Positions 1 to 64,000 of a DNA stretch of 64,000 nt are shown here, one piece after another. Within the stretch, counting starts at the first letter, position 1. The number at the start of each line of letters is the position of its first letter. The stretch is from NCBI GenBank assembly GCA_900313905.1, contig OMTG01000141.1:1-64000 (forward strand), in the 5' to 3' direction. The notes beneath the pieces are model-generated. The model did not search any database, was not told the DNA's origin, and saw only the letters and a list, made by a program, of their open reading frames with translations. This stretch comes from an uncultured Actinomycetes bacterium. Its GTDB lineage: Bacteria > Actinomycetota > Coriobacteriia > Coriobacteriales > Atopobiaceae. The translations under genes were made by a program, and so were the position numbers.

Positions 1-216
1 GTCTGGGGATTCATCCGCGGCGGCATGAGCAGCGTATCCAATCTCTTTGTGGCCCAGATGCAGGACTATCTGGAACTGGGTTCTGAGTCACGCATGAACA
101 TTCCTGGTGTTTTGGGCGGCAATTGGCAGTGGCGTTTGCTCCCGGGCCAGGTCACCCCTGAGCTCACCAAGCGGCTTGCCGCGATGACTCACTTGTATGG
201 AAGGGACGGTAAGTGA
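1..216 (+). CDS. malQ: 4-alpha-glucanotransferase (amylomaltase), C-terminal fragment
   Basis: Only the last 71 codons are in the window; the gene enters from the left edge in frame 1. The tail reads like the end of MalQ: a helix with [14 protein letters not shown], then [17 protein letters not shown], the conserved end of GH77 enzymes that transfer maltodextrin units. The stop lies immediately before the downstream ABC ATPase gene, which suggests one maltodextrin-utilisation operon. Family assignment rests on this conserved C-terminal motif alone. Confidence 0.85.
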
Positions 217-217
217 T

Positions 218-1429
218 ATGTCCGATGTGAGCCTCAAGCACATCACCAAGATCTATCCGAACACGGAGCCGAGTGCCAAGAAGCACCGCTTCGGCCACAA
301 GAAGGACGACGAGAAGGCCAAGAAGCACAACGCGAACCTCAAGGTCACCGATGAGGGTGTCGTGGCCGTCGAGGACTTCAATCTCGATATCGCCGACCGC
401 GAGTTCGTAGTGCTCGTCGGCCCCTCTGGCTGCGGCAAGTCCACGACGCTGCGCATGGTCGCTGGCCTCGAGAGCATCTCGAAGGGCGAGCTCTACATCG
501 ACGGCAAGCTGATGAACGACGTCGCCCCGAAGGACCGCGATATCGCTATGGTCTTCCAGAGCTACGCCCTGTATCCGCACATGACCGTCTACGACAACAT
601 GGCGTTCCCGCTGAAGCTCCGCAAGGTCCCGGCCGATGAGATCGACAAGAAGGTCCGCGAGGCTGCCGACATCCTCGGCATCACCCAGTACCTCGACCGC
701 AAGCCGAAGGCCCTCTCCGGCGGCCAGCGCCAGCGTGTCGCAATCGGCCGCGCCATCGTCCGTGAGCCGAAGGTCCTCCTCATGGATGAGCCGCTCTCGA
801 ACCTCGACGCGAAGCTCCGCAACCAGATGCGTGCCGAGATCATCAAGCTCCGCCAGCGCATCGACACGACCTTCATGTACGTCACGCACGACCAGACCGA
901 GGCCATGACACTGGGCGACCGCATCGTCGTAATGAAGGACGGCATGGTCCAGCAGATCGGCACTCCGCAGCAGGTCTTCGATTCTCCGGCGAACCTCTTC
1001 GTCGCAGGCTTCATCGGCGTCCCGCAGATGAACTTCTTCGATGCCCAGCTCCAGCGCTCCGGCGCAGACTACGCCGTGAAGCTCGGCGATGTCACGATCA
1101 AGGTCCCTGCCGAAAAGGCCAAGAACCTCGCCGCCCACGATGTCCAGTCCCAGGAGATCACCCTCGGCGTCCGTCCTGAGCACCTGACGCTCGGCGTCAC
1201 GGATGGCCCGCGCATCGAGGGCACGGTCGATGTCTCCGAGCTCATGGGTTCCACGGTGCACCTGCACATGACGAGCATGGGCCAGGATGTCATCGCTGTC
1301 GTGAACCTGATGGAGGAGGGCAACGGCCACGCCGGCACCTACCGCCTCGGCGACAAGGTCGAGTACACCTTCCCGACTTCGGTCATCCATCTCTTCAGCA
1401 AGGCTGACGGCAAGAACCTCGAGTTCTAG
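218..1429 (+). CDS. Sugar ABC transporter ATP-binding protein (MsmX/UgpC/MalK type)
   Basis: A 403-residue ATPase energising an oligosaccharide importer. Visible motifs: Walker [10 protein letters not shown], signature LSGGQRQR, Walker B VLLMDEP, the D-loop after it and the H-loop THDQTEAM. The region after about residue 240 is the TOBE/regulatory domain usual for this family. A lysine-rich insertion (about residues 15-45) precedes the first beta-strand. The start was placed at the ATG at 218, behind GGAAGGGACGG and one base after the malQ stop. No permease or binding protein is in view, so it may serve several importers, as MsmX does in Firmicutes. The substrate is inferred to be maltodextrin from the malQ neighbour. 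Confidence 0.9.
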
Positions 1430-1462
1430 GATCCCGCCTCGGCCAAACCCGTTCTCCCACCT

Positions 1463-1496
1463 GCGGCCCCCGTTCCTTCATCGGAGCGGGGGCCGC
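1463..1496. terminator. Hairpin between convergent genes
   Basis: A 14-bp stem GCGGCCCCCGTTCC with a 6-nt loop (one G-T wobble) lies between the convergent ABC ATPase and DUF1858 genes. It could terminate both. No strong T-run follows on the + strand. Confidence 0.6.
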
Positions 1497-1530
1497 ATGG
1501 TGCTAAGGCTGGCATGTCTGGGGAAGAGGC

Positions 1531-1983
1531 TCAGGACTGCTTCTGGCCGTCCTGTTTCTTGGTGGGATCCTTCGGCAGGGTGCCATCCTCCTGGGCACGG
1601 CGGATCGCGTCCTCCATGTGGAGGACGAGCGGTGCCGGCTCGTGGCCGAGCTCGGTCGCGCAGAGGGATTCCTGCGTGAAGTCAGGGTCGGGCAGGGGAT
1701 TGCCGTCGCGGTCGACGCCGAAGAGCGCCGCCACGAGGTCGGGGAGCGGGCTGTCCTCGCTTCCCGGCTCATCGGCCGGATTGTAGCCTTCGACCGTATA
1801 GCCCGAGGCCTCGAGCGCCATCGCGATGATGGAGAGGCCGACATCGAGCCTGCGGGCAAGCTCGGGGAGGGTCTCCTTCGGATCGTCTACCGCAATTCCA
1901 AGCTCTTCCAGGTCATGGCCGAGGCCGGGATGGGTATCCATCAGCTCAGAGAGCGGTTTTGCGAGATCGAGCACGTCTGCCAT
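1531..1983 (-). CDS. DUF1858-domain protein
   Basis: A 150-residue protein. Residues 5-62 (LSELMDTHPGL, GIAVDDP, TLPELARRLDV) fit the small helical DUF1858 domain found at the N terminus of ScdA/RIC-type iron-sulfur repair proteins and as a stand-alone protein. The remainder is acidic and proline-rich with no recognised domain. The start at 1983 was chosen because AAAGGA lies 9 nt upstream on the minus strand; an in-frame ATG 9 nt further upstream overlaps that ribosome site. The function of the stand-alone form is unknown. Confidence 0.7.
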   Translation of the reverse strand: MADVLDLAKPLSELMDTHPGLGHDLEELGIAVDDPKETLPELARRLDVGLSIIAMALEASGYTVEGYNPADEPGSEDSPLPDLVAALFGVDRDGNPLPDPDFTQESLCATELGHEPAPLVLHMEDAIRRAQEDGTLPKDPTKKQDGQKQS

Positions 1984-2073
1984 GGGGCGCATTCCTTTCA
2001 ATCGTCTGTGCCCACGATTGTACCCCAGCACATGGTGGGCATACGGAGGGCTTACAGGATCGGCGTGTTCGGC

Positions 2074-2082
2074 TGCTATGGT
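2074..2082 (+). promoter_or_regulatory. Possible extended -10 promoter for the LOG-family gene
   Basis: TGCTATGGT is an extended -10 box 36 nt before the start codon. A weak -35 (TTACAG, 2052) lies at a long 19-nt spacing. Confidence 0.3.
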
Positions 2083-2117
2083 GAGAAGACATGACTCAAA
2101 TGAGGAGAAGGAGCGCT

Positions 2118-2978
2118 ATGGCGTCAAAGAAGAAGGCCAAGGGTGCCGCGAAGGCGGAGAAGGAATCGAAGAAGGGCGCGCTCAGGAGCGCCGTGCATGC
2201 AAGCGTCGCTGCCAAGCGTGGGCAGCAGGATGAGAATCAGGACTCCTCCTACATGAAGGGGCCGATCCTCCTGCGCGGCAAGATGGTCCCGCAGAATACG
2301 ACATCCGGGAACCTGCTTGCGCCAGAGCGCGATACGGACTGGCTTCACGAAGATCCTTGGAGGGTGCTCCGCATTCAGGCAGAGTTCGTCGATGGCTTCG
2401 GCGCCTTGGCGGAGCTTGGCCCCGCCATCGCGGTCTTCGGCTCAGCCCGCACGGAGGAGGAGAGCCCCTTCTACCAGAAGGCCGAGGAGATCGGACGCCT
2501 TGCTGCCGAGCGGGGCTTTGCCGTGATCACGGGCGGCGGCCCGGGCATCATGGAGGCTGCGAACAAGGGCGCCTACGAGGCGGGAGGCACCTCGGTCGGA
2601 TTGGGGATCGAGCTTCCCTTCGAGGAGGCCCTCAACCAGTGGATCAACATCGGCATGGTGTTCCGCTACTTCTTCGTGCGCAAGACGATGTTCGTGAAGT
2701 ACTCCTCCGGCGCCATCGTCTGCCCCGGCGGATTCGGCACCTTGGATGAGCTCTTCGAGCTCGTGACCCTGATCCAGACCCACAAGGCGGACTATGCGCC
2801 GATCGTGCTTGTGGGCTGCGACTACTGGCAGGGGCTCCTGTCCTGGCTCGAGGGGTCCGTGCTCGAGGCAGGCAACATCTCGAAGGACGACCTCGACCGC
2901 CTCATCGTGACGGACGACCCCGAGAAGGCAGTCCGCATCGCGACGGGCGGCAAGCATGCCGCGCTGCCGCGTTCCTGA
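2118..2978 (+). CDS. LOG-family (TIGR00730) Rossmann-fold protein
   Basis: A 286-residue cytoplasmic protein. The two family signatures are present: GGGPGIMEAANKGA and PGGFGTLDE. Relatives are nucleotide 5'-monophosphate phosphoribohydrolases (LOG cytokinin-activating enzymes, bacterial YgdH/PpnN) that split AMP or other NMPs into base and ribose 5-phosphate; Arg and Glu of the second motif are the usual catalytic pair. A Lys/Ala-rich N-terminal stretch of about 30 residues precedes the domain. The start at 2118 follows GGAGAAGGAG; in-frame ATGs 18 and 27 nt upstream are less well placed. The exact substrate is not predictable. Confidence 0.82.
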   Translation: MASKKKAKGAAKAEKESKKGALRSAVHASVAAKRGQQDENQDSSYMKGPILLRGKMVPQNTTSGNLLAPERDTDWLHEDPWRVLRIQAEFVDGFGALAELGPAIAVFGSARTEEESPFYQKAEEIGRLAAERGFAVITGGGPGIMEAANKGAYEAGGTSVGLGIELPFEEALNQWINIGMVFRYFFVRKTMFVKYSSGAIVCPGGFGTLDELFELVTLIQTHKADYAPIVLVGCDYWQGLLSWLEGSVLEAGNISKDDLDRLIVTDDPEKAVRIATGGKHAALPRS

Positions 2979-2984
2979 TGCGAA

Positions 2985-3012
2985 GCCAGCAAGCTGAAAT
3001 GCCCCTGCTGGC
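2985..3012 (+). terminator. Weak hairpin after the LOG-family gene
   Basis: GCCAGCA and TGCTGGC pair across a 14-nt loop 7 nt after the stop codon. There is no T-run, so termination is uncertain. Confidence 0.3.
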
Positions 3013-3089
3013 TGGCGTGCATGCCTTCCTGCGTGGCATCTCGTAGCTATATCAATAATTTCAGAAGCATGAACGGGGACGCTCAAGGG

Positions 3090-3118
3090 TTGGTCTCCAT
3101 ACTTTACTGTGCTAAAGT
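3090..3118 (+). promoter_or_regulatory. Promoter of the amino-acid ABC operon
   Basis: TTGGTC, 17 nt, then TAAAGT with an extended TGC immediately before it (TGCTAAAGT). It lies about 50 nt upstream of the binding-protein gene in an otherwise empty, relatively AT-rich gap. Confidence 0.5.
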
Positions 3119-3166
3119 GAAGGCCCAGCATGGCATATCAAGCCACCCAATGAAAGGGGAGTCCCC

Positions 3167-4045
3167 ATGTCCACTATGAGCCGTCGCCAGTTCCTGGGCT
3201 TCGCCGGAGGCGCTGCCTCCTTTGCCGCGCTCGCGTCGCTTGCTGCCTGCGGCAGCAGCTCTTCGAGCTCAAATACCTCATCTTCGTCTGACAGCACGAG
3301 CAGCTCCTCGAGCTTCTCCGGCCCCTTCGTCCTGGGCTTCGACCAGGAGTTCCCGCCCTATGGCTATATCGGCGACGACGGCAACCCCACGGGCTTCGAT
3401 ATCGAGCTTGCCCAGGCGGTCTGCGACATGGAGGGCTGGGAGTTCAAGCCGACCCCCATCAACTGGGATTCGAAGGACGCGATGCTGAACTCCGGCCAGA
3501 TCACCTGCATCTGGAATGGCTTCACGATCGAGGGCCGCGAGGACGACTACGCCTTCACCGACCCCTACATGGAGAACCGCCAGGTCGTGGTCGTGCGTGC
3601 CGACTCCGGCATCGAGAGCCTCGCCGACCTCGCAGGCAAGAATGTGGCCACCCAGACCGACTCTGCCGCCTATTACCTCCTCGTCGATGGCGGCGACCAG
3701 GCAGACCTCGGCGCGACCTTCGCGAAGCTCGACACGATCGGCGAGTACAACACGGCCTTCATGATGCTCGAGCAGGGCACCTATGATGCGGTGGCCGTGG
3801 ACTACCCGGTCGCGGTCTACAACATCGGCAGCGACAGCACCTACAAGATCCTCGATGAGGCGCTGAACTCCGAGCACTTCGCGGTCGGCTTCAAGAAGGA
3901 CGACGCCGGCGCGGCGCTCGCCTCGACCGTCGAGGCGGACCTCCAGAAGCTCGACAGCGAGGGCAAGGTCGAGGAGATCTGCGAGAAGTACGCCGACCAG
4001 GGCGTCTCCTATACCGCCTGGTGCCTGCCGAAGGCAAGCGCATAA
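3167..4045 (+). CDS. Polar amino-acid ABC transporter, substrate-binding lipoprotein
   Basis: A 292-residue type-3 extracellular solute-binding protein. The N terminus has a twin-arginine motif (SRRQFLG at residues 5-11), a hydrophobic stretch and a lipobox LAAC, so it is probably exported by Tat and lipid-anchored. A Ser-rich linker of about 25 residues follows the cysteine. The mature domain has typical HisJ/GlnH features: FPPYGYIGDDGNPTGFDIEL near residue 60 and IWNGFTIEGRE. It is followed by permease and ATPase genes. The start at 3167 follows GGGGAG. Substrate (glutamine, cystine or other) is not predictable. Confidence 0.9.
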   Translation: MSTMSRRQFLGFAGGAASFAALASLAACGSSSSSSNTSSSSDSTSSSSSFSGPFVLGFDQEFPPYGYIGDDGNPTGFDIELAQAVCDMEGWEFKPTPINWDSKDAMLNSGQITCIWNGFTIEGREDDYAFTDPYMENRQVVVVRADSGIESLADLAGKNVATQTDSAAYYLLVDGGDQADLGATFAKLDTIGEYNTAFMMLEQGTYDAVAVDYPVAVYNIGSDSTYKILDEALNSEHFAVGFKKDDAGAALASTVEADLQKLDSEGKVEEICEKYADQGVSYTAWCLPKASA

Positions 4046-4074
4046 GGCGCATCCTTTTCCTGTATGTACGCTCA

Positions 4075-4103
4075 GCCGCGCGCTGCCAGAGGCGGTGCGC
4101 GGC
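4075..4103 (+). other. Intergenic hairpin between binding-protein and permease genes
   Basis: GCCGCGC and GCGCGGC form a 7-bp stem over a 15-nt loop. Such structures often raise binding-protein mRNA levels over those of downstream permease genes; that role is inferred here. Confidence 0.45.
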
Positions 4104-4125
4104 AGGTTCTTGTAGGTGATTGCCT

Positions 4126-4779
4126 GTGGATCTGAACACGATGGTGTCAATGCTGGCCTCGGGCTACGTGACGTCGCTGGAGATCTTCGCCCTGACGCTC
4201 CTGGGCTCGATCCCCCTCGGCATCCTCGTGGCCTTGGGGAGGCTCTCGCACGTGAAGCCGCTCTCCTTCATCGTGAAGCTCTATATCTCGATCATGCGCG
4301 GCACCCCGCTCATGCTCCAGATGTTCGCGGTCTTCTTCCTCCCGTATTACGGCTTCGGCATCTCCACGGGCACCGACTACATGTTCACGGCCTGCATCAT
4401 CTCCTTCATCGTGAACTATGCGGCCTACTTTGCCGAGATCTACCGCGCCGGCATCCAGTCGATCCCCCACGGCCAGTATGAGGCAGCAGAGGTGCTGGGC
4501 TACACCTCGGGCCAGACCTTCTTCCGCATCATCCTGCCCCAGATGTTCAAGCGCATCCTCCCTGCCATGGGCAACGAGATCGTGACGCTCGTGAAGGACA
4601 CCTCCCTTGCCTTCTCCATCGGCGTGGCCGAGATGTTCACGGTCGGACGCGCCCTGGTCGCAAGCCAGCGCAACATGATCCCCTTCGCGATCGCAGCCAT
4701 CTTCTACTGGGTGACCTGCCTCCTGATCGAGTTCATCATGCGCCAGATCGAGAAGAAGCTGGATTACTACCATGACTAA
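4126..4779 (+). CDS. Polar amino-acid ABC transporter permease
   Basis: A 217-residue inner-membrane protein of the HisM/GlnP family with about five hydrophobic helices. The EAA loop that docks the ATPase is visible as QYEAAEVLGYTSGQTFFRIILP. The family N-terminal motif RGTPLMLQ is present at about residues 58-65. The start was set at the GTG at 4126, because AGGTGA lies 6 nt upstream; a TTG at 4120 abuts that site and is too close. The 3' end overlaps the ATPase gene by 8 nt, implying coupled translation. Confidence 0.9.
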   Translation: MDLNTMVSMLASGYVTSLEIFALTLLGSIPLGILVALGRLSHVKPLSFIVKLYISIMRGTPLMLQMFAVFFLPYYGFGISTGTDYMFTACIISFIVNYAAYFAEIYRAGIQSIPHGQYEAAEVLGYTSGQTFFRIILPQMFKRILPAMGNEIVTLVKDTSLAFSIGVAEMFTVGRALVASQRNMIPFAIAAIFYWVTCLLIEFIMRQIEKKLDYYHD

Positions 4780-5536
4780 GAGCGATATAGCCGTCAGCTT
4801 CACCGGGGCCTTCAAGGCCTTCGGCTCCAAAGAGGTCCTGCACGGCGTCGATTTCGAGATCGGCAAGGGTGAGGTCGTCTCCCTGATCGGGCCTTCCGGT
4901 GCCGGCAAGTCCACGATGCTGCGCTGCCTCACGCTGCTCGAGACCTTGGATGCCGGGCGCATCGCCTACGGCGATACGGTCGTCTGCGAAGGCGAGAAGA
5001 AGGCCGTCTACAGCAAGGCTGCCATGCAGCAGGCGCGCATGCGCTTCGGCCTCGTCTTCCAGGACTACAACCTCTTCCCGCACCGCACCGTCCTCCAGAA
5101 CGTGATGGATGCCCCGCTTGTCGTGCAGCATCGCCAGGAGGAAGAGGTGGCAAAGCAGGCCCGCGACCTCCTTGCGCGCCTTGGCCTCGAGGACAAGGAG
5201 GACTATGTCCCCTGCCAGCTCTCGGGTGGCCAGCAGCAGCGTGTGGCGATCGCCCGCGCCCTCTGCATGAACCCGGAGGTCATGTATTTCGACGAGGCGA
5301 CCAGCGCCCTCGACCCGAAGCTCACGAAGGACATGCATGACCTGATTCGCCAGCTTGCCGGCGAAGGCATGGCTGTCGGGATCGTGACCCACGAGATGGG
5401 TTTCGCAGAGACGGTCTCCGACCGCATCTGCCTGCTCTTCGATGGGCAGGTCGTCGAGAATGGCACGCCCCAGCAGGTGATGGAGCACCCGACCGACCCC
5501 CGCACCCGTGCCTTCCTGGACCTCGCGACGGACTGA
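4772..5536 (+). CDS. Polar amino-acid ABC transporter ATP-binding protein (GlnQ/HisP type)
   Basis: A 254-residue ATPase with Walker A GPSGAGKST, signature LSGGQQQR, Walker B VMYFDEATSALDP and H-loop THEMGFA, all as expected for the polar amino-acid class. The ATG at 4772 lies within the end of the permease gene. Its stop codon overlaps by one base the start of the GIY-YIG gene, so the latter is probably translated with the transporter. Confidence 0.92.
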   Translation: MTKSDIAVSFTGAFKAFGSKEVLHGVDFEIGKGEVVSLIGPSGAGKSTMLRCLTLLETLDAGRIAYGDTVVCEGEKKAVYSKAAMQQARMRFGLVFQDYNLFPHRTVLQNVMDAPLVVQHRQEEEVAKQARDLLARLGLEDKEDYVPCQLSGGQQQRVAIARALCMNPEVMYFDEATSALDPKLTKDMHDLIRQLAGEGMAVGIVTHEMGFAETVSDRICLLFDGQVVENGTPQQVMEHPTDPRTRAFLDLATD

Positions 5537-6180
5537 TGGGGAGAAGGAAGAGCGGAAAGCCAAGCCGCGCAGCACGTGTCCTGAAGCTCCTGCTCGCCCT
5601 CTGGGCGGCGGGAGCTGTTTGTGGCTTCATGCAGCTGATGGGGGAGCAGGGTCCTGACTGGGACGATCCTGAGGCGCTCGCCTTGGCAGCAGAGGCTGCC
5701 GTGGATGGGACCATGCAGCCCGCGCTCACGGCGCTCCTTCTCGTCTGTGCCCTCTGGGCCGCAGGGCTTGCCTTCATCCACAGCCGGCCCAAGCGGCGCA
5801 TCCGCCGTCTCTCCCAGGGCACCCGCGCCATCACGCCCGACGAGTTCTTCCGCCTCCGCAATGGCGGCGGCACCCGGGGACGCTCCGAGGTGCTTGCCCG
5901 GGACTTCCCTGGCATCTACATCCTCGAGAACGAGGACCGGAAGATGTGCTATGTCGGGCAGGCTACCCAGGTGATGGGGAGGGTGAACCAGCATCTCACC
6001 GGCAAGGGCAATGGCGATGTCTATGCGGACTACGTGCAGGGAGACCGCTTCCGGATCCGCATGATTGCGCTTGCAGGCTCGGGCTATCGCGACCTCGATG
6101 CGATGGAACGCGATGCAATTGCCTGCTATCACGCCTACGACGAGGGCTATAACAGGACGAGGGGCAACCGTCCGGCGTAG
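5536..6180 (+). CDS. Membrane-anchored GIY-YIG domain protein
   Basis: A 214-residue protein with two predicted membrane helices (about residues 15-32 and 62-81), a basic stretch (RPKRRIRR), then a GIY-YIG domain from about residue 125. The catalytic landmarks look intact: GIYIL, then YVG 10 residues later, Arg in RVNQHL, Glu in AMERDA and Asn in GYNRT. GIY-YIG domains cut DNA phosphodiester bonds in UvrC, homing endonucleases and relatives; the substrate of this membrane form is unknown. The ATG overlaps the stop of the transporter ATPase gene by one base. Domain call is firm; function is not. Confidence 0.75.
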   Translation: MGRRKSGKPSRAARVLKLLLALWAAGAVCGFMQLMGEQGPDWDDPEALALAAEAAVDGTMQPALTALLLVCALWAAGLAFIHSRPKRRIRRLSQGTRAITPDEFFRLRNGGGTRGRSEVLARDFPGIYILENEDRKMCYVGQATQVMGRVNQHLTGKGNGDVYADYVQGDRFRIRMIALAGSGYRDLDAMERDAIACYHAYDEGYNRTRGNRPA

Positions 6181-6276
6181 ACGCCGGCCGTTCATGGAGA
6201 GCCACCTTCCGTTCAATTGGCCACCCGGTACACTTGAGATGTACGAAGGTGCCTGCATGAAGGAAAGGATCGCTTC

Positions 6277-6552
6277 ATGGCTGAAGAAGATGAGATTGAG
6301 TACATCACGCTTGACTACGAAGATGGAACTTCCGAGGAATGCGAGGTCCTGGGCGTCTTCGAGAGCGGCGACGGCGAATATGTGGCGCTCTCGCCCGATA
6401 CGCATCCCGAGGATGTCTACCTCTACGTCTATAACGAGACAGACGATGGGGACTTCTACGTGACAGAGATTCCTGATGCCGACTACGACCAGGTGTCGGC
6501 TGATTTCGATGACCTCTGGTTCAGCGACATCGATGAGGACGATCCTGAATAG
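6277..6552 (+). CDS. DUF1292 family small acidic protein
   Basis: A 91-residue, strongly acidic protein. The pattern ITLDYEDGTSEECEVLGVFESGDGEYVAL, followed by VYLYVYNE, is the hallmark of DUF1292 (YrzB-like) proteins common in Firmicutes and Coriobacteriia; their function is unknown. The ribosome site is AGGAAAGGA about 9 nt upstream. It is followed by a strong terminator. Confidence 0.8.
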   Translation: MAEEDEIEYITLDYEDGTSEECEVLGVFESGDGEYVALSPDTHPEDVYLYVYNETDDGDFYVTEIPDADYDQVSADFDDLWFSDIDEDDPE

Positions 6553-6576
6553 GGGAGCCTGTCAGAAGAGAGCAGT

Positions 6577-6614
6577 AAGGCCGGATGGCGCGATGCCGTC
6601 CGGCCTTCTTCGTT
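6577..6614. terminator. Bidirectional intrinsic terminator
   Basis: AAGGCCGGATGGC and GCCGTCCGGCCTT form a 13-bp stem with a 5-nt loop (one wobble), followed by CTTCGTTT on the + strand. It sits between the convergent DUF1292 and HAD genes. Confidence 0.8.
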
Positions 6615-6631
6615 TAGGGAGAGAATTGTCT

Positions 6632-7378
6632 CTAGCGCTGCACGATCGCCTTCACCAGATCGCGGAGCTCGGATGCGGTGTGCACCTCATAGTCTGCAGG
6701 GAACTGGTCGGTGGGGGCGGGGCGGAGCCGGTGGTTGAACCAGATGACCGGCATATGGACAGAATGGGCGCCCAGGACATCGATCGCGAAGGCATCCCCG
6801 ATATAGAGGCAGTCTGAGGGCTTGGCCTTGAAGTGGTCGCAGGCTATCTGGAAGAGCTCGGGCTGGGGCTTCGCATAGCCCAGGGCATCGGAGATGAAGA
6901 TCTCATCTGGTGCAATCCAGCGATCGAGGCCCAGGATCTTCATCTTGGAGCGCTGCGGAGGCTCTTTGCCGTTCGTGATGATGCCGCAGCCAAGGCGGGT
7001 GTGGGAGCTGCACCAGTCGAGCGTCTCCACGATCTCAGGCGCCAGCTTCATTGCATCCTTCGATTCGGCCCCATAGGCATGCTGGAGGGCGAGCGCCGTA
7101 TCAGGATCGATCTTCACGCCGTAGTGGCCAAGCGTCAGCTGCATGCGGCGGATGTACATCGCATCGGTCGGGTGCTCATCGCGGCGGAAGGCTGCGAAGA
7201 TCTCCTGGGAGTAGCGGCGGCTCGTCTCGAAGAGGTCGGTCGCCGTGACGCCGGGAATCGGGCCCAGGATCTTTCTGACCGCGTAGCCGAAGGGCGCTGC
7301 CTGGTCATAGAGCGTATCGTCCAGGTCGAAGAAGACCACATCGCGCTGGGGAAGTGCTGCTGGATCGTGCCCGCTCAT
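6632..7378 (-). CDS. HAD-superfamily hydrolase (YjjG-like)
   Basis: A 248-residue phosphatase-type protein. HAD motif I is FFDLDDTLYD (nucleophile and acid/base Asp), motif II is GIITNGK, motif III Lys lies in GYAKPQPELF, and motif IV is YIGDAFAIDV. The helical cap between motifs I and II is of the C1 type seen in pyrimidine-nucleotidase YjjG and related house-cleaning phosphatases. The start at 7378 follows AGGAG 8-9 nt upstream. Substrate is not predictable. It is the only minus-strand gene between 2 and 58 kb. Confidence 0.85.
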   Translation of the reverse strand: MSGHDPAALPQRDVVFFDLDDTLYDQAAPFGYAVRKILGPIPGVTATDLFETSRRYSQEIFAAFRRDEHPTDAMYIRRMQLTLGHYGVKIDPDTALALQHAYGAESKDAMKLAPEIVETLDWCSSHTRLGCGIITNGKEPPQRSKMKILGLDRWIAPDEIFISDALGYAKPQPELFQIACDHFKAKPSDCLYIGDAFAIDVLGAHSVHMPVIWFNHRLRPAPTDQFPADYEVHTASELRDLVKAIVQR

Positions 7379-7489
7379 AGGGGATGCTCCTGTATCTAAA
7401 TAGTGAATGGTGAGCTATAAATGATGTATTCTTGTTAGGATAGCCTGCGTGGTACGGTAAAACCGTTCTGCAACACTGATAGTACCAAT

Positions 7490-7519
7490 TTGCCTGCAGA
7501 TTGTTTCTGTGGGTATAGT
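7490..7519 (+). promoter_or_regulatory. Candidate promoter for tatA
   Basis: TTGCCT, 18 nt, TATAGT, about 100 nt before tatA, in the AT-rich gap between the divergent HAD and tatA genes. A second -10-like TATACT at 7562 lacks a good -35. Confidence 0.4.
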
Positions 7520-7621
7520 GACCGGTTGGCTGCTCGCGATGCATCCTTGCAGTGGTCCGGCTATACTATGGTGCTCGTAGCAAAATCTCCGCAGAGGCGG
7601 AGAGTGAAAGAGAGGGACCGC

Positions 7622-7924
7622 ATGAACCTCGGACCACTGGAAATCATCGTAATCCTCATCGTCGCCCTGCTCATCTTCGGGCCCAAGAACCTGCCGAAGC
7701 TCGGCAGCGCCCTTGGCAAGACCGTGAAGAATGTCCGCGAGGGCATGGAGGGCGACGACGACAAGAAGGACGACAAGAAGGCCACTGAGACCGAGGCTTC
7801 CATCGAGGATGCCGACGCCGAGGACAGCTCCGAGGAGGACGTGCAGTACTGCCCGAAGTGCGGCGCCAAGAACCCGGCTGGCAACGCCTTCTGCGCAAAG
7901 TGCGGCGCCAAGCTCGGCGAGTAG
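7622..7924 (+). CDS. tatA: Twin-arginine translocase subunit TatA with C-terminal zinc ribbon
   Basis: A 100-residue protein. Residues 1-20 form the TatA membrane helix; FGPKNLPKLGSALGKTVKNVREGM is the classical hinge and amphipathic helix (FGP motif). An acidic linker follows, and the last 25 residues contain CPKC...CAKC with 10 residues between the pairs, a zinc-ribbon knuckle. TatA forms the pore-like assembly of the Tat system that exports folded proteins; the zinc ribbon is not part of standard TatA. No TatC is in the window. The start at 7622 follows GAGAGGGA. The Tat-type signal on the lipoprotein at 3167 is a plausible client. Confidence 0.85.
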   Translation: MNLGPLEIIVILIVALLIFGPKNLPKLGSALGKTVKNVREGMEGDDDKKDDKKATETEASIEDADAEDSSEEDVQYCPKCGAKNPAGNAFCAKCGAKLGE

Positions 7925-7984
7925 CCTCGATTCAGCCGGAGGTCCGGCACAGAAGTCCCGCATCAGGTCGTGAGAAAGCAGAGC

Positions 7985-8452
7985 ATGGATAATACACAGA
8001 CCATCACCCCCGAAGGCCGCCAGAAGCTTGTCGAGGAGCTTGCCTATCGTGAGGGCGCCAAGCACGACGAGATCGTCGAGCGCCTGAAGGTCGCACGTGA
8101 CTTCGGCGACCTTTCCGAGAACTCCGAGTTCGATGATGCGAAGGAAGAGGAAGCGAAGAACGCGGCCCGCATCAACGAGATCCGCAACATCCTTGCGACC
8201 GCCCGCATTGTCGATTCCTCGAACGGCCTCGAGGTCTCCATTGGCTGCACCGTGGAGCTCACCGACGCGAAGGGCGAGAAGGTCACCTTCACGATCGTCG
8301 GCACGACCGAGACCGATTCGCTCGAGCACAAGATCTCGAACGAGTCCCCGGCGGGAGCGGCAGTCATCGGCCACGAGGTCGGGGAGAAAGTCTCCTTCTC
8401 TGCGCCTTCCGGCAAGGTGCGCGAGTATACCATCACGAACATCACTCGCTAG
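7985..8452 (+). CDS. greA: Transcription elongation factor GreA
   Basis: A 155-residue factor that rescues backtracked RNA polymerase by stimulating transcript cleavage. The N-terminal coiled coil carries the acidic tip in DLSENSEFDDAKEEE, and the C-terminal FKBP-like domain contains SPAGAAVIGHEVGE. Start is ambiguous: ATG at 7985 has only a weak upstream site (GAGAAAG), and a GTG at 7970 is in frame; the ATG gives the usual length. A strong terminator follows. Confidence 0.93.
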   Translation: MDNTQTITPEGRQKLVEELAYREGAKHDEIVERLKVARDFGDLSENSEFDDAKEEEAKNAARINEIRNILATARIVDSSNGLEVSIGCTVELTDAKGEKVTFTIVGTTETDSLEHKISNESPAGAAVIGHEVGEKVSFSAPSGKVREYTITNITR

Positions 8453-8477
8453 CACGCATCGAAAGAAGCTGTAGTTG

Positions 8478-8517
8478 CGCCCCGACCCCTTGGCCTGTCC
8501 AGGGGACGGGGCGTTTT
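8478..8517 (+). terminator. Intrinsic terminator after greA
   Basis: CGCCCCG-A-CCCC pairs with GGGG-A-CGGGGCG across a 12-nt loop and is followed by TTTT. It lies 24 nt before lysS. Confidence 0.85.
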
Positions 8518-8540
8518 ACGTCGTAAGGAGAGCAACGCCC

Positions 8541-10898
8541 ATGCAAGATGAAGAGGCACGCACGCCTGCCGAGCAGGTCCCCACGCAGGATGAGCGCGCA
8601 CAGCGCCGCCTGCGCCGCAAGGAGCTGATCGAGGCGGGCATCAACCCCTATCCGATCAAGAGCCATGTCACGGCCCACGCCGCAGATATCGAGGAGAAGT
8701 ATGCGGGGCTGGCCAACGGCGAGGACACCACCGATGAGGTGTGCGTCGCAGGCCGTATCCGCGCCCTCAGGAACCAGGGCAAGATCGCCTTCATCGTGCT
8801 CGAGGATGTGTCTGGCCAGATTCAGCTCTTCTGCCGCATCAACACGCTCGGCGATTCCTGGAAGCTCGTAGGCGAGCTCGACCTCGGCGACATCGTCGAG
8901 GCGACAGGATGCGTCGTGCGCACCCGCCGCGGCCAGATCTCTGTCGCGCCGCGCGAGCTGCGCATCCTCTCGAAGAGCCTCCGTCCGCTGCCGGAGAAGT
9001 TCCATGGCCTCACCGACCGCGAGGTCCGCTACCGCCAGCGCTATGTCGACCTCATCATGAACCCGGAGGTCCGCGAGGTCTTCCGCAAGCGCTCGCAGAT
9101 CATCTCGCTCATCCGCCGCTACATGGAGGCGGATGGCTACATCGAGGTCGAGACCCCGATGATGCATGCGATTCTGGGCGGCGCCAACGCGAAGCCCTTC
9201 GTCACGCACTTCAATGCCCTCGACCGCGACTTCTACCTGCGCATCGCGACCGAGCTGCCGCTCAAGCGCCTCATCGTCGGCGGCATGGAGCGCGTCTTCG
9301 AGATTGGCCGCCAGTTCAGGAACGAGGGCATGGACCTCACGCACAATCCTGAGTTCACATCGATGGAGGCCTACTGCGCCTACTCCGACCTCAATGGCAT
9401 GAAGGAGCTCACCGAGGGCCTCTTCAAGGCCATCGCCCGCGAGGTCTGCGGCTGCGAGGAAGGTCACGAGGCAATCACCTACCAGGGCAAGACGATCGAC
9501 ATGTCCGGCACCTGGAGGAGCGTCCCGCTCTCCGAGGTAGCCTCCGAGGTCGTCGGCGAGCACGTCGATATGGACACCCCGATCGAGCACCTGCGCGAGC
9601 TCTGCGAGGCGCACGACATCGAGTGGCAGAAGAACTGGGGCGCCGGCAAGCTCCTCTTCGAGCTCTACGATGAGCTGGGCGAGTCCACGATCGTGGATCC
9701 GACTTTCGTCTGCGACTACCCCGAAGAGGTGAGCCCGCTCTCGAAGCGCAAGGACGACGATCCGCGCCTCACTGACCGCTTCGAGCTTGTCATCGCCGGC
9801 CATGAGTACGCCAATGCCTTCTCCGAGCTGAACGATCCGGTCGACCAGGCCGGCCGCTTCGCCGAGCAGGTCGCTGCCAAGGACTTCGGCGACGACGAGG
9901 CCATGGGCTATGACTACGACTATGTGCGCGCCCTCGAGTACGGCATGCCCCCTGCAGGCGGCATCGGCTACGGCATCGACCGCATGATCATGCTCTTCTG
10001 CGACCAGCCCTCTATCCGCGATGTCCTGCTCTTCCCCCAGATGAAGCCGGAGACGATCACGAAGGAGGACATCGCCTCCCAGCTGCCGGATGCGACCGAC
10101 AACGCTGCCGCCTCCGTCGATGCCCTGGCACAGAATGCCGAGGAAGGCGCCACGGCCGACCGTGAGGCCGAGCGTGCAGAGGAGAAGAAGGACGCGGCTG
10201 AAGAGGAGCCCGAGGATGCTGCCGCAGAGCCTCAGGGTCTTTCCGCAGCAGCCGAGGCTGCCATCTCGGCGGACATGACGGGCGACCTTCAGGCCGGCAT
10301 CAGCCGTGACGAGGCGATGGCGCTTCTCAGGAAGTACAACGACGACACCTTCCACATCGAGCACGGCGAGACCCTCGAGGGCCTCATGCGCCACTTCGCG
10401 GAGACGTATGACCCCGACCATGTGGACTTCTGGGGGCTCGTGGGGCTTCTCCATGACCTCGACTGGGAGAAGTTCCCGAGCGGCGAGAACCATACCGTGA
10501 AGACGGCAGAGCTTCTCGCGGAGGCAGGCGCCACGCCGCAGCTCGCCCATGCGATCATGACGCACAACAGCGACAACAACGGCCAGCTGCCGAAGCCCGA
10601 GCTGAAGATGGAGCGCGTGCTCTTCGCGACCGACGAGCTCTCGGGCCTCATCCAGGCAGCCGCCAAGATGCGCCCGTCGGGCTCTGTCACCGACATGCCG
10701 CTCAAGTCCCTGAAGAAGAAGTTCAAGGACAAGCGCTTCGCTGCCGGCTGCGACCGTGATGTCATGCAGAAGGGCGCCGAGCTGAATGGCGAGGACATGA
10801 ACCAGTGCATGGAGTCGGTCCTCGATGCGATGAAGGCCATCGCTCCTGTCGGCGACATCTATGCGAAGGATCCCGCCAAAGCGGCTCCTGAGGCATAG
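8541..10898 (+). CDS. lysS: Lysyl-tRNA synthetase fused to a C-terminal HD-domain protein
   Basis: A 785-residue protein. Residues 1 to about 515 are a complete class II LysRS: OB-fold anticodon-binding domain, motif 2 QFRNEGMDLTHNPEF, and motif 3 GIGYGIDRM. This part charges tRNA-Lys. Residues about 520-583 are an Ala/Glu-rich linker. From about residue 595 a helical domain begins with HIEHGETLEGLMRHF and contains the HD pair in LLHDLDWE (H638, D639) and later HAIMTHNSDNNG, resembling predicted HD-superfamily hydrolases. Stand-alone LysRS is about 500 residues, so this is a true fusion with no frame break. The start at 8541 follows AAGGAG. Activity of the HD half is unknown. Confidence 0.92.
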   Translation: MQDEEARTPAEQVPTQDERAQRRLRRKELIEAGINPYPIKSHVTAHAADIEEKYAGLANGEDTTDEVCVAGRIRALRNQGKIAFIVLEDVSGQIQLFCRINTLGDSWKLVGELDLGDIVEATGCVVRTRRGQISVAPRELRILSKSLRPLPEKFHGLTDREVRYRQRYVDLIMNPEVREVFRKRSQIISLIRRYMEADGYIEVETPMMHAILGGANAKPFVTHFNALDRDFYLRIATELPLKRLIVGGMERVFEIGRQFRNEGMDLTHNPEFTSMEAYCAYSDLNGMKELTEGLFKAIAREVCGCEEGHEAITYQGKTIDMSGTWRSVPLSEVASEVVGEHVDMDTPIEHLRELCEAHDIEWQKNWGAGKLLFELYDELGESTIVDPTFVCDYPEEVSPLSKRKDDDPRLTDRFELVIAGHEYANAFSELNDPVDQAGRFAEQVAAKDFGDDEAMGYDYDYVRALEYGMPPAGGIGYGIDRMIMLFCDQPSIRDVLLFPQMKPETITKEDIASQLPDATDNAAASVDALAQNAEEGATADREAERAEEKKDAAEEEPEDAAAEPQGLSAAAEAAISADMTGDLQAGISRDEAMALLRKYNDDTFHIEHGETLEGLMRHFAETYDPDHVDFWGLVGLLHDLDWEKFPSGENHTVKTAELLAEAGATPQLAHAIMTHNSDNNGQLPKPELKMERVLFATDELSGLIQAAAKMRPSGSVTDMPLKSLKKKFKDKRFAAGCDRDVMQKGAELNGEDMNQCMESVLDAMKAIAPVGDIYAKDPAKAAPEA

Positions 10899-10923
10899 GA
10901 GCCTTCCACACCAGGGATGCGTG

Positions 10924-10956
10924 CGAGCCTCTGCCCTTGCGGCAGGGGCTCGTTTT
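10924..10956 (+). terminator. Intrinsic terminator after lysS
   Basis: CGAGCCTCTGCC pairs with GGCAGGGGCTCG over a 5-nt loop and is followed by TTTT. Confidence 0.85.
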
Positions 10957-11068
10957 GTGCTGAAAATGCTATGTGCAGACTAGGAATTTCTTGTTACGGC
11001 CCTGCGAACCTATAGCGCAGACGCTTAAGGCTGAAACTTCTGGGGTACAGAATGGACAATCAAACGAC

Positions 11069-11098
11069 GCCCCGCTGAGCTGCATGCGTCGGCGGGGC
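11069..11098 (+). other. Hairpin in the clpC leader
   Basis: GCCCCGC and GCGGGGC pair across a 16-nt loop, 11 nt before the clpC ribosome site (AGGGGG). There is no T-run. No CIRCE, CtsR or HspR box was seen around it. Confidence 0.4.
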
Positions 11099-11126
11099 CA
11101 CATCATCAAGGGGGACCACACCCAAC

Positions 11127-13718
11127 ATGTTCGAGAAATTCACCGACAGAGCCCGCAAGGTCATGTCGCTCGCCCAGGACGAGGCGCGCGGCCTTGACCA
11201 GATGTATGTGGGCACGGAGCATCTGCTCCTCGCTCTCATCAAGGAGGGCGACGGCATTGCCGCGGAGGCGCTGAGGAAGCTCGACGTGACCTACGATGAG
11301 ACGCTCGAGACGGTCAAGGAGATCACGACGAATGACTCCGAGCCCATCGCAGGCGGCCACATCCCGTTCACGCCGCGTGCGAAGCGTGTCCTCGAGAATG
11401 CCTACCGCGAGACCATGACGCACGGGCAGAACTACATCGATACGCAGCACCTCCTCCTCGGCATCGTCTCCGAGGGCAACGGTGTCGCGATGGAGGCGCT
11501 CTCCCGCATGGGAGTCTCCGGCGATGCGGTGCGCAACGCTGTGGACGAGCTCATGAAGGATTCCGCCGAAGACCAGCCGACGCCTGATGCCACGCCTGGC
11601 GTCCGCATCGGGCCCGAGCTCTTCGGGGGCCAGCCCCAGCCGCAGCAGGAAGGGTCGCTCCTCAAGGAATACGGCCGCAACCTCACGCAGCTTGCCGCAG
11701 AGGGCAAGCTCGATCCTGTCATCGGCCGCGACCGCGAGATTGAGCGCGTCATGCAGGTGCTCGCACGCCGCCAGAAGAACAACCCGATGATCCTCGGCGA
11801 TCCGGGCGTCGGCAAGACCGCCATCGCAGAGGGCCTGGCACAGCTCATCAACGCAGGCAATGTGCCTGACATCCTGCGCAACAAGCAGATCTGGACGCTC
11901 GATATCGCAGCGCTCGTCGCAGGCTCCAAGTACCGTGGCGAGTTCGAGGACCGCCTCAAGAAGGTCATCAACGAGGTGGAGGAGTCCAAGCAGGACATCC
12001 TCTTCATCGATGAGATCCATACCCTCATTGGCGCTGGCTCGGCCGAAGGCTCGATCGATGCCGCATCGATCCTGAAGCCGCCCCTGTCCCGTGGCGAGAT
12101 CCAGGTCATCGGCGCCACGACGGTCGACGAGTACCGCAAGCACATCGAGAAGGATTCCGCCTTCGAGCGCCGCTTCCAGCCGGTCTTCGTGGGCGAGCCT
12201 TCGCCTGAGGATACCTTCAAGATCCTCAAGGGCCTCCAGGGCCGCTACGAGAAGCACCATCACGTGCATTACACCGATGATGCGCTCGAGGCTGCGGTCC
12301 AGCTCTCGATCCGCTACATCCAGGACAGGTTCCTGCCGGACAAGGCGATCGATGTGATCGACGAGGCGGGCGCCCGCACGCGCGTCCACAAGATGACGCT
12401 GCCTCCCGAGGTGGCGCAGGTGGACGAGGAGCTTGCCCGCGTGAAGCAGGAGAAGGCCCAGGCGGCGGCAACCCAGGAATACGAGGCGGCAGCCCGCTAC
12501 CGCGACCAGGAGAAGGAGCTCACCGAGAAGCGCCAGCAGCTCGAGGACGAGTGGCATAAGCATCTCGAGGAGCACGTGGTGACGGTCGAGGCAAAGGACA
12601 TCGCCGATGTGGTGAGCGACATCACGGGCGTGCCCGTGTCGAACCTCACCGAGGCCGAGGCTTCGAAGCTCCTGCGCTGCGAGGAGGCGCTGCACCAGCG
12701 CGTCATCGGCCAGGACGAAGCCGTGTCCGCGGTCGCCCGCGCCATCAGGAGGAGCAGGAGCCCGCTCAAGGACCCCCGCCGCCCCGGTGGCTCGTTCATC
12801 TTCCTCGGGCCTTCCGGAGTCGGCAAGACCGAGCTCGCGAAGGCGCTGGCGGAGTTCCTCTTCGGCTCCGAAGACGCCCTGATCAGCTTCGACATGTCCG
12901 AGTTCATGGAGAAGCATGAAGTGGCCAAGCTTGTCGGCGCCCCTCCAGGATATGTGGGCTACGACGAGGGCGGCGAGCTGACGAAGGCCGTGCGCCGTCG
13001 TCCGTACTCTGTCGTGCTCTTCGATGAGATCGAGAAGGCCCATCCCGATGTCTTCAACGTCCTGCTCCAGATCCTGGACGAAGGGCGCCTGACGGATGGC
13101 CAGGGCCGCAAGGTCGACTTCTCCAACACCGTCGTGATCATGACATCGAACATCGGCGCCCGCGACATCGCCCAGACGACGACCTTGGGCTTTGCCGGCG
13201 ACTCCAATGGCCTTTCCGACAAGGAGATCAACTCCCGCGTGATGGGCGAGCTCAAGAAGCTCTTCCGTCCTGAGTTCCTGAACCGCGTCGATGAGGTCGT
13301 GGTCTTCAAGTCGCTCACGGCTCCGCAGCTCCGTGGCATCGTCGACCTCATGATCTCGGACCTGCGCGACCGCCTGATCGCGAACGGCATGTCGATCGAG
13401 CTCACCGATGCCGCACGCGACCTTGTCGCCAAGCGCGGCACGGACAAGATCTACGGAGCCCGTCCGCTGCGCCGTGCCATCCAGACCATGATCGAGGACC
13501 CGCTTGCTGAGGAGCTCCTCCAGGGCAAGTGGCGCTCGGGCGACATCGTGCATGTCGATGCTGACGGCGACGAGCTCACCTTCACGAAGACCACAGGCGA
13601 GATCCCCGAGATGAGCAAGAGGGTCCATATGGACGCCCCCTCTGCCCGCGAGAGCTGGTCTCTGCCTGAGTCCACGTCACAGGGGAGCGCGGGCGGCCTC
13701 GATACGGCAGGAGCCTGA
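11127..13718 (+). CDS. clpC: ATP-dependent Clp protease ATPase subunit ClpC
   Basis: An 863-residue Hsp100 unfoldase that feeds substrates to ClpP. The N-terminal double Clp-N repeat starts [20 protein letters not shown]-1 has Walker A GDPGVGKT (about residue 228) and Walker [10 protein letters not shown]; a UVR-type middle segment ([14 protein letters not shown], about 450-490) marks it as ClpC rather than ClpB; AAA-2 has [12 protein letters not shown] (about 560). The C terminus is extended by about 35 polar residues. The start at 11127 follows AAGGGGGACC. It heads the clpC-disA-ispD-ispF-cysS-rlmB-yacP block. Confidence 0.95.
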
Positions 13719-13762
13719 GGGGACGCCGGATCGAGCCGGCAGCATGCATAGCCCATAGATGA

Positions 13763-13808
13763 TGAGGCGGACCAAAGCTCAGAGTTCTGGTGCTGACAGT
13801 CCGCCTCA
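13763..13808 (+). other. 10-bp inverted repeat between clpC and disA
   Basis: TGAGGCGGAC (13763-13772) and GTCCGCCTCA (13799-13808) are perfect complements 26 nt apart. It could terminate clpC transcripts, although no T-run follows, or act as an operator, because the right arm fills the spacer of the likely disA promoter. Confidence 0.6.
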
Positions 13809-13820
13809 GTCATATACACT
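13793..13820 (+). promoter_or_regulatory. Probable promoter of disA
   Basis: CTGACA, 16 nt, TACACT. The inverted-repeat arm GTCCGCCTCA occupies most of the spacer. The predicted transcript would start about 50 nt before disA. Confidence 0.5.
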
Positions 13821-13876
13821 GGGAAGGGTGATGGCGGCCAGGATGTGGCCGCAGCCAAGCAAAGGGGTTCTAAGCG

Positions 13877-14980
13877 ATGGATGCCACAGGAAACGAGACA
13901 GGCCTACCTGCGACGGCGCCACAGAAGACGGAGAAGACCCTGGATGAGCGCATCCAGGAAGCGGTGAAGGCGACAGCGCCCGGCACGTCGCTGCGTCTTG
14001 CCCTCGACATGATCATTGCCGGCAATCTCGGCGCCCTGATCTGCGTGGGCGATGTGGACGCCGTGCTGGCAGCGGGCAATGATGGGTTCCCGCTCAATAT
14101 CTCGTTCACGGCGAACCGCCTCTTCGAGCTGTCGAAGATGGATGGCGCCATCGTCGTGGACCGTGGGCTCACCCAGATCTTCAGGGCGAACTTCCACCTC
14201 GATCCCGACCCCTCGCTTCCGACCTCGGAGACGGGCATGCGCCACAGGACCGCAGCACGCATGAGCCTCCTCACGAAGGCAATCGTGATCTCGGTCTCGG
14301 AGCGCCGGCACGTGGTCTCGGTCTTCGTCGATGGCCACCGCTTCCAGCTCAGGACCGTGACGGAGATCATGAGCACGGTGAACCAGCTCCTCGTGACGCT
14401 CCAGAACACCCGCCAGCAGCTCGACCACAGCCTGCTGCGCCTGACGACGCTCGAGCTCGACAACTATGTGACCCTGGGCGACATCACCGAGATCTTCTAC
14501 CAGTTCGAGGTCCTCATGACGGCAGCGGGGCAGCTGCAGAAGTGCATCGACGAGCTTGGCAGCGAAGGCAAGACCGTCGATATGCAGCGCGACGAGTTCG
14601 TGGGCGACATGGACGAGGAATATGACCTCATGATCCGCGACTATGCCCTCGACTCCTCGGAGGAGAACGCGAAGGCCATCCGCGCCAAGTTCCGCGAGAT
14701 GAACAACAAGGACCTGCGCTCCCCGAAGCGGATCGCCTCGATCCTGGGCTACGACGACCGCGGCGAGGACTCGATCATGACACCGCTGGGGCTGAGGACG
14801 CTCTCCCGCGTCTCGGTCGTGCACGAGGGCATGGCAGACAAGATCGTCGACGAGTTCGGGTCGCTGCAGGAACTCATGGACGATATCGAGGAGGATCCGT
14901 CACGCCTCGACGACATCGGCGTGAAGAACCCCTCGATCCTGGCTGACAGCCTCTACCGGATGTGGGGCAAGCGGGCATGA
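13877..14980 (+). CDS. disA: Diadenylate cyclase DisA
   Basis: A 367-residue DNA-integrity scanning protein that condenses two ATP to cyclic di-AMP. The DAC domain shows the catalytic DGA in KMDGAIVVDRG (about residue 88) and RHRTAARMS (about 120). A helical spine follows, and the C-terminal helix-hairpin-helix DNA-binding domain includes LGLRTLSRV and VVHEGMADKIVDEFGSLQELM. Length is normal. AAAGGGG precedes the start. It overlaps ispD by 4 nt, so the isoprenoid genes are probably co-transcribed. Confidence 0.95.
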   Translation: MDATGNETGLPATAPQKTEKTLDERIQEAVKATAPGTSLRLALDMIIAGNLGALICVGDVDAVLAAGNDGFPLNISFTANRLFELSKMDGAIVVDRGLTQIFRANFHLDPDPSLPTSETGMRHRTAARMSLLTKAIVISVSERRHVVSVFVDGHRFQLRTVTEIMSTVNQLLVTLQNTRQQLDHSLLRLTTLELDNYVTLGDITEIFYQFEVLMTAAGQLQKCIDELGSEGKTVDMQRDEFVGDMDEEYDLMIRDYALDSSEENAKAIRAKFREMNNKDLRSPKRIASILGYDDRGEDSIMTPLGLRTLSRVSVVHEGMADKIVDEFGSLQELMDDIEEDPSRLDDIGVKNPSILADSLYRMWGKRA

Positions 14981-15795
14981 ACGGGCTATGCATGGGGCCC
15001 GAGACCGCCACGGGCACCAAGACGAGCTTGATCGACGATGCGATGCCGAGGAAGGACTGTGCTGCCATCATCGTGGCGGCAGGGTCCGGCAGGCGCTTCG
15101 GCGCAAAGGAAGGCAAGCAGTTCGTGAAGCTCTGCGGGCTTCCCATGGTCGCGTGGTCGATCATGGCATTCGACGAGGCGCCCTCGATCGGCCAGATCGT
15201 GCTCGTCTGCCCACCGGGCCGCACGGACGAGATGCGCGAGAAGGTCCTATCCCAGATCGCCGTGACGACGCCGGTCGTGCTCGTCGAGGGCGGTGCCAGC
15301 CGCCAGGAATCGAGCCTCCATGGCATCAAGGCGCAGGATCCGAAGCTTCCCTTCACCGCGATACACGATGGGGCCCGTCCGCTCATAACGACAGCGACCA
15401 TCGAGAATGCCCTCGCCTATGTGCGGTGCAACCGCGGCCTGGCCGGTGCGGTCTGTGCCCATCCGGTCACGGACACCCTGAAGATCGTCGAGAAAGATGC
15501 GATCGTGAGCACGCCCGACCGCTCGCTCTTCTGGGCGGTGCAGACGCCGCAGGTCTTCCGCTACAAGCGCATCCTCATGTACCACGAGGCAGCGGCCTCG
15601 GAAGGCTATGTGGGGACCGACGATGCAAGCCTGGCCGAGCACTATGGCGGCCATGTGCGGTGCGTGCGCTCTCCGCGCAGCAACATCAAGGTCACGCTGC
15701 CGGAGGACATGACCTTGGCAGAAGCCATCCTGGACCAGCGCCTGTGCTCCTGGCAGGAGGAGCGGCGCCACGGCTCGTCGGGGAAGGGAGCATGA
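14977..15795 (+). CDS. ispD: 2-C-methyl-D-erythritol 4-phosphate cytidylyltransferase
   Basis: A 272-residue enzyme of the non-mevalonate isoprenoid pathway that joins CTP and MEP to form CDP-ME. The nucleotide-binding loop reads IIVAAGSGRRFGAKEGKQF, and the HDGARPL and TDT motifs (VTDTLK) are present. The ATG at 14977 overlaps the disA stop as ATGA; an in-frame ATG at 15043 would give a length closer to the family's usual 230 residues, so about 22 extra N-terminal residues are uncertain. About 20 extra residues also extend the C terminus. Confidence 0.93.
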   Translation: MNGLCMGPETATGTKTSLIDDAMPRKDCAAIIVAAGSGRRFGAKEGKQFVKLCGLPMVAWSIMAFDEAPSIGQIVLVCPPGRTDEMREKVLSQIAVTTPVVLVEGGASRQESSLHGIKAQDPKLPFTAIHDGARPLITTATIENALAYVRCNRGLAGAVCAHPVTDTLKIVEKDAIVSTPDRSLFWAVQTPQVFRYKRILMYHEAAASEGYVGTDDASLAEHYGGHVRCVRSPRSNIKVTLPEDMTLAEAILDQRLCSWQEERRHGSSGKGA

Positions 15796-16271
15796 TGCTG
15801 CGGATAGGCCATGGATACGATGTGCACCAGTTCGCAGAAGGGCGCAAGCTCATCCTGGGCGGTGTCGAGATACCGTCTGCCAAGGGGCTTCTGGGCCATT
15901 CGGATGCCGATGTGCTGGCGCATGCCCTGATGGACGCCGTGCTCGGCGCCATGAGGGCGCCCGATATCGGCCAGCTCTTCCCGGACACGGATCCGGCGTA
16001 TGAGGGAGCGGACTCGATGAAGCTCCTGCATGAGGTGGGGAACCTCATGCGCAAGGAGGGCTTCGAGCTCGTCGATGCGGATACCACGATTGCGGCGCAG
16101 GCGCCGAAGCTCGCCCCCTACAAGGACCAGATGCGCTCCTGCATGGCAGAGGCGCTTGGCGTCGCGCCCGACAAGGTCGGCGTCAAGGCGACCACGACCG
16201 AACGTCTCGGATTCGTGGGGCGCAAGGAGGGCATCGCGGCCTGGGCCGTCGTGCTCCTCGAGAAGACCTAG
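15792..16271 (+). CDS. ispF: 2-C-methyl-D-erythritol 2,4-cyclodiphosphate synthase
   Basis: A 159-residue enzyme converting CDP-ME 2-phosphate to the cyclodiphosphate. The metal-binding motif GHGYDVHQF (Asp, His) opens the protein, followed by GLLGHSDADVLAHALMDA and the late motif KATTTERLGFVGR. Two adjacent ATGs exist: 15792 overlaps the ispD stop as ATGA, while 15795 is better spaced from GGAAGG. ispD and ispF are often fused; here they are separate but overlapping. Confidence 0.95.
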   Translation: MMLRIGHGYDVHQFAEGRKLILGGVEIPSAKGLLGHSDADVLAHALMDAVLGAMRAPDIGQLFPDTDPAYEGADSMKLLHEVGNLMRKEGFELVDADTTIAAQAPKLAPYKDQMRSCMAEALGVAPDKVGVKATTTERLGFVGRKEGIAAWAVVLLEKT

Positions 16272-16295
16272 GAACAGGGCGTGCGACCTGCACGC

Positions 16296-16324
16296 TTGTA
16301 TATGGGATTGCCCTTGCCTACAAT
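16296..16324 (+). promoter_or_regulatory. Promoter of cysS
   Basis: TTGTAT, 17 nt, TACAAT, about 75 nt before cysS. The leader then contains a small hairpin, GTGTCC-ggaaca-GGACAC (16346-16363). No T-box sequence is present. Confidence 0.6.
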
Positions 16325-16397
16325 AGCTAGGCACAAGATGCTGGGGTGTCCGGAACAGGACACATCTGCGTGGAACAGCAGCAGAGGAGAAGCACGT

Positions 16398-17873
16398 ATG
16401 CTCATCTATAACAGCCAGATGCACAGGAAGCAGGAGCTGAAGACCATCGAGCCGGGCAAGGTCCGCATGTATGTCTGCGGCCCCACGGTCTATGACCAGA
16501 TCCACATCGGGAATGCCCGCACCTTCCTCTGCTTCGATGTGATCCGCCGCTATCTGACCTACAAGGGCTACGAGGTGACCTTCGCCCAGAACCTCACGGA
16601 TGTGGACGACAAGATCATCAACCGCGCCAACGAGCAGGGCAGGACCGCTGCCGAAGTGGCAGAGGAGTACTCCCAGGCCTTCATCGAGCAGATGCACCGT
16701 TTCGGCATCCTCGATCCTGACATCCGCCCGCGTGCGACCCGCGAGATCGCTGCGATGCAGGAGATGATCCAGGGACTCATCGACCAGGGCTATGCCTACG
16801 CCGTGCCCTCGGGCGACGTCTATTTCAGCGTCCGCAGCGATACGAGCTACGGCGTCCTCTCGGGCAGGAATGTCGACGAGCTCATGAGCGGCGCCCGCGT
16901 CGAGGAGAATGACCAGAAGCGCGATCCGCTCGATTTTGCCCTCTGGAAGGCTGCCAAGCCGGGCGAGCCCAGCTGGCCGAGCCCCTGGGGCAATGGCCGT
17001 CCAGGCTGGCACACCGAGTGCGTCGCAATGATCCATCGCTATCTCGGCGTCCCCATCGATATCCACGGCGGCGGCGCCGACCTCATCTTCCCGCATCATG
17101 AGAACGAGACCGCCCAGTGCATGTGCAACTGGCATACGGCGCTCGCGAACTGCTGGATGCATACCGGCATGCTCACGATCGACGGCGAGAAGATGTCGAA
17201 GTCGCTTGGCAACTTCTATACGCTCAAGGAGGTCCTCGACAAGTATCCGGCAGACGCCCTGCGCCTCCTCATGCTCCAGACCCATTACCGCTCGCCCCTG
17301 GACTTCTCGTTCGAGCGCCTCGACGGCACAGTGGGCACCCTCGAGCGCCTCAAGACCACCGTCAAGAATCTGCGCTGGGCTGCCAAGAACGCGCCTGAGG
17401 ACGGGGAGCTCAATGACCCCGACCGTGCCCTCACGAAGGCAGTCAAGGAAGCCACGGCCGAGTTCACGGCACAGATGGACGACGACTTCAACACGGCGGG
17501 CGGACTGGCCGCCATCTTCAGCCTCGTGACGACGGCAAACACCTACCTCACCGAGGCAGGCGAGGACATCTCGATGGCAGCGACGCTGCGTGCGGCGGAT
17601 GCCCTGGAGGAGCTTGCCGGGGTCCTCGGCATCGACCTTTCCGAGAAGGACAGCTCAGGCCTTCCGCATGAGCTTGTCGACCTCGCGAAGGAGAAGGCAG
17701 GCTATGCCGGCGACGATCCCGAAGAGGCCGCCCAGGCCCTGATCGATGCCCGCCAGGAAGCCCGCAAGGCAAAGGACTGGGGCACGGCCGACGCCATCCG
17801 TGACGGCATCACGGCGCTTGGCCTTGTGCTCGAAGATACCGCAGCGGGTGCCCGCCTGCGCAAGAAGGACTAG
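16398..17873 (+). CDS. cysS: Cysteinyl-tRNA synthetase
   Basis: A 491-residue class I synthetase that charges tRNA-Cys. Visible are the zinc-site cysteine and HIGN motif in CGPTVYDQIHIGNARTF (HIGN at about residue 36), the zinc ligands in WHTECVAM and PHHENE, and the KMSKS loop in GEKMSKSLGNF (about 264). The start at 16398 follows AGAGGAGA; upstream in-frame starts lack a ribosome site and precede the likely promoter. Only 3 nt separate it from rlmB. Confidence 0.96.
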   Translation: MLIYNSQMHRKQELKTIEPGKVRMYVCGPTVYDQIHIGNARTFLCFDVIRRYLTYKGYEVTFAQNLTDVDDKIINRANEQGRTAAEVAEEYSQAFIEQMHRFGILDPDIRPRATREIAAMQEMIQGLIDQGYAYAVPSGDVYFSVRSDTSYGVLSGRNVDELMSGARVEENDQKRDPLDFALWKAAKPGEPSWPSPWGNGRPGWHTECVAMIHRYLGVPIDIHGGGADLIFPHHENETAQCMCNWHTALANCWMHTGMLTIDGEKMSKSLGNFYTLKEVLDKYPADALRLLMLQTHYRSPLDFSFERLDGTVGTLERLKTTVKNLRWAAKNAPEDGELNDPDRALTKAVKEATAEFTAQMDDDFNTAGGLAAIFSLVTTANTYLTEAGEDISMAATLRAADALEELAGVLGIDLSEKDSSGLPHELVDLAKEKAGYAGDDPEEAAQALIDARQEARKAKDWGTADAIRDGITALGLVLEDTAAGARLRKKD

Positions 17874-17876
17874 CTC

Positions 17877-18815
17877 ATGGCACGGAGACGCGCTTCATCG
17901 AATTCCCGCGGACAGGGCCCGAAGGGCCGTGGCAGCTCCCCGAAAGGCGGCTATCGTGCCAATGGTCGCGCTGGCGCCCAGAAGGGCGGCTATCGTGGCC
18001 AGCAGCAGGGGAGGAGGCCTGGCGCCCAGAGGCGCCCGGCCAAAGCTGCGCCGTTCGGCCAGGACATCCTGATCGAGGGCAGGCGCGCTGTCGCCGAGGC
18101 CCTCGAGTCGGGCGTGAAGCTCAAGTGCGCCTATGTGTCGCAGCCTGAAGGCGACGCGACGCTCCAGAACCTCATGTCACGCCTCGAGGCGGCAAGGGTC
18201 CCCATCGAGGAGGTATCGCGCAAGCGGCTCGATGAGCGCTCATCCCATGGTGCCCATCAGGGGATCATGGTGAGGACGGCGCCCTTCTCCTACGCAAGCG
18301 TGCAGGACATCATCGCGCGTGCCGGCGAGGGGCCGGCGCTCGTCCTTCTGCTCGACCATGTGACCGACGAAGGGAACTTCGGCGCCATCGTCCGCTCCGC
18401 CGAGGTGGCAGGAGCTGCTGGCGTCATCATCGCCAATGCCCGCGCTGCCCAGGTGGGCGTGGGAGCGATGAAGACATCGGCAGGAGCGCTCCTCCACGTG
18501 CCGATCGCCCAGGTGCCGAATCTTGGCCAGGCCATGGACCAGCTCAAGGAGGCTGGCTTCTGGTGCTGCGGCGCAACCGAGCATGCGGAAGAGGACGTGT
18601 GGCATGCGCCGCTCGAGGGCCGCATCTGCCTCGTCATGGGCTCTGAAGGCTCAGGCATCTCCCGCATCATCCTCTCGAAGTGCGATTTCACCTGCCGCCT
18701 GCCGCAGCGGGGGCAGGTCGAGTCCCTGAATGTCGCCCAGGCTGCCACCGTCATGTGCTACGAATGGCTGAGGCGCGACATGGCGCGGGAGGCCGAAGCG
18801 GGTGGTGAGGCGTGA
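17877..18815 (+). CDS. rlmB: 23S rRNA (guanosine-2'-O-)-methyltransferase RlmB (SpoU/TrmH family)
   Basis: A 312-residue SPOUT methyltransferase. Residues 1-60 form a disordered, Arg/Gly-rich extension with a repeated KGGYR motif. The substrate-binding domain follows (GRRAVAEALESG), then the knotted catalytic domain with LDHVTDEGNFGAIVRSAEVA, CLVMGSEGSGIS and LNVAQAATVM. The E. coli enzyme methylates G2251 of 23S rRNA. It overlaps the next gene by 4 nt (GTGA). In Bacillus the same position, after cysS, is held by mrnC and rlmB; mrnC is missing here. Confidence 0.92.
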   Translation: MARRRASSNSRGQGPKGRGSSPKGGYRANGRAGAQKGGYRGQQQGRRPGAQRRPAKAAPFGQDILIEGRRAVAEALESGVKLKCAYVSQPEGDATLQNLMSRLEAARVPIEEVSRKRLDERSSHGAHQGIMVRTAPFSYASVQDIIARAGEGPALVLLLDHVTDEGNFGAIVRSAEVAGAAGVIIANARAAQVGVGAMKTSAGALLHVPIAQVPNLGQAMDQLKEAGFWCCGATEHAEEDVWHAPLEGRICLVMGSEGSGISRIILSKCDFTCRLPQRGQVESLNVAQAATVMCYEWLRRDMAREAEAGGEA

Positions 18816-19369
18816 GCCAGCGTTCCCACCATGAGCTTCTGGTGGTCGATGGCTACAACGTGATGGGTGCGACACCCCGCTACGAAGGCCTGATCGATGA
18901 GCATACGAACCCGAAGGCCTTCGATACGGATCCCTTCGTGAGAGCCCGCGAGGCGCTCATCTCGGATGTCGCGACCTTCGCCCAGGGGAGATATGAGGCG
19001 GTCGTCGTCTTCGACGGAGCGCAGAACCCCGATCCCGAGCGTGCTGTGACCCATGAGGCGGGGATATCCATCATGTTCTCGCGTGCTGGGGAGAGCGCCG
19101 ACAGCGTAATCGAGCGCCTGGTCACGGAAGCCCGCTCAGCGGGACGTCCGGTGAGCCTCGTCACCTCGGACAATACGATCCGTGCGACGGCAGGCTATGG
19201 CCCAGGCGAGGTGACGCGCATCTCATCGGCGCTCCTGGTCCACGAGATCGAGAGGGTCGACGTGGAGGTGGAGGCCGAGCGCGAGGAGCAGCGGCCCGGA
19301 AAGATGACGATCGAAGACCGGATTTCTCCAGAAATGCGGGCGAAGCTCTGGAAAATGCTGGGCAACTAG
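18812..19369 (+). CDS. NYN-domain protein, YacP/Rae1 family
   Basis: A 185-residue PIN-like nuclease. LVVDGYNVMGA holds the first conserved Asp and Asn; AVVVFDGAQ and SLVTSDNTIRATA supply further acidic residues of the NYN fold. Bacillus Rae1 (YacP) is a ribosome-associated mRNA endonuclease; the same activity is inferred from family and gene order. Translation starts at GTG 18812, overlapping the rlmB stop. It is the last gene of the clpC-disA block before the tRNA genes. Confidence 0.85.
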   Translation: MSQRSHHELLVVDGYNVMGATPRYEGLIDEHTNPKAFDTDPFVRAREALISDVATFAQGRYEAVVVFDGAQNPDPERAVTHEAGISIMFSRAGESADSVIERLVTEARSAGRPVSLVTSDNTIRATAGYGPGEVTRISSALLVHEIERVDVEVEAEREEQRPGKMTIEDRISPEMRAKLWKMLGN

Positions 19370-19388
19370 GGTTACTATTTAGCTCCAC

Positions 19389-19463
19389 GCCGGTATGGCT
19401 CAATGGCAGAGCAACGGTTTTGTAAACCGTGGGTTGTGGGTTCGACTCCCTCTACCGGCTCCA
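19389..19463 (+). tRNA. tRNA-Thr (anticodon TGT)
   Basis: A 75-nt cloverleaf with acceptor GCCGGTA/TACCGGC, anticodon stem ACGGT/ACCGT around TTTGTAA, T-loop GGTTCGACTCC, and an encoded CCA end. Confidence 0.95.
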
Positions 19464-19471
19464 GGACACAG

Positions 19472-19509
19472 AAGGCAGGCCAGGCAGCAATGCCCGGACC
19501 TGCCTTTTT
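19472..19509 (+). terminator. Intrinsic terminator after tRNA-Thr(TGT)
   Basis: AAGGCAGG and CCTGCCTT pair across a 19-nt loop, followed by a T-run. Confidence 0.8.
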
Positions 19510-19815
19510 CCATATCGAGCTGTCCGCGGGCACGGTCTCCGCGCCTGCTGCGCAGATATTTTCTGGTCTTGGCGCTTCTGGAACTGGACTGGATCTTCAA
19601 GAAGCTTTTCGCTCGACGTGATTCTGCAATGGCCCCGACGGGAGCGCAAATGTTGTCCCCAAGGACAGCACAACGGATACCTGTCCAGAGAAAGCGCAGT
19701 TCAGATGGCAGAATTGCGGAATGTGGAGTATGATGGGGAAGCCAGTTCCTCTCCAGAGCCAGGCTCCATTTGTGCAGGAATCGTGGGGGAGCAACGCCCG
19801 GCTGGGAGTAGAGTG
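19510..19815. other. Intergenic region without a recognisable gene
   Basis: About 300 nt between tRNA-Thr(TGT) and the tRNA-Tyr promoter. It holds a 6-bp inverted repeat GGACAG/CTGTCC (about 19662-19685) and the octamer ACGCCCGG at 19794-19801, just upstream of the promoter. Open frames here have no ribosome site and run through tRNA genes. Confidence 0.6.
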
Positions 19816-19844
19816 TTGACATGGAATTTGCAGTGCCATATTAT
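19816..19844 (+). promoter_or_regulatory. Strong promoter of the tRNA-Tyr/Thr/Met(-tuf) unit
   Basis: TTGACA, 17 nt, TATTAT: a near-consensus housekeeping promoter about 48 nt before tRNA-Tyr. The octamer ACGCCCGG lies 14 nt upstream of the -35. Confidence 0.85.
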
Positions 19845-19892
19845 TCTTTCCGCTGCGGGGGAACGGGCTGCAGCACTGCTTGAAAAATGAAT

Positions 19893-19976
19893 GGGGATGT
19901 GGCACAGCGGCAACTGCGGCGGACTGTAAATCCGCTCTCTCTGAGTTCCTTGGTTCGAGTCCAAGCATCCCCACCA
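19893..19976 (+). tRNA. tRNA-Tyr (anticodon GTA)
   Basis: An 84-nt tRNA with a long variable arm. Acceptor GGGGATG/CATCCCC, anticodon loop CTGTAAA on stem GCGGA/TCCGC, and encoded CCA. Confidence 0.95.
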
Positions 19977-19979
19977 TTT

Positions 19980-20055
19980 GCCCGTGTAGCTCAGTCGGTA
20001 GAGCACTTCGTTGGTAACGAAGAGGTCACCGGTTCAAATCCGGTCGCGGGCTCCA
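19980..20055 (+). tRNA. tRNA-Thr (anticodon GGT)
   Basis: A 76-nt tRNA with acceptor GCCCGTG/CGCGGGC, anticodon loop TTGGTAA on stem CTTCG/CGAAG, T-arm ACCGG/CCGGT and encoded CCA. It begins 4 nt after tRNA-Tyr. Confidence 0.96.
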
Positions 20056-20068
20056 CTTTCAAGCCTAT

Positions 20069-20145
20069 GGCGGTGTAGCTCAGCTGGTTAGAGCACGCGG
20101 CTCATACCCGCGATGTCACCGGTTCGAATCCAGTCACCGCTACCA
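20069..20145 (+). tRNA. tRNA-Met (anticodon CAT), elongator type
   Basis: A 77-nt tRNA with anticodon loop CTCATAC on stem CGCGG/CCGCG. The anticodon stem lacks the GGG/CCC of initiators, so an elongator is inferred. Position 1-72 would be a G-U pair and the T-stem has a C51-A63 mismatch. CCA is encoded. Confidence 0.92.
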
Positions 20146-20153
20146 GAAACTTC

Positions 20154-20174
20154 GCGGCGCCCACCGGGCGCCGC
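20154..20174 (+). terminator. GC-rich hairpin after the tRNA cluster
   Basis: GCGGCGCCC and GGGCGCCGC form a perfect 9-bp stem with a 3-nt loop. No T-run follows; it may stop transcription partly or guide 3' processing of tRNA-Met. Confidence 0.5.
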
Positions 20175-20206
20175 TAAGCTATAAGAGGGTTTTATTCCGG
20201 TAAGAC

Positions 20207-20229
20207 CGACCAATAATGGTCGATTTTTT
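20207..20229 (+). terminator. Terminator-like hairpin in the tuf leader
   Basis: CGACCA-ATAA-TGGTCG followed by ATTTTTT ends 1 nt before the AAGGAGG ribosome site of tuf. The shape is that of an intrinsic terminator or attenuator. Confidence 0.6.
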
Positions 20230-20242
20230 AAGGAGGATGGCA

Positions 20243-21469
20243 ATGGCCAAGGAAAAGTTCGAGCGTACTAAGCCGCATGTAAACATTGGTACCATCGGCC
20301 ACGTCGACCATGGTAAGACTACCCTGACGGCAGCTATCACCAAGGTCCTTTCTGAGACCCCGGGCTGCAAGGCAAACTTCACGGCCTTCGAGGACATCGA
20401 CAAGGCTCCCGAGGAGCGTCAGCGCGGCATCACCATCACCGTCGCTCACGTCGAGTATGAGACCGAGAAGCGTCACTATGCTCACGTCGACTGCCCGGGC
20501 CATGCTGACTACGTCAAGAACATGATCTCCGGCGCTGCTCAGATGGATGGCGCAATCCTCGTCATCGCAGCAACCGACGGCCCGATGGCTCAGACCCGCG
20601 AGCACATCCTTCTTGCCCGTCAGGTCGGCGTCAAGTACATCGTCGTCTTCCTGAACAAGTGCGACATGGTCGACGATGAGGAGCTCATCGACCTCGTCGA
20701 GATGGAGACCCGTGACCTTCTCGATGAGTACGGCTTCCCCGGAAACGGCGACGTCACCGACGAGGACGGCACCGTCCGCAAGCAGACCCCGATCATCCGT
20801 GGCTCTGCACTCGGCGCCCTCAACGGCGAGGAGAAGTGGGTCGAGTCCATCCGCGAGCTCATGAAGACCGTCGACGAGTATATCCCGACGCCTGCTCGTG
20901 ACAACGAGAAGCCGTTCCTGATGGCTATCGAGGACGTCATGACCATCTCCGGCCGCGGTACCGTCGCCACCGGCCGTGTCGAGCGCGGTGAGCTCAAGCT
21001 CAACGAGCCTGTCGAGATCATCGGCATCAAGGAGACCCAGAAGTCCGTCGCCACCGGCATCGAGATGTTCCGCAAGACCATGGACTTCTGCGAGGCTGGC
21101 GACAACGTGGGCATCCTGCTCCGTGGTATCCGCCGCGAGGACATCGAGCGTGGCCAGGTCATCTGCAAGCCGGGCTCCGTCCAGCCGCACTCCAAGTTCT
21201 CTGCTGAGGTCTACGTTCTGACCAAGGACGAGGGTGGCCGTCACACGCCGTTCTTCTCCAACTATCGTCCTCAGTTCTACTTCCGTACGACCGACATCAC
21301 CGGCACCATCACCCTTCCTGAGGGTGTCGAGATGGCCATGCCGGGCGACCACACCACGATCAACGTCGAGCTGATCCACCACATCGCAATGGAGGAGGGC
21401 GACCGCTTCGCAGTGCGCGAGGGTGGCCACACCGTTGCTGATGGCCGCGTCGTCAAGATCACTGAGTAA
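20243..21469 (+). CDS. tuf: Elongation factor Tu
   Basis: A 408-residue GTPase delivering aminoacyl-tRNA to the ribosome. G1 loop GHVDHGKT, switch [15 protein letters not shown]4 NKCDM, and domains 2 and 3 are complete. It is slightly longer than most EF-Tu because of a short acidic insertion ([13 protein letters not shown]) after about residue 185. The start at 20243 sits 6 nt after AGGAGG. This copy is linked to tRNA genes rather than to fusA. Confidence 0.98.
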
Positions 21470-21490
21470 GCGATTTTCTCGAAGCTGCTG

Positions 21491-21522
21491 GACCCGGCAC
21501 TCTCTGAGCGCCGGGTCTTTTT
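21491..21522 (+). terminator. Intrinsic terminator after tuf
   Basis: GACCCGGC and GCCGGGTC pair over an 11-nt loop, followed by TTTTT. Confidence 0.9.
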
Positions 21523-21602
21523 ATGCTTCTTTCTTGCGGGTTCCGAATGAGCCCGCTTATATGCACATTTTGTGTGTGACTCCAGGCAATACCCACAGGC
21601 AG

Positions 21603-21632
21603 TTGACAGCATCGACCCTAGGATGGTAACGT
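21603..21632 (+). promoter_or_regulatory. Promoter of rpmG/tRNA-Trp/secE
   Basis: TTGACA, 18 nt, TAACGT with an extended TGG before it (TGGTAACGT). It lies about 58 nt upstream of rpmG. Confidence 0.7.
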
Positions 21633-21689
21633 AGTCCACCGCGTCACGGTCGAGGGCGTCTCGGCTATGACAAGTAATCAGGAGGATCA

Positions 21690-21839
21690 ATGCGTACTTT
21701 GGTTACCCTTGCATGCACTGAGTGCAAGCGTCGCAACTACACCACGAAGAAGAACAAGTCGAACAACCCTGATCGACTTGAGATGAAGAAATATTGCCCG
21801 TGGTGCCGTAAGCACACGCTGCACAAGGAAACCCGCTAA
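21690..21839 (+). CDS. rpmG: 50S ribosomal protein L33
   Basis: A 49-residue protein of the large subunit near the E site. It is the zinc-binding (C+) form: CTEC near residue 9 and CPWC near residue 36. The basic NYTTKKNK stretch is typical. AGGAGG lies 5 nt before the ATG. It begins the conserved rpmG-tRNA-Trp-secE-nusG-rplK order. Confidence 0.95.
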
Positions 21840-21854
21840 AATAGGGTTAGTCAT

Positions 21855-21930
21855 AGGCCAGTAGCTCCAATGGTAGAGCGGCGGTCTCCAAAACCGTTTG
21901 TTGAGGGTTCGAGTCCTTCCTGGCCTGCCA
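21855..21930 (+). tRNA. tRNA-Trp (anticodon CCA)
   Basis: A 76-nt tRNA with acceptor AGGCCAG/CTGGCCT, anticodon loop CTCCAAA on stem GCGGT/ACCGT and encoded CCA. It sits between rpmG and secE, as in many bacteria. Confidence 0.96.
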
Positions 21931-21939
21931 GTAAATTCT

Positions 21940-21969
21940 CCGGCTAGCCCCACGTGGGTTAGCCGGTTT
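21940..21969 (+). terminator. Hairpin between tRNA-Trp and secE
   Basis: CCGGCTAGCCC pairs with GGGTTAGCCGG (one wobble) over a 5-nt loop, followed by TTT. It may be a partial terminator. Confidence 0.5.
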
Positions 21970-22005
21970 CATGTAACAAGGTTTTTTGTCCAGAAGGGTT
22001 TGCGC

Positions 22006-22365
22006 ATGGCTAAGAGGGAGCGTCAGAAGAGGTCTTCCCGCCAGGCTCGTCAGAAGAAGCGTGCTGAGCTGGAAGCGGCCCACGAGGCATCTGCTGGCTC
22101 CTCGACTGGCACTGACAAGTCCACTTCCCCCGCCAAGGCAAGCGAGAAGAAGCCTGCCAAGGAGGAGAAGAAGCCGGGACGTATCAGGTCCTATTTCGCT
22201 GCTGTCAGGGCTGAGATGCATCGTGTCGTCTGGCCTTCTCGCCAGGAGCTCAGGAATTATACGGTGGCCGTCACCGTGTTCCTCGTGATCTTCGGCGTCT
22301 GCATCTGGCTCGTCGATACCGGCGTCGTCGCCCTGCTGGTCGGCTTCACAGGTCTGAGGGGGTAA
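22006..22365 (+). CDS. secE: Preprotein translocase subunit SecE
   Basis: A 119-residue SecE. An unusually long, Lys/Ala/Ser-rich cytoplasmic extension (about residues 1-62) precedes the conserved amphipathic helix AEMHRVVWPSRQEL and a single membrane helix (about 85-110). SecE clamps SecY (gene at 48219) in the membrane. The start at 22006 follows AGAAGG; the upstream frame runs through tRNA-Trp. nusG follows after 2 nt. Confidence 0.93.
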   Translation: MAKRERQKRSSRQARQKKRAELEAAHEASAGSSTGTDKSTSPAKASEKKPAKEEKKPGRIRSYFAAVRAEMHRVVWPSRQELRNYTVAVTVFLVIFGVCIWLVDTGVVALLVGFTGLRG

Positions 22366-22367
22366 GA

Positions 22368-22913
22368 ATGGCGAAGCATTGGTACGTCGTGCACACCTAC
22401 TCAGGTTATGAGAACAAGGTCAAGACCGATCTTGAGCACCGTGTCGAGACGTTTGGCATGACCGACCGCATCACCGACATCCAGATTCCCGTCGAGGAAG
22501 TCACGGAGGTCAAGGAGGGCGGCAAGCGCGAGACGAAGGAAGCGAAAGTCTTCCCGGGGTATGTGCTGGTCCGTATGGAGATGGATGACAATACCTGGAC
22601 GGTCGTCCGCAACACGCCGGGCGTGACCGGGTTCGTGGGGCTCGATGGCTCGAAGCCGGCTCCGCTGCGCAGGTCTGAGTTCAACAAGATCATGCGCCGC
22701 ACCCCGAATGCCCCGACCGAAGTCGTGCCGAAGCGTGTCGCATCCTCGTTCGAGGTTGGTCAGTCGGTCAAGGTCGTCTCTGGTCCTCTGGCGGACTTCG
22801 ACGGCAAGATCTCCGAGATCGATGCCGACACGAACAAGGTCAAGGTCATGCTCACGATCTTTGGCCGCGAGACTCCGGTGGAGCTCACGCTCGATCAGAT
22901 TTCGAGCATCTAG
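22368..22913 (+). CDS. nusG: Transcription termination/antitermination factor NusG
   Basis: A 181-residue factor binding RNA polymerase beta' and Rho or ribosomal S10. The NGN domain starts KHWYVVHTYSGYENKV and includes KVFPGYVLVRM; the KOW domain is VGQSVKVVSGPLADFDGKISEID. Length is close to standard; no insertion domain is seen. It is co-transcribed with secE. Confidence 0.97.
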   Translation: MAKHWYVVHTYSGYENKVKTDLEHRVETFGMTDRITDIQIPVEEVTEVKEGGKRETKEAKVFPGYVLVRMEMDDNTWTVVRNTPGVTGFVGLDGSKPAPLRRSEFNKIMRRTPNAPTEVVPKRVASSFEVGQSVKVVSGPLADFDGKISEIDADTNKVKVMLTIFGRETPVELTLDQISSI

Positions 22914-22951
22914 GTTGGCAACGCTGCGTAGCGGCTGTTCGGTGAGGAAGC

Positions 22952-22980
22952 TTCTCAGCAACTGCGCGTGTCAATAATAG
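22952..22980 (+). promoter_or_regulatory. Possible promoter before rplK
   Basis: TTCTCA, 17 nt, TAATAG, 35 nt before the rplK start, in a 100-nt gap after nusG. Read-through from secE-nusG is the alternative. Confidence 0.4.
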
Positions 22981-23014
22981 GAACTGTCCGTTTTCTCAAT
23001 ACAGGAGACTGAAA

Positions 23015-23443
23015 ATGGCGAAGAAGCAAGTCACGCACTTCATCAAGCTCCAGATTCCTGCCGGCAAGGCAAATCCTGCTCCTCCAGTAGGACCGGCACT
23101 GGGTGCTGCTCAGGTCAACATCATGCAGTTCTGCCAGGCATTCAACGCTGCCACGCAGGACAAGATGGGTGACATCATTCCGGTCGAGATCACCGTCTAC
23201 GAGGACCGCACCTTCGACTTCATCTGCAAGACCCCTCCTGCAGCCCAGCTGATCAAGAAGGAGCTCGGCCTCAAGAGCGGCTCTGCTGTGCCGCAGCGCG
23301 ACAAGGTCGGCCAGCTCACCCAGGAGCAGCTCACCAAGATCGCCGAGATCAAGATGCCGGACCTGAACGCAAACGACATCGAGGCTGCCAAGAAGATCGT
23401 TGCAGGCACTGCACGTTCCATGGGCGTCACGATTGCCGAGTAG
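23015..23443 (+). CDS. rplK: 50S ribosomal protein L11
   Basis: A 142-residue protein of the GTPase-associated centre on 23S rRNA. The proline-rich thiostrepton-facing segment [16 protein letters not shown] (about residues 14-29) and the C-terminal RNA-binding end [10 protein letters not shown] are intact. CAGGAG is 11 nt before the ATG. A small hairpin (GTGCGCT/AGCGCAC, about 23459) lies between it and rplA. Confidence 0.98.
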
Positions 23444-23557
23444 CAAGGTTCTACTGCGTGCGCTCCTCTGAGCGCACGCTCTTTGTTGGAAGTGGACGGA
23501 AATTGCTTCCGTCCCGATGTGGGAGGGCGCAGGCCCGCTGACCACAGGAGGTACAAC

Positions 23558-24262
23558 ATGCCGAAGCATGGCAAGCTCTACCGCGAGAACGCGGCCAAGG
23601 TCGAGAACAAGCTCTACACCCCGAAGGAGGCTCTCGAGCTCCTGAAGGAGACCTCCTTCGCGAAGTTCGATGAGACCGTCGAGGTCTCCATCCGCCTGGG
23701 TGTCGATACCCGCAAGGCCGACCAGAACATCCGTGGATCCATCTCCCTCCCGAACGGCACCGGCAAGTCTGTCCGCGTCGCCGTCTTCGCTGAGGGCGAG
23801 AAGGCCCGCGAGGCTGAGGCTGCAGGCGCTGACATCGTCGGCTCCGACGACCTCGTTGCAGAGATCCAGAAGGGCAACCTGAACTTCGATGCTGCCATTG
23901 CAACCCCGAACATGATGAGCAAGGTCGGCCGCCTCGGCCGCATCCTTGGCCCGCGTGGCCTCATGCCGAACCCGAAGCTCGGCACCGTCACCATGGACGT
24001 CGAGAAGATGGTCAAGGAGCTCAAGGCTGGCCGTGTCGAGTATCGTGCAGACCGTTATGGCATCTGCCACGTCCCGATGGGCAAGAAGTCCTTCGACACG
24101 AAGGCGCTCCTCGAGAACTACCAGACCCTTATCTCCGAGATCGTGCGTGTCAAGCCGGCAACGGCCAAGGGCAAGTACATCAAGTCCGTCACGTTCTCCA
24201 GCACGATGGGCCCGGGCATCAAGGTCGATCCGACCATGGTGAGGGACCTGCTCGCAGAGTAA
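23558..24262 (+). CDS. rplA: 50S ribosomal protein L1
   Basis: A 234-residue protein forming the L1 stalk, which in many bacteria also represses its own L11-L1 mRNA. The signature [13 protein letters not shown] is present, as is the C-terminal [11 protein letters not shown]. The ATG at 23558 follows AGGAGG; the in-frame upstream extension lacks a site and does not match the family. Confidence 0.98.
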
Positions 24263-24287
24263 GCGTTTCCTGCATGCATTGCACAGG

Positions 24288-24323
24288 GGAGGGGAGAGGC
24301 GCTAGGCCTCTCCCCTCCTTTGC
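24288..24323 (+). terminator. Intrinsic terminator after rplA
   Basis: GGAGGGGAGAGGC pairs with GCCTCTCCCCTCC over a 5-nt loop, followed by TTTGC. Confidence 0.85.
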
Positions 24324-24365
24324 TATGGAGGCCCCGTGCAGACCCGAACCCTCGAGAAGAGAATC

Positions 24366-24394
24366 TTGACGGGGGATGGCAAGGATGCGATACT
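24366..24394 (+). promoter_or_regulatory. Promoter of rplJ-rplL
   Basis: TTGACG, 17 nt, GATACT with an extended TGC in front (TGCGATACT). The transcript would begin near 24401 and include the L10 leader. Confidence 0.7.
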
Positions 24395-24400
24395 CAATAG

Positions 24401-24482
24401 CTGCAATGTCTATAGCACGTCCGCTGCCAGAGACAGCCGGTGCCGAAAGGCTCAAAGGAGCAATCCGCCAGCCGAGGTGGTC
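24401..24482 (+). promoter_or_regulatory. Ribosomal protein L10 leader
   Basis: The 5' UTR of rplJ carries a long paired element that ends in CCAGCCGAGGTGG, close to the CTGCCGAGGTG hallmark of bacterial L10 leaders, with the upstream partner CAGCCGGTGCCGAAAGG. Known L10 leaders are bound by the L10-(L12)4 complex, which represses the operon. A terminator hairpin follows at 24500. Covariance scoring was not possible here. Confidence 0.7.
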
Positions 24483-24499
24483 TTAAGAAGCTTTCTTGG

Positions 24500-24533
24500 A
24501 CCCCGTCTGGCAACGCCAGGCGGGGTTTCGTTT
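24500..24533 (+). terminator. Attenuator-type terminator after the L10 leader
   Basis: ACCCCG-T-CTGGC pairs with GCCAG-G-CGGGGT over AAC, followed by TTCGTTT. It lies 52 nt before rplJ, so transcripts from the promoter at 24366 must pass it. Confidence 0.75.
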
Positions 24534-24585
24534 GACCTGCCGCGTCGGTGGTTCGTGCCAAACGAGAAACAAGGAGGTGTAATTC

Positions 24586-25101
24586 ATGCCCAATCAGAAG
24601 AACACTGCGATGTTCGAGAGGGTCAATGCCTCTCTCGAAGAGTCCAAGGGATTCTTCGTGGTCGACTACCGTGGCCTGACCGTGAAGGAGACCCAGGAGC
24701 TGCGTCGTGCCCTCCGTGAGGCCAATGCCGAGATGAAGGTCTACAAGAACAACATCGTCCGCATCGCCCTCGAGAAGGCCGAGATGCCGGCTGTGGATTG
24801 CGAAGGCACCTGCGCCTACGTCTTCTACAAGAACGATCCTGTGGACGCAGCCAAGGTCCTGAAGCAGACGTCCGAGAAGCTCAACAAGATGGAGTTTGTC
24901 GGCGGCCTCGCTGATGGCAAGGCATTGTCTGCCGAGGATGCCAAGGCATACGCAGATCTGCCGTCCCGCGACGAGCTCATGGCCAAGCTGGTCTACGTCG
25001 TCGCCAGCCCGCTCCGTGGCATCGCTTCTGTCTGCGCCGGTCCTGCCCGCGGCCTCGTTACCGCCCTCGACGCTATCGCCGACCAGAAGAACGCTGCATA
25101 A
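24586..25101 (+). CDS. rplJ: 50S ribosomal protein L10
   Basis: A 171-residue protein at the base of the L7/L12 stalk and likely autoregulator of this operon through the leader at 24401. Conserved parts: GFFVVDYRGLTVKETQELRR and KVYKNNIVRIAL near the N terminus, and PSRDELMAKLVYVVASPLRGI before the C-terminal helix that holds L7/L12 dimers. AAGGAGGTG precedes the start. Confidence 0.97.
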   Translation: MPNQKNTAMFERVNASLEESKGFFVVDYRGLTVKETQELRRALREANAEMKVYKNNIVRIALEKAEMPAVDCEGTCAYVFYKNDPVDAAKVLKQTSEKLNKMEFVGGLADGKALSAEDAKAYADLPSRDELMAKLVYVVASPLRGIASVCAGPARGLVTALDAIADQKNAA

Positions 25102-25188
25102 GCGCGCACGTCTCGCACTGCTTGTACGTATCAGAACATATCAGAGGCACGCAAAGGATGCGTGTCCCGACCAAAAAGGAGTCATACC

Positions 25189-25563
25189 ATGGCTGTCACC
25201 AAGGAAGAGATCATTGAGGCCCTCAAGGAGATGCCCGCACTCGAGCTTTCCGAGCTCGTCCATGAGCTGGAGGACGTCTTCGGCGTCTCCGCTGCTGCTC
25301 CTGTCGCTGTCGCTGCTGCTCCTGCAGCTGCTGCCGCTCCTGAGGAGGAGAAGACCAACTTCGACGTTGTCCTCGAGAGCTTCGGCGACAACAAGATCGC
25401 TGTCATCAAGGTTGTCCGCAAGCTCACCAACCTTGGCCTGAAGGAGGCAAAGGAGGTCGTCGAGGCTGCTCCGAAGGCCGTCCTCGAGGGCGCCAAGAAG
25501 GACGACGCCGAGGCTGCCAAGAAGGAGCTCGAGGACGCCGGCGCAACCGTCACCCTCAAGTAG
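25189..25563 (+). CDS. rplL: 50S ribosomal protein L7/L12
   Basis: A 124-residue stalk protein that recruits translational GTPases. The N-terminal dimerisation domain ([20 protein letters not shown]) is followed by an Ala/Pro hinge of about 20 residues, then the factor-binding domain starting [20 protein letters not shown] and including [13 protein letters not shown]. The start at 25189 follows AAAAAGGAG; the in-frame ATG at 25162 is poorly placed. Confidence 0.98.
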
Positions 25564-25595
25564 TTCGATCTCTCGATACGAGGTTCGATGCATTG

Positions 25596-25631
25596 GAAGG
25601 GGCTGGGGTTTACACCCAGCCCCTTCTTTGC
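25596..25631 (+). terminator. Intrinsic terminator after rplL
   Basis: GAAGGGGCTGGG pairs with CCCAGCCCCTTC over a 7-nt loop, followed by TTTGCT. It separates rplJL from rpoBC. Confidence 0.85.
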
Positions 25632-25740
25632 TATTCTTGCTAAGGTTGCATTGAGGGCGTTCACAGGCTCTCCATATAAATGTCTGATGTTTCTGCAGCT
25701 TAAACGTGGGTCAGGCTTTATTAATTGATTTGGCGGTATA

Positions 25741-25761
25741 AGTCAAGACGTTTTCTTGACT
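25741..25761. promoter_or_regulatory. Inverted repeat overlapping the rpoB -35 box
   Basis: AGTCAAG and CTTGACT are perfect 7-bp arms separated by 7 nt. The right arm supplies five bases of the -35 sequence TTGACT plus its T, so a bound protein would compete with RNA polymerase. The binding protein is unknown. Confidence 0.55.
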
Positions 25762-25784
25762 AAAGAGCTATCCTTCTGTAGATT
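25756..25784 (+). promoter_or_regulatory. Promoter of rpoB-rpoC
   Basis: TTGACT, 17 nt, TAGATT. Just downstream (25792-25808) TGCGGCAT-A-ATGCCGCA is a perfect palindrome at or near the transcription start. Confidence 0.6.
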
Positions 25785-25836
25785 ACTAATTTGCGGCATA
25801 ATGCCGCAGACGTCTGTATGAAGGAGGAAATGCCTG

Positions 25837-29346
<3,510 letters not shown>

Positions 29347-29348
29347 CG

Positions 29349-33791
<4,443 letters not shown>

Positions 33792-33817
33792 TCCTCGCCA
33801 AGGAAGCTTGATAGGGG

Positions 33818-33854
33818 GAGGCCCGGCAAGCACATGTCGGGCCTCTCTTTATTT
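33818..33854 (+). terminator. Intrinsic terminator after rpoC
   Basis: GAGGCCCG and CGGGCCTC pair across a 12-nt loop, followed by TCTTTATTT. Confidence 0.85.
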
Positions 33855-33901
33855 AGGAATGCCAGTCAGGATCAGCAGCTTATGGCAAGACGGTGTAGAA
33901 A

Positions 33902-33954
33902 GGATACGCCCGGATACGTGGTGTTTTGACAACTGCGCAGGAGGGTCGTAAAGT
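33902..33954 (+). promoter_or_regulatory. Promoter of the str operon with upstream element
   Basis: TTGACA (33926), 17 nt, TAAAGT (33949): a near-consensus promoter 92 nt before rpsL. Upstream, GGATACG occurs twice (33902, 33912) around ACGCCCGG (33906-33913), a sequence also found before rplC and the tRNA-Tyr promoter. Confidence 0.8.
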
Positions 33955-34045
33955 ACCAACTTGCGCCTATTCCGGGTGATGTCGTGCTGCGTCGCCTAAA
34001 GCATAAGCGTACGTTGTTCCAAAGAGGTAAAAAAGGAGAAGAGCT

Positions 34046-34420
34046 TTGCCTACTATCAATCAGCTCGTTCGCCAGGGCCGCGTGAGCGTCAAGGCCAAGT
34101 CGAAGAACGCTGCTCTGCAGCACAACCCCCAGAAGCGCGGCGTCTGCACCCGTGTCTTCACCACCACCCCGAAGAAGCCGAATTCCGCACTCCGCAAGGT
34201 TGCCCGTGTCCGTCTCGTGAACGGCATCGAGGTCACCGCTTATATTCCGGGCGAGGGCCACAACCTGCAGGAGCACTCCATCGTCCTGATCCGTGGCGGC
34301 CGTGTTCGTGACCTCCCTGGTGTTCGTTACAAGATTGTCCGTGGTGCCTATGACTGCGCTGCAGTCCAGAACCGCAAGAAGGCCCGTTCCCGCTACGGCG
34401 CAAAGCGCCCCAAGGAATAA
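34046..34420 (+). CDS. rpsL: 30S ribosomal protein S12
   Basis: A 124-residue decoding-centre protein. Translation apparently starts at TTG 34046 ([11 protein letters not shown] follows), 8 nt after AAGGAG; no ATG or GTG fits the conserved start. [10 protein letters not shown] has Lys at residue 43, but the second streptomycin-contact loop reads [12 protein letters not shown] with Arg at residue 88, where most bacteria have Lys. It is the first gene of rpsL-rpsG-fusA-rpsJ. Confidence 0.97.
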
Positions 34421-34465
34421 GTGGCCAAGCCACCCGAATCAATCGCTGATCAGAGGAGATAAAAC

Positions 34466-34936
34466 ATGCCGCGTCGTGCAGCAGCAGTCCGTCGTGAGGT
34501 CATGCCGGATGCCAAGTACAACAACCGTCTGGTGACCCAGCTCATCAACAAGGTCCTTCTTGATGGCAAGAAGGCAACCGCTGAGCGCATCGTCTATGGT
34601 GCGTTCGATATCGTGGCCGAGAAGTCCGGCGAGGATGCCCTCACCGTCTTCAAGAAGGCTATGGACAACATCCGCCCGACCCTCGAGGTCAAGCCTCGCC
34701 GTGTCGGTGGCGCTACCTACCAGGTGCCGATGGAGGTCAACTCCCGTCGTGCCACCACGCTGGCAATCCGCTGGCTCGTGAACTTCTCCCGCGCCCGCAA
34801 GGAGAAGACCATGGCTGAGCGCCTTGCCTCCGAGATTCTCGATGCCTCCAACGGCGTCGGTGCTTCCGTCAAGCGTCGCGAGGACCTCTACAAGATGGCA
34901 GAGGCCAACCGCGCATTCTCTCACTACCGCTACTAG
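34466..34936 (+). CDS. rpsG: 30S ribosomal protein S7
   Basis: A 156-residue primary assembly protein of the 30S head and known autoregulator of str operons. Conserved elements: [20 protein letters not shown], the beta-hairpin [15 protein letters not shown], and the C-terminal [17 protein letters not shown] precedes the ATG. Confidence 0.97.
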
Positions 34937-34956
34937 TCGAGGGGCTGAAGAAAGCT

Positions 34957-37056
34957 ATGGCAAAGCCTAAGTACGACCTTCATAACCTGCGCAACATCGG
35001 CATCATGGCACACATCGATGCTGGCAAGACCACTACCACCGAGCGCATCCTCTACTACACCGGCAAGACCCACAAGATCGGCGAGGTCCACGACGGTGCT
35101 GCAACGATGGACTGGATGGTTCAGGAGCAGGAGCGCGGCGTTACCATTACGTCCGCAGCTACGACGTGCTTCTGGAAGGACCATGTCATCCAGATCATCG
35201 ACACCCCGGGCCACGTCGACTTCACCGCTGAGGTCGAGCGCTCCCTGCGCGTCCTCGACGGCGCTGTCGCTGTCTTCGACGCTGTCGCAGGCGTCCAGCC
35301 GCAGTCCGAGACCGTCTGGCGTCAGGCTGCCAACTACAACGTCCCGCGCATCGCCTTCATCAACAAGTATGACCGCGTCGGCTCTGACTTCTGGCATGCC
35401 ATCGACACCATGAAGGACCGCCTGGGCGCAAACGCTGTCGCTGCCCAGATCCCGATGGGCGCCGAGGCTGACTTCTGGGGCCTCATCGACCTTGTCACCA
35501 TGGAGGCATGGGACTTCAAGGAGGACGCCAAGGGCATGATCTATCCTGAGGTCATGGACGCCATCCCTGATGAGTTCAAGGACCTCGCAGACGAGAAGCG
35601 CGAAGAGCTCCTCGAGGCTGCTGCAAACTTCGACGACGAGCTCATGGAAATGGTGCTCGAGGAGGAGGACATCCCCGTCGACAAGCTCAAGGCAGCTCTG
35701 CGCAAGGGTGTCATCTCCAACGAGCTCAACCTCGTCTTCGTCGGCTCAGCCTACAAGAACAAGGGCATCCAGGAGCTCTTGGACGCAATCTGCGACTACC
35801 TGCCGTCTCCGCTCGACATCCCGCCCACCGAGGGCACCGATCCGAACTCGGGCGAGACCATCTACCGCAAGGCAGATGTCAAGGAGCCGTTCGCAGCTCT
35901 TGCCTTCAAGATCATGACCGACCCCTTCGTCGGCAAGCTGACCTACCTCCGCGTCTACTCGGGCCACAAGGAGGCCGGCTCCTACGTCTACAACGTGAAC
36001 AAGGATTCGCGTGAGCGTCTGGGCCGCATCCTCGAGATGAACGCCAATGACCGTGTCGACCGTGAGGCCTGCTCTGCAGGCGACATCGTCGCATGCGTCG
36101 GCCTGAAGAACACGACGACCGGCAACACCCTCTGCGATGAGGATCACCCCATCGTGCTCGAGTCCATCGAGTTCGCAAAGCCCGTCATCGACGTCGCTGT
36201 CGAGCCGAAGTCCAAGGCCGAGCAGGAGAAGATGTCTGTGGGCCTCGCCAAGCTGGCTGAGGAGGACCCGACCTTCCAGGTCCACACCGACCAGGAGACC
36301 GGCCAGACCATCATCGCCGGCATGGGCGAGCTGCACCTCGAGATCATCGTCGACCGTCTGCGCCGCGAGTTCCACGTCGACTGCAACGTCGGCAAGCCGC
36401 AGGTTGCCTACCGTGAGACCGCAGGACATGCTGTCCAGCATGTCCAGGGCAAGTTCGTCCGCCAGTCCGGTGGCCGTGGCCAGTACGGCGACGCCATCAT
36501 CGACATGGAGCCGAACGAGGAGGGCAAGGGCTACGAGTTCATCGACGCTACCGTCGGTGGCTCCATCCCCAAGGAGTACATCCCGTCTGTCGACAAGGGC
36601 ATCCAGGAGGCGCTCCAGTCCGGCGTCATCGCAGGCTACCCGGTCGAGGACATCAAGGTCACGCTCGTCGATGGCTCCTACCACGAGGTCGACTCCTCCG
36701 AGGCTGCATTCAAGATCGCTGGCTCCATGGCCATCAAGAAGGCACTCCAGGAATCCGATCCTGTCCTGCTCGAGCCGATCGAGCGCGTCGATGTCGAGAC
36801 GCCTGAGCAGTACATGGGCGATGTCATGGGCAACCTCTCCAGCCGCCGCGGCAAGATCGAGGGCATGGAGGATCGCTCCAACACCAAGGTCATCCGCGCA
36901 AAGGTGCCTCTGGCCGAGATGTTCGGCTACGCTACGGACCTTCGTTCCGAGACCCAGGGCCGTGCAAGCTACACCATGCAGTTCGACAGCTACGAGCCCG
37001 TCCCGAAGAACATCAAGGACGAGATTGTCGCCAAGAACGCCGGAAAGACTGCGTAA
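34957..37056 (+). CDS. fusA: Elongation factor G
   Basis: A 699-residue translocation GTPase. G1 [10 protein letters not shown]3 DTPGHVDF and G4 NKYDR (the usual EF-G form is NKMDR), then domains II-V with [11 protein letters not shown] in domain IV and [11 protein letters not shown] in domain V. Length is standard. tuf does not follow it here; rpsJ does, after 43 nt. Confidence 0.98.
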
Positions 37057-37099
37057 TTAGAAACTCGAGCGTCATCGCTCAATGATGGAGGTACCAACC

Positions 37100-37408
37100 G
37101 TGTCAAACCAGAAGATCAGGATTCGCCTCAAGGGCTATGACCACGAGGTGGTCGACCAGTCCTCGAAGCTCATCGTGGACACCGCTCAGAAGACGGGTGC
37201 CCGTGTTTCCGGCCCCATCCCCCTGCCCACCGAGCGCTCCCTCTACACCGTCATCCGCTCGCCGCACAAGGACAAGGATTCCCGTGAGCAGTTCGAGATG
37301 CGCACCCACAAGCGTCTCATCGACATCCTCGACCCGACGTCCTCTACCGTCGACTCGCTGATGCGTCTCGACCTCCCGGCAGGCGTCGACATCGAGATCA
37401 AGCTCTAA
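37100..37408 (+). CDS. rpsJ: 30S ribosomal protein S10
   Basis: A 102-residue protein of the 30S head that also binds NusB/Nus[29 protein letters not shown] and [14 protein letters not shown] are conserved. The GTG at 37100 gives the family-standard length and lies 9 nt after GGAGG; an ATG at 37082 is in frame but precedes that site. The terminator that follows places rpsJ with the str operon rather than with rplC. Confidence 0.97.
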
Positions 37409-37429
37409 GCTTCATCTCCATGTGTCTTC

Positions 37430-37460
37430 AAGGCTCTCCGCTCCGGCGGGGAGCCTTTTC
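37430..37460 (+). terminator. Intrinsic terminator after rpsJ
   Basis: AAGGCTC-T-CCGC pairs with GCGG-G-GAGCCTT, followed by TTTC. It separates rpsJ from rplC. Confidence 0.75.
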
Positions 37461-37480
37461 CATGCTGAGGGCCGGGGGAG

Positions 37481-37530
37481 GGGAACGCCCGGCAACGTGT
37501 TTTGCAAAACTGCAGGTGAGGGCCTTAAAA
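37481..37530 (+). promoter_or_regulatory. Upstream promoter of rplC with shared element
   Basis: ACGCCCGG (37485-37492) and then TTGCAA (37502), 17 nt, TTAAAA (37525). The stretch from GGGAACGCCCGG through AACTGC aligns well with the rpsL promoter region. Confidence 0.55.
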
Positions 37531-37545
37531 AAGTATGAGTAGATA

Positions 37546-37574
37546 TTGTGAAATGGGCTGAGCGAGTGTAAAGT
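37546..37574 (+). promoter_or_regulatory. Second promoter of rplC
   Basis: TTGTGA, 17 nt, TAAAGT, the same -10 as the rpsL promoter, about 138 nt before rplC. The remaining leader to 37711 is long and may carry regulatory structure. Confidence 0.55.
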
Positions 37575-37711
37575 AATAAAGCTGCCTTTTTCGGGCCCTT
37601 GCATCATGCGCAAATGCCCAGGAAGACGGCATATCACAGGATGTGGTCCGCTGGGGAAGGCGCACGGAGCGCCCTATAGGGTCCCATGACCACCGAAGGT
37701 AAGGATTGAGC

Positions 37712-38332
37712 ATGGTCAGCACTATTCTCGGCCGCAAGCTGGGGATGACGCAGATTTTCGACGAGGACGACAACGTCGTTCCTGTCACCGTCATCCTTGC
37801 AGGCCCCTGCACCGTCTCACAGGTCAAGACCAAGGAGACGGACGGCTACGAGGCCGTTCAGATCGGCTTTGGCTCTGTGAAGCCGAACAGGGTCAATAAG
37901 CCCATGGCAGGGCACTTCGCCAAGGCTGGCGTCGAGCCCATGAAGTATCTGCGTGAGGTCCACGTCGAGGATGCTTCCCAGTACAAGTGCGGCGACAAGG
38001 TCACCGTCGAGGCATTTGCCGACGTGAAGGCAGTCGACGTCACCGGCACCTCCAAGGGCAAGGGCTTCCAGGGCACCATCAAGCGCTGGAACTTCTCCCG
38101 CGGCCCCATGGCACATGGTTCCCGCAACCAGCGCGAGCCGGGCTCCATCGGCCAGTGCGCCTATCCTGCACGTGTCCGCAAGGGCCTGCACATGGCTGGG
38201 CACATGGGCGACGAGCGCGTCACCGTCAAGAACCTCAAGCTCGTGCGCGTCGACGCTGAGCAGAACCTCCTGCTCGTCAAGGGTGCTGTTCCCGGTGCCA
38301 AGGACGCTATCGTATCTATCCGTATGGCCTAA
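37712..38332 (+). CDS. rplC: 50S ribosomal protein L3
   Basis: A 206-residue protein reaching toward the peptidyl-transferase centre. Conserved: [20 protein letters not shown], then [20 protein letters not shown] and the loop [14 protein letters not shown]. The start at 37712 follows AAGGA; a TTG two codons earlier is in frame but unlikely. First gene of the rplC-rplD-rplW unit. Confidence 0.97.
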
Positions 38333-38370
38333 GGCCAGAACAGCAAGCTTTAGGCTAACAAGGAGGACAA

Positions 38371-38997
38371 ATGTCCAGCATCGATGTTAAGAATATGGCA
38401 GGTGAGACGGTCTCTACCGCAGAGCTGGCTGACAGCGTCTACGGCATCGAGCCCAACATCCCTGTGGTTCACAAGGTCGTGGTGGTCCAGGCTGCTTCCA
38501 GGCGCCAGGGCACGCACTCCACGAAGAACCGTGCAGCCGTCTCCGGCGGCGGCAGGAAGCCGTTCCGCCAGAAGGGCACCGGCCGTGCTCGTCAGGGCAC
38601 CATCCGCGCTCCTCAGATGAAGGGCGGCGGCGTCGTCTTTGGCCCGACCCCGCGTTCCCACGCTCGTCGCGCCAACGCCAAGGAAGTCAAGCTCGCTATG
38701 CGTTCCGTGCTTTCTGGCAAGCTCCGTGACTCCGAGCTCTTCCTGCTCGACCAGCTCACGTTCGACGCTCCTTCCACCAAGGCAGCCCGCAACGTCCTCA
38801 AGGCCCTCGGCCTGGACGACAAGCGCGTCACCCTGGTCGTGAACGACGAGGACGTCCAGTCCTACCTGTCCTTCCGCAACCTCCCCAACGTCCTCGTGAT
38901 CGGCGAGACTGAGGCCAACACCGAGTATCTCATCGACAACGGTGCCCTCCTGATGCCGGTCGAGGTCGCAAAGTACTTCGAGGAGGTGCTCGCTTAA
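38371..38997 (+). CDS. rplD: 50S ribosomal protein L4
   Basis: A 208-residue protein lining the exit tunnel; in E. coli it represses the S10 operon. The extended loop is recognisable as KPFRQKGTGRARQGTIRAPQ followed by FGPTPRS. AAGGAGGAC precedes the ATG. The stop is immediately followed by the rplW start with no gap. Confidence 0.97.
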   Translation: MSSIDVKNMAGETVSTAELADSVYGIEPNIPVVHKVVVVQAASRRQGTHSTKNRAAVSGGGRKPFRQKGTGRARQGTIRAPQMKGGGVVFGPTPRSHARRANAKEVKLAMRSVLSGKLRDSELFLLDQLTFDAPSTKAARNVLKALGLDDKRVTLVVNDEDVQSYLSFRNLPNVLVIGETEANTEYLIDNGALLMPVEVAKYFEEVLA

Positions 38998-39303
38998 ATG
39001 AACTCCATGTACAACGTGATCATCCGCCCGGTCGTCACCGAGCGTTCCTTCGATCTGATGGAGCAGGGCAAGTATACCTTCGAGGTTGCTGCCAAGGCCC
39101 CCAAGGAGGAGATCGCTGACGCTGTCGAGAAGCTCTTCAACGTCCATGTGGTGAAGGTCAACACCATGTGGGTCAAGCCGAAGACGAAGCGCGTCCGCTA
39201 TGTCGCAGGCCAGACCCGCAAGTGGAAGAAGGCCATCGTCACGCTCGCTGAGGGTGACACCATCGAGGTCTTCGCCCAGAAGGCAGCTGACGACCAGCAG
39301 TAG
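38998..39303 (+). CDS. rplW: 50S ribosomal protein L23
   Basis: A 101-residue protein at the tunnel exit, the docking site for trigger factor and SRP. IIRPVVTERSFDLMEQGKYTFEV and VKVNTMWVKPKTKRVR are conserved. The start abuts the rplD stop, so translation is coupled. A strong terminator follows, unusual inside an S10 operon. Confidence 0.96.
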   Translation: MNSMYNVIIRPVVTERSFDLMEQGKYTFEVAAKAPKEEIADAVEKLFNVHVVKVNTMWVKPKTKRVRYVAGQTRKWKKAIVTLAEGDTIEVFAQKAADDQQ

Positions 39304-39310
39304 GTATCTC

Positions 39311-39340
39311 TGCCCCCGCTCGAGGGCGGGGGCATGTTTT
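39311..39340 (+). terminator. Intrinsic terminator between rplW and rplB
   Basis: TGCCCCCGC pairs with GCGGGGGCA over a 6-nt loop, followed by TGTTTT. Confidence 0.8.
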
Positions 39341-39356
39341 CTGGTGCCGCATATAA

Positions 39357-39413
39357 GGGATACGCGCGGTACCGTGGTAATCCGGCGTCATCGTATCCCG
39401 AGGCTTTCGCCTC
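39357..39413 (+). promoter_or_regulatory. Structured rplB upstream region
   Basis: GGGATACG (39357) and CGTATCCC (39392) are perfect 8-bp arms 27 nt apart. They enclose the palindrome CGGTACCG and a possible extended -10 TGGTAATCC. GAGGC-TTTC-GCCTC follows at 39400. The left arm begins a GGATACGCGCGG sequence similar to the rpsL and rplC elements. Confidence 0.45.
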
Positions 39414-39455
39414 ACATCCCTGAATACGATGGCCAACGGTTTAGAAGGGAAAGCA

Positions 39456-40292
<837 letters not shown>

Positions 40293-40315
40293 TCCGCCGA
40301 GTAGGAGTTGAAATA

Positions 40316-40576
40316 ATGAGCAGAAGTCTCAAGAAGGGCCCGTACGTGGAGACTCGCCTCCTCGAGCGTGTCACCAAGATGAATGAGTCTGGCGACAAGG
40401 AGGTCATCAAGACCTGGAGCCGTTCCAGCACCATCTATCCTGAGATGGTCGGCCACACGATCGCTGTGCACAACGGCCGCCAGCATGTCCCTGTATTCAT
40501 CACTGAGTCCATGGTTGGCCACAAGCTCGGCGAGTTCTCGCCGACCCGCACCTTCCGTGGCCACAAGGAAGCTTAA
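40316..40576 (+). CDS. rpsS: 30S ribosomal protein S19
   Basis: An 86-residue protein of the 30S head that forms a complex with S13. [38 protein letters not shown] and [14 protein letters not shown] are conserved. AGGAG lies 9 nt upstream of the ATG. It is followed by rplV after 15 nt. Confidence 0.97.
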
Positions 40577-40591
40577 GGAGGTCACGACTAA

Positions 40592-40954
40592 ATGAAGCGT
40601 ATTGAAGTCGAGAACGGCGTCTCCGCTACTGCTAAGTACGTGCGCATGGCTCCTCGCAAGGTTCGTCTGGTCGTCGACCAGATCCGCAACAAGTCCGTTT
40701 CCCAGGCACTCGAGATCCTGCAGTTCGCCGAGGTCGCAGCAGCCACCCCGGTCGAGAAGGTTCTCCGTTCTGCCGTTGCCAATGCTGAGAACAACAACAA
40801 TCTCCGCGCCAACAACCTCTACATCGCAGAGGCCTACGTGGATGAGGGACCGACGCTGAAGCGCATCCGTCCGCGCGCCAAGGGCTCCGCATCCCGCATC
40901 AACAAGCGCACGAGCCACATCACCATTGTTGTTGCTCCTCGAAAGGAGGCGTAA
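40592..40954 (+). CDS. rplV: 50S ribosomal protein L22
   Basis: A 120-residue exit-tunnel protein. [20 protein letters not shown], the AVANAENN segment, and the long hairpin [18 protein letters not shown] are intact, with no deletion in the loop whose changes give macrolide resistance. AAGGAGG precedes the start; rpsC follows after 3 nt. Confidence 0.97.
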
Positions 40955-40957
40955 GGG

Positions 40958-41668
40958 ATGGGCCAGAAAGTACAGCCTACTGGATTCCGTCTCGGCATCA
41001 CCGAGAACTGGCGTTCCCGTTGGTACGCAGGCAAGGATTACTCCACCAAGCTCGGCAACGACCTCAAGATCCGCAAGTATCTCGAGGACAAGCTTGCCCA
41101 TGCTGCCCTGTCCCGCGTCGAGATCGAGCGCGCTGGCGACAAGGTGAAGGTCATCATCTACACGGCCCGTCCGGGCATCGTGATCGGCAAGAAGGGCGAC
41201 GAGATCAACAAGCTCCGTGGCGAGCTTGAAAAGGTCGCTGGCGTCAAGAAGGGCGAGCTCTCCGTCGACGTCGTCGAGATCAAGCGTCCTGAGCTTGATG
41301 CAACTCTCGTTGCACAGTCCATCGCAGAGCAGCTCGAGGGCCGTGTCGCCTTCCGTCGTGCAATGCGCAAGGCCGTCCAGTCTGCCCGCAAGGCTGGCGC
41401 CAAGGGCATCCGCATCCAGTGCTCTGGCCGTCTGAACGGCGCAGAGATGGGCCGCCGCGAGTGGTACCGCGAGGGTCGCGTGCCTCTGCACACCCTCCGC
41501 GCCAAGATCGACTTCGGCGAGGCAACTGCTCGCACCACCATGGGCGCCTGCGGCATCAAGGTTTGGATCTACCTCGGCGAGAAGCTCCCCGGACAGCCTG
41601 TGCCCAACCCGGCACTCGAGGGTCCGTCGCGTCCGCGCCGTCGCAATAACGAGAGGAGGGGCAACTAA
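40958..41668 (+). CDS. rpsC: 30S ribosomal protein S3
   Basis: A 236-residue protein at the mRNA entry site. [21 protein letters not shown] begins it; the KH domain has [17 protein letters not shown]; the C-terminal domain has [18 protein letters not shown] and [16 protein letters not shown]. It overlaps rplP by one base (TAATG). Confidence 0.97.
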
Positions 41669-42081
41669 TGCTGGCTCCTAAGCGTGTTCGTCACCGCAAG
41701 GTTCAGCGTGGCTCTATGAGGGGCCAGGCCAAGGGCAACACCAAGATCTACAACGGCGATTGGGGCCTTGTCTCCCTTGAGCGCCACTGGATCACCAACC
41801 GCCAGATCGAGGCTGCCCGTGTCGCCATTACCCGTTACATGAAGCGTGGCGGCCGTATCTGGATCACCATCTTCCCGGACAAGCCGCTGACCAAGCACCC
41901 GGCTGAGGCCCGAATGGGTTCCGGCAAGGGCAACCCGGAAGAGTGGGTCGCTGTCGTCAAGCCCGGTCGCGTGATGTTCGAGATCGGCGGCGTCGACGAG
42001 GCCACCGCAAAGGAAGCACTGCGCCTCGCACAGCACAAGCTTCCCATCAAGACCAAGATCGTCAAGCGCGGGGAGGAGTAG
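41668..42081 (+). CDS. rplP: 50S ribosomal protein L16
   Basis: A 137-residue protein contacting A-site t[18 protein letters not shown] and [19 protein letters not shown] start it; the conserved [20 protein letters not shown] follows. The ATG shares a base with the rpsC stop, and GAGGAGGGG precedes it inside rpsC. Confidence 0.97.
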
Positions 42082-42084
42082 AAC

Positions 42085-42300
42085 ATGAAGGCAAGTGAAG
42101 TCCGCGCACTGTCTGACGCAGAGCTCTCCAAGAAGCTCGAGGACGCTCGTGCCGAGCTCTTCAACCTCCGTTTCCAGATGGCAACCAGCCAGCTGGACAA
42201 CACTGCTCGCGTCAAGACCGTCAAGCGTGACATCGCACGCATCCTCACGGAGCAGCGTGCACGTGAGCTGGCAGCCCAGAAGACTGCCGCCGAGAACTAG
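42085..42300 (+). CDS. rpmC: 50S ribosomal protein L29
   Basis: A 71-residue protein next to the tunnel exit. [20 protein letters not shown] and [19 protein letters not shown] fit the family two-helix hairpin. It begins 3 nt after rplP. Confidence 0.95.
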
Positions 42301-42316
42301 ATCGTAGGAGATACTC

Positions 42317-42583
42317 ATGGCTGATACCGAAACCAGGAACTCTCGTAAGGTCCGTACCGGCGTCGTCTGCGCTATCTCTGGCGACAAGACGGTGGCCGTC
42401 GAGATGACCTATCGCAAGCGTCATCCGAAGTACGGCAAGATGATGACCATCAAGAAGAAGCTCCACTGCCACGACGAGAAGAACGAGTGTGGCATCGGCG
42501 ACACCGTTCGCGTCATGGAGACCCGCCCGCTGAGCAAGACGAAGCGTTGGCGTGTCGTTGAGATTGTCGAGCGCGCCAAGTAA
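42317..42583 (+). CDS. rpsQ: 30S ribosomal protein S17
   Basis: An 88-residue OB-fold protein and primary 16S rRNA binder. [39 protein letters not shown] and [19 protein letters not shown] are conserved. A short N-terminal extension (ADTETRNS) is typical of actinobacterial S17. A hairpin follows before rplN. Confidence 0.96.
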
Positions 42584-42600
42584 GTTTTTGTCAAGCATTT

Positions 42601-42639
42601 CCACCATGTGCGCCGCACGTGTGGGCGCACCTCTGGTGG
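42601..42639 (+). other. Hairpin between rpsQ and rplN
   Basis: CCACCA-T-GTGCGCC pairs with GGCGCAC-CTC-TGGTGG around a 9-nt loop. There is no T-run. It may be a processing or regulatory structure at the S10/spc boundary. Confidence 0.5.
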
Positions 42640-42663
42640 GAAGGACTGTTCGGAGGAACATTC

Positions 42664-43032
42664 ATGATTCAGATGGAGACCATGCTCAACGTGGCCGACA
42701 ACAGCGGCGCGCGTCGAGTAAAGTGCATCAAGGTCATGGGCGGCTCCAAGCGTCGTTACGCAGGCATCGGCGACATCATCAAGTGTGCCGTGCAGGAGGC
42801 TACGCCCGGTAGCAATGTCAAGAAGGGTGACATCGTCACCTGCGTTGTCGTCCGCACCGTCAAGGAGACGCGTCGCAAGGACGGCAGCTACATCAAGTTC
42901 GACGAGAACGCATGCGTTCTGATCCAGAAGGACGGCACCCCGGTGGGCACCCGTATCTTCGGGCCGGTCGCTCGTGAGCTCCGCGATCGCAAGTACATGA
43001 AGATCGTCTCGCTCGCACCCGAGACGCTGTAA
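42664..43032 (+). CDS. rplN: 50S ribosomal protein L14
   Basis: A 122-residue protein at the subunit interface. [20 protein letters not shown] opens it, and [17 protein letters not shown] and [14 protein letters not shown] follow. The ATG at 42664 lies after CGGAGGAAC; upstream in-frame codons fall in the hairpin region. Confidence 0.97.
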
Positions 43033-43046
43033 GGAGACGACAGCTC

Positions 43047-43370
43047 ATGGCAAGTGTAAAGATGAATGTGAAGAAGGGCGACCAGGTCCAGGTCATCTCT
43101 GGCAAGGACCGTGGCAAGACCGGCGAGGTGCTCCGCGCCTTCCCGTCTGAGCGCAAGGTCATCGTCGAGGGTGTCGCCCTCGTGAAGAAGGCCCAGCGTC
43201 CGGATGCCCAGGGCCAGAATGGCGGCTTCATCACCAAGGAGGCAAAGATCGACGTCTCCAACGTGATGCTGATCTGCCCGACCTGCGGCAAGCCGACCCG
43301 TGTTGGCCACGCCGTCAACGACGAGGGCAAGAAGGTCCGCGTCTGCAAGAAGTGCGGCGCCCAGTTCTAA
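43047..43370 (+). CDS. rplX: 50S ribosomal protein L24
   Basis: A 107-residue assembly-initiating protein. The KOW motif is VKKGDQVQVISGKDRGKTGE. The C-terminal part has two CxxC pairs (CPTCGKPTR and CKKCGAQF), a small zinc-ribbon-like end also present in several other bacterial L24 proteins. A strong terminator follows instead of rplE. Confidence 0.96.
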   Translation: MASVKMNVKKGDQVQVISGKDRGKTGEVLRAFPSERKVIVEGVALVKKAQRPDAQGQNGGFITKEAKIDVSNVMLICPTCGKPTRVGHAVNDEGKKVRVCKKCGAQF

Positions 43371-43395
43371 GCCACTCTGGCATATGACCAGGATT

Positions 43396-43430
43396 GCGCT
43401 CCAAGCCTCAAATGGCTTGGAGCGCTTTTC
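43396..43430 (+). terminator. Strong intrinsic terminator after rplX
   Basis: GCGCTCCAAGCC and GGCTTGGAGCGC form a perfect 12-bp stem with a 6-nt loop, followed by TTTTC. It ends the rplN-rplX transcript inside the spc region. Confidence 0.92.
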
Positions 43431-43516
43431 TGTATGCAGGCAATAGCGAGAAAGTCTCAGAGAATGGATGAGTAGTAGAGTAGGGGACACAAACGACGTG
43501 AGAGGTGGAGGATGCC

Positions 43517-44518
43517 ATGGATGGGCGTGTGCTAGTCGTCCTGCCCGTGAGCAGGGGAGAGGCCAAAGAGCTCGAGGATGCGGCTCCTGGCTATGAGTTT
43601 GTCTTCAAGGCGCTCGTCGAGGATCCCGCCGCGCATGCGGTGACGCCGCACTTCATGCTTTCTGCTGAAGAGGTCGCTGCTGCCGATATCATCATCGGCA
43701 ATGTGAGCCCGAAGCTTGCGGCCCAGGCCCCCCATCTGAAGTGGATCCAGCTGGGGAGCGCAGGCGCCGACGCCTATCTCAGGCCCGGCGTGCTCTCCGA
43801 AGAGACAAGGATCTCGACATCGGTCGGCTGCTACGGGCAGGCGGTGGCCGAGCACTGCTTCGCCCTGCTTCTCAGCCTCCAGAAGAAGCTCTATCTCTAC
43901 GAGGATGACCAGAGGGCCCATATCTGGGGCGAGGAAGGCACCGTCTCGACACTCGACGGGGCCCGTGTCCTGGTGATGGGTGCAGGGGATATTGGCACCC
44001 AGTTCGCGAAGCTCTGCTGCGCCCTTGGTGCCGGTTGCCGCGCATACCGCAGGCATGTCCCCGAGGTGCCATCTGCGCTCTACCAGCAGGTCTTCAGCGG
44101 GACCATCACAAGCAGGGAGGAGCTCTTCGAGGCCTTGCCCGAGATGGATCTCGTCGCCTCATTCCTGCCAAGCACTGCATCGACAAGGCGTCTTGTCGAT
44201 GCGGAGTTCCTGGCTGCCCTCCCACGGGGAGCCTTCCTCGTGAATGGCGGCAGGGGAGACCTCATCGACTATGCGGCGCTCACCCGTGCGCTCGAGCTCG
44301 GCACCCTTGCTGGCTGTGGCATCGATGTCGCTGACCCGGAACCCCTGCCGGAGGATTCTGCACTCTGGGACTGCCCGAACCTCCTGATCACGCCGCATGT
44401 CGCGGGCTTCTGGCACCTGCCCCAGACGCGCAAGCGGGTCTTCGAGCGGGCCCGGTGCAACCTGGAACGGTGGGTCGCAGGCAAGCAGCTGGTGTGTGAG
44501 ATAGACCGCAGAGCTTGA
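43517..44518 (+). CDS. D-isomer-specific 2-hydroxyacid dehydrogenase family protein
   Basis: A 333-residue NAD(P)-dependent oxidoreductase lying between rplX and rplE. The Rossmann motif is VLVMGAGDIGTQF (about residues 152-164). Catalytic Arg lies in NGGRGDLID, Glu in ADPEPLP, and His in ITPHVAGFW. Family members reduce 2-keto acids or oxidise D-2-hydroxyacids or phosphoglycerate; the substrate is unknown. The start at 43517 follows GAGGTGGAGG; an in-frame GTG at 43505 overlaps that site. The gene is flanked by the rplX terminator and a new rplE promoter, which suggests insertion into an ancestral spc operon. Confidence 0.85.
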   Translation: MDGRVLVVLPVSRGEAKELEDAAPGYEFVFKALVEDPAAHAVTPHFMLSAEEVAAADIIIGNVSPKLAAQAPHLKWIQLGSAGADAYLRPGVLSEETRISTSVGCYGQAVAEHCFALLLSLQKKLYLYEDDQRAHIWGEEGTVSTLDGARVLVMGAGDIGTQFAKLCCALGAGCRAYRRHVPEVPSALYQQVFSGTITSREELFEALPEMDLVASFLPSTASTRRLVDAEFLAALPRGAFLVNGGRGDLIDYAALTRALELGTLAGCGIDVADPEPLPEDSALWDCPNLLITPHVAGFWHLPQTRKRVFERARCNLERWVAGKQLVCEIDRRA

Positions 44519-44553
44519 GGAATTGTGAATTCGCTCCACACCGCAGCATGGCG

Positions 44554-44583
44554 CTGGCAATTCACTGAAAAAGCTCGTAATAT
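44554..44583 (+). promoter_or_regulatory. Probable promoter of the rplE unit
   Basis: CTGGCA, 18 nt, TAATAT. It sits between a 7-bp inverted repeat (GTGAATT at 44525, AATTCAC at 44559) and the leader palindrome TGTCGA-G-TCGACA. The leader also holds the stem CTCCTGGC/GCCAGGAG (44647-44667). Confidence 0.4.
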
Positions 44584-44722
44584 AAACATTCGTGTCTCTG
44601 TGTCGGGGAGAGTTATGTCGAGTCGACACGGAAGCATGCAAACTGGCTCCTGGCAGCCGGCCAGGAGGCGTGAGGACGGAAACCCCACGCTCAAGACCCC
44701 ACGATCCAAAAGGAGTTATCTG

Positions 44723-45286
44723 ATGGCAGAAGAAGAGAAGTACGTTCCCCGTCTGAAGCAGAAGTACTACGACGAGGTCCGCGATGCCCTCCAGGCAAAG
44801 TACAACTATCCCAACGTGATGATGATCCCGAAGTTCGAGAAGATCGTCGTGAACATGGGCGTCGGCGAGGCGGCCACTGATGCCAAGGCCATTGACGGCG
44901 CAGTTGCAGACCTGCGCGCCATCACCGGCCAGCAGCCGATGATCACGCACGCCCGCAAGTCCATCGCTACCTTCCACCTCCGTCAGGGCCAGGCCATCGG
45001 CGCCAAGGTGACCCTGCGCGGCGACCGCATGTGGGAGTTCCTGGACCGCCTGATCTCCACGGCAATCCCCCGCATCCGCGACTTCCGCGGCATCTCCCCG
45101 AAGAGCTTCGACGGCCGTGGCAACTTCTCCATGGGCGTCACCGAGCAGCTCATCTTCCCGGAGATCGACTTCGACAAGATCGATCATACCCGTGGCATGG
45201 ATATCACCATCGTCACGACTGCAGCCACCGACGAAGAGGGCAAGGCACTGCTCGACGCCTTCCACTTCCCGTTCAAGGCTGAGTAG
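44723..45286 (+). CDS. rplE: 50S ribosomal protein L5
   Basis: A 187-residue 5S rRNA-binding protein. [40 protein letters not shown] and [20 protein letters not shown] are conserved. The ATG at 44723 follows AAAAGGAG; the longer upstream frame has no ribosome site. It starts the rest of the spc operon, which here is separated from rplX by a dehydrogenase gene. Confidence 0.97.
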
Positions 45287-45372
45287 CATCCACGAGGCAC
45301 CCTCTCTGGTGCCGCTTATTTCAGAGACGCGCCCCAGCAAAGGAGCTGGGGCTGCTCAGGTTAGGAGGATTT

Positions 45373-45558
45373 GTGGCTAAGACATCGATGATCGTCAAGG
45401 CTTCGCGTGAGCCGAAGTACTCTACGCGCACTCAGAACCGTTGCCAGCGTTGTGGGCGTCCCCACTCCGTCTATCGCAAGTTCGGTCTGTGCCGCGTGTG
45501 CTTCCGTGAACTCGCAAGCAAGGGCGAGCTTCCTGGCGTCACCAAGGCAAGCTGGTAG
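45373..45558 (+). CDS. rpsZ: 30S ribosomal protein S14, type Z
   Basis: A 61-residue zinc-binding S14. The ligands are CQRCG (about residue 24) and CRVC (about 40), the C+ form. It assembles near the 3' major domain of 16S rRNA. A GTG start at 45373 follows TTAGGAGG at 7 nt. Confidence 0.95.
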
Positions 45559-45646
45559 GCGACGGGGCTCTGACGGCCAAGCGCAGGGGCCATGGGCCCA
45601 GGTGAACCGGCCGTGCAGTTTCATCACGAACTAAGGAGAAGGATCA

Positions 45647-46045
45647 ATGAAGATTACCGATCCCATTTCGGACATGCTGACGCGCATCCGCAACGCCAAC
45701 TCAGCCGGCAAGGCGACGGTCTCCATGCCGTCGACCAAGGTGCTGGTCGAGATTGCCCGCGTCATCAAGGAAGAGGGCTACATCGAGGGCTACGTGGTTG
45801 AGGATACCAAGCCCCAGAAGACCCTCACCATCACGCTGAAGTACGGCAAGCGCAATGCCCGCATCATCAAGGGCATCAAGAGCGTCTCCAAGCCGGGCCT
45901 TCGCATCTATTCTTCCGCCAAGGACCTTCCGCGTGTCCTCGGCGGCCTCGGCACTGCTGTCATCTCCACCTCCAAGGGCATGATGTGCGACCGTGACGCC
46001 CGCAAGCTCGGCGTCGGCGGCGAGGTCATCTGCTACATCTGGTAA
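45647..46045 (+). CDS. rpsH: 30S ribosomal protein S8
   Basis: A 132-residue central-domain protein; in E. coli it represses the spc operon through the L5 mRNA. DPISDMLTRIRNANSAGKAT begins it and STSKGMMCDRDARK with GGEVICYIW closes it. AAGGAGAAGG precedes the start. Confidence 0.97.
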   Translation: MKITDPISDMLTRIRNANSAGKATVSMPSTKVLVEIARVIKEEGYIEGYVVEDTKPQKTLTITLKYGKRNARIIKGIKSVSKPGLRIYSSAKDLPRVLGGLGTAVISTSKGMMCDRDARKLGVGGEVICYIW

Positions 46046-46074
46046 CACGCGACAGGAATGAGAAGGGAGACATC

Positions 46075-46611
46075 ATGTCCCGTATTGGCAAGAAGCCTGT
46101 CACGGTTCCAGCTGGAGTTACCGTGACCATCAATGGCACTGACGTCCACGTGAAGGGCCCCAAGGGCGAGCTGGAGCGTTCGTTCTCCAACCTGCTCACC
46201 ATCACGCAGGAGGGCGACGAGATCCACGTCACCCGCAACGACGAGACCACCGAGTCCAACGCTATGCAGGGCCTCACCCGCACGCTGATCAGCAACATGG
46301 TCGAGGGCGTCTCTCAGGGCTTCGAGAAGAAGCTCGAGCTCACCGGCGTCGGCTATCGTGCGCAGCTCAAGGGCAAGGGCCTCGAGCTCTCTCTTGGCTT
46401 CTCGCACCCTGTGATCTACAACGCCCCTGAGAACATCACCTTCGAGGTCCCCGACAACACGCACATCACCGTGAAGGGCATCTCCAAGGAGCAGGTCGGC
46501 CAGGTCGCAGCTGAGATCCGCGACAAGCGTCCGCCTGAGCCCTACAAGGGCAAGGGCATCCACTACGAAGGCGAGCATATCCGCAGGAAGCTCGGCAAGG
46601 CTGCCAAGTAG
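46075..46611 (+). CDS. rplF: 50S ribosomal protein L6
   Basis: A 178-residue protein near the sarcin-ricin loop. SRIGKKPVTVPAGVTVTING starts the first of two similar domains; GVGYRAQLKGKGLELSLGFS and PEPYKGKGIHYEGE are conserved. AGAAGGGAG lies about 7 nt upstream. Confidence 0.97.
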   Translation: MSRIGKKPVTVPAGVTVTINGTDVHVKGPKGELERSFSNLLTITQEGDEIHVTRNDETTESNAMQGLTRTLISNMVEGVSQGFEKKLELTGVGYRAQLKGKGLELSLGFSHPVIYNAPENITFEVPDNTHITVKGISKEQVGQVAAEIRDKRPPEPYKGKGIHYEGEHIRRKLGKAAK

Positions 46612-46627
46612 TAGTGTCATAAGAAGA

Positions 46628-46649
46628 CCGCTACCCCGTCAGGTAGCGG
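46628..46649 (+). other. Hairpin between rplF and rplR
   Basis: CCGCTACC and GGTAGCGG form a perfect 8-bp stem with a 6-nt loop, ending 9 nt before the rplR ribosome site (AAAGGAG). There is no T-run. Confidence 0.5.
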
Positions 46650-46667
46650 CGTGACAAAGGAGTAGGC

Positions 46668-47036
46668 ATGAACAAGTACCAGAAGCAGAAGGCAGCCCTG
46701 AAGCGCCGCCAGCGCCGCGTGCGTGCCAAGATCAACGGCACTGCCGAGCGTCCGCGCCTCAGCGTCCATCGCACCAATGCAAACATCTATGCCCAGGTCA
46801 TCGACGACGTGGATGGCAAGACCATCTGCAGCGCTTCGACCCTGAGCCCCGAGTTCCGTGCTACCGGCAAGATCGGCTCCAACAAGGAGGCCGCCGAGTT
46901 CGTCGGCAACCTCGTTGCTGAGCGCGCCCTCGAGAAGGGCGTCACCACCGTCACGTTCGACCGTGGCGGCCGTATCTATCATGGGCGCGTGCAGGCTCTT
47001 GCTGACGCTGCTCGCAAAGCCGGACTGAAGTTCTAG
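46668..47036 (+). CDS. rplR: 50S ribosomal protein L18
   Basis: A 122-residue 5S rRNA-binding protein. The basic N terminus ([20 protein letters not shown]) and the end [20 protein letters not shown] are conserved. rpsE follows after 10 nt. Confidence 0.97.
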
Positions 47037-47046
47037 GAGGAATCAG

Positions 47047-47568
47047 ATGCCACGTGATCGCAAGCGCCAGGAGGATTCCGATCTTCAGGAGCGCGTCATC
47101 TTTATCCACCGCGTGTCCAAGACCGTCAAGGGTGGTCGCCGCATGTCCCTGCTCGCTCTCGTAGCTGTGGGCGACGGCAAGGGCAATGTAGGCCTCGGCA
47201 TGGGCAAGTCCGCTGAGGTCCCCCAGGCCATCTCCAAGGCAGTCGAGGATGCCAAGAAGAACATGTTCCACGTCCCCGTCACCGATGAGGGCACCATCCC
47301 CCATGAGGTCGAGGGTCACTACGGCGCGGGCCGTGTTCTGATCAAGCCTGCTATCGAGGGTACCGGCGTCATCGCTGGCGGCCCTGTCCGTCCGCTCTTC
47401 GAGCTGGCAGGCATCACCAATGTGCTTTCCAAGTCTCTCGGCACCTCCAACGCCCTCAACATGGTCAAGGCTGCAGCCGAAGGCCTCAAGGAGCTCGAGA
47501 TGCCCGCCGATACCGCTGAGCGTCGCGGCATGACGGTCGCCGAGATGTTTGTCGGGAAGGAGAACTAA
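47047..47568 (+). CDS. rpsE: 30S ribosomal protein S5
   Basis: A 173-residue fidelity protein. FIHRVSKTVKGGRRMSLLAL holds the spectinomycin-loop residues in their usual form, and GYG-type GAGRVLIKPAIEGTGVIAGG follows. AGGAGGAATC precedes the ATG. Confidence 0.97.
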   Translation: MPRDRKRQEDSDLQERVIFIHRVSKTVKGGRRMSLLALVAVGDGKGNVGLGMGKSAEVPQAISKAVEDAKKNMFHVPVTDEGTIPHEVEGHYGAGRVLIKPAIEGTGVIAGGPVRPLFELAGITNVLSKSLGTSNALNMVKAAAEGLKELEMPADTAERRGMTVAEMFVGKEN

Positions 47569-47570
47569 CC

Positions 47571-47765
47571 ATGGCAGAAGAGAAGACTGTGACTGTCAAG
47601 CTGGTTCATAGCTCCACCGCCTCCAAGCGCAAGGACATGACGGCAACCTGCCGTTCCCTGGGCCTTCACAGGATTGGCGATACGCACACCCTGCCTGACA
47701 ACCCCAGCGTTCGTGGAATGATCTTCAAGGTCAAGCACCTTGTCGAGGTAGTAGAAGAGAACTAG
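47571..47765 (+). CDS. rpmD: 50S ribosomal protein L30
   Basis: A 64-residue protein. VTVKLVHSSTASKRKDMTAT, then LGLHRIGDTHTLPDNPSVRG and MIFKVKHLVEV match the bacterial L30 family. It begins 2 nt after rpsE. Confidence 0.95.
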   Translation: MAEEKTVTVKLVHSSTASKRKDMTATCRSLGLHRIGDTHTLPDNPSVRGMIFKVKHLVEVVEEN

Positions 47766-47775
47766 GAGTCATCAC

Positions 47776-48225
47776 ATGCATCTTCACGATCTCCATCCCG
47801 CAGAGGGCTCCAAGAAGGCTCGCAAGCGTGTCGGCCGTGGCAACGGCTCCGGCTATGGCACCACTGCTGGCCGCGGCACCAAGGGCCAGCTTTCCCGCGC
47901 CGGTGGCGGCAAGGGTGCTGGCTTCGAGGGTGGCCAGACGCAGCTTGCTATGCGTCTCCCGAAGCTCGGCGGCTTCAAGAACCACAACCGCGTCGAGTAC
48001 GCGCCGGTAAACGTCTCCCGTCTTGAGAAGCTCTTCAATGACGGCGATGTCGTGGACGGCGATGCCCTCGTCGCAAAGGGCGTCATCAAGCGCAACTACA
48101 TTCCTGTCAAGGTCCTGGGCGACGGTGAGCTCACCAAGAAGCTCACGGTCCGTGTCGACAAGGTCTCAAAGTCTGCACAGGCCAAGATCGAGGCAGCTGG
48201 CGGAAAGGTCGAGGCAGCGTGCTAA
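47776..48225 (+). CDS. rplO: 50S ribosomal protein L15
   Basis: A 149-residue late-assembly protein. LHDLHPAEGSKKARKRVGRG and TTAGRGTKGQLSRAGGGKG form the glycine-rich N-terminal arm; GFEGGQTQLAMRLPKLGGFK is conserved. The 3' end overlaps secY by 7 nt. Confidence 0.97.
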   Translation: MHLHDLHPAEGSKKARKRVGRGNGSGYGTTAGRGTKGQLSRAGGGKGAGFEGGQTQLAMRLPKLGGFKNHNRVEYAPVNVSRLEKLFNDGDVVDGDALVAKGVIKRNYIPVKVLGDGELTKKLTVRVDKVSKSAQAKIEAAGGKVEAAC

Positions 48226-49505
48226 AGGGAATTGCGAACGCATTCCGGGTTCCGGAGCTGCGTAACAAGATCCTTATCACGATTGGCATTCTCGTGCTTT
48301 ATCGCATCGGGGCCTATATCCCCGTACCGGGCATCCCCTTCCAGGGGATGCTCTCCGCTTATTCAGCGGCGGCAGCAGGTTCCGGTGCGATGGCTGTCCT
48401 CAACCTGTTCTCGGGCGGAGCTCTTTCTCGTGTCTCCGTCTTCAGCCTGGGCATCATGCCGTACATCACCGCGCAGATCATCTTGCAGATGATGCAGGCT
48501 GTCATTCCTTCCCTCGGCGAGATGGCGAAGGAAGGCGAGGCCGGGCAGCGTAGGATCACGCAGTACACGCGTTATCTCACGATCGTCCTTGCGCTCATCA
48601 GCGCAATCGGCTATCTGTTCCTGTTCCAGAGCGATATGTACGGCATCAGCTTCGAAGGGGCCGGCCTTCCGGTCTGGCTGATGGATGTCATCGTCGTCTT
48701 CACGATGGTGGTCGGCGCACTGATCATCATGTGGCTCGGCGAAGTCATCACCCAGCGCGGCATCGGCAATGGCATGTCGCTCATCATCTTCGCGAACATC
48801 ATGGCTGGCTTCCCCTCTGCTCTCATCAGCTCTGGCCAGACATCCGAGCACGGCGTGCTCGATACGGTCATAACGCTCATCGTGATCCTGGCGGTCATCC
48901 CGCTGATCGTCTACATCGAGCGTGGCCAGCGCCGCATCACCGTGCAGTACGCGAAGCGTGTCGTCGGCCGCAGGGTCATGGGCGGGCAGTCCACCTATCT
49001 CCCGATCAAGGTCAACACGGCAGGCGTCGTGCCCATCATCTTCGCTTCCGCAATCCTGTATCTCCCGGCCCAGATCGCAGTCTTCTTCCCGAATGTCACG
49101 TGGATGAACGTCTTCGCGAACGCGGTCTCCTCTGGCTGGCTGAACTGGATCCTCTCCGTGGTCCTCATCGTCTTCTTTGCCTACTTCTATACGGCAATGG
49201 TCTTCAATCCTGAAGAGACGGCAGACCAGCTGCGCAAGCAGGGCGGCTTCATCCCCGGTGTCCGTCCGGGCAATGCCACCGCGGCCTACATCAAGAACGT
49301 GATTGACCACATCACCCTTCCGGGCGCCATCTTCATGGCCCTCATCGCAGTCGTCCCCTCCATCATCTTCGCCTTCACCAGCAACAGCCTGATCCAGGCA
49401 TTCGGCGGCACCTCCATCCTCATCATGGTCGGCGTCGCGATGGACACGATCGCATCGCTCGAGAGCCAGCTCAAGATGCACAACTACGACGGGTTCTTCA
49501 AGTAA
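48219..49505 (+). CDS. secY: Preprotein translocase subunit SecY
   Basis: A 428-residue channel protein with ten predicted membrane helices. Typical segments: NKILITIGILVLYRIGAYIP, ALSRVSVFSLGIMPYITAQI in helix 2, ITQRGIGNGMSLIIFANI, and GGTSILIMVGVAMDTIASLE near the end. A GTG start at 48219 lies within the rplO 3' end. With SecE (22006) it forms the Sec channel. Confidence 0.97.
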   Translation: MLKGIANAFRVPELRNKILITIGILVLYRIGAYIPVPGIPFQGMLSAYSAAAAGSGAMAVLNLFSGGALSRVSVFSLGIMPYITAQIILQMMQAVIPSLGEMAKEGEAGQRRITQYTRYLTIVLALISAIGYLFLFQSDMYGISFEGAGLPVWLMDVIVVFTMVVGALIIMWLGEVITQRGIGNGMSLIIFANIMAGFPSALISSGQTSEHGVLDTVITLIVILAVIPLIVYIERGQRRITVQYAKRVVGRRVMGGQSTYLPIKVNTAGVVPIIFASAILYLPAQIAVFFPNVTWMNVFANAVSSGWLNWILSVVLIVFFAYFYTAMVFNPEETADQLRKQGGFIPGVRPGNATAAYIKNVIDHITLPGAIFMALIAVVPSIIFAFTSNSLIQAFGGTSILIMVGVAMDTIASLESQLKMHNYDGFFK

Positions 49506-49543
49506 GAAAGATTGAACGGCACGGATAAGAGTAGGGAGTTCGA

Positions 49544-50170
49544 ATGAAAATCGTTCTGCTCGGCGGCCCCGGTGCGGGCAAAGGCACCCAGGCCCAGCGT
49601 CTGGTCGCTGAATACGGTGTGGCGCACATCTCGACGGGCGACCTGCTCCGTGCCGCCATCAAGGCAGGCACCGAGCTCGGCAAGAAGGCCAAGTCCTTCA
49701 TGGACAAGGGCCAGCTCGTCCCCGACGATCTCGTGATCGGCCTCGTGAAGGAGCGCCTTGCCCAGGATGATGCCCAGAAGGGCTTCATCCTCGATGGGTT
49801 CCCGAGAAACACCGCACAGGCGGTCGTCCTAGACTCCGAGCTCTCCGACATGGGCATCGCGCTCGATGCAGCGCTGCTCGTCGATGTCGACTCTGCCGTC
49901 ATCGTGAAGCGCCTCTCCTCCCGCCGCACCTGCCGCAGCTGCGGGTATACCGCTCCTGCTGGTGTCGATGTGTGCCCGAGGTGCGGTGGCGAGATGTACC
50001 AGCGCGACGACGACAAGCCGGAGACCATCCAGCATCGTCTTGATGTCTACCAGACCCAGACGGCTCCGCTCGTGGAGTACTACAAGGGCCACGGCATTCT
50101 CAAGACCGTGAATGGCGACCAGCCGGTCGACGAGGTATACAAGGACGTCAAGGAAGTCCTGGGGCTATGA
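49544..50170 (+). CDS. adk: Adenylate kinase
   Basis: A 208-residue enzyme interconverting ATP+AMP and 2 ADP. P-loop GGPGAGKGTQ, AMP site STGDLLRAA, and DGFPRN are intact. The LID domain is of the zinc type with CRSC and CPRC pairs (about residues 127-147). The stop overlaps the map start (ATGA). Confidence 0.97.
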   Translation: MKIVLLGGPGAGKGTQAQRLVAEYGVAHISTGDLLRAAIKAGTELGKKAKSFMDKGQLVPDDLVIGLVKERLAQDDAQKGFILDGFPRNTAQAVVLDSELSDMGIALDAALLVDVDSAVIVKRLSSRRTCRSCGYTAPAGVDVCPRCGGEMYQRDDDKPETIQHRLDVYQTQTAPLVEYYKGHGILKTVNGDQPVDEVYKDVKEVLGL

Positions 50171-51027
50171 TCAAGATCAAGACAGCAGCTGACATCAAGG
50201 CATACCAGGCAGGGGCAGGCCTCATTTCGAAGCAGGTCCTGCGCCATGTGGGCATGCTCATAAAGCCGGGCGTCACGACGCTCGAGCTCGACAAGGCTGC
50301 TGAGAAGTTCATCCGCGAGCACGATGCGACTCCGGGGTTCAAGGGCCATGAAGGCTTCCCCGGAACCATCTGCGCTTCGGTGAATGAGGAGGTCGTCCAC
50401 GGCATCCCATCGCCGAACAAGGTGCTCTACGAGGGAGACATCATCTCCATCGACACGGGCGCCAACAAGGATGGCTGGGCAGGAGACAATGCCTGGACCT
50501 TCTTTGTCGGCACGGTCACCACGGATGTGCAGGGCCTCTGCGAATGCACGCGCGACTGCCTCAAGGCAGGAATCGAGCAGGCTGTGCCGGGCAACCGCAT
50601 CGGCGATATCGGCCATGCCATCCAGAAGCTCGCTGAGAGCAATGGCTACGGCGTGGTGCGTGACTATACGGGCCACGGTATCGGCCACGACATGTGGGAG
50701 GACCCGGCTGTTCCGAACTATGGGCGCAGGCACTGGGGCGTGAAGCTCCAGCCCGGCATGTTCATCGCGATCGAGCCTATGATCACGATGGGCACGAAGC
50801 GCGTCCATACCCTGAACAACGGCTGGACCGTCGTCACGGATGACGGGAAGCCGGCAGCGCACTACGAGAATGCGGTCGCAATCACGAAGGATGGCCCGGT
50901 CATCCTCTCCGCAGACGAGATCGGACCTTGGTGTGCGCTCCAGGGTGGGGAAGAGTACGTCCCTGAGGAGGCACCTGCCGCAGACGATGCCTCTGGCAAT
51001 GAGGAAGCGGCTGACGACAAGCAGTAG
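50167..51027 (+). CDS. map: Methionine aminopeptidase, type I
   Basis: A 286-residue metalloprotease that removes initiator methionine. Metal ligands are visible in IDTGANKDG, AGDNAWTFF, GHGIGHDMWEDP, AIEPM and YENAVAI. The C terminus has an acidic extension of about 30 residues beyond the standard 250-260. The ATG overlaps the adk stop. A terminator follows, so infA starts a new unit. Confidence 0.96.
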   Translation: MIKIKTAADIKAYQAGAGLISKQVLRHVGMLIKPGVTTLELDKAAEKFIREHDATPGFKGHEGFPGTICASVNEEVVHGIPSPNKVLYEGDIISIDTGANKDGWAGDNAWTFFVGTVTTDVQGLCECTRDCLKAGIEQAVPGNRIGDIGHAIQKLAESNGYGVVRDYTGHGIGHDMWEDPAVPNYGRRHWGVKLQPGMFIAIEPMITMGTKRVHTLNNGWTVVTDDGKPAAHYENAVAITKDGPVILSADEIGPWCALQGGEEYVPEEAPAADDASGNEEAADDKQ

Positions 51028-51051
51028 CCGACTTCGGATTCCGGTACCATG

Positions 51052-51086
51052 AAGGCTCCGCTGCCCGCGCAGCGGAGCCTTTCGCT
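51052..51086 (+). terminator. Intrinsic terminator after map
   Basis: AAGGCTCCGCTG and CAGCGGAGCCTT form a perfect 12-bp stem with a 6-nt loop, followed by TCGCT. Confidence 0.85.
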
Positions 51087-51146
51087 CATAGGAAATTTGC
51101 ACTACTTGTGTGCAATGCAACTTGTTAGCTCCCATGAGTGGAAATT

Positions 51147-51155
51147 TGCTATGAT
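51147..51155 (+). promoter_or_regulatory. Extended -10 promoter of infA
   Basis: TGCTATGAT in an AT-rich stretch about 50 nt before infA; an overlapping TATTAT follows. TTGTTA at 51122 is too distant for a standard -35. Confidence 0.5.
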
Positions 51156-51205
51156 ATTATGCCGCTGTCACTATGGACGTTTTACACGAGGAGAAGGTAG
51201 ACAGG

Positions 51206-51424
51206 TTGAGTAAGCAAGATGCGATCGAGCTCGAAGGCAAGGTCATCGAGCCGCTTCCCAACGCCATGTTCAATGTCGAACTGGAGAATGGCAAGAGTAT
51301 CCTGTGCACCATTTCCGGCAAGATCCGGATGAACTACATCCGCATCCTTCCAGGTGACAAGGTGGTCGTGGAGATCTCTCCGTACGATCTCACCCGCGGC
51401 CGCATCACCTACCGCTACAAGTAG
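51206..51424 (+). CDS. infA: Translation initiation factor IF-1
   Basis: A 72-residue OB-fold factor blocking the A site during initiation. [20 protein letters not shown] and [20 protein letters not shown] are conserved, as is the end RGRITYRYK. The TTG at 51206 gives the canonical start and length; an in-frame ATG at 51173 would add 11 residues and has no clear ribosome site. Confidence 0.95.
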
Positions 51425-51502
51425 GGATGCGCGCAAGCCGGCAATACACGCCTGCGGCTGGGCGATTATATAAGGAAGTATGAGCAACCGAAAGGAATTG
51501 CA

Positions 51503-51616
51503 ATGAAGGTACGTCCTTCGGTCAAGAAGATGTGCGACAAATGCAAGATCATCCGTCGCCATGGCAAGGTTTACGTGATCTGCGAGAACCCGCGCCACAA
51601 GCAGCGTCAAGGCTAA
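51503..51616 (+). CDS. rpmJ: 50S ribosomal protein L36
   Basis: A 37-residue zinc-ribbon protein. [20 protein letters not shown] and [13 protein letters not shown] carry the Cys3-His ligands, the C+ form. AAAGGAATTG precedes the ATG. Confidence 0.95.
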
Positions 51617-51631
51617 GAGAGGAGCATCAAG

Positions 51632-52003
51632 TTGGCCCGTATCAACGGTGTCGATCTTCCGCGCGAGAAGCGCGTCGAGATCGGACTTACCTACCTTTAT
51701 GGCATTGGCCGTACGTCCGCAACCAAGATCTGCGCGGAGACTGGCATTGACCCCAGCACCCGCGTCCGTGACCTCACTGAAGAGGAGGTCTCCAAGATCC
51801 GCGACTACATCGATGCACACTATACGGTCGAGGGCGATCTGCGTCGTGAGCGCAGGCAGAACATCAATCGCCTGATGGAGATTGGCTGCTACCGTGGCCT
51901 CCGTCACCGCAAGGGGCTCCCTGTCCATGGACAGCGCACCCACACGAACGCACGCACCCGCAAGGGTCCGCGTCGTCAAATCGGTGGCAAGAAGAGGGCT
52001 TAG
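51632..52003 (+). CDS. rpsM: 30S ribosomal protein S13
   Basis: A 123-residue protein of the 30S head, contacting tRNA and L5. [30 protein letters not shown] and [20 protein letters not shown] are conserved. The start codon is TTG at 51632, 8 nt after GAGGAG. Confidence 0.97.
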
Positions 52004-52012
52004 GAGTAACAC

Positions 52013-52414
52013 ATGCCGCAGAAGAAGAATGTGCGCACCGCTCGCGTCAAGCGTGCCGATCGCAAGAACATCTCCGTGGGCCAGGCCCACATCAAGAGCA
52101 CCTTCAACAACACCATCGTCTCCATCTCCGACTCCCAGGGCAATGTGATCTCCTGGCAGTCCGGTGGCACGGTGGGCTTCAAGGGCTCCCGCAAGTCCAC
52201 TCCGTTCGCTGCTCAGATTGCTGCAGAGGCTGCAGCAAAGGCCGCTATGGAGCACGGTCTGCACAAGGTGACCGTCTTCGTGAAGGGCCCCGGCTCTGGT
52301 CGCGAGACGGCAATCCGCTCGCTTCAGGCAGCAGGCCTGGAGGTTTCGGGCATTCAGGACAAGACCCCTATTGCGCACAACGGTTGCCGTCCGCGCAAGC
52401 GTCGTCGCAACTAA
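52013..52414 (+). CDS. rpsK: 30S ribosomal protein S11
   Basis: A 133-residue platform protein. [40 protein letters not shown] and [15 protein letters not shown] are conserved. rpsD follows after 15 nt. Confidence 0.97.
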
Positions 52415-52429
52415 GGAAGGACAGTAACT

Positions 52430-53023
52430 ATGGCAGTTGATAGGACTCCTGTCCTCAAGAGGTGCCGCCAGCTCGGCATCGAGCCCTCTGTGCTGGGCAT
52501 CAACAAGAAATCCAAGCGTCAGCCGAAGCAGCGTCGCCGCCAGGAATCCGAGTACGGCACGCAGCTCCGCGAGAAGCAGAAGGCCAAGTTCATCTACGGC
52601 GTGCTCGAGAAGCAGTTCCGTGGATACTATGACAAGGCACTCAAGATGGAAGGCGTCACCGGCGACAACCTGATGATCCTCCTCGAGAGCCGTCTCGACA
52701 ATGTGGTCTTCCGTCTCGGCTTCGCCCGTACCCGCAAGGAGGCCCGCCAGACCGTCCGTCACGGCCACATCACCGTGAACGGCCGCCGCGTGGACATCCC
52801 CTCCTTCCGTGTCAAGGCTGGCGACGTCGTCGCCGTCGCTCCGAAGGCACGTGACCTCCTTCCGATCAAGGAGGCCATCATCTCCTCCGAGCACATGGCC
52901 GTTCCCTCTTGGCTTGAGGTCGATATCGAGAAGCTGCAGGGTACCGTGCTGCAGCTGCCGACGCGCGATCAGATCGATCTTGATCTCGATGCACAGCTGA
53001 TCGTCGAGCTCTACTCCAAGTAA
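52430..53023 (+). CDS. rpsD: 30S ribosomal protein S4
   Basis: A 197-residue protein initiating 30S assembly and, in E. coli, repressing the alpha operon. The N terminus (VLKRCRQLGIEPSVLGINKK) is of the zinc-free type. The S4 RNA-binding domain is RLDNVVFRLGFARTRKEARQ and VRHGHITVNGRRVDIPSFRV. Confidence 0.97.
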   Translation: MAVDRTPVLKRCRQLGIEPSVLGINKKSKRQPKQRRRQESEYGTQLREKQKAKFIYGVLEKQFRGYYDKALKMEGVTGDNLMILLESRLDNVVFRLGFARTRKEARQTVRHGHITVNGRRVDIPSFRVKAGDVVAVAPKARDLLPIKEAIISSEHMAVPSWLEVDIEKLQGTVLQLPTRDQIDLDLDAQLIVELYSK

Positions 53024-53044
53024 CAGGAACGGTTGGAGGTTTAC

Positions 53045-53986
53045 ATGTCCGAATTCATCCGGCCGAATGTGTCGGTAGAAGAGGTCACAGACAGGATCGC
53101 CCGTGTGACCGCCGAGCCGCTTGAGCGTGGCTACGGCGACACGCTGGGCAACTCCCTGCGCCGCGTGCTCCTCTCCTCGCTCGAGGGTGCAGCCGTCGAG
53201 GCCATCCAGATCGATGGGGTGCAGCATGAGTTCACGACCGTCGAGGGCGTCTATGAGGATGTCACCGATATCGTCCTGAACGTGAAGGGCCTCGTGTTCC
53301 GTTCCATGGGGACGGGCGACAAGGGCACGGCCACCATCTCCGTCGACGGCCCCATGACCGTCACCGGTGGCGACTTCAAGGTCCCCACCGAGTTCGAGCT
53401 CGTCAATCCCGAGCATGTCATCTGCACGCTCGGCGAGGGTGCCCATCTCACGATGCAGATGCGCATCGGCTGTGGCCGTGGCTACGTCTCTGGCGAGGAC
53501 AACGAGCGTGATGACGATCCTATCGGAATCATCCACGTCGACTCCCTGTACTCCCCGGTGCGCCGCTGCGCCAAGGTCATCGAGCCTTGCCGTGTCGGCC
53601 AGCGTACGGACTATGACCGCCTGATCCTCGAGGTCGAGACGGACGGGTCTGTTTCGCCGAGGGATGCTGTCGTCGAGGCCGCCAACATCATCAACCAGCA
53701 CATGAGCGCCTTCATGAGCCTGGCTGAGGAGGCCGAGCCGCAGGAGGATGCCTCCATCTTCGCGGTGAGCACTGAAGACGACAATACGGAACTTGACAAG
53801 AAGATTGAGGACATGGACCTCTCTGTCCGTTCCTACAATTGCTTGAAGCGCGCTGGCATCCACTCGGTGCGCCAGCTCGTCGAGTTCTCCGAGAACGATC
53901 TTCTGAACATTCGCAACTTCGGCGTCAAGTCCATCGAGGAAGTCAAGGACAAGCTCGAGTCCATGGGGCTCGGACTCAAGCCTTAA
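53045..53986 (+). CDS. rpoA: DNA-directed RNA polymerase subunit alpha
   Basis: A 313-residue alpha subunit. The NTD that dimerises and binds beta/beta' has RGYGDTLGNSLRRVLLSSLE. The CTD (SVRSYNCLKRAGIHSVRQLV, NIRNFGVKSIEEVKDKL) binds UP elements and activators. The start at 53045 follows TTGGAGG; the TTG at 53033 overlaps that site. Confidence 0.98.
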   Translation: MSEFIRPNVSVEEVTDRIARVTAEPLERGYGDTLGNSLRRVLLSSLEGAAVEAIQIDGVQHEFTTVEGVYEDVTDIVLNVKGLVFRSMGTGDKGTATISVDGPMTVTGGDFKVPTEFELVNPEHVICTLGEGAHLTMQMRIGCGRGYVSGEDNERDDDPIGIIHVDSLYSPVRRCAKVIEPCRVGQRTDYDRLILEVETDGSVSPRDAVVEAANIINQHMSAFMSLAEEAEPQEDASIFAVSTEDDNTELDKKIEDMDLSVRSYNCLKRAGIHSVRQLVEFSENDLLNIRNFGVKSIEEVKDKLESMGLGLKP

Positions 53987-54019
53987 TGACGCTGCGTTTT
54001 CAATAGGAGCAAAACGACC

Positions 54020-54505
54020 ATGAGACACAACAAGAAGCATGGCATGAAGCTTGGCACTGATGCCAGCCATACCAAGGCGATGAAGAAGAGCCTCACCTGC
54101 TCTCTGCTTGCCAATGACCGCATCAAGACCCTCGAGCCGCGCGCCAAGGCAATCCGTACGGATGTCGACCGCGTCATCACCTGGGCCAAGAAGGGCGACC
54201 TGCACTCCCGCCGTCTCGCAATCGCAAAGGTTGGAGACAAGGAGGTTGTCCGCGAGGTCTTCGAGCGTGCAGCCCAGGGCATGTGGGCAGACCGCAATGG
54301 CGGCTACACCCGCATCATGAAGCTTGGCCGCCGCAAGGGCGACAACGCTGAGGTTGTCATCATCGAGCTCGTGACCGAGCCGGTCCAGCCGAAGCAGAAG
54401 AAGGCCGACACCGTGAAGACTGTCGAGGCTGCTCCTGCAGCCGAGGCTCCCGCAGAGGAGCCGGCAGCCGAGGAGGCTCCTGCAGAGGAGACCCCGGCAG
54501 AGTAG
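54020..54505 (+). CDS. rplQ: 50S ribosomal protein L17
   Basis: A 161-residue protein. HNKKHGMKLGTDASHTKAMK, then RIKTLEPRAKAIRTDVDRVI and GGYTRIMKLGRRKGDNAEVV fit the family. A low-complexity Ala/Glu/Pro tail of about 40 residues (APAEEPAAEEAPAEE) follows the folded part. It ends the ribosomal block; a terminator follows. Confidence 0.96.
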   Translation: MRHNKKHGMKLGTDASHTKAMKKSLTCSLLANDRIKTLEPRAKAIRTDVDRVITWAKKGDLHSRRLAIAKVGDKEVVREVFERAAQGMWADRNGGYTRIMKLGRRKGDNAEVVIIELVTEPVQPKQKKADTVKTVEAAPAAEAPAEEPAAEEAPAEETPAE

Positions 54506-54531
54506 CGGAAAAGCTGCATACCGAACGCCTG

Positions 54532-54563
54532 GAGGCCCTGGAGCAATCCGGGGCCTCTTTGCT
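54532..54563 (+). terminator. Intrinsic terminator after rplQ
   Basis: GAGGCCCTGGA and TCCGGGGCCTC pair (one wobble) over GCAA, followed by TTTGCTG. Confidence 0.85.
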
Positions 54564-54857
54564 GTCTCGATGACCCGCCCCCTCTTCCTCTGGCTGCTTA
54601 TTATTGGGGCGCTGAGAGCCTCTGTACCGCAAGAAAATTGTCAGAATGAATACTTGATGGCTATCGGACAATCAAAAGCTCAGAAACCCGCACAATGGCT
54701 CAGAGACGTATGCACAAGCATGCGTGCATGTGAGCATCCATTCATATGTGAAGGAACTGGCAACTTCTCACGCGCTCGGCGGGGCGGAGCCTCTGAAATC
54801 CCCTCGGTCTGGTAGGATTCCCATCTGTCACGGGAGCCGAAGCGGGAGGTGCATGAG
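54564..54857. other. AT-rich intergenic region before truA
   Basis: About 290 nt of distinctly lower GC than its neighbours, with no supported gene. A possible extended -10, TGGTAGGAT (54810-54818), lies 40 nt before truA. The open frames present lack ribosome sites. Confidence 0.5.
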
Positions 54858-55712
54858 ATGGAGCCGAAGACGGAGCCCAAGCAGGCAGGCGATCCCTTCG
54901 CTATCAATGCTGCTGCCACCATGGTCGTGAAGCTCGGCTATCGCGGAGCGGGCTTTGTCGGATTCGCGGCACAGCCGGGCAAGCGCAGCGTCGAAGGCGA
55001 GATCGTGCGCACCCTCGAGACCTATCTGAGAAGGCCTGCCGATGTCGCCTGTGCGGGGCGAACCGATGCGGGCGTGCATGCCCTTGCCCAATATGTGAGC
55101 CTGCCTATCACCGCTGAGGAATGCGGACTCGAGGGGCGCCGTCTTGCACGTGGCCTCTCTGCCCTCACGCCGGACGATATCTCGATACGCGGGATCTATC
55201 GCGCGGAGAAGGGATTCTCGGCCCGCTTCGATGCCCAGAGCCGCACCTATCGCTATCGCATAGCCGCTGGCAATGCCCGGCCCATCCTTGCTTGGGACCA
55301 TGCCTGGTGGCTCCGCTCCGAGCTTGATGTGGAGGCCATGCAGGAAGCGGCCCGATCCCTTGTGGGGGAGCACGACTTCGCGAGCTTCTGCAAGGCAGAC
55401 TCCTGCGAGCTCCTGAAGAGCCAGGGGCTCTCGACCTCCCGCTGCATCTCGGATATCACGGTTGCCGAGATCGAGGAGGCGGGGGAGCCGCTCGTGCTGG
55501 TGGAGGTCTCGGGCAATGCCTTCCTCCACAATATGGTCCGCATCATCGTCGGCACCCTCGTCGAGGTGGGACGCGGGCATCGCCCCATCTCCTGGGTGGC
55601 AGAGGCACTCGCAGCGCAGGATCGCCGTGCTGCCGGACCGACTGCGCCGGCCCAAGGATTGACATTCGCTGCAGTGGCCTACCCCGATGGTGCCCTGCAG
55701 CCATGGAGGTAG
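54858..55712 (+). CDS. truA: tRNA pseudouridine(38-40) synthase TruA
   Basis: A 284-residue enzyme modifying U38-U40 in the anticodon arm. The catalytic Asp is in CAGRTDAGVHAL (about residue 67). RLARGLSALTPDDI, SRTYRYRI, FASFCKAD and GNAFLHNMVRIIVGTL are the usual conserved segments. The start at 54858 follows GGAGG by 8 nt. Its place after rplQ matches many Gram-positive genomes. Confidence 0.95.
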   Translation: MEPKTEPKQAGDPFAINAAATMVVKLGYRGAGFVGFAAQPGKRSVEGEIVRTLETYLRRPADVACAGRTDAGVHALAQYVSLPITAEECGLEGRRLARGLSALTPDDISIRGIYRAEKGFSARFDAQSRTYRYRIAAGNARPILAWDHAWWLRSELDVEAMQEAARSLVGEHDFASFCKADSCELLKSQGLSTSRCISDITVAEIEEAGEPLVLVEVSGNAFLHNMVRIIVGTLVEVGRGHRPISWVAEALAAQDRRAAGPTAPAQGLTFAAVAYPDGALQPWR

Positions 55713-55716
55713 CTCA

Positions 55717-56646
55717 ATGGATCTTCTTCTCGATACCCTGCTCGATTCCGTCAAGGACACGCTCGAGCTCGTACCCTTCCTCTTCCTCACCTATCTGGCG
55801 ATGGAGGCGCTCGAGCATGGAGCGGCAGGGAAGACAGAGCGTGTCGTGCGCAATGCCGGCAAGGCAGGCCCTCTTGTCGGAGCCGTGCTCGGAGCGCTTC
55901 CGCAGTGCGGATTCTCCGCTATGGCAGCCACGCTCTATGCCGGGCGCGTCGTGACGGCAGGCACCCTCGTCGCGGTCATCCTCGCGACGAGCGACGAGAT
56001 GCTGCCGGTCTTCGTGGCGAACCAGGCGGCCCCTTCGCAGCTCTTTGCAATCCTTGCGATCAAGGTCGTATGCGGCCTCGTCGTGGGCTTTGCGGTCGAT
56101 GCTGCGCTCAGGGTGCTCCATCGTGCAGGCGACGGGCATGTCCATATCCACGAGCTCTGCGAGCGCGAGCATTGCGACTGCGATGAGTGCGACGAGGATG
56201 GAGGGGAGCACGATGCCCACCACCACGCAGACACCCATCATGGGAAGATCTGGCACATCGCGCATTCCGCCCTCATCCACACGGTCCAGGTGACCTTCTT
56301 CATCTTCCTCGTCACCTTCGCCTTCGGCCTCATGATCGCCCTTGTGGGACAGGATTCACTGGCGATCGTGCTGGCGGACCATCCGGTGCGTGCCATCTTC
56401 CTGGCGGCGCTTGTCGGCATGATCCCCAACTGTGGTGCCTCGGTCGCGATCACGGAGCTCTTCCTCGCAGGCACCCTCTCGACGTCCGCCATGCTTGCAG
56501 GACTTCTTTCCTCTGGCGGTGTTGGATTGCTTGTTCTCTTCCGCACGAACCCCAATATGCGGCAAAATATAGCCATCGCCGTCTTCATCTATGTGGCAGG
56601 TGTCGCTCTCGGGCTCCTCGCTCTGGCCTCTGGCATCGTCCTCTAG
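55717..56646 (+). CDS. Putative arsenic/heavy-metal exporter (DUF2899/ArsP_2-like permease)
   Basis: A 309-residue membrane protein with about 8-10 hydrophobic helices in two similar halves. Each half contains a matching motif: LPQCGFSAMAATLYAGRVVT and IPNCGASVAITELFLAGTLS, the pattern of the ArsP_2/DUF2899 permeases annotated as putative arsenic efflux proteins. The central cytoplasmic loop (about residues 145-185) is very rich in His, Cys, Asp and Glu (HIHELCEREHCDCDECDED, then HDAHHHADTHH), a likely metal-binding region. GGAGGTAG lies before the start, 4 nt after truA. Substrate is unproven. Confidence 0.72.
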   Translation: MDLLLDTLLDSVKDTLELVPFLFLTYLAMEALEHGAAGKTERVVRNAGKAGPLVGAVLGALPQCGFSAMAATLYAGRVVTAGTLVAVILATSDEMLPVFVANQAAPSQLFAILAIKVVCGLVVGFAVDAALRVLHRAGDGHVHIHELCEREHCDCDECDEDGGEHDAHHHADTHHGKIWHIAHSALIHTVQVTFFIFLVTFAFGLMIALVGQDSLAIVLADHPVRAIFLAALVGMIPNCGASVAITELFLAGTLSTSAMLAGLLSSGGVGLLVLFRTNPNMRQNIAIAVFIYVAGVALGLLALASGIVL

Positions 56647-56694
56647 GACCGTGCGCCTGGGCAGCCCGAAGCTTTCTGCCTGAAAGGGGTTCCC

Positions 56695-57453
56695 ATGGCT
56701 CGGCAGCGTGAACGGTTCGAACGGACCGATGTCCCTACTCCCTCGCACAGGCGCAACGTTATATCCCTCGTTGTCGCTATCGTGGTCTTCGTCGCCTTCT
56801 TCCTGGGCATCTCCCACGCATGGAGCAGGGCGGACAGCTACAGCGGCTTCAATGAGTCGAACCTCGAGAACGCAATCGACAACCAGCCTGCTGCCGCCAC
56901 GTTTGCGGGGACGGCTGCCTCGCCTGACACGATCGTGACGGTTCTTGTGCTGACGACAAGCCAGGACAAGGCGACGCTCGAGAGCGCCTCCATCATCGCG
57001 ATCGACGAGACCACCGGCACTTCGCGGGTGGCGGCTGTGCCGGCAGATCTTCTGGTCACGACCGATGCGGGCACGGCCACGCTCGCTGTGGTCTACAGCG
57101 AATCGGGCGGTGCTGCCTGCGTCGTTCCTGCCAGCAGCACCCTGGGCATCAGCTTCACGCATGTCTTCGTCGCGCAGGAGAGCTTCTGGGAGGCCTTCGC
57201 CGGATACAGCGCCGCAGGCGATGCGGCAGATGGCGCCTATGGGACCCAGGTCCGCCAGGCCATCTCCTCCGATATCTCCAACCGCCTGATCGATGGCTTC
57301 CTGCAGGAGATGGTCTCCTCAGGCGTGGAGGCAGCCGTGGCAGCACCTGTCTCCTATCCGGTGAACACGACCGATGGGGAAGATGCCGGCTCGGTCTCGT
57401 CCGTCGATGCAACGCAGCTGAGCCTGGCGCTGGGGCTGGTCGTCGCAGCCTAG
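56695..57453 (+). CDS. Membrane-anchored protein with a degenerate LCP (LytR-CpsA-Psr)-like domain
   Basis: A 252-residue protein: short basic cytoplasmic N terminus, one membrane helix (about residues 22-41), then an extracellular domain. The order TIVTVLVLTTSQ, SIIAIDETTGTSRVAAVPADLL and a later GGAACVVPASSTLGISFTHV resembles the LCP fold, but where LCP enzymes have the PRD arginine this protein has PAD, and the other conserved arginines are not evident. LCP enzymes attach glycopolymers to peptidoglycan; this one may be inactive. Assignment is tentative. It precedes the glycosyltransferase genes. Confidence 0.45.
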   Translation: MARQRERFERTDVPTPSHRRNVISLVVAIVVFVAFFLGISHAWSRADSYSGFNESNLENAIDNQPAAATFAGTAASPDTIVTVLVLTTSQDKATLESASIIAIDETTGTSRVAAVPADLLVTTDAGTATLAVVYSESGGAACVVPASSTLGISFTHVFVAQESFWEAFAGYSAAGDAADGAYGTQVRQAISSDISNRLIDGFLQEMVSSGVEAAVAAPVSYPVNTTDGEDAGSVSSVDATQLSLALGLVVAA

Positions 57454-57487
57454 CGGCAGATCTTCTGCAGCTGAAGCATGGGGCTGG

Positions 57488-57515
57488 AGGCCGTCTCTTC
57501 GGGGGCGGCCTTCCT
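57488..57515 (+). terminator. Weak terminator after the LCP-like gene
   Basis: AGGCCGTC and GGCGGCCT pair with one wobble across a short loop, followed by TCCTC. Confidence 0.5.
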
Positions 57516-57800
57516 CATATCCAAGGAGCCGGCATAAAGCATCAGCGTTCAGAAACCCCACGCAGAACCTGCATAAACGGAGCGTAATTTCCGGTATTTG
57601 GCGGGACATTGGCTGCAAACGGTTTGATAGCGAGAAGGAATTTGCAGATGTGTTGAACGTTCTGTACGCATTGCGTAGGGGCATGCTGACGCAGCGTCGA
57701 GGGGGTAGAGAAACTGGTACTGTTGCATGCAAGCTGGCCTGTGGTCCCAAGCGCGGACGCTGGCTGGAGATGGCTGCCTGAGGAGGATTGGCGCGGATCT
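57516..57800. other. Intergenic region before the first glycosyltransferase
   Basis: About 285 nt with no supported gene. It contains a palindrome GAACGTTC (57655) and a possible but poor extended -10, TGGTACTGT (57715-57723). No clear promoter can be chosen. Confidence 0.4.
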
Positions 57801-58844
57801 ATGGGAGGCTATGGTCTGAGACATCCGTCGGTGTCCGTGATCGTGCGGGCTTGCGACGCTGCGGATGGCCTGACCAGGTCCCTGAACTGCCTTGCCGCCC
57901 AGACGCAGAGAAACCTCCAGGTCATCGTCGTGGAGCAGGGCTCGGATGCTGCGGTGGCCCGCGTGCTTGCGACGGCGCAGGATCGCGACGCGATGCTCGA
58001 ATGCGCCCATATCGACTCGGACGATCCAGCGGATGCCTTCGATCTTGGCATCGAGCGCGCCTGCGGCAGCTATGCCTACCTGATGGATGCTGGCGATACG
58101 CTTGCCCCCCAGACGCTTGAGCGCCTCTTCTCGCTTGCCATGGCACATGATCTGGATCTTGCGATGGGGTCGGTCGGCTTTGCCGCCCGCGAGCTTGCCT
58201 CCGATGCGGATGAGGCAGTCGTCTATGCGAGCGACGAGGAGTTCCATGCAGATGCCTGGAGATACTTCGAGGCAGGCATCCTGCCCTATCCGGGAGGGAA
58301 GCTCTTCGCTAAGGCCCATATCGACGAGGCTGGCGCACGGTTTGCCTCTGCAGCGGGGACGGGCTTCATAACGTCCTTCCTGAAGGATGCCCACGGCGTG
58401 GCCTTCGATGCCCGGGCGATCTGCAATGTCGGAGAGGCAGCGCTGCGGCAGCTCTCGACAGGCGAGCTTGCCCGCTGCTGGATCGACAGCGATGAGCAGG
58501 ACCTCCTGGAAGGCCTCTTCGCCTCTTGGGGGCTTCAGGACGATGCGAATACCACGAGCATGCTCCAGCGCCGCTATGTCTCCAATGTGATCTCCACGAT
58601 CATCACGATGTGCAGCCCCTCCTGCGACCTCACGGAGGACGAGAAGAGGGCCCATGTGGAGCGCATGATCACCTCCGACCGCACGCAGCAGATCGCATCC
58701 GAGGCAGCTCCCTGGTCCGGGGCGGTGCGTGCGATGCTCATGCCGATCAGGAAGAAGGACGTCTCGCTCGCGATGGGCGAGGGGAGGATCTTCTCCTGGC
58801 TGACGCGGCACAATGCAAGCCTTGGAGCCCAGCTCTTCAGCTGA
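57801..58844 (+). CDS. GT2-family glycosyltransferase-like protein
   Basis: A 347-residue protein with a GT-A fold start: VSVIVRACDAADGLTRSLNC, LAAQTQRNLQVIVVEQGSD, and an acidic MDAGDTLAPQTL in the place of the usual D-x-D. The C-terminal half is mostly helical and acidic. GT2 enzymes add sugars from nucleotide donors to envelope polymers; donor and acceptor are unknown. The ATG at 57801 has AGGAGG 14 nt upstream, an unusually long spacing, so the start is uncertain. A strong terminator follows. Confidence 0.75.
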   Translation: MGGYGLRHPSVSVIVRACDAADGLTRSLNCLAAQTQRNLQVIVVEQGSDAAVARVLATAQDRDAMLECAHIDSDDPADAFDLGIERACGSYAYLMDAGDTLAPQTLERLFSLAMAHDLDLAMGSVGFAARELASDADEAVVYASDEEFHADAWRYFEAGILPYPGGKLFAKAHIDEAGARFASAAGTGFITSFLKDAHGVAFDARAICNVGEAALRQLSTGELARCWIDSDEQDLLEGLFASWGLQDDANTTSMLQRRYVSNVISTIITMCSPSCDLTEDEKRAHVERMITSDRTQQIASEAAPWSGAVRAMLMPIRKKDVSLAMGEGRIFSWLTRHNASLGAQLFS

Positions 58845-58858
58845 CAGGAAATGGCAGG

Positions 58859-58902
58859 GCGCCCGTGCTGGCCTTCAATTGGCTGGCACGGGCGCTTCTT
58901 TG
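58859..58902 (+). terminator. Intrinsic terminator after the GT2 gene
   Basis: GCGCCCGTGC and GCACGGGCGC form a perfect 10-bp stem across a 17-nt loop, followed by TTCTTT. Confidence 0.85.
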
Positions 58903-58910
58903 CGTGGCAA

Positions 58911-58951
58911 GGAAAAGGGCCAGGCTCCGGCGAGATCCGGTGCCTGGCCCT
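58911..58951 (-). terminator. Intrinsic terminator of the minus-strand dehydrogenase gene
   Basis: Read on the minus strand, AGGGCCAGGC and GCCTGGCCCT pair around an inner CCGG/CCGG stem and are followed by TTTTCC. It faces the + strand terminator at 58859. Confidence 0.85.
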
Positions 58952-58972
58952 CTGCATGCCCTGAGAGCGATC

Positions 58973-60013
58973 CTAGAAGCCGAAGTCCTCGATCATCATC
59001 GGCTCGGTCTGGTAGCGGAGCGGCTCGAGCTCGTCGACCGTGCGGTAGCCGGCAGGGGCTGCGAGGACCGTCGGGATCCTCTGGACGATCGTGGCGCAGG
59101 TGTGCTCGACCGTGGCAGGCTTGTCCACATGGAAGGTGGTGTCAGGCTCGCCCGAGATCTTCCAGTCGCAGAGATCGCCGTCGTCCGGTCCATAGACCTT
59201 GCCGATCTGGGAGGTCACGATATCGATGCCCTGATAGGTCTTCGTGGTGACGCGGGTGTTCATGCCGAGGACCTTGCCAGCAGGGACGATGCCGCCCATC
59301 GTGTCGGAGTAGGTGTCCTTCTCGGCGATGTAGGGGACGTTCTCCTGGATGACCTCGGAGATCGTGAGGCCAAGCTCCTGGGCGAGCGCCTCGTTGGAGT
59401 TCCACACGTAGGACGGGACGATCTCCTCCGGGTGAGCGAGCGTCTTCTCGAACTCATCCGGGGTGAGGCCGACGCCGTGGGCCTTGGCGAGCGCCATGCC
59501 GTACTCATCGACGTTGTAGGAGACGGAGCCCTCGATCTTATCGATGCGGTTCACGGCACCAGCGATGAGGCCGACGATGCGCACCCAGAAGACATCCTCC
59601 ATGCCAGCGCCGAGCATCGTGGCGCCATTGGCCTGTGCGATCGCGTCGAGGCGGTTCGTGGTGGCAGACGAGGTGGTCCAGGGGAAGGTTGCCTCCTCGC
59701 AGGTGGTAACGACGTTGATGCCACGGGAGAGGCACTTCTCTGCCATCGGGGCGATATCGTCGACGAGGGAGAACAGCGTCAGGATCGCGATGTCCGGAGC
59801 GCAGCTGTCGAGCACTGCGTCGGCATCGTCGGAGATCTTCACGCCGAGCTTCACGGGCAGGCCGGCGAAGTCGCCAGCATCCATGCCAATGACAGCGGGG
59901 TTCGTATCGATGGCGCCGACGAGCTGGGCGCCGTGCTCATGCAGATAGCGGATGGTGTACTTTGCCATCTTGCCACAACCGTACTGGACGACCCTGATTG
60001 GCCTGCGACCCAT
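58973..60013 (-). CDS. 2,4-diaminopentanoate dehydrogenase-like oxidoreductase
   Basis: A 346-residue NAD(P)-dependent protein. The Rossmann start [20 protein letters not shown] and the DapB-like N-terminal fold, with [10 protein letters not shown] and [10 protein letters not shown], resemble the ord-type 2,4-diaminopentanoate dehydrogenases of clostridial ornithine fermentation and their uncharacterised relatives. No ornithine aminomutase genes are nearby, so the substrate is open. The start at 60013 follows AGGAGG on the minus strand. It has its own promoter and terminator and sits between glycosyltransferase genes. Confidence 0.65.
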
Positions 60014-60087
60014 AATGGACCTCCTAATGGACGTGCCACCAGCTCAGATGCCGGTGGCTGCCTGCACGTTCCTGTGCATCTGCCTGT

Positions 60088-60115
60088 GTTATACCGCGGG
60101 GAAGGTCCATTTCAA
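60088..60115 (-). promoter_or_regulatory. Promoter of the dehydrogenase gene, with a nearby operator-like repeat
   Basis: On the minus strand: TTGAAA, 16 nt, TATAAC, about 75 nt before the start codon. Next to the -35 lies AAACG-TTA-CGTTT (60113-60125), a perfect short inverted repeat that could be an operator. Confidence 0.6.
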
Positions 60116-60144
60116 ACGTTACGTTTTTTACAATGTGGCGGCGC

Positions 60145-61260
60145 CTATTGCCTGCCGTCTCCGGCATCGGCGCTCCGTGCATCCTTGTGCTGCAGGAACT
60201 CCCTGGCCGAGTGCAGGGTATAGCGAGGACCGCAGGTGATGAGGCGGTAGACGGCCTGCGAGAGGAGCTCCGGCACGTAGGAGGCATCCGAGATCTTAGG
60301 ATCGGGCAGGCCGCAGAGGCTGCAGAAGAGGCGCTTGGCGGCAGGCGCCAGGCGGGGGTTCTGGAGGACCAGCTCCGGATCCATGCGCCGGTACATCTTC
60401 GTGACCGCGTCACGGACGCCTGGATGGTCGAGGCCGACTGCCTCGATCGTGGTGCCGGCATAGGTGATGCCGCGCTGGCACTGGGCAGAGAGGACCGACT
60501 CGTCCGTGATGTGCAGGCGCTCGAGGATGTCCATCATATCGTTCCAGCGCTCGAGGGGCAGGAACGGATGCTTCTTCGCGAACGCGATGCCCTGGTTCGC
60601 ATCATCCTCGCGGTAGCAGTAATAGGGGCGGTCGAGGTAGGCGATGCGTGCCGTCTGGCAGAGGGTCTCGACCAGGAAGGGGTTGTCTGCCCAGCCCGCT
60701 CCTGGAATCGGCCTGAACCGGATGCCCTTCTCGTCGAGCCATGCCTTGCGGTAGAGGGCCGACCAGATGGCAGGGTGGTGGAGCAGGAGCTCGGGGGCCT
60801 CTGCGATGGCAAAGGGCTGGTGCTTCGGATGCACGCGTCCCTTGAAGGCGCAGTTGACTTTCATGGGATGGGCCGGGTCCTGGGTGAAGACGCGCCAATA
60901 GGCGGACTTGATGATATCGATCGGAGGCTCCAGGGTGTCTGCGAAGGCGAGGAGGTCCTCGAAGAAGCGGGGCTCGATCCAGTCGTCAGGCTCGACGATC
61001 GCGATGTAGTCGCCTTTCGCCATCTCGATGCCCCGGTTGCAGGTCGCGCCGTAGCCCTCATTGGGCTTGTCCACGACGACGATGCGGGGGTCGCGGGCGG
61101 CATGCTCCTGCATGATGCGGAGGGTGCCATCGGTCGAGCCGTCATTCAGGGCCAGGATCTCGATGTTCTGGAAGGTCTGGCCCTCGATGGATGAGAGAGC
61201 CTCATCCAAGGTGCGCTCGACGTTCATGCTGGGCACGATCACGGATACCTTATGGGCCAT
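60145..61260 (-). CDS. GT2-family glycosyltransferase
   Basis: A 371-residue glycosyltransferase with a standard GT-A domain: VSVIVPSMNVERTLDEALSS, ILALNDGSTDGTL, GATCNRGIEMAKGDYIAIVE and the metal-binding PDDW. A helical C-terminal region of about 170 residues follows. The start at 61260 was chosen because GGAGG lies 7 nt upstream on the minus strand; longer in-frame versions lack a site. It is divergent from the next gene. Likely role: envelope polysaccharide or teichoic-acid-like polymer synthesis. Confidence 0.85.
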   Translation of the reverse strand: MAHKVSVIVPSMNVERTLDEALSSIEGQTFQNIEILALNDGSTDGTLRIMQEHAARDPRIVVVDKPNEGYGATCNRGIEMAKGDYIAIVEPDDWIEPRFFEDLLAFADTLEPPIDIIKSAYWRVFTQDPAHPMKVNCAFKGRVHPKHQPFAIAEAPELLLHHPAIWSALYRKAWLDEKGIRFRPIPGAGWADNPFLVETLCQTARIAYLDRPYYCYREDDANQGIAFAKKHPFLPLERWNDMMDILERLHITDESVLSAQCQRGITYAGTTIEAVGLDHPGVRDAVTKMYRRMDPELVLQNPRLAPAAKRLFCSLCGLPDPKISDASYVPELLSQAVYRLITCGPRYTLHSAREFLQHKDARSADAGDGRQ

Positions 61261-61385
61261 GCATCCTCCAAAGCCTGCGTCTTCCATCTCTTGCCATGCT
61301 TCCTTCCATGATACGCCACCACGCCTCAGGGTGTGGTCTCCCTGCATAGGACAGGACCCGAAGCAGGCGGACAGGCGGCGGGACG

Positions 61386-61391
61386 TATAAT
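61386..61391 (+). promoter_or_regulatory. Consensus -10 box between divergent glycosyltransferase genes
   Basis: A perfect TATAAT 44 nt before the + strand glycosyltransferase start. No convincing -35 is visible, so an activator may be needed. Confidence 0.45.
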
Positions 61392-61435
61392 GGGAGAGAT
61401 GCACATCTGTCCGGCCGATGCGATGGGACCTCTCT

Positions 61436-62428
61436 ATGAAGCACCTCTCGATGGTGATCGTGACCTACAAGCGCCAGGAGCTCCTGAAGCGGCTCTTCGG
61501 CTCCATCCTGGAGCTCGAGAGCGCGCCATGGCGGGTCGTGGTCGTCGACAACGAGAACAGTGCCGAGACGAAGGCCATCGTCGCGGATTTCGCCGAGGCA
61601 GCAGATGGGCGCTGGGGGACTTCAGATGCGGACCCCGACCGTCTGGGCGGCACGAGCCATGTGGTCTACTTCCCACAGACCGAGAACATCGGCGGCTCGG
61701 GCGGCTTCTCCCGCGGCGTCGGGAAGGCCTATGAGCTGGGGGCCGAGTGGTTCTGGGTCATGGACGACGATGTCACGGTCCTGCCGGGGGCAATCGATGC
61801 CCTGGACAAGTGGAGCCACCGCTTCCAGGCGATCCAGGGGCAGCGCTACGACACGGATGGCGGCCACTTCTACTGGCAGTACCGCTTCAATACCGCCCTT
61901 GCCATCTACAACCCCTTCTCGCCTGCTGGCTGGAAGGAAGGGGAGGAGTACAAGGAGTGCAATGCCCTCTGCTTCGAGGGAGGCTGCTTCAGCCGCGAGG
62001 TCGTGAAGAGGATCGGACTTCCGGATGAGCGCTTCTTCATCTACCTCGATGATGCGCTCTACGGGTATCTGGCCAGCAAGGTCACGACCGTGGCCTTGGT
62101 GCCTGACTATGTGGTCCATCGCGAGCGCGAGGTGGCGAACCAGAGCATCGGTTCGGTCCGCCAGCTCAATTCGACGAGCGACATGACAAGGTACTACATC
62201 ACGAGGAACCGGGGCTATCTGGCCCGCTACTTCCAGCTCTATGGGGACTTCAATCCTGTGGGATATGGCGTGGGCACGCTCCTCAACTTCGCGAAGGAGC
62301 TCATCCGCCTCCTCCTGGTGGACAGGGGCCACTTCTCATCGAGCTGGGCCAGGCTCTGGGCAGGATACAAGGACTCCAAGAAGATCCTGCACGACCCGGG
62401 CTGGAAGCCGATGCCGCCTCTCGACTGA
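61436..62428 (+). CDS. GT2-family glycosyltransferase, GlfT/rhamnosyltransferase-like
   Basis: A 330-residue glycosyltransferase. LSMVIVTYKRQELLKRLFGS starts the GT-A fold; ENIGGSGGFSRGV and FWVMDDDVTVLPGAI contain the donor site and metal-binding acidic cluster, the arrangement seen in galactofuranosyl- and rhamnosyltransferases. A later CFEGGCFSREVVKRIGLPDE fits the acceptor region. The start at 61436 follows GGGACC weakly; an ATG at 61418 is in frame. Donor sugar is not known. Confidence 0.82.
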   Translation: MKHLSMVIVTYKRQELLKRLFGSILELESAPWRVVVVDNENSAETKAIVADFAEAADGRWGTSDADPDRLGGTSHVVYFPQTENIGGSGGFSRGVGKAYELGAEWFWVMDDDVTVLPGAIDALDKWSHRFQAIQGQRYDTDGGHFYWQYRFNTALAIYNPFSPAGWKEGEEYKECNALCFEGGCFSREVVKRIGLPDERFFIYLDDALYGYLASKVTTVALVPDYVVHREREVANQSIGSVRQLNSTSDMTRYYITRNRGYLARYFQLYGDFNPVGYGVGTLLNFAKELIRLLLVDRGHFSSSWARLWAGYKDSKKILHDPGWKPMPPLD

Positions 62429-62470
62429 GCTCTCGTGCCTGCAATTCAGCTGGCAGCTGAGGCATGGCGG

Positions 62471-62496
62471 CTCGGGGGCGCTATACTTTCCCCGAG
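62471..62496 (+). promoter_or_regulatory. Inverted repeat around the -10 box of the HTH-kinase unit
   Basis: CTCGGGG (62471) and CCCCGAG (62490) are perfect arms 12 nt apart, enclosing the -10-like TATACT (62482-62487). A protein bound here would cover the promoter. No good -35 was seen. Confidence 0.5.
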
Positions 62497-62523
62497 ATGC
62501 AGCACAGGGGAGGGGGCCACGGC

Positions 62524-62970
62524 ATGGAGCGCGAGATTCTGACAGAGGATCTCCTGGAGCGCCTTCTTGCGGCACAGACCCCTGAGGACTACCTTGCGCA
62601 GCCTGACTCGACGACGGACCGCAGCCTGACGGACTATCTGGCCGAGCTGCTCCGTGAGAAGGGCCTGAAGCGGGCAGATGTCGTGAGGGCATCAGGGATC
62701 AATGGCACTGTCGTCTACGATATCTTCAAGGGCAAGAGCCGCCCGGGCCGCGACCATGCCATCATGCTTGCCGTAGGGCTCGGGTGCGACCTCAGGGAGA
62801 CCCAGCGCCTCCTGCGGCTGGCAGGCGTCTCGGAGCTCTGGCCCAAGGTGCGGCGCGATGCCATCATCATCTGGTGCATCGAGCATGGCAAGAGCCGCTC
62901 TGCGATCGACGACGAGCTCTGGTCGAGAGGAGAGGCGACACTTCTCCCTACGGGCAGGCTTGAATCATGA
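62524..62970 (+). CDS. Small helix-turn-helix (XRE-like) protein
   Basis: A 148-residue protein. Residues about 34-90 (SLTDYLAELLREKGLKRADV, ASGINGTVVYDIFKGKSRPG) form an XRE-like HTH, followed by LAVGLGCDLRETQRLLRLAG. The C-terminal part (IIIWCIEHGKSRSAIDDEL) is helical. GGAGGGGGC precedes the ATG. It lies 80 nt before a Ser/Thr kinase gene and may be its regulator or substrate (inference). The inverted repeat in its promoter suggests autoregulation. Confidence 0.65.
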   Translation: MEREILTEDLLERLLAAQTPEDYLAQPDSTTDRSLTDYLAELLREKGLKRADVVRASGINGTVVYDIFKGKSRPGRDHAIMLAVGLGCDLRETQRLLRLAGVSELWPKVRRDAIIIWCIEHGKSRSAIDDELWSRGEATLLPTGRLES

Positions 62971-63050
62971 TCGCTTCCGGATGCTGGCTCTCTGTGGCAT
63001 GCTGAAGGCCATCAGATCCATAGGCCACCAGGCTGGCAGGGGAGGCACCA

Positions 63051-64000
63051 TTGGACGGCAACCAGGCAGTGCACGCGATGTCGATAGATGACCTGTATAC
63101 CGTGGAGCGGGTCCTGGCCGAGAGCCGCTATGGCCGGACCGAGCTCGTTATGCTCGATGATGCGGGGCCCTTCGTGCGCAAGCGCATCCCTCTGGCATAT
63201 GCGTGCCGCACGGTATGGGCGCTGCTCTCAAGCGCCGGATCGGCACGCCTCCCCAAGATCGAGGCAGCCTACGAGATGCCCGATGAGTTCGTCGTCGTAT
63301 ATGACTTCATAGCAGGCCAGACTGTCGAAGAGGCTGTCGAGACGCGGGGACCGCTGCCGCATGCAGAAGCTCTTGCAGTCGCCGAAGGCATCTGTGAGGC
63401 ATTGTGCGCCCTGCACCATCTCGGCATCATCCATCGGGACATCACGCCCACCAATATCGTGCTGGCTGCAGATGGCCCGCACCTCATCGATTTCGGCATC
63501 GCGCAGCTCCGGGGAGAGACGGCTTCCGGCGAGAAGGAGCGGCTGGGGACCTATGGATTCGCTGCTCCTGAGCAGTATGGCTTTGCGCCCGCTGACGAGC
63601 GCAGCGACATCTATGCGCTCGGGCATCTTCTCGGCTACATGCTGTGCGGCGTGAACCCTGCTGACAAGGAGCGCTACGGCGAGGCCCTGCAGGATGAGGG
63701 GATGGTCCCGCGGCAGATGCGGGAGATCCTGGAGAAGGCCTCCGCATTCGAGCCGAGCGCGCGCTTCCAGGACGCTGCCAGCCTGCGCGATGCGCTGGCA
63801 CAGGCAGGGGAGGAGGCTGCCCCTGCGGAGCGTACTGCCTCTGCTGCCAAGCAGGCTGCCCCTGCAGGGCGCCCAGAACGCCCGGAGAGCCCGCAGAGCG
63901 TGCCAGGCGATGCCAGGCCGGCACGCACCAGGCCCTCGTGGGCAAAGCCCGTCCTTGCTGCCGCAGCGGCCTGTGCGGCTGCCGCCCTCGTGGCCTTCAT
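63051..64000 (+). CDS. Ser/Thr protein kinase with C-terminal membrane segment, 3' end missing
   Basis: The frame is open from 63051 to the window edge (316 codons). Kinase landmarks: Lys in FVRKRIPL, catalytic loop HRDITPTNIVL, DFGIAQL, and the APEQY end of the activation segment. The glycine-rich loop is degenerate (LAESRYGRTELV). A Pro/Ala-rich linker follows from about residue 250, and a hydrophobic helix (VLAAAAACAAAALVAF) begins at the edge, so an external sensor domain probably follows. The TTG at 63051, 5 nt after GGGGAGG, is the best start; GTG 63069 and ATG 63078 are alternatives. Confidence 0.8.
   Translation, partial: MDGNQAVHAMSIDDLYTVERVLAESRYGRTELVMLDDAGPFVRKRIPLAYACRTVWALLSSAGSARLPKIEAAYEMPDEFVVVYDFIAGQTVEEAVETRGPLPHAEALAVAEGICEALCALHHLGIIHRDITPTNIVLAADGPHLIDFGIAQLRGETASGEKERLGTYGFAAPEQYGFAPADERSDIYALGHLLGYMLCGVNPADKERYGEALQDEGMVPRQMREILEKASAFEPSARFQDAASLRDALAQAGEEAAPAERTASAAKQAAPAGRPERPESPQSVPGDARPARTRPSWAKPVLAAAAACAAAALVAF

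Follow-up and report, generated by a model that had tools for sequence, protein, structure and literature searches.

A locus in the window, by which we mean the whole 64,000-nucleotide stretch of DNA analysed from an uncultured Atopobiaceae bacterium, raises the question of why a nuclease-like protein with membrane helices should be encoded directly behind the ATPase of an amino-acid importer, and what such a protein would do at the membrane. All window features described below lie on the forward strand.

A membrane-anchored GIY-YIG protein encoded behind an importer

The gene at 5536–6180 encodes a protein of 214 amino acids, described here from its ORF, Pfam, a family alignment and a structure model. 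The protein passes the Pfam GIY-YIG model PF01541 (28.4 bits, where the gathering score is 22.6; E 2e-6), and its domain at residues about 125–206 (5908–6153), delimited by Pfam, alignment and fold, carries the catalytic landmarks G126-I-Y128, Y139-V-G141, R149, H153, E191 and N206. Two predicted hydrophobic segments precede the domain, at residues 18–36 (5587–5643) and 63–81 (5722–5778), and coincide with helices 11–38 and 45–95 of an AlphaFold2 model (28 sequences, mean pLDDT 90.2), in which a GIY-YIG fold follows the helices. The top structural match of the model is the catalytic domain of I-TevI (Z 9.0, 85 residues, rmsd 3.2), with further matches to the UvrC N-domain (Z 7.7), T4 EndoII (Z 7.7) and R.Eco29kI (Z 7.0). 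By domain score, six catalytic positions and fold, the protein belongs to the GIY-YIG superfamily, and its residues imply a putative nuclease activity. The two helices and the GIY, YVG, Arg, Glu and Asn landmarks that an earlier note had read from the sequence were thus confirmed; the invariant H153 and the family signature GNGDVYADY (residues 158–166, 6007–6033), recognized in the family alignment, are landmarks beyond those that it named. Because a basic stretch, HSRPKRRIRR (5779–5808), directly follows the second segment, the nuclease domain is predicted by the positive-inside rule to lie in the cytosol. Identity with UvrC or Cho was rejected, as the NCBIfam equivalog uvrC gives 14.2 bits against a cut-off of 285.45. 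No described defence protein in PADLOC-DB was matched over most of its length, and the matches obtained there were confined to the GIY core (PDC-S14, 1e-5; UzuA, 1e-3).

Upstream lie the genes for a family 3 substrate-binding protein (3167–4045, PF00497), a permease (4120–4779, PF00528 and TIGR01726) and an ATPase (4772–5536, PF00005) of a polar amino-acid ABC importer, whose best NCBIfam relatives are importers of cystine, glutamine and similar polar amino acids, all under their equivalog cut-offs. The ATPase stop and the GIY-YIG start overlap as TGATG (5534–5538), in which the TGA (5534–5536) and the ATG (5536–5538) have a single base in common, precisely as had been reported. A gene for a DUF1292 protein (6277–6552, PF06949) follows 96 bp 3' of the GIY-YIG gene, and a terminator-like hairpin of 14 pairs (6577–6607, a pattern match only) closes the gene run. 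Pattern searches detected neither a sigma-70-like promoter across 2950–6700 nor a strong terminator-like hairpin between the ATPase and GIY-YIG genes; weak six-pair hairpins were matched at 5260 inside the ATPase gene and at 5593 inside the GIY-YIG gene, again as pattern matches only. A stable, GC-rich hairpin, likewise a pattern match only, lies between the binding-protein and permease genes (4075–4103); such hairpins often occur where the binding protein is produced in excess. The overlap makes it probable that, in the window's genus, translation of the GIY-YIG gene is coupled to that of the ATPase gene.

The importer link is confined to one genus

The order binding protein, permease, ATPase, GIY-YIG is conserved in all three genomes of the window's genus that were examined, and in the other two (G001 and G002) the run continues with DUF1292 and HAD genes as in the window. 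The overlap is the same one-base TGATG in G001 and a four-base ATGA in G002. In G013, a member of another genus, the GIY-YIG gene lies shortly 5' of TatA-like, GreA, LysS and ClpC genes, as it does in the window, and the amino-acid transporter sits on a different contig. The corresponding window genes are ones that we take, from sequence features, to be TatA-like, GreA, LysS and ClpC, and the last three labels were matched by BLAST for this comparison. The gene pair, sought in other genomes, is present in all three genomes of the genus, and G013 carries the GIY-YIG gene at the corresponding locus but lacks the transporter there.

Among the transporters of 18 other relatives, none is followed by a GIY-YIG gene at its ATPase end, with the downstream sequence in one case (L117) too short to judge. 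Only one locus outside the window's genus adjoins a polar amino-acid transporter: in an unrelated Eubacterium MAG (L054), binding-protein, permease and ATPase genes (4872–7937) begin 197 bp downstream of the GIY-YIG gene on the same strand, an adjacency that by rough estimate is at about chance level. Since the arrangement holds in 3/3 genomes of the genus, in 0/18 relatives and elsewhere only at L054, the transporter link is a genus-level arrangement, real but local. The link to amino-acid uptake that the earlier note had left unexplained thus stands for the window's genus and falls as a property of the family; a family-wide link was dropped in favour of one limited to the genus and the unrelated L054 adjacency.

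These data bear on whether the protein regulates the importer or is a partner in its assembly, the nuclease domain being used to bind or to turn over mRNA locally. Gene order and overlap, conserved in 3/3 genomes of the genus, are what such a role would predict, but the GIY-YIG gene is beside 0/18 of the other relatives' transporters, G013 has both genes apart, and the two proteins evolve at different rates. Between the window and G001, the GIY-YIG gene shows a dN of 0.383 (dS 0.85) and the ATPase gene a dN of 0.087 (dS 0.86), which makes the evolution of the GIY-YIG protein roughly fourfold faster than that of its supposed partner. We therefore regard a partnership with the importer as very unlikely.

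Conservation and architecture of the family

In a family alignment of 79 rows, the catalytic positions are nearly invariant: Y128 in 77/77, Y139 in 79/79, R149 in 78/79, H153 in 79/79, E191 in 77/78 and N206 in 77/77. The signature is near-invariant too, with G158, N159, G160, D161, V162 and Y163 each present in 78/79 rows and A164 and D165 in 79/79. All six catalytic residues are intact in 75 rows; the exceptions are L079, L080 and L083, which are short or broken, and L009. The earlier note had named orthologues located away from transporters and lacking the catalytic residues as the finding that would speak against it; orthologues without a transporter do exist, but the second part does not hold, all six catalytic residues being intact in 75/79.

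An N-terminal membrane segment is predicted in 71 of the 79 rows (63 with one segment, eight with two), and in 68 of these 71 anchored members the C-terminal domain is predicted to be cytosolic because K/R residues are more numerous behind the last segment than ahead of it, with two ties and one opposite case. Most of the eight rows without a segment (L007, L035, L047, L069, L078, L080, L082 and L083) are short ORFs, and L007 is the G053 copy, which carries an in-frame TAA in its anchor part. Mycoplasmatota may read TGA as Trp, in which case translation with table 11 would cut such ORFs short. About four segments were judged by eye in the anchor of G154 (L133), as were the segments of four members from viral contigs (L137–L140), and the anchors of the family range from one to four N-terminal membrane segments. 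Ten loci (L064, L066, L067, L068, L070, L071, L075, L076, L077 and L140) encode long forms with a helical part between the membrane segment and the nuclease. The long-form alignment took in nine loci and the model reached a pLDDT of 84.2; a Foldseek search of the whole long form against the PDB gave no match at E 0.001 or better, and because its top rows were GIY-YIG domains, the helical part was given no identity.

Two groups of diverged relatives were also observed. Degenerate copies in another family of the order (L164, 5221–5811; L165, 5364–5954; L166, 4921–5421; L167, 4969–5472) have GIF for GIY, Gln for the invariant His, Lys for the catalytic Glu or no counterpart to it, and no GYN; they represent a homologue that is anchored in the membrane and probably inactive. 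A distant Coriobacteriia subfamily (L136, 6009–6866; L170, L172, L173, L174 and L175) keeps G.GN.DVYAD, the Glu and the Asn and is without the Arg and His, and most of its members have an Ala/Gly-rich N-terminal part. An HsdR gene of type I restriction is found close to L136.

Distribution and evolution

A scan of species genomes identified 73 loci in Clostridia, Erysipelotrichia, Bacilli, Mycoplasmatota bins and a few Actinomycetota, and the family is centred mostly on Bacillota and Coriobacteriia with a patchy, sparse spread. One short match of the scan was on a contig of a Thermoplasmata archaeon MAG (L084, 283–453). A search of 100 genomes of relatives gave 11 matches, two of which (2e-4 and 3e-4, both to ORFs of some 570 amino acids) were left out, the remaining nine including the window's own genome. 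The family is present in 13/121 genomes and 11/35 genera of the window's taxonomic family, in 35/395 genomes and 23/123 genera of its order when weak and degenerate relatives are counted, and in 2/148 genomes of the taxonomic family of Ruminococcus bicirculans, one of these being a match of 37 columns only.

The phylogenetic tree comprises 82 rows (the short L079, L080, L082 and L083 were dropped and seven rows added), rests on few columns and leaves many forks open. Taxonomic classes are intermingled in it, and vertical descent with loss is compatible with its topology. Between the window and G002, identity is 27% in the anchor (residues 1–95) and 64% in the nuclease part; constraint, as measured on these sequences, falls on the nuclease, and the anchor changes fast. 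No description of this family was found in the open-access papers searched.

Genomic neighbourhoods

Across 71 loci, no recurrent neighbour was found save in near-identical clades and in the form of generic ABC ATPases. A sample of 116 near neighbours, hand-picked mostly at one per side out of 263 and leaving out the near-copies L022, L023, L028, L032, L042, L046 and L053 as well as the window's genus, showed no clear enrichment of conserved neighbours, defence islands or phage neighbourhoods when judged without a random-gene baseline. PADLOC matches among them were few and partly generic, and PHROG matches were mainly to housekeeping functions. Most loci thus have ordinary neighbours and no defence or phage gene, which is the main weakness of a defence reading.

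Several loci do have such neighbours. Nine loci were matched on viral contigs, four of them clear members of the family: L139 comes next after endolysin and tail genes, L138 lies between holin and integrase genes with a KAP NTPase gene also in the interval, L137 follows a C5 DNA methylase within a DnaB-helicase region, and L140, which is of the long form, was found on a contig of 290 kb. L138 and the bacterial locus L036 are one and the same piece of DNA. In G022 (L091, 4705–6300 and 6297–9194), an MmeI-type restriction-modification gene, the GIY-YIG gene (with a four-base overlap) and a gene for an Mrr_cat protein that begins with a hydrophobic stretch form a three-gene run that is possibly a composite defence operon, and in G053 an MmeI-type gene lies just 5' of the GIY-YIG gene. 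The two MmeI proteins share 43% identity. MmeI methyltransferases over the cut-off occur in 36/121 genomes of the window's taxonomic family, and adjacency in 2/13, by our judgement, exceeds the chance expectation.

The ordinary neighbourhoods suit a housekeeping enzyme that acts on nucleic acid at the membrane, for example in repair or in plasmid or RNA processing, and has no role in defence. The gene is chromosomal with mostly ordinary neighbours, its position is stable across two genera, and it occurs in Mycoplasmatota bins too. Against it, the gene is missing from 108/121 genomes of the window's taxonomic family and from 146/148 of another, and some members lie on phage contigs; we consider this explanation unlikely. 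A nuclease for the uptake or use of external DNA, in competence or nutrition, would agree with the membrane location and with the occurrence in Mycoplasmatota bins, but the domain is predicted to be cytosolic and the recurrent neighbours show no competence genes, which makes this the most improbable of the explanations considered.

Relationship to known GIY-YIG proteins and membrane defences

The closest soluble relatives, 31–35% identical, are encoded in SPbeta-like phages and plasmids, one of them directly after thymidylate synthase. Soluble proteins of the SPbeta type (SPbetaL1 and BUCT082) share the same extended domain, which reaches from the TPEEF linker through to GYN.RGN (profile E 5e-28), but have no membrane segment that was seen, an extra C-terminal part, and variants such as GNDRVYEDF in place of GNGDVYADY. 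Several family members match PHROG homing-endonuclease families. Because the closest soluble relatives belong to phages and plasmids and because of these PHROG matches, an origin of the anchored enzyme from such proteins is suggested. I-TevI, the UvrC N-domain, T4 EndoII and R.Eco29kI share the GIY-YIG fold with the window protein, but they are soluble, have other domains and functions, and match it weakly in sequence.

Such an ancestry could mean that the gene survives chiefly as a selfish or mobile element, descended from a GIY-YIG homing endonuclease, with an incidental membrane segment. Besides the phage and plasmid relatives (including the one after thymidylate synthase) and the PHROG matches, this explanation is favoured by one Clostridia clade (L018, L028, L021, L022, L023 and L032), in which the GIY-YIG gene starts 75–121 bp after tRNA-Leu genes with two different anticodons; at L059, the gene lies 169 bp after a tRNA-Arg gene. 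An anchor in 71/79 members would nevertheless hinder homing, no insertion site common to the family was seen, and tRNA-end repeats flanking the GIY-YIG gene were sought and not found. Persistence as a selfish gene is thus quite unlikely.

The nearest functional precedent is SNIPE, described as a membrane-bound nuclease of TM-DUF4041-GIY-YIG architecture that cleaves phage DNA during injection, associates with the nutrient permease ManYZ and becomes toxic when the anchor is missing (PMC13190303). In SNIPE, DUF4041 is required for defence and binds the phage tape measure protein, one or two segments are predicted in 66% of the homologues, so that the anchor is not universal, and the anchor sequence is varied and the nuclease the most conserved part (PMC13190303). 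Like SNIPE as described there, the window protein is a single protein with a varied N-terminal anchor, a nuclease predicted to be cytosolic and best conservation in the nuclease. In contrast to SNIPE, the window protein is without DUF4041, its nuclease is not of the T5orf172/MUG113 type, and its anti-phage role is putative. A search of the window protein for DUF4041 (PF13250) gave no match at E 1, and the domain was detected in a positive control (L119, a relative's protein); the T5orf172/MUG113 domain, present in L119, was not among the window protein's matches, and hhalign against this DUF4041 protein returned a probability of 0.2. Membership of SNIPE was rejected on these domain grounds. 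The window protein, therefore, is not SNIPE, and it may work like SNIPE. Zorya and Kiwa are likewise membrane-located defences against incoming phage DNA, but they are multi-protein systems with components unrelated to the GIY-YIG protein (PMC12904381).

A proposed role in entry defence

We put at about one half the probability that the family is a minimal membrane-tethered entry-defence nuclease, with both the nuclease activity and the anti-phage function being putative. The predicted two-helix hairpin would hold the GIY-YIG domain against the cytosolic face of the membrane, and this tether would keep the nuclease off the nucleoid and position it where phage or other foreign DNA leaves the membrane. 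Self would then be told from non-self by location and not by sequence, as in SNIPE. In the window's genus, the importer operon would have captured the GIY-YIG gene as a cistron. Membership of the operon would at the least tie the dose of the protein to that of a membrane importer, and it may also station the protein near the permease, any contact between the two being presumed.

Counted in favour of entry defence are the intact active site (75/79), the anchor (71/79) and the cytosolic charge pattern (68/71); the patchy spread (13/121, 35/395 and 2/148) together with the lack of a recurrent neighbour in 71 loci; the members on viral contigs (L137–L140) and the MmeI-type restriction-modification neighbours in G022 and G053; a variable anchor joined to a conserved nuclease (27% versus 64%), as reported for SNIPE; and the higher dN of the GIY-YIG gene (0.383, against 0.087 for the ATPase gene) at equal dS. 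Against it are counted the absence of defence or phage neighbours at most loci; the stable chromosomal residence in the window's genus and at the G013 locus, which also suits housekeeping; the small number of viral contigs matched (only nine), with L138 being L036 DNA; the lack of DUF4041, which SNIPE needs for defence; the in-frame TAA in the anchor part of the G053 copy; and the fast evolution, which equally fits weak constraint. Action on incoming DNA, as proposed in the earlier note, is accordingly plausible, given the SNIPE precedent, the predicted cytosolic domain in 68/71 members, the patchy spread, the members on phage or prophage contigs and the two with an MmeI-type neighbour.

A more far-reaching reading, which we think unlikely, is that these proteins constitute a class of minimal defence nucleases at the membrane that has gone undescribed and would have arisen from homing-type GIY-YIG enzymes independently of SNIPE. 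Their interchangeable anchors would consist of one, two or four segments or else combine a segment with a helical domain, and co-translation would station the member in the window's genus at an amino-acid permease which phages exploit, or come close to, in bringing DNA through the membrane, like SNIPE at ManYZ.

If the family does act in entry defence, SNIPE would not be a one-off, membrane tethering of GIY-YIG enzymes would be a recurrent way to separate foreign from own DNA by place, and place-based discrimination would here work without DUF4041. The protein is small, which allows direct tests by exchanging its anchor, linker and nuclease, and the operon of the window's genus offers a testable case of a guard nuclease made alongside a nutrient importer.
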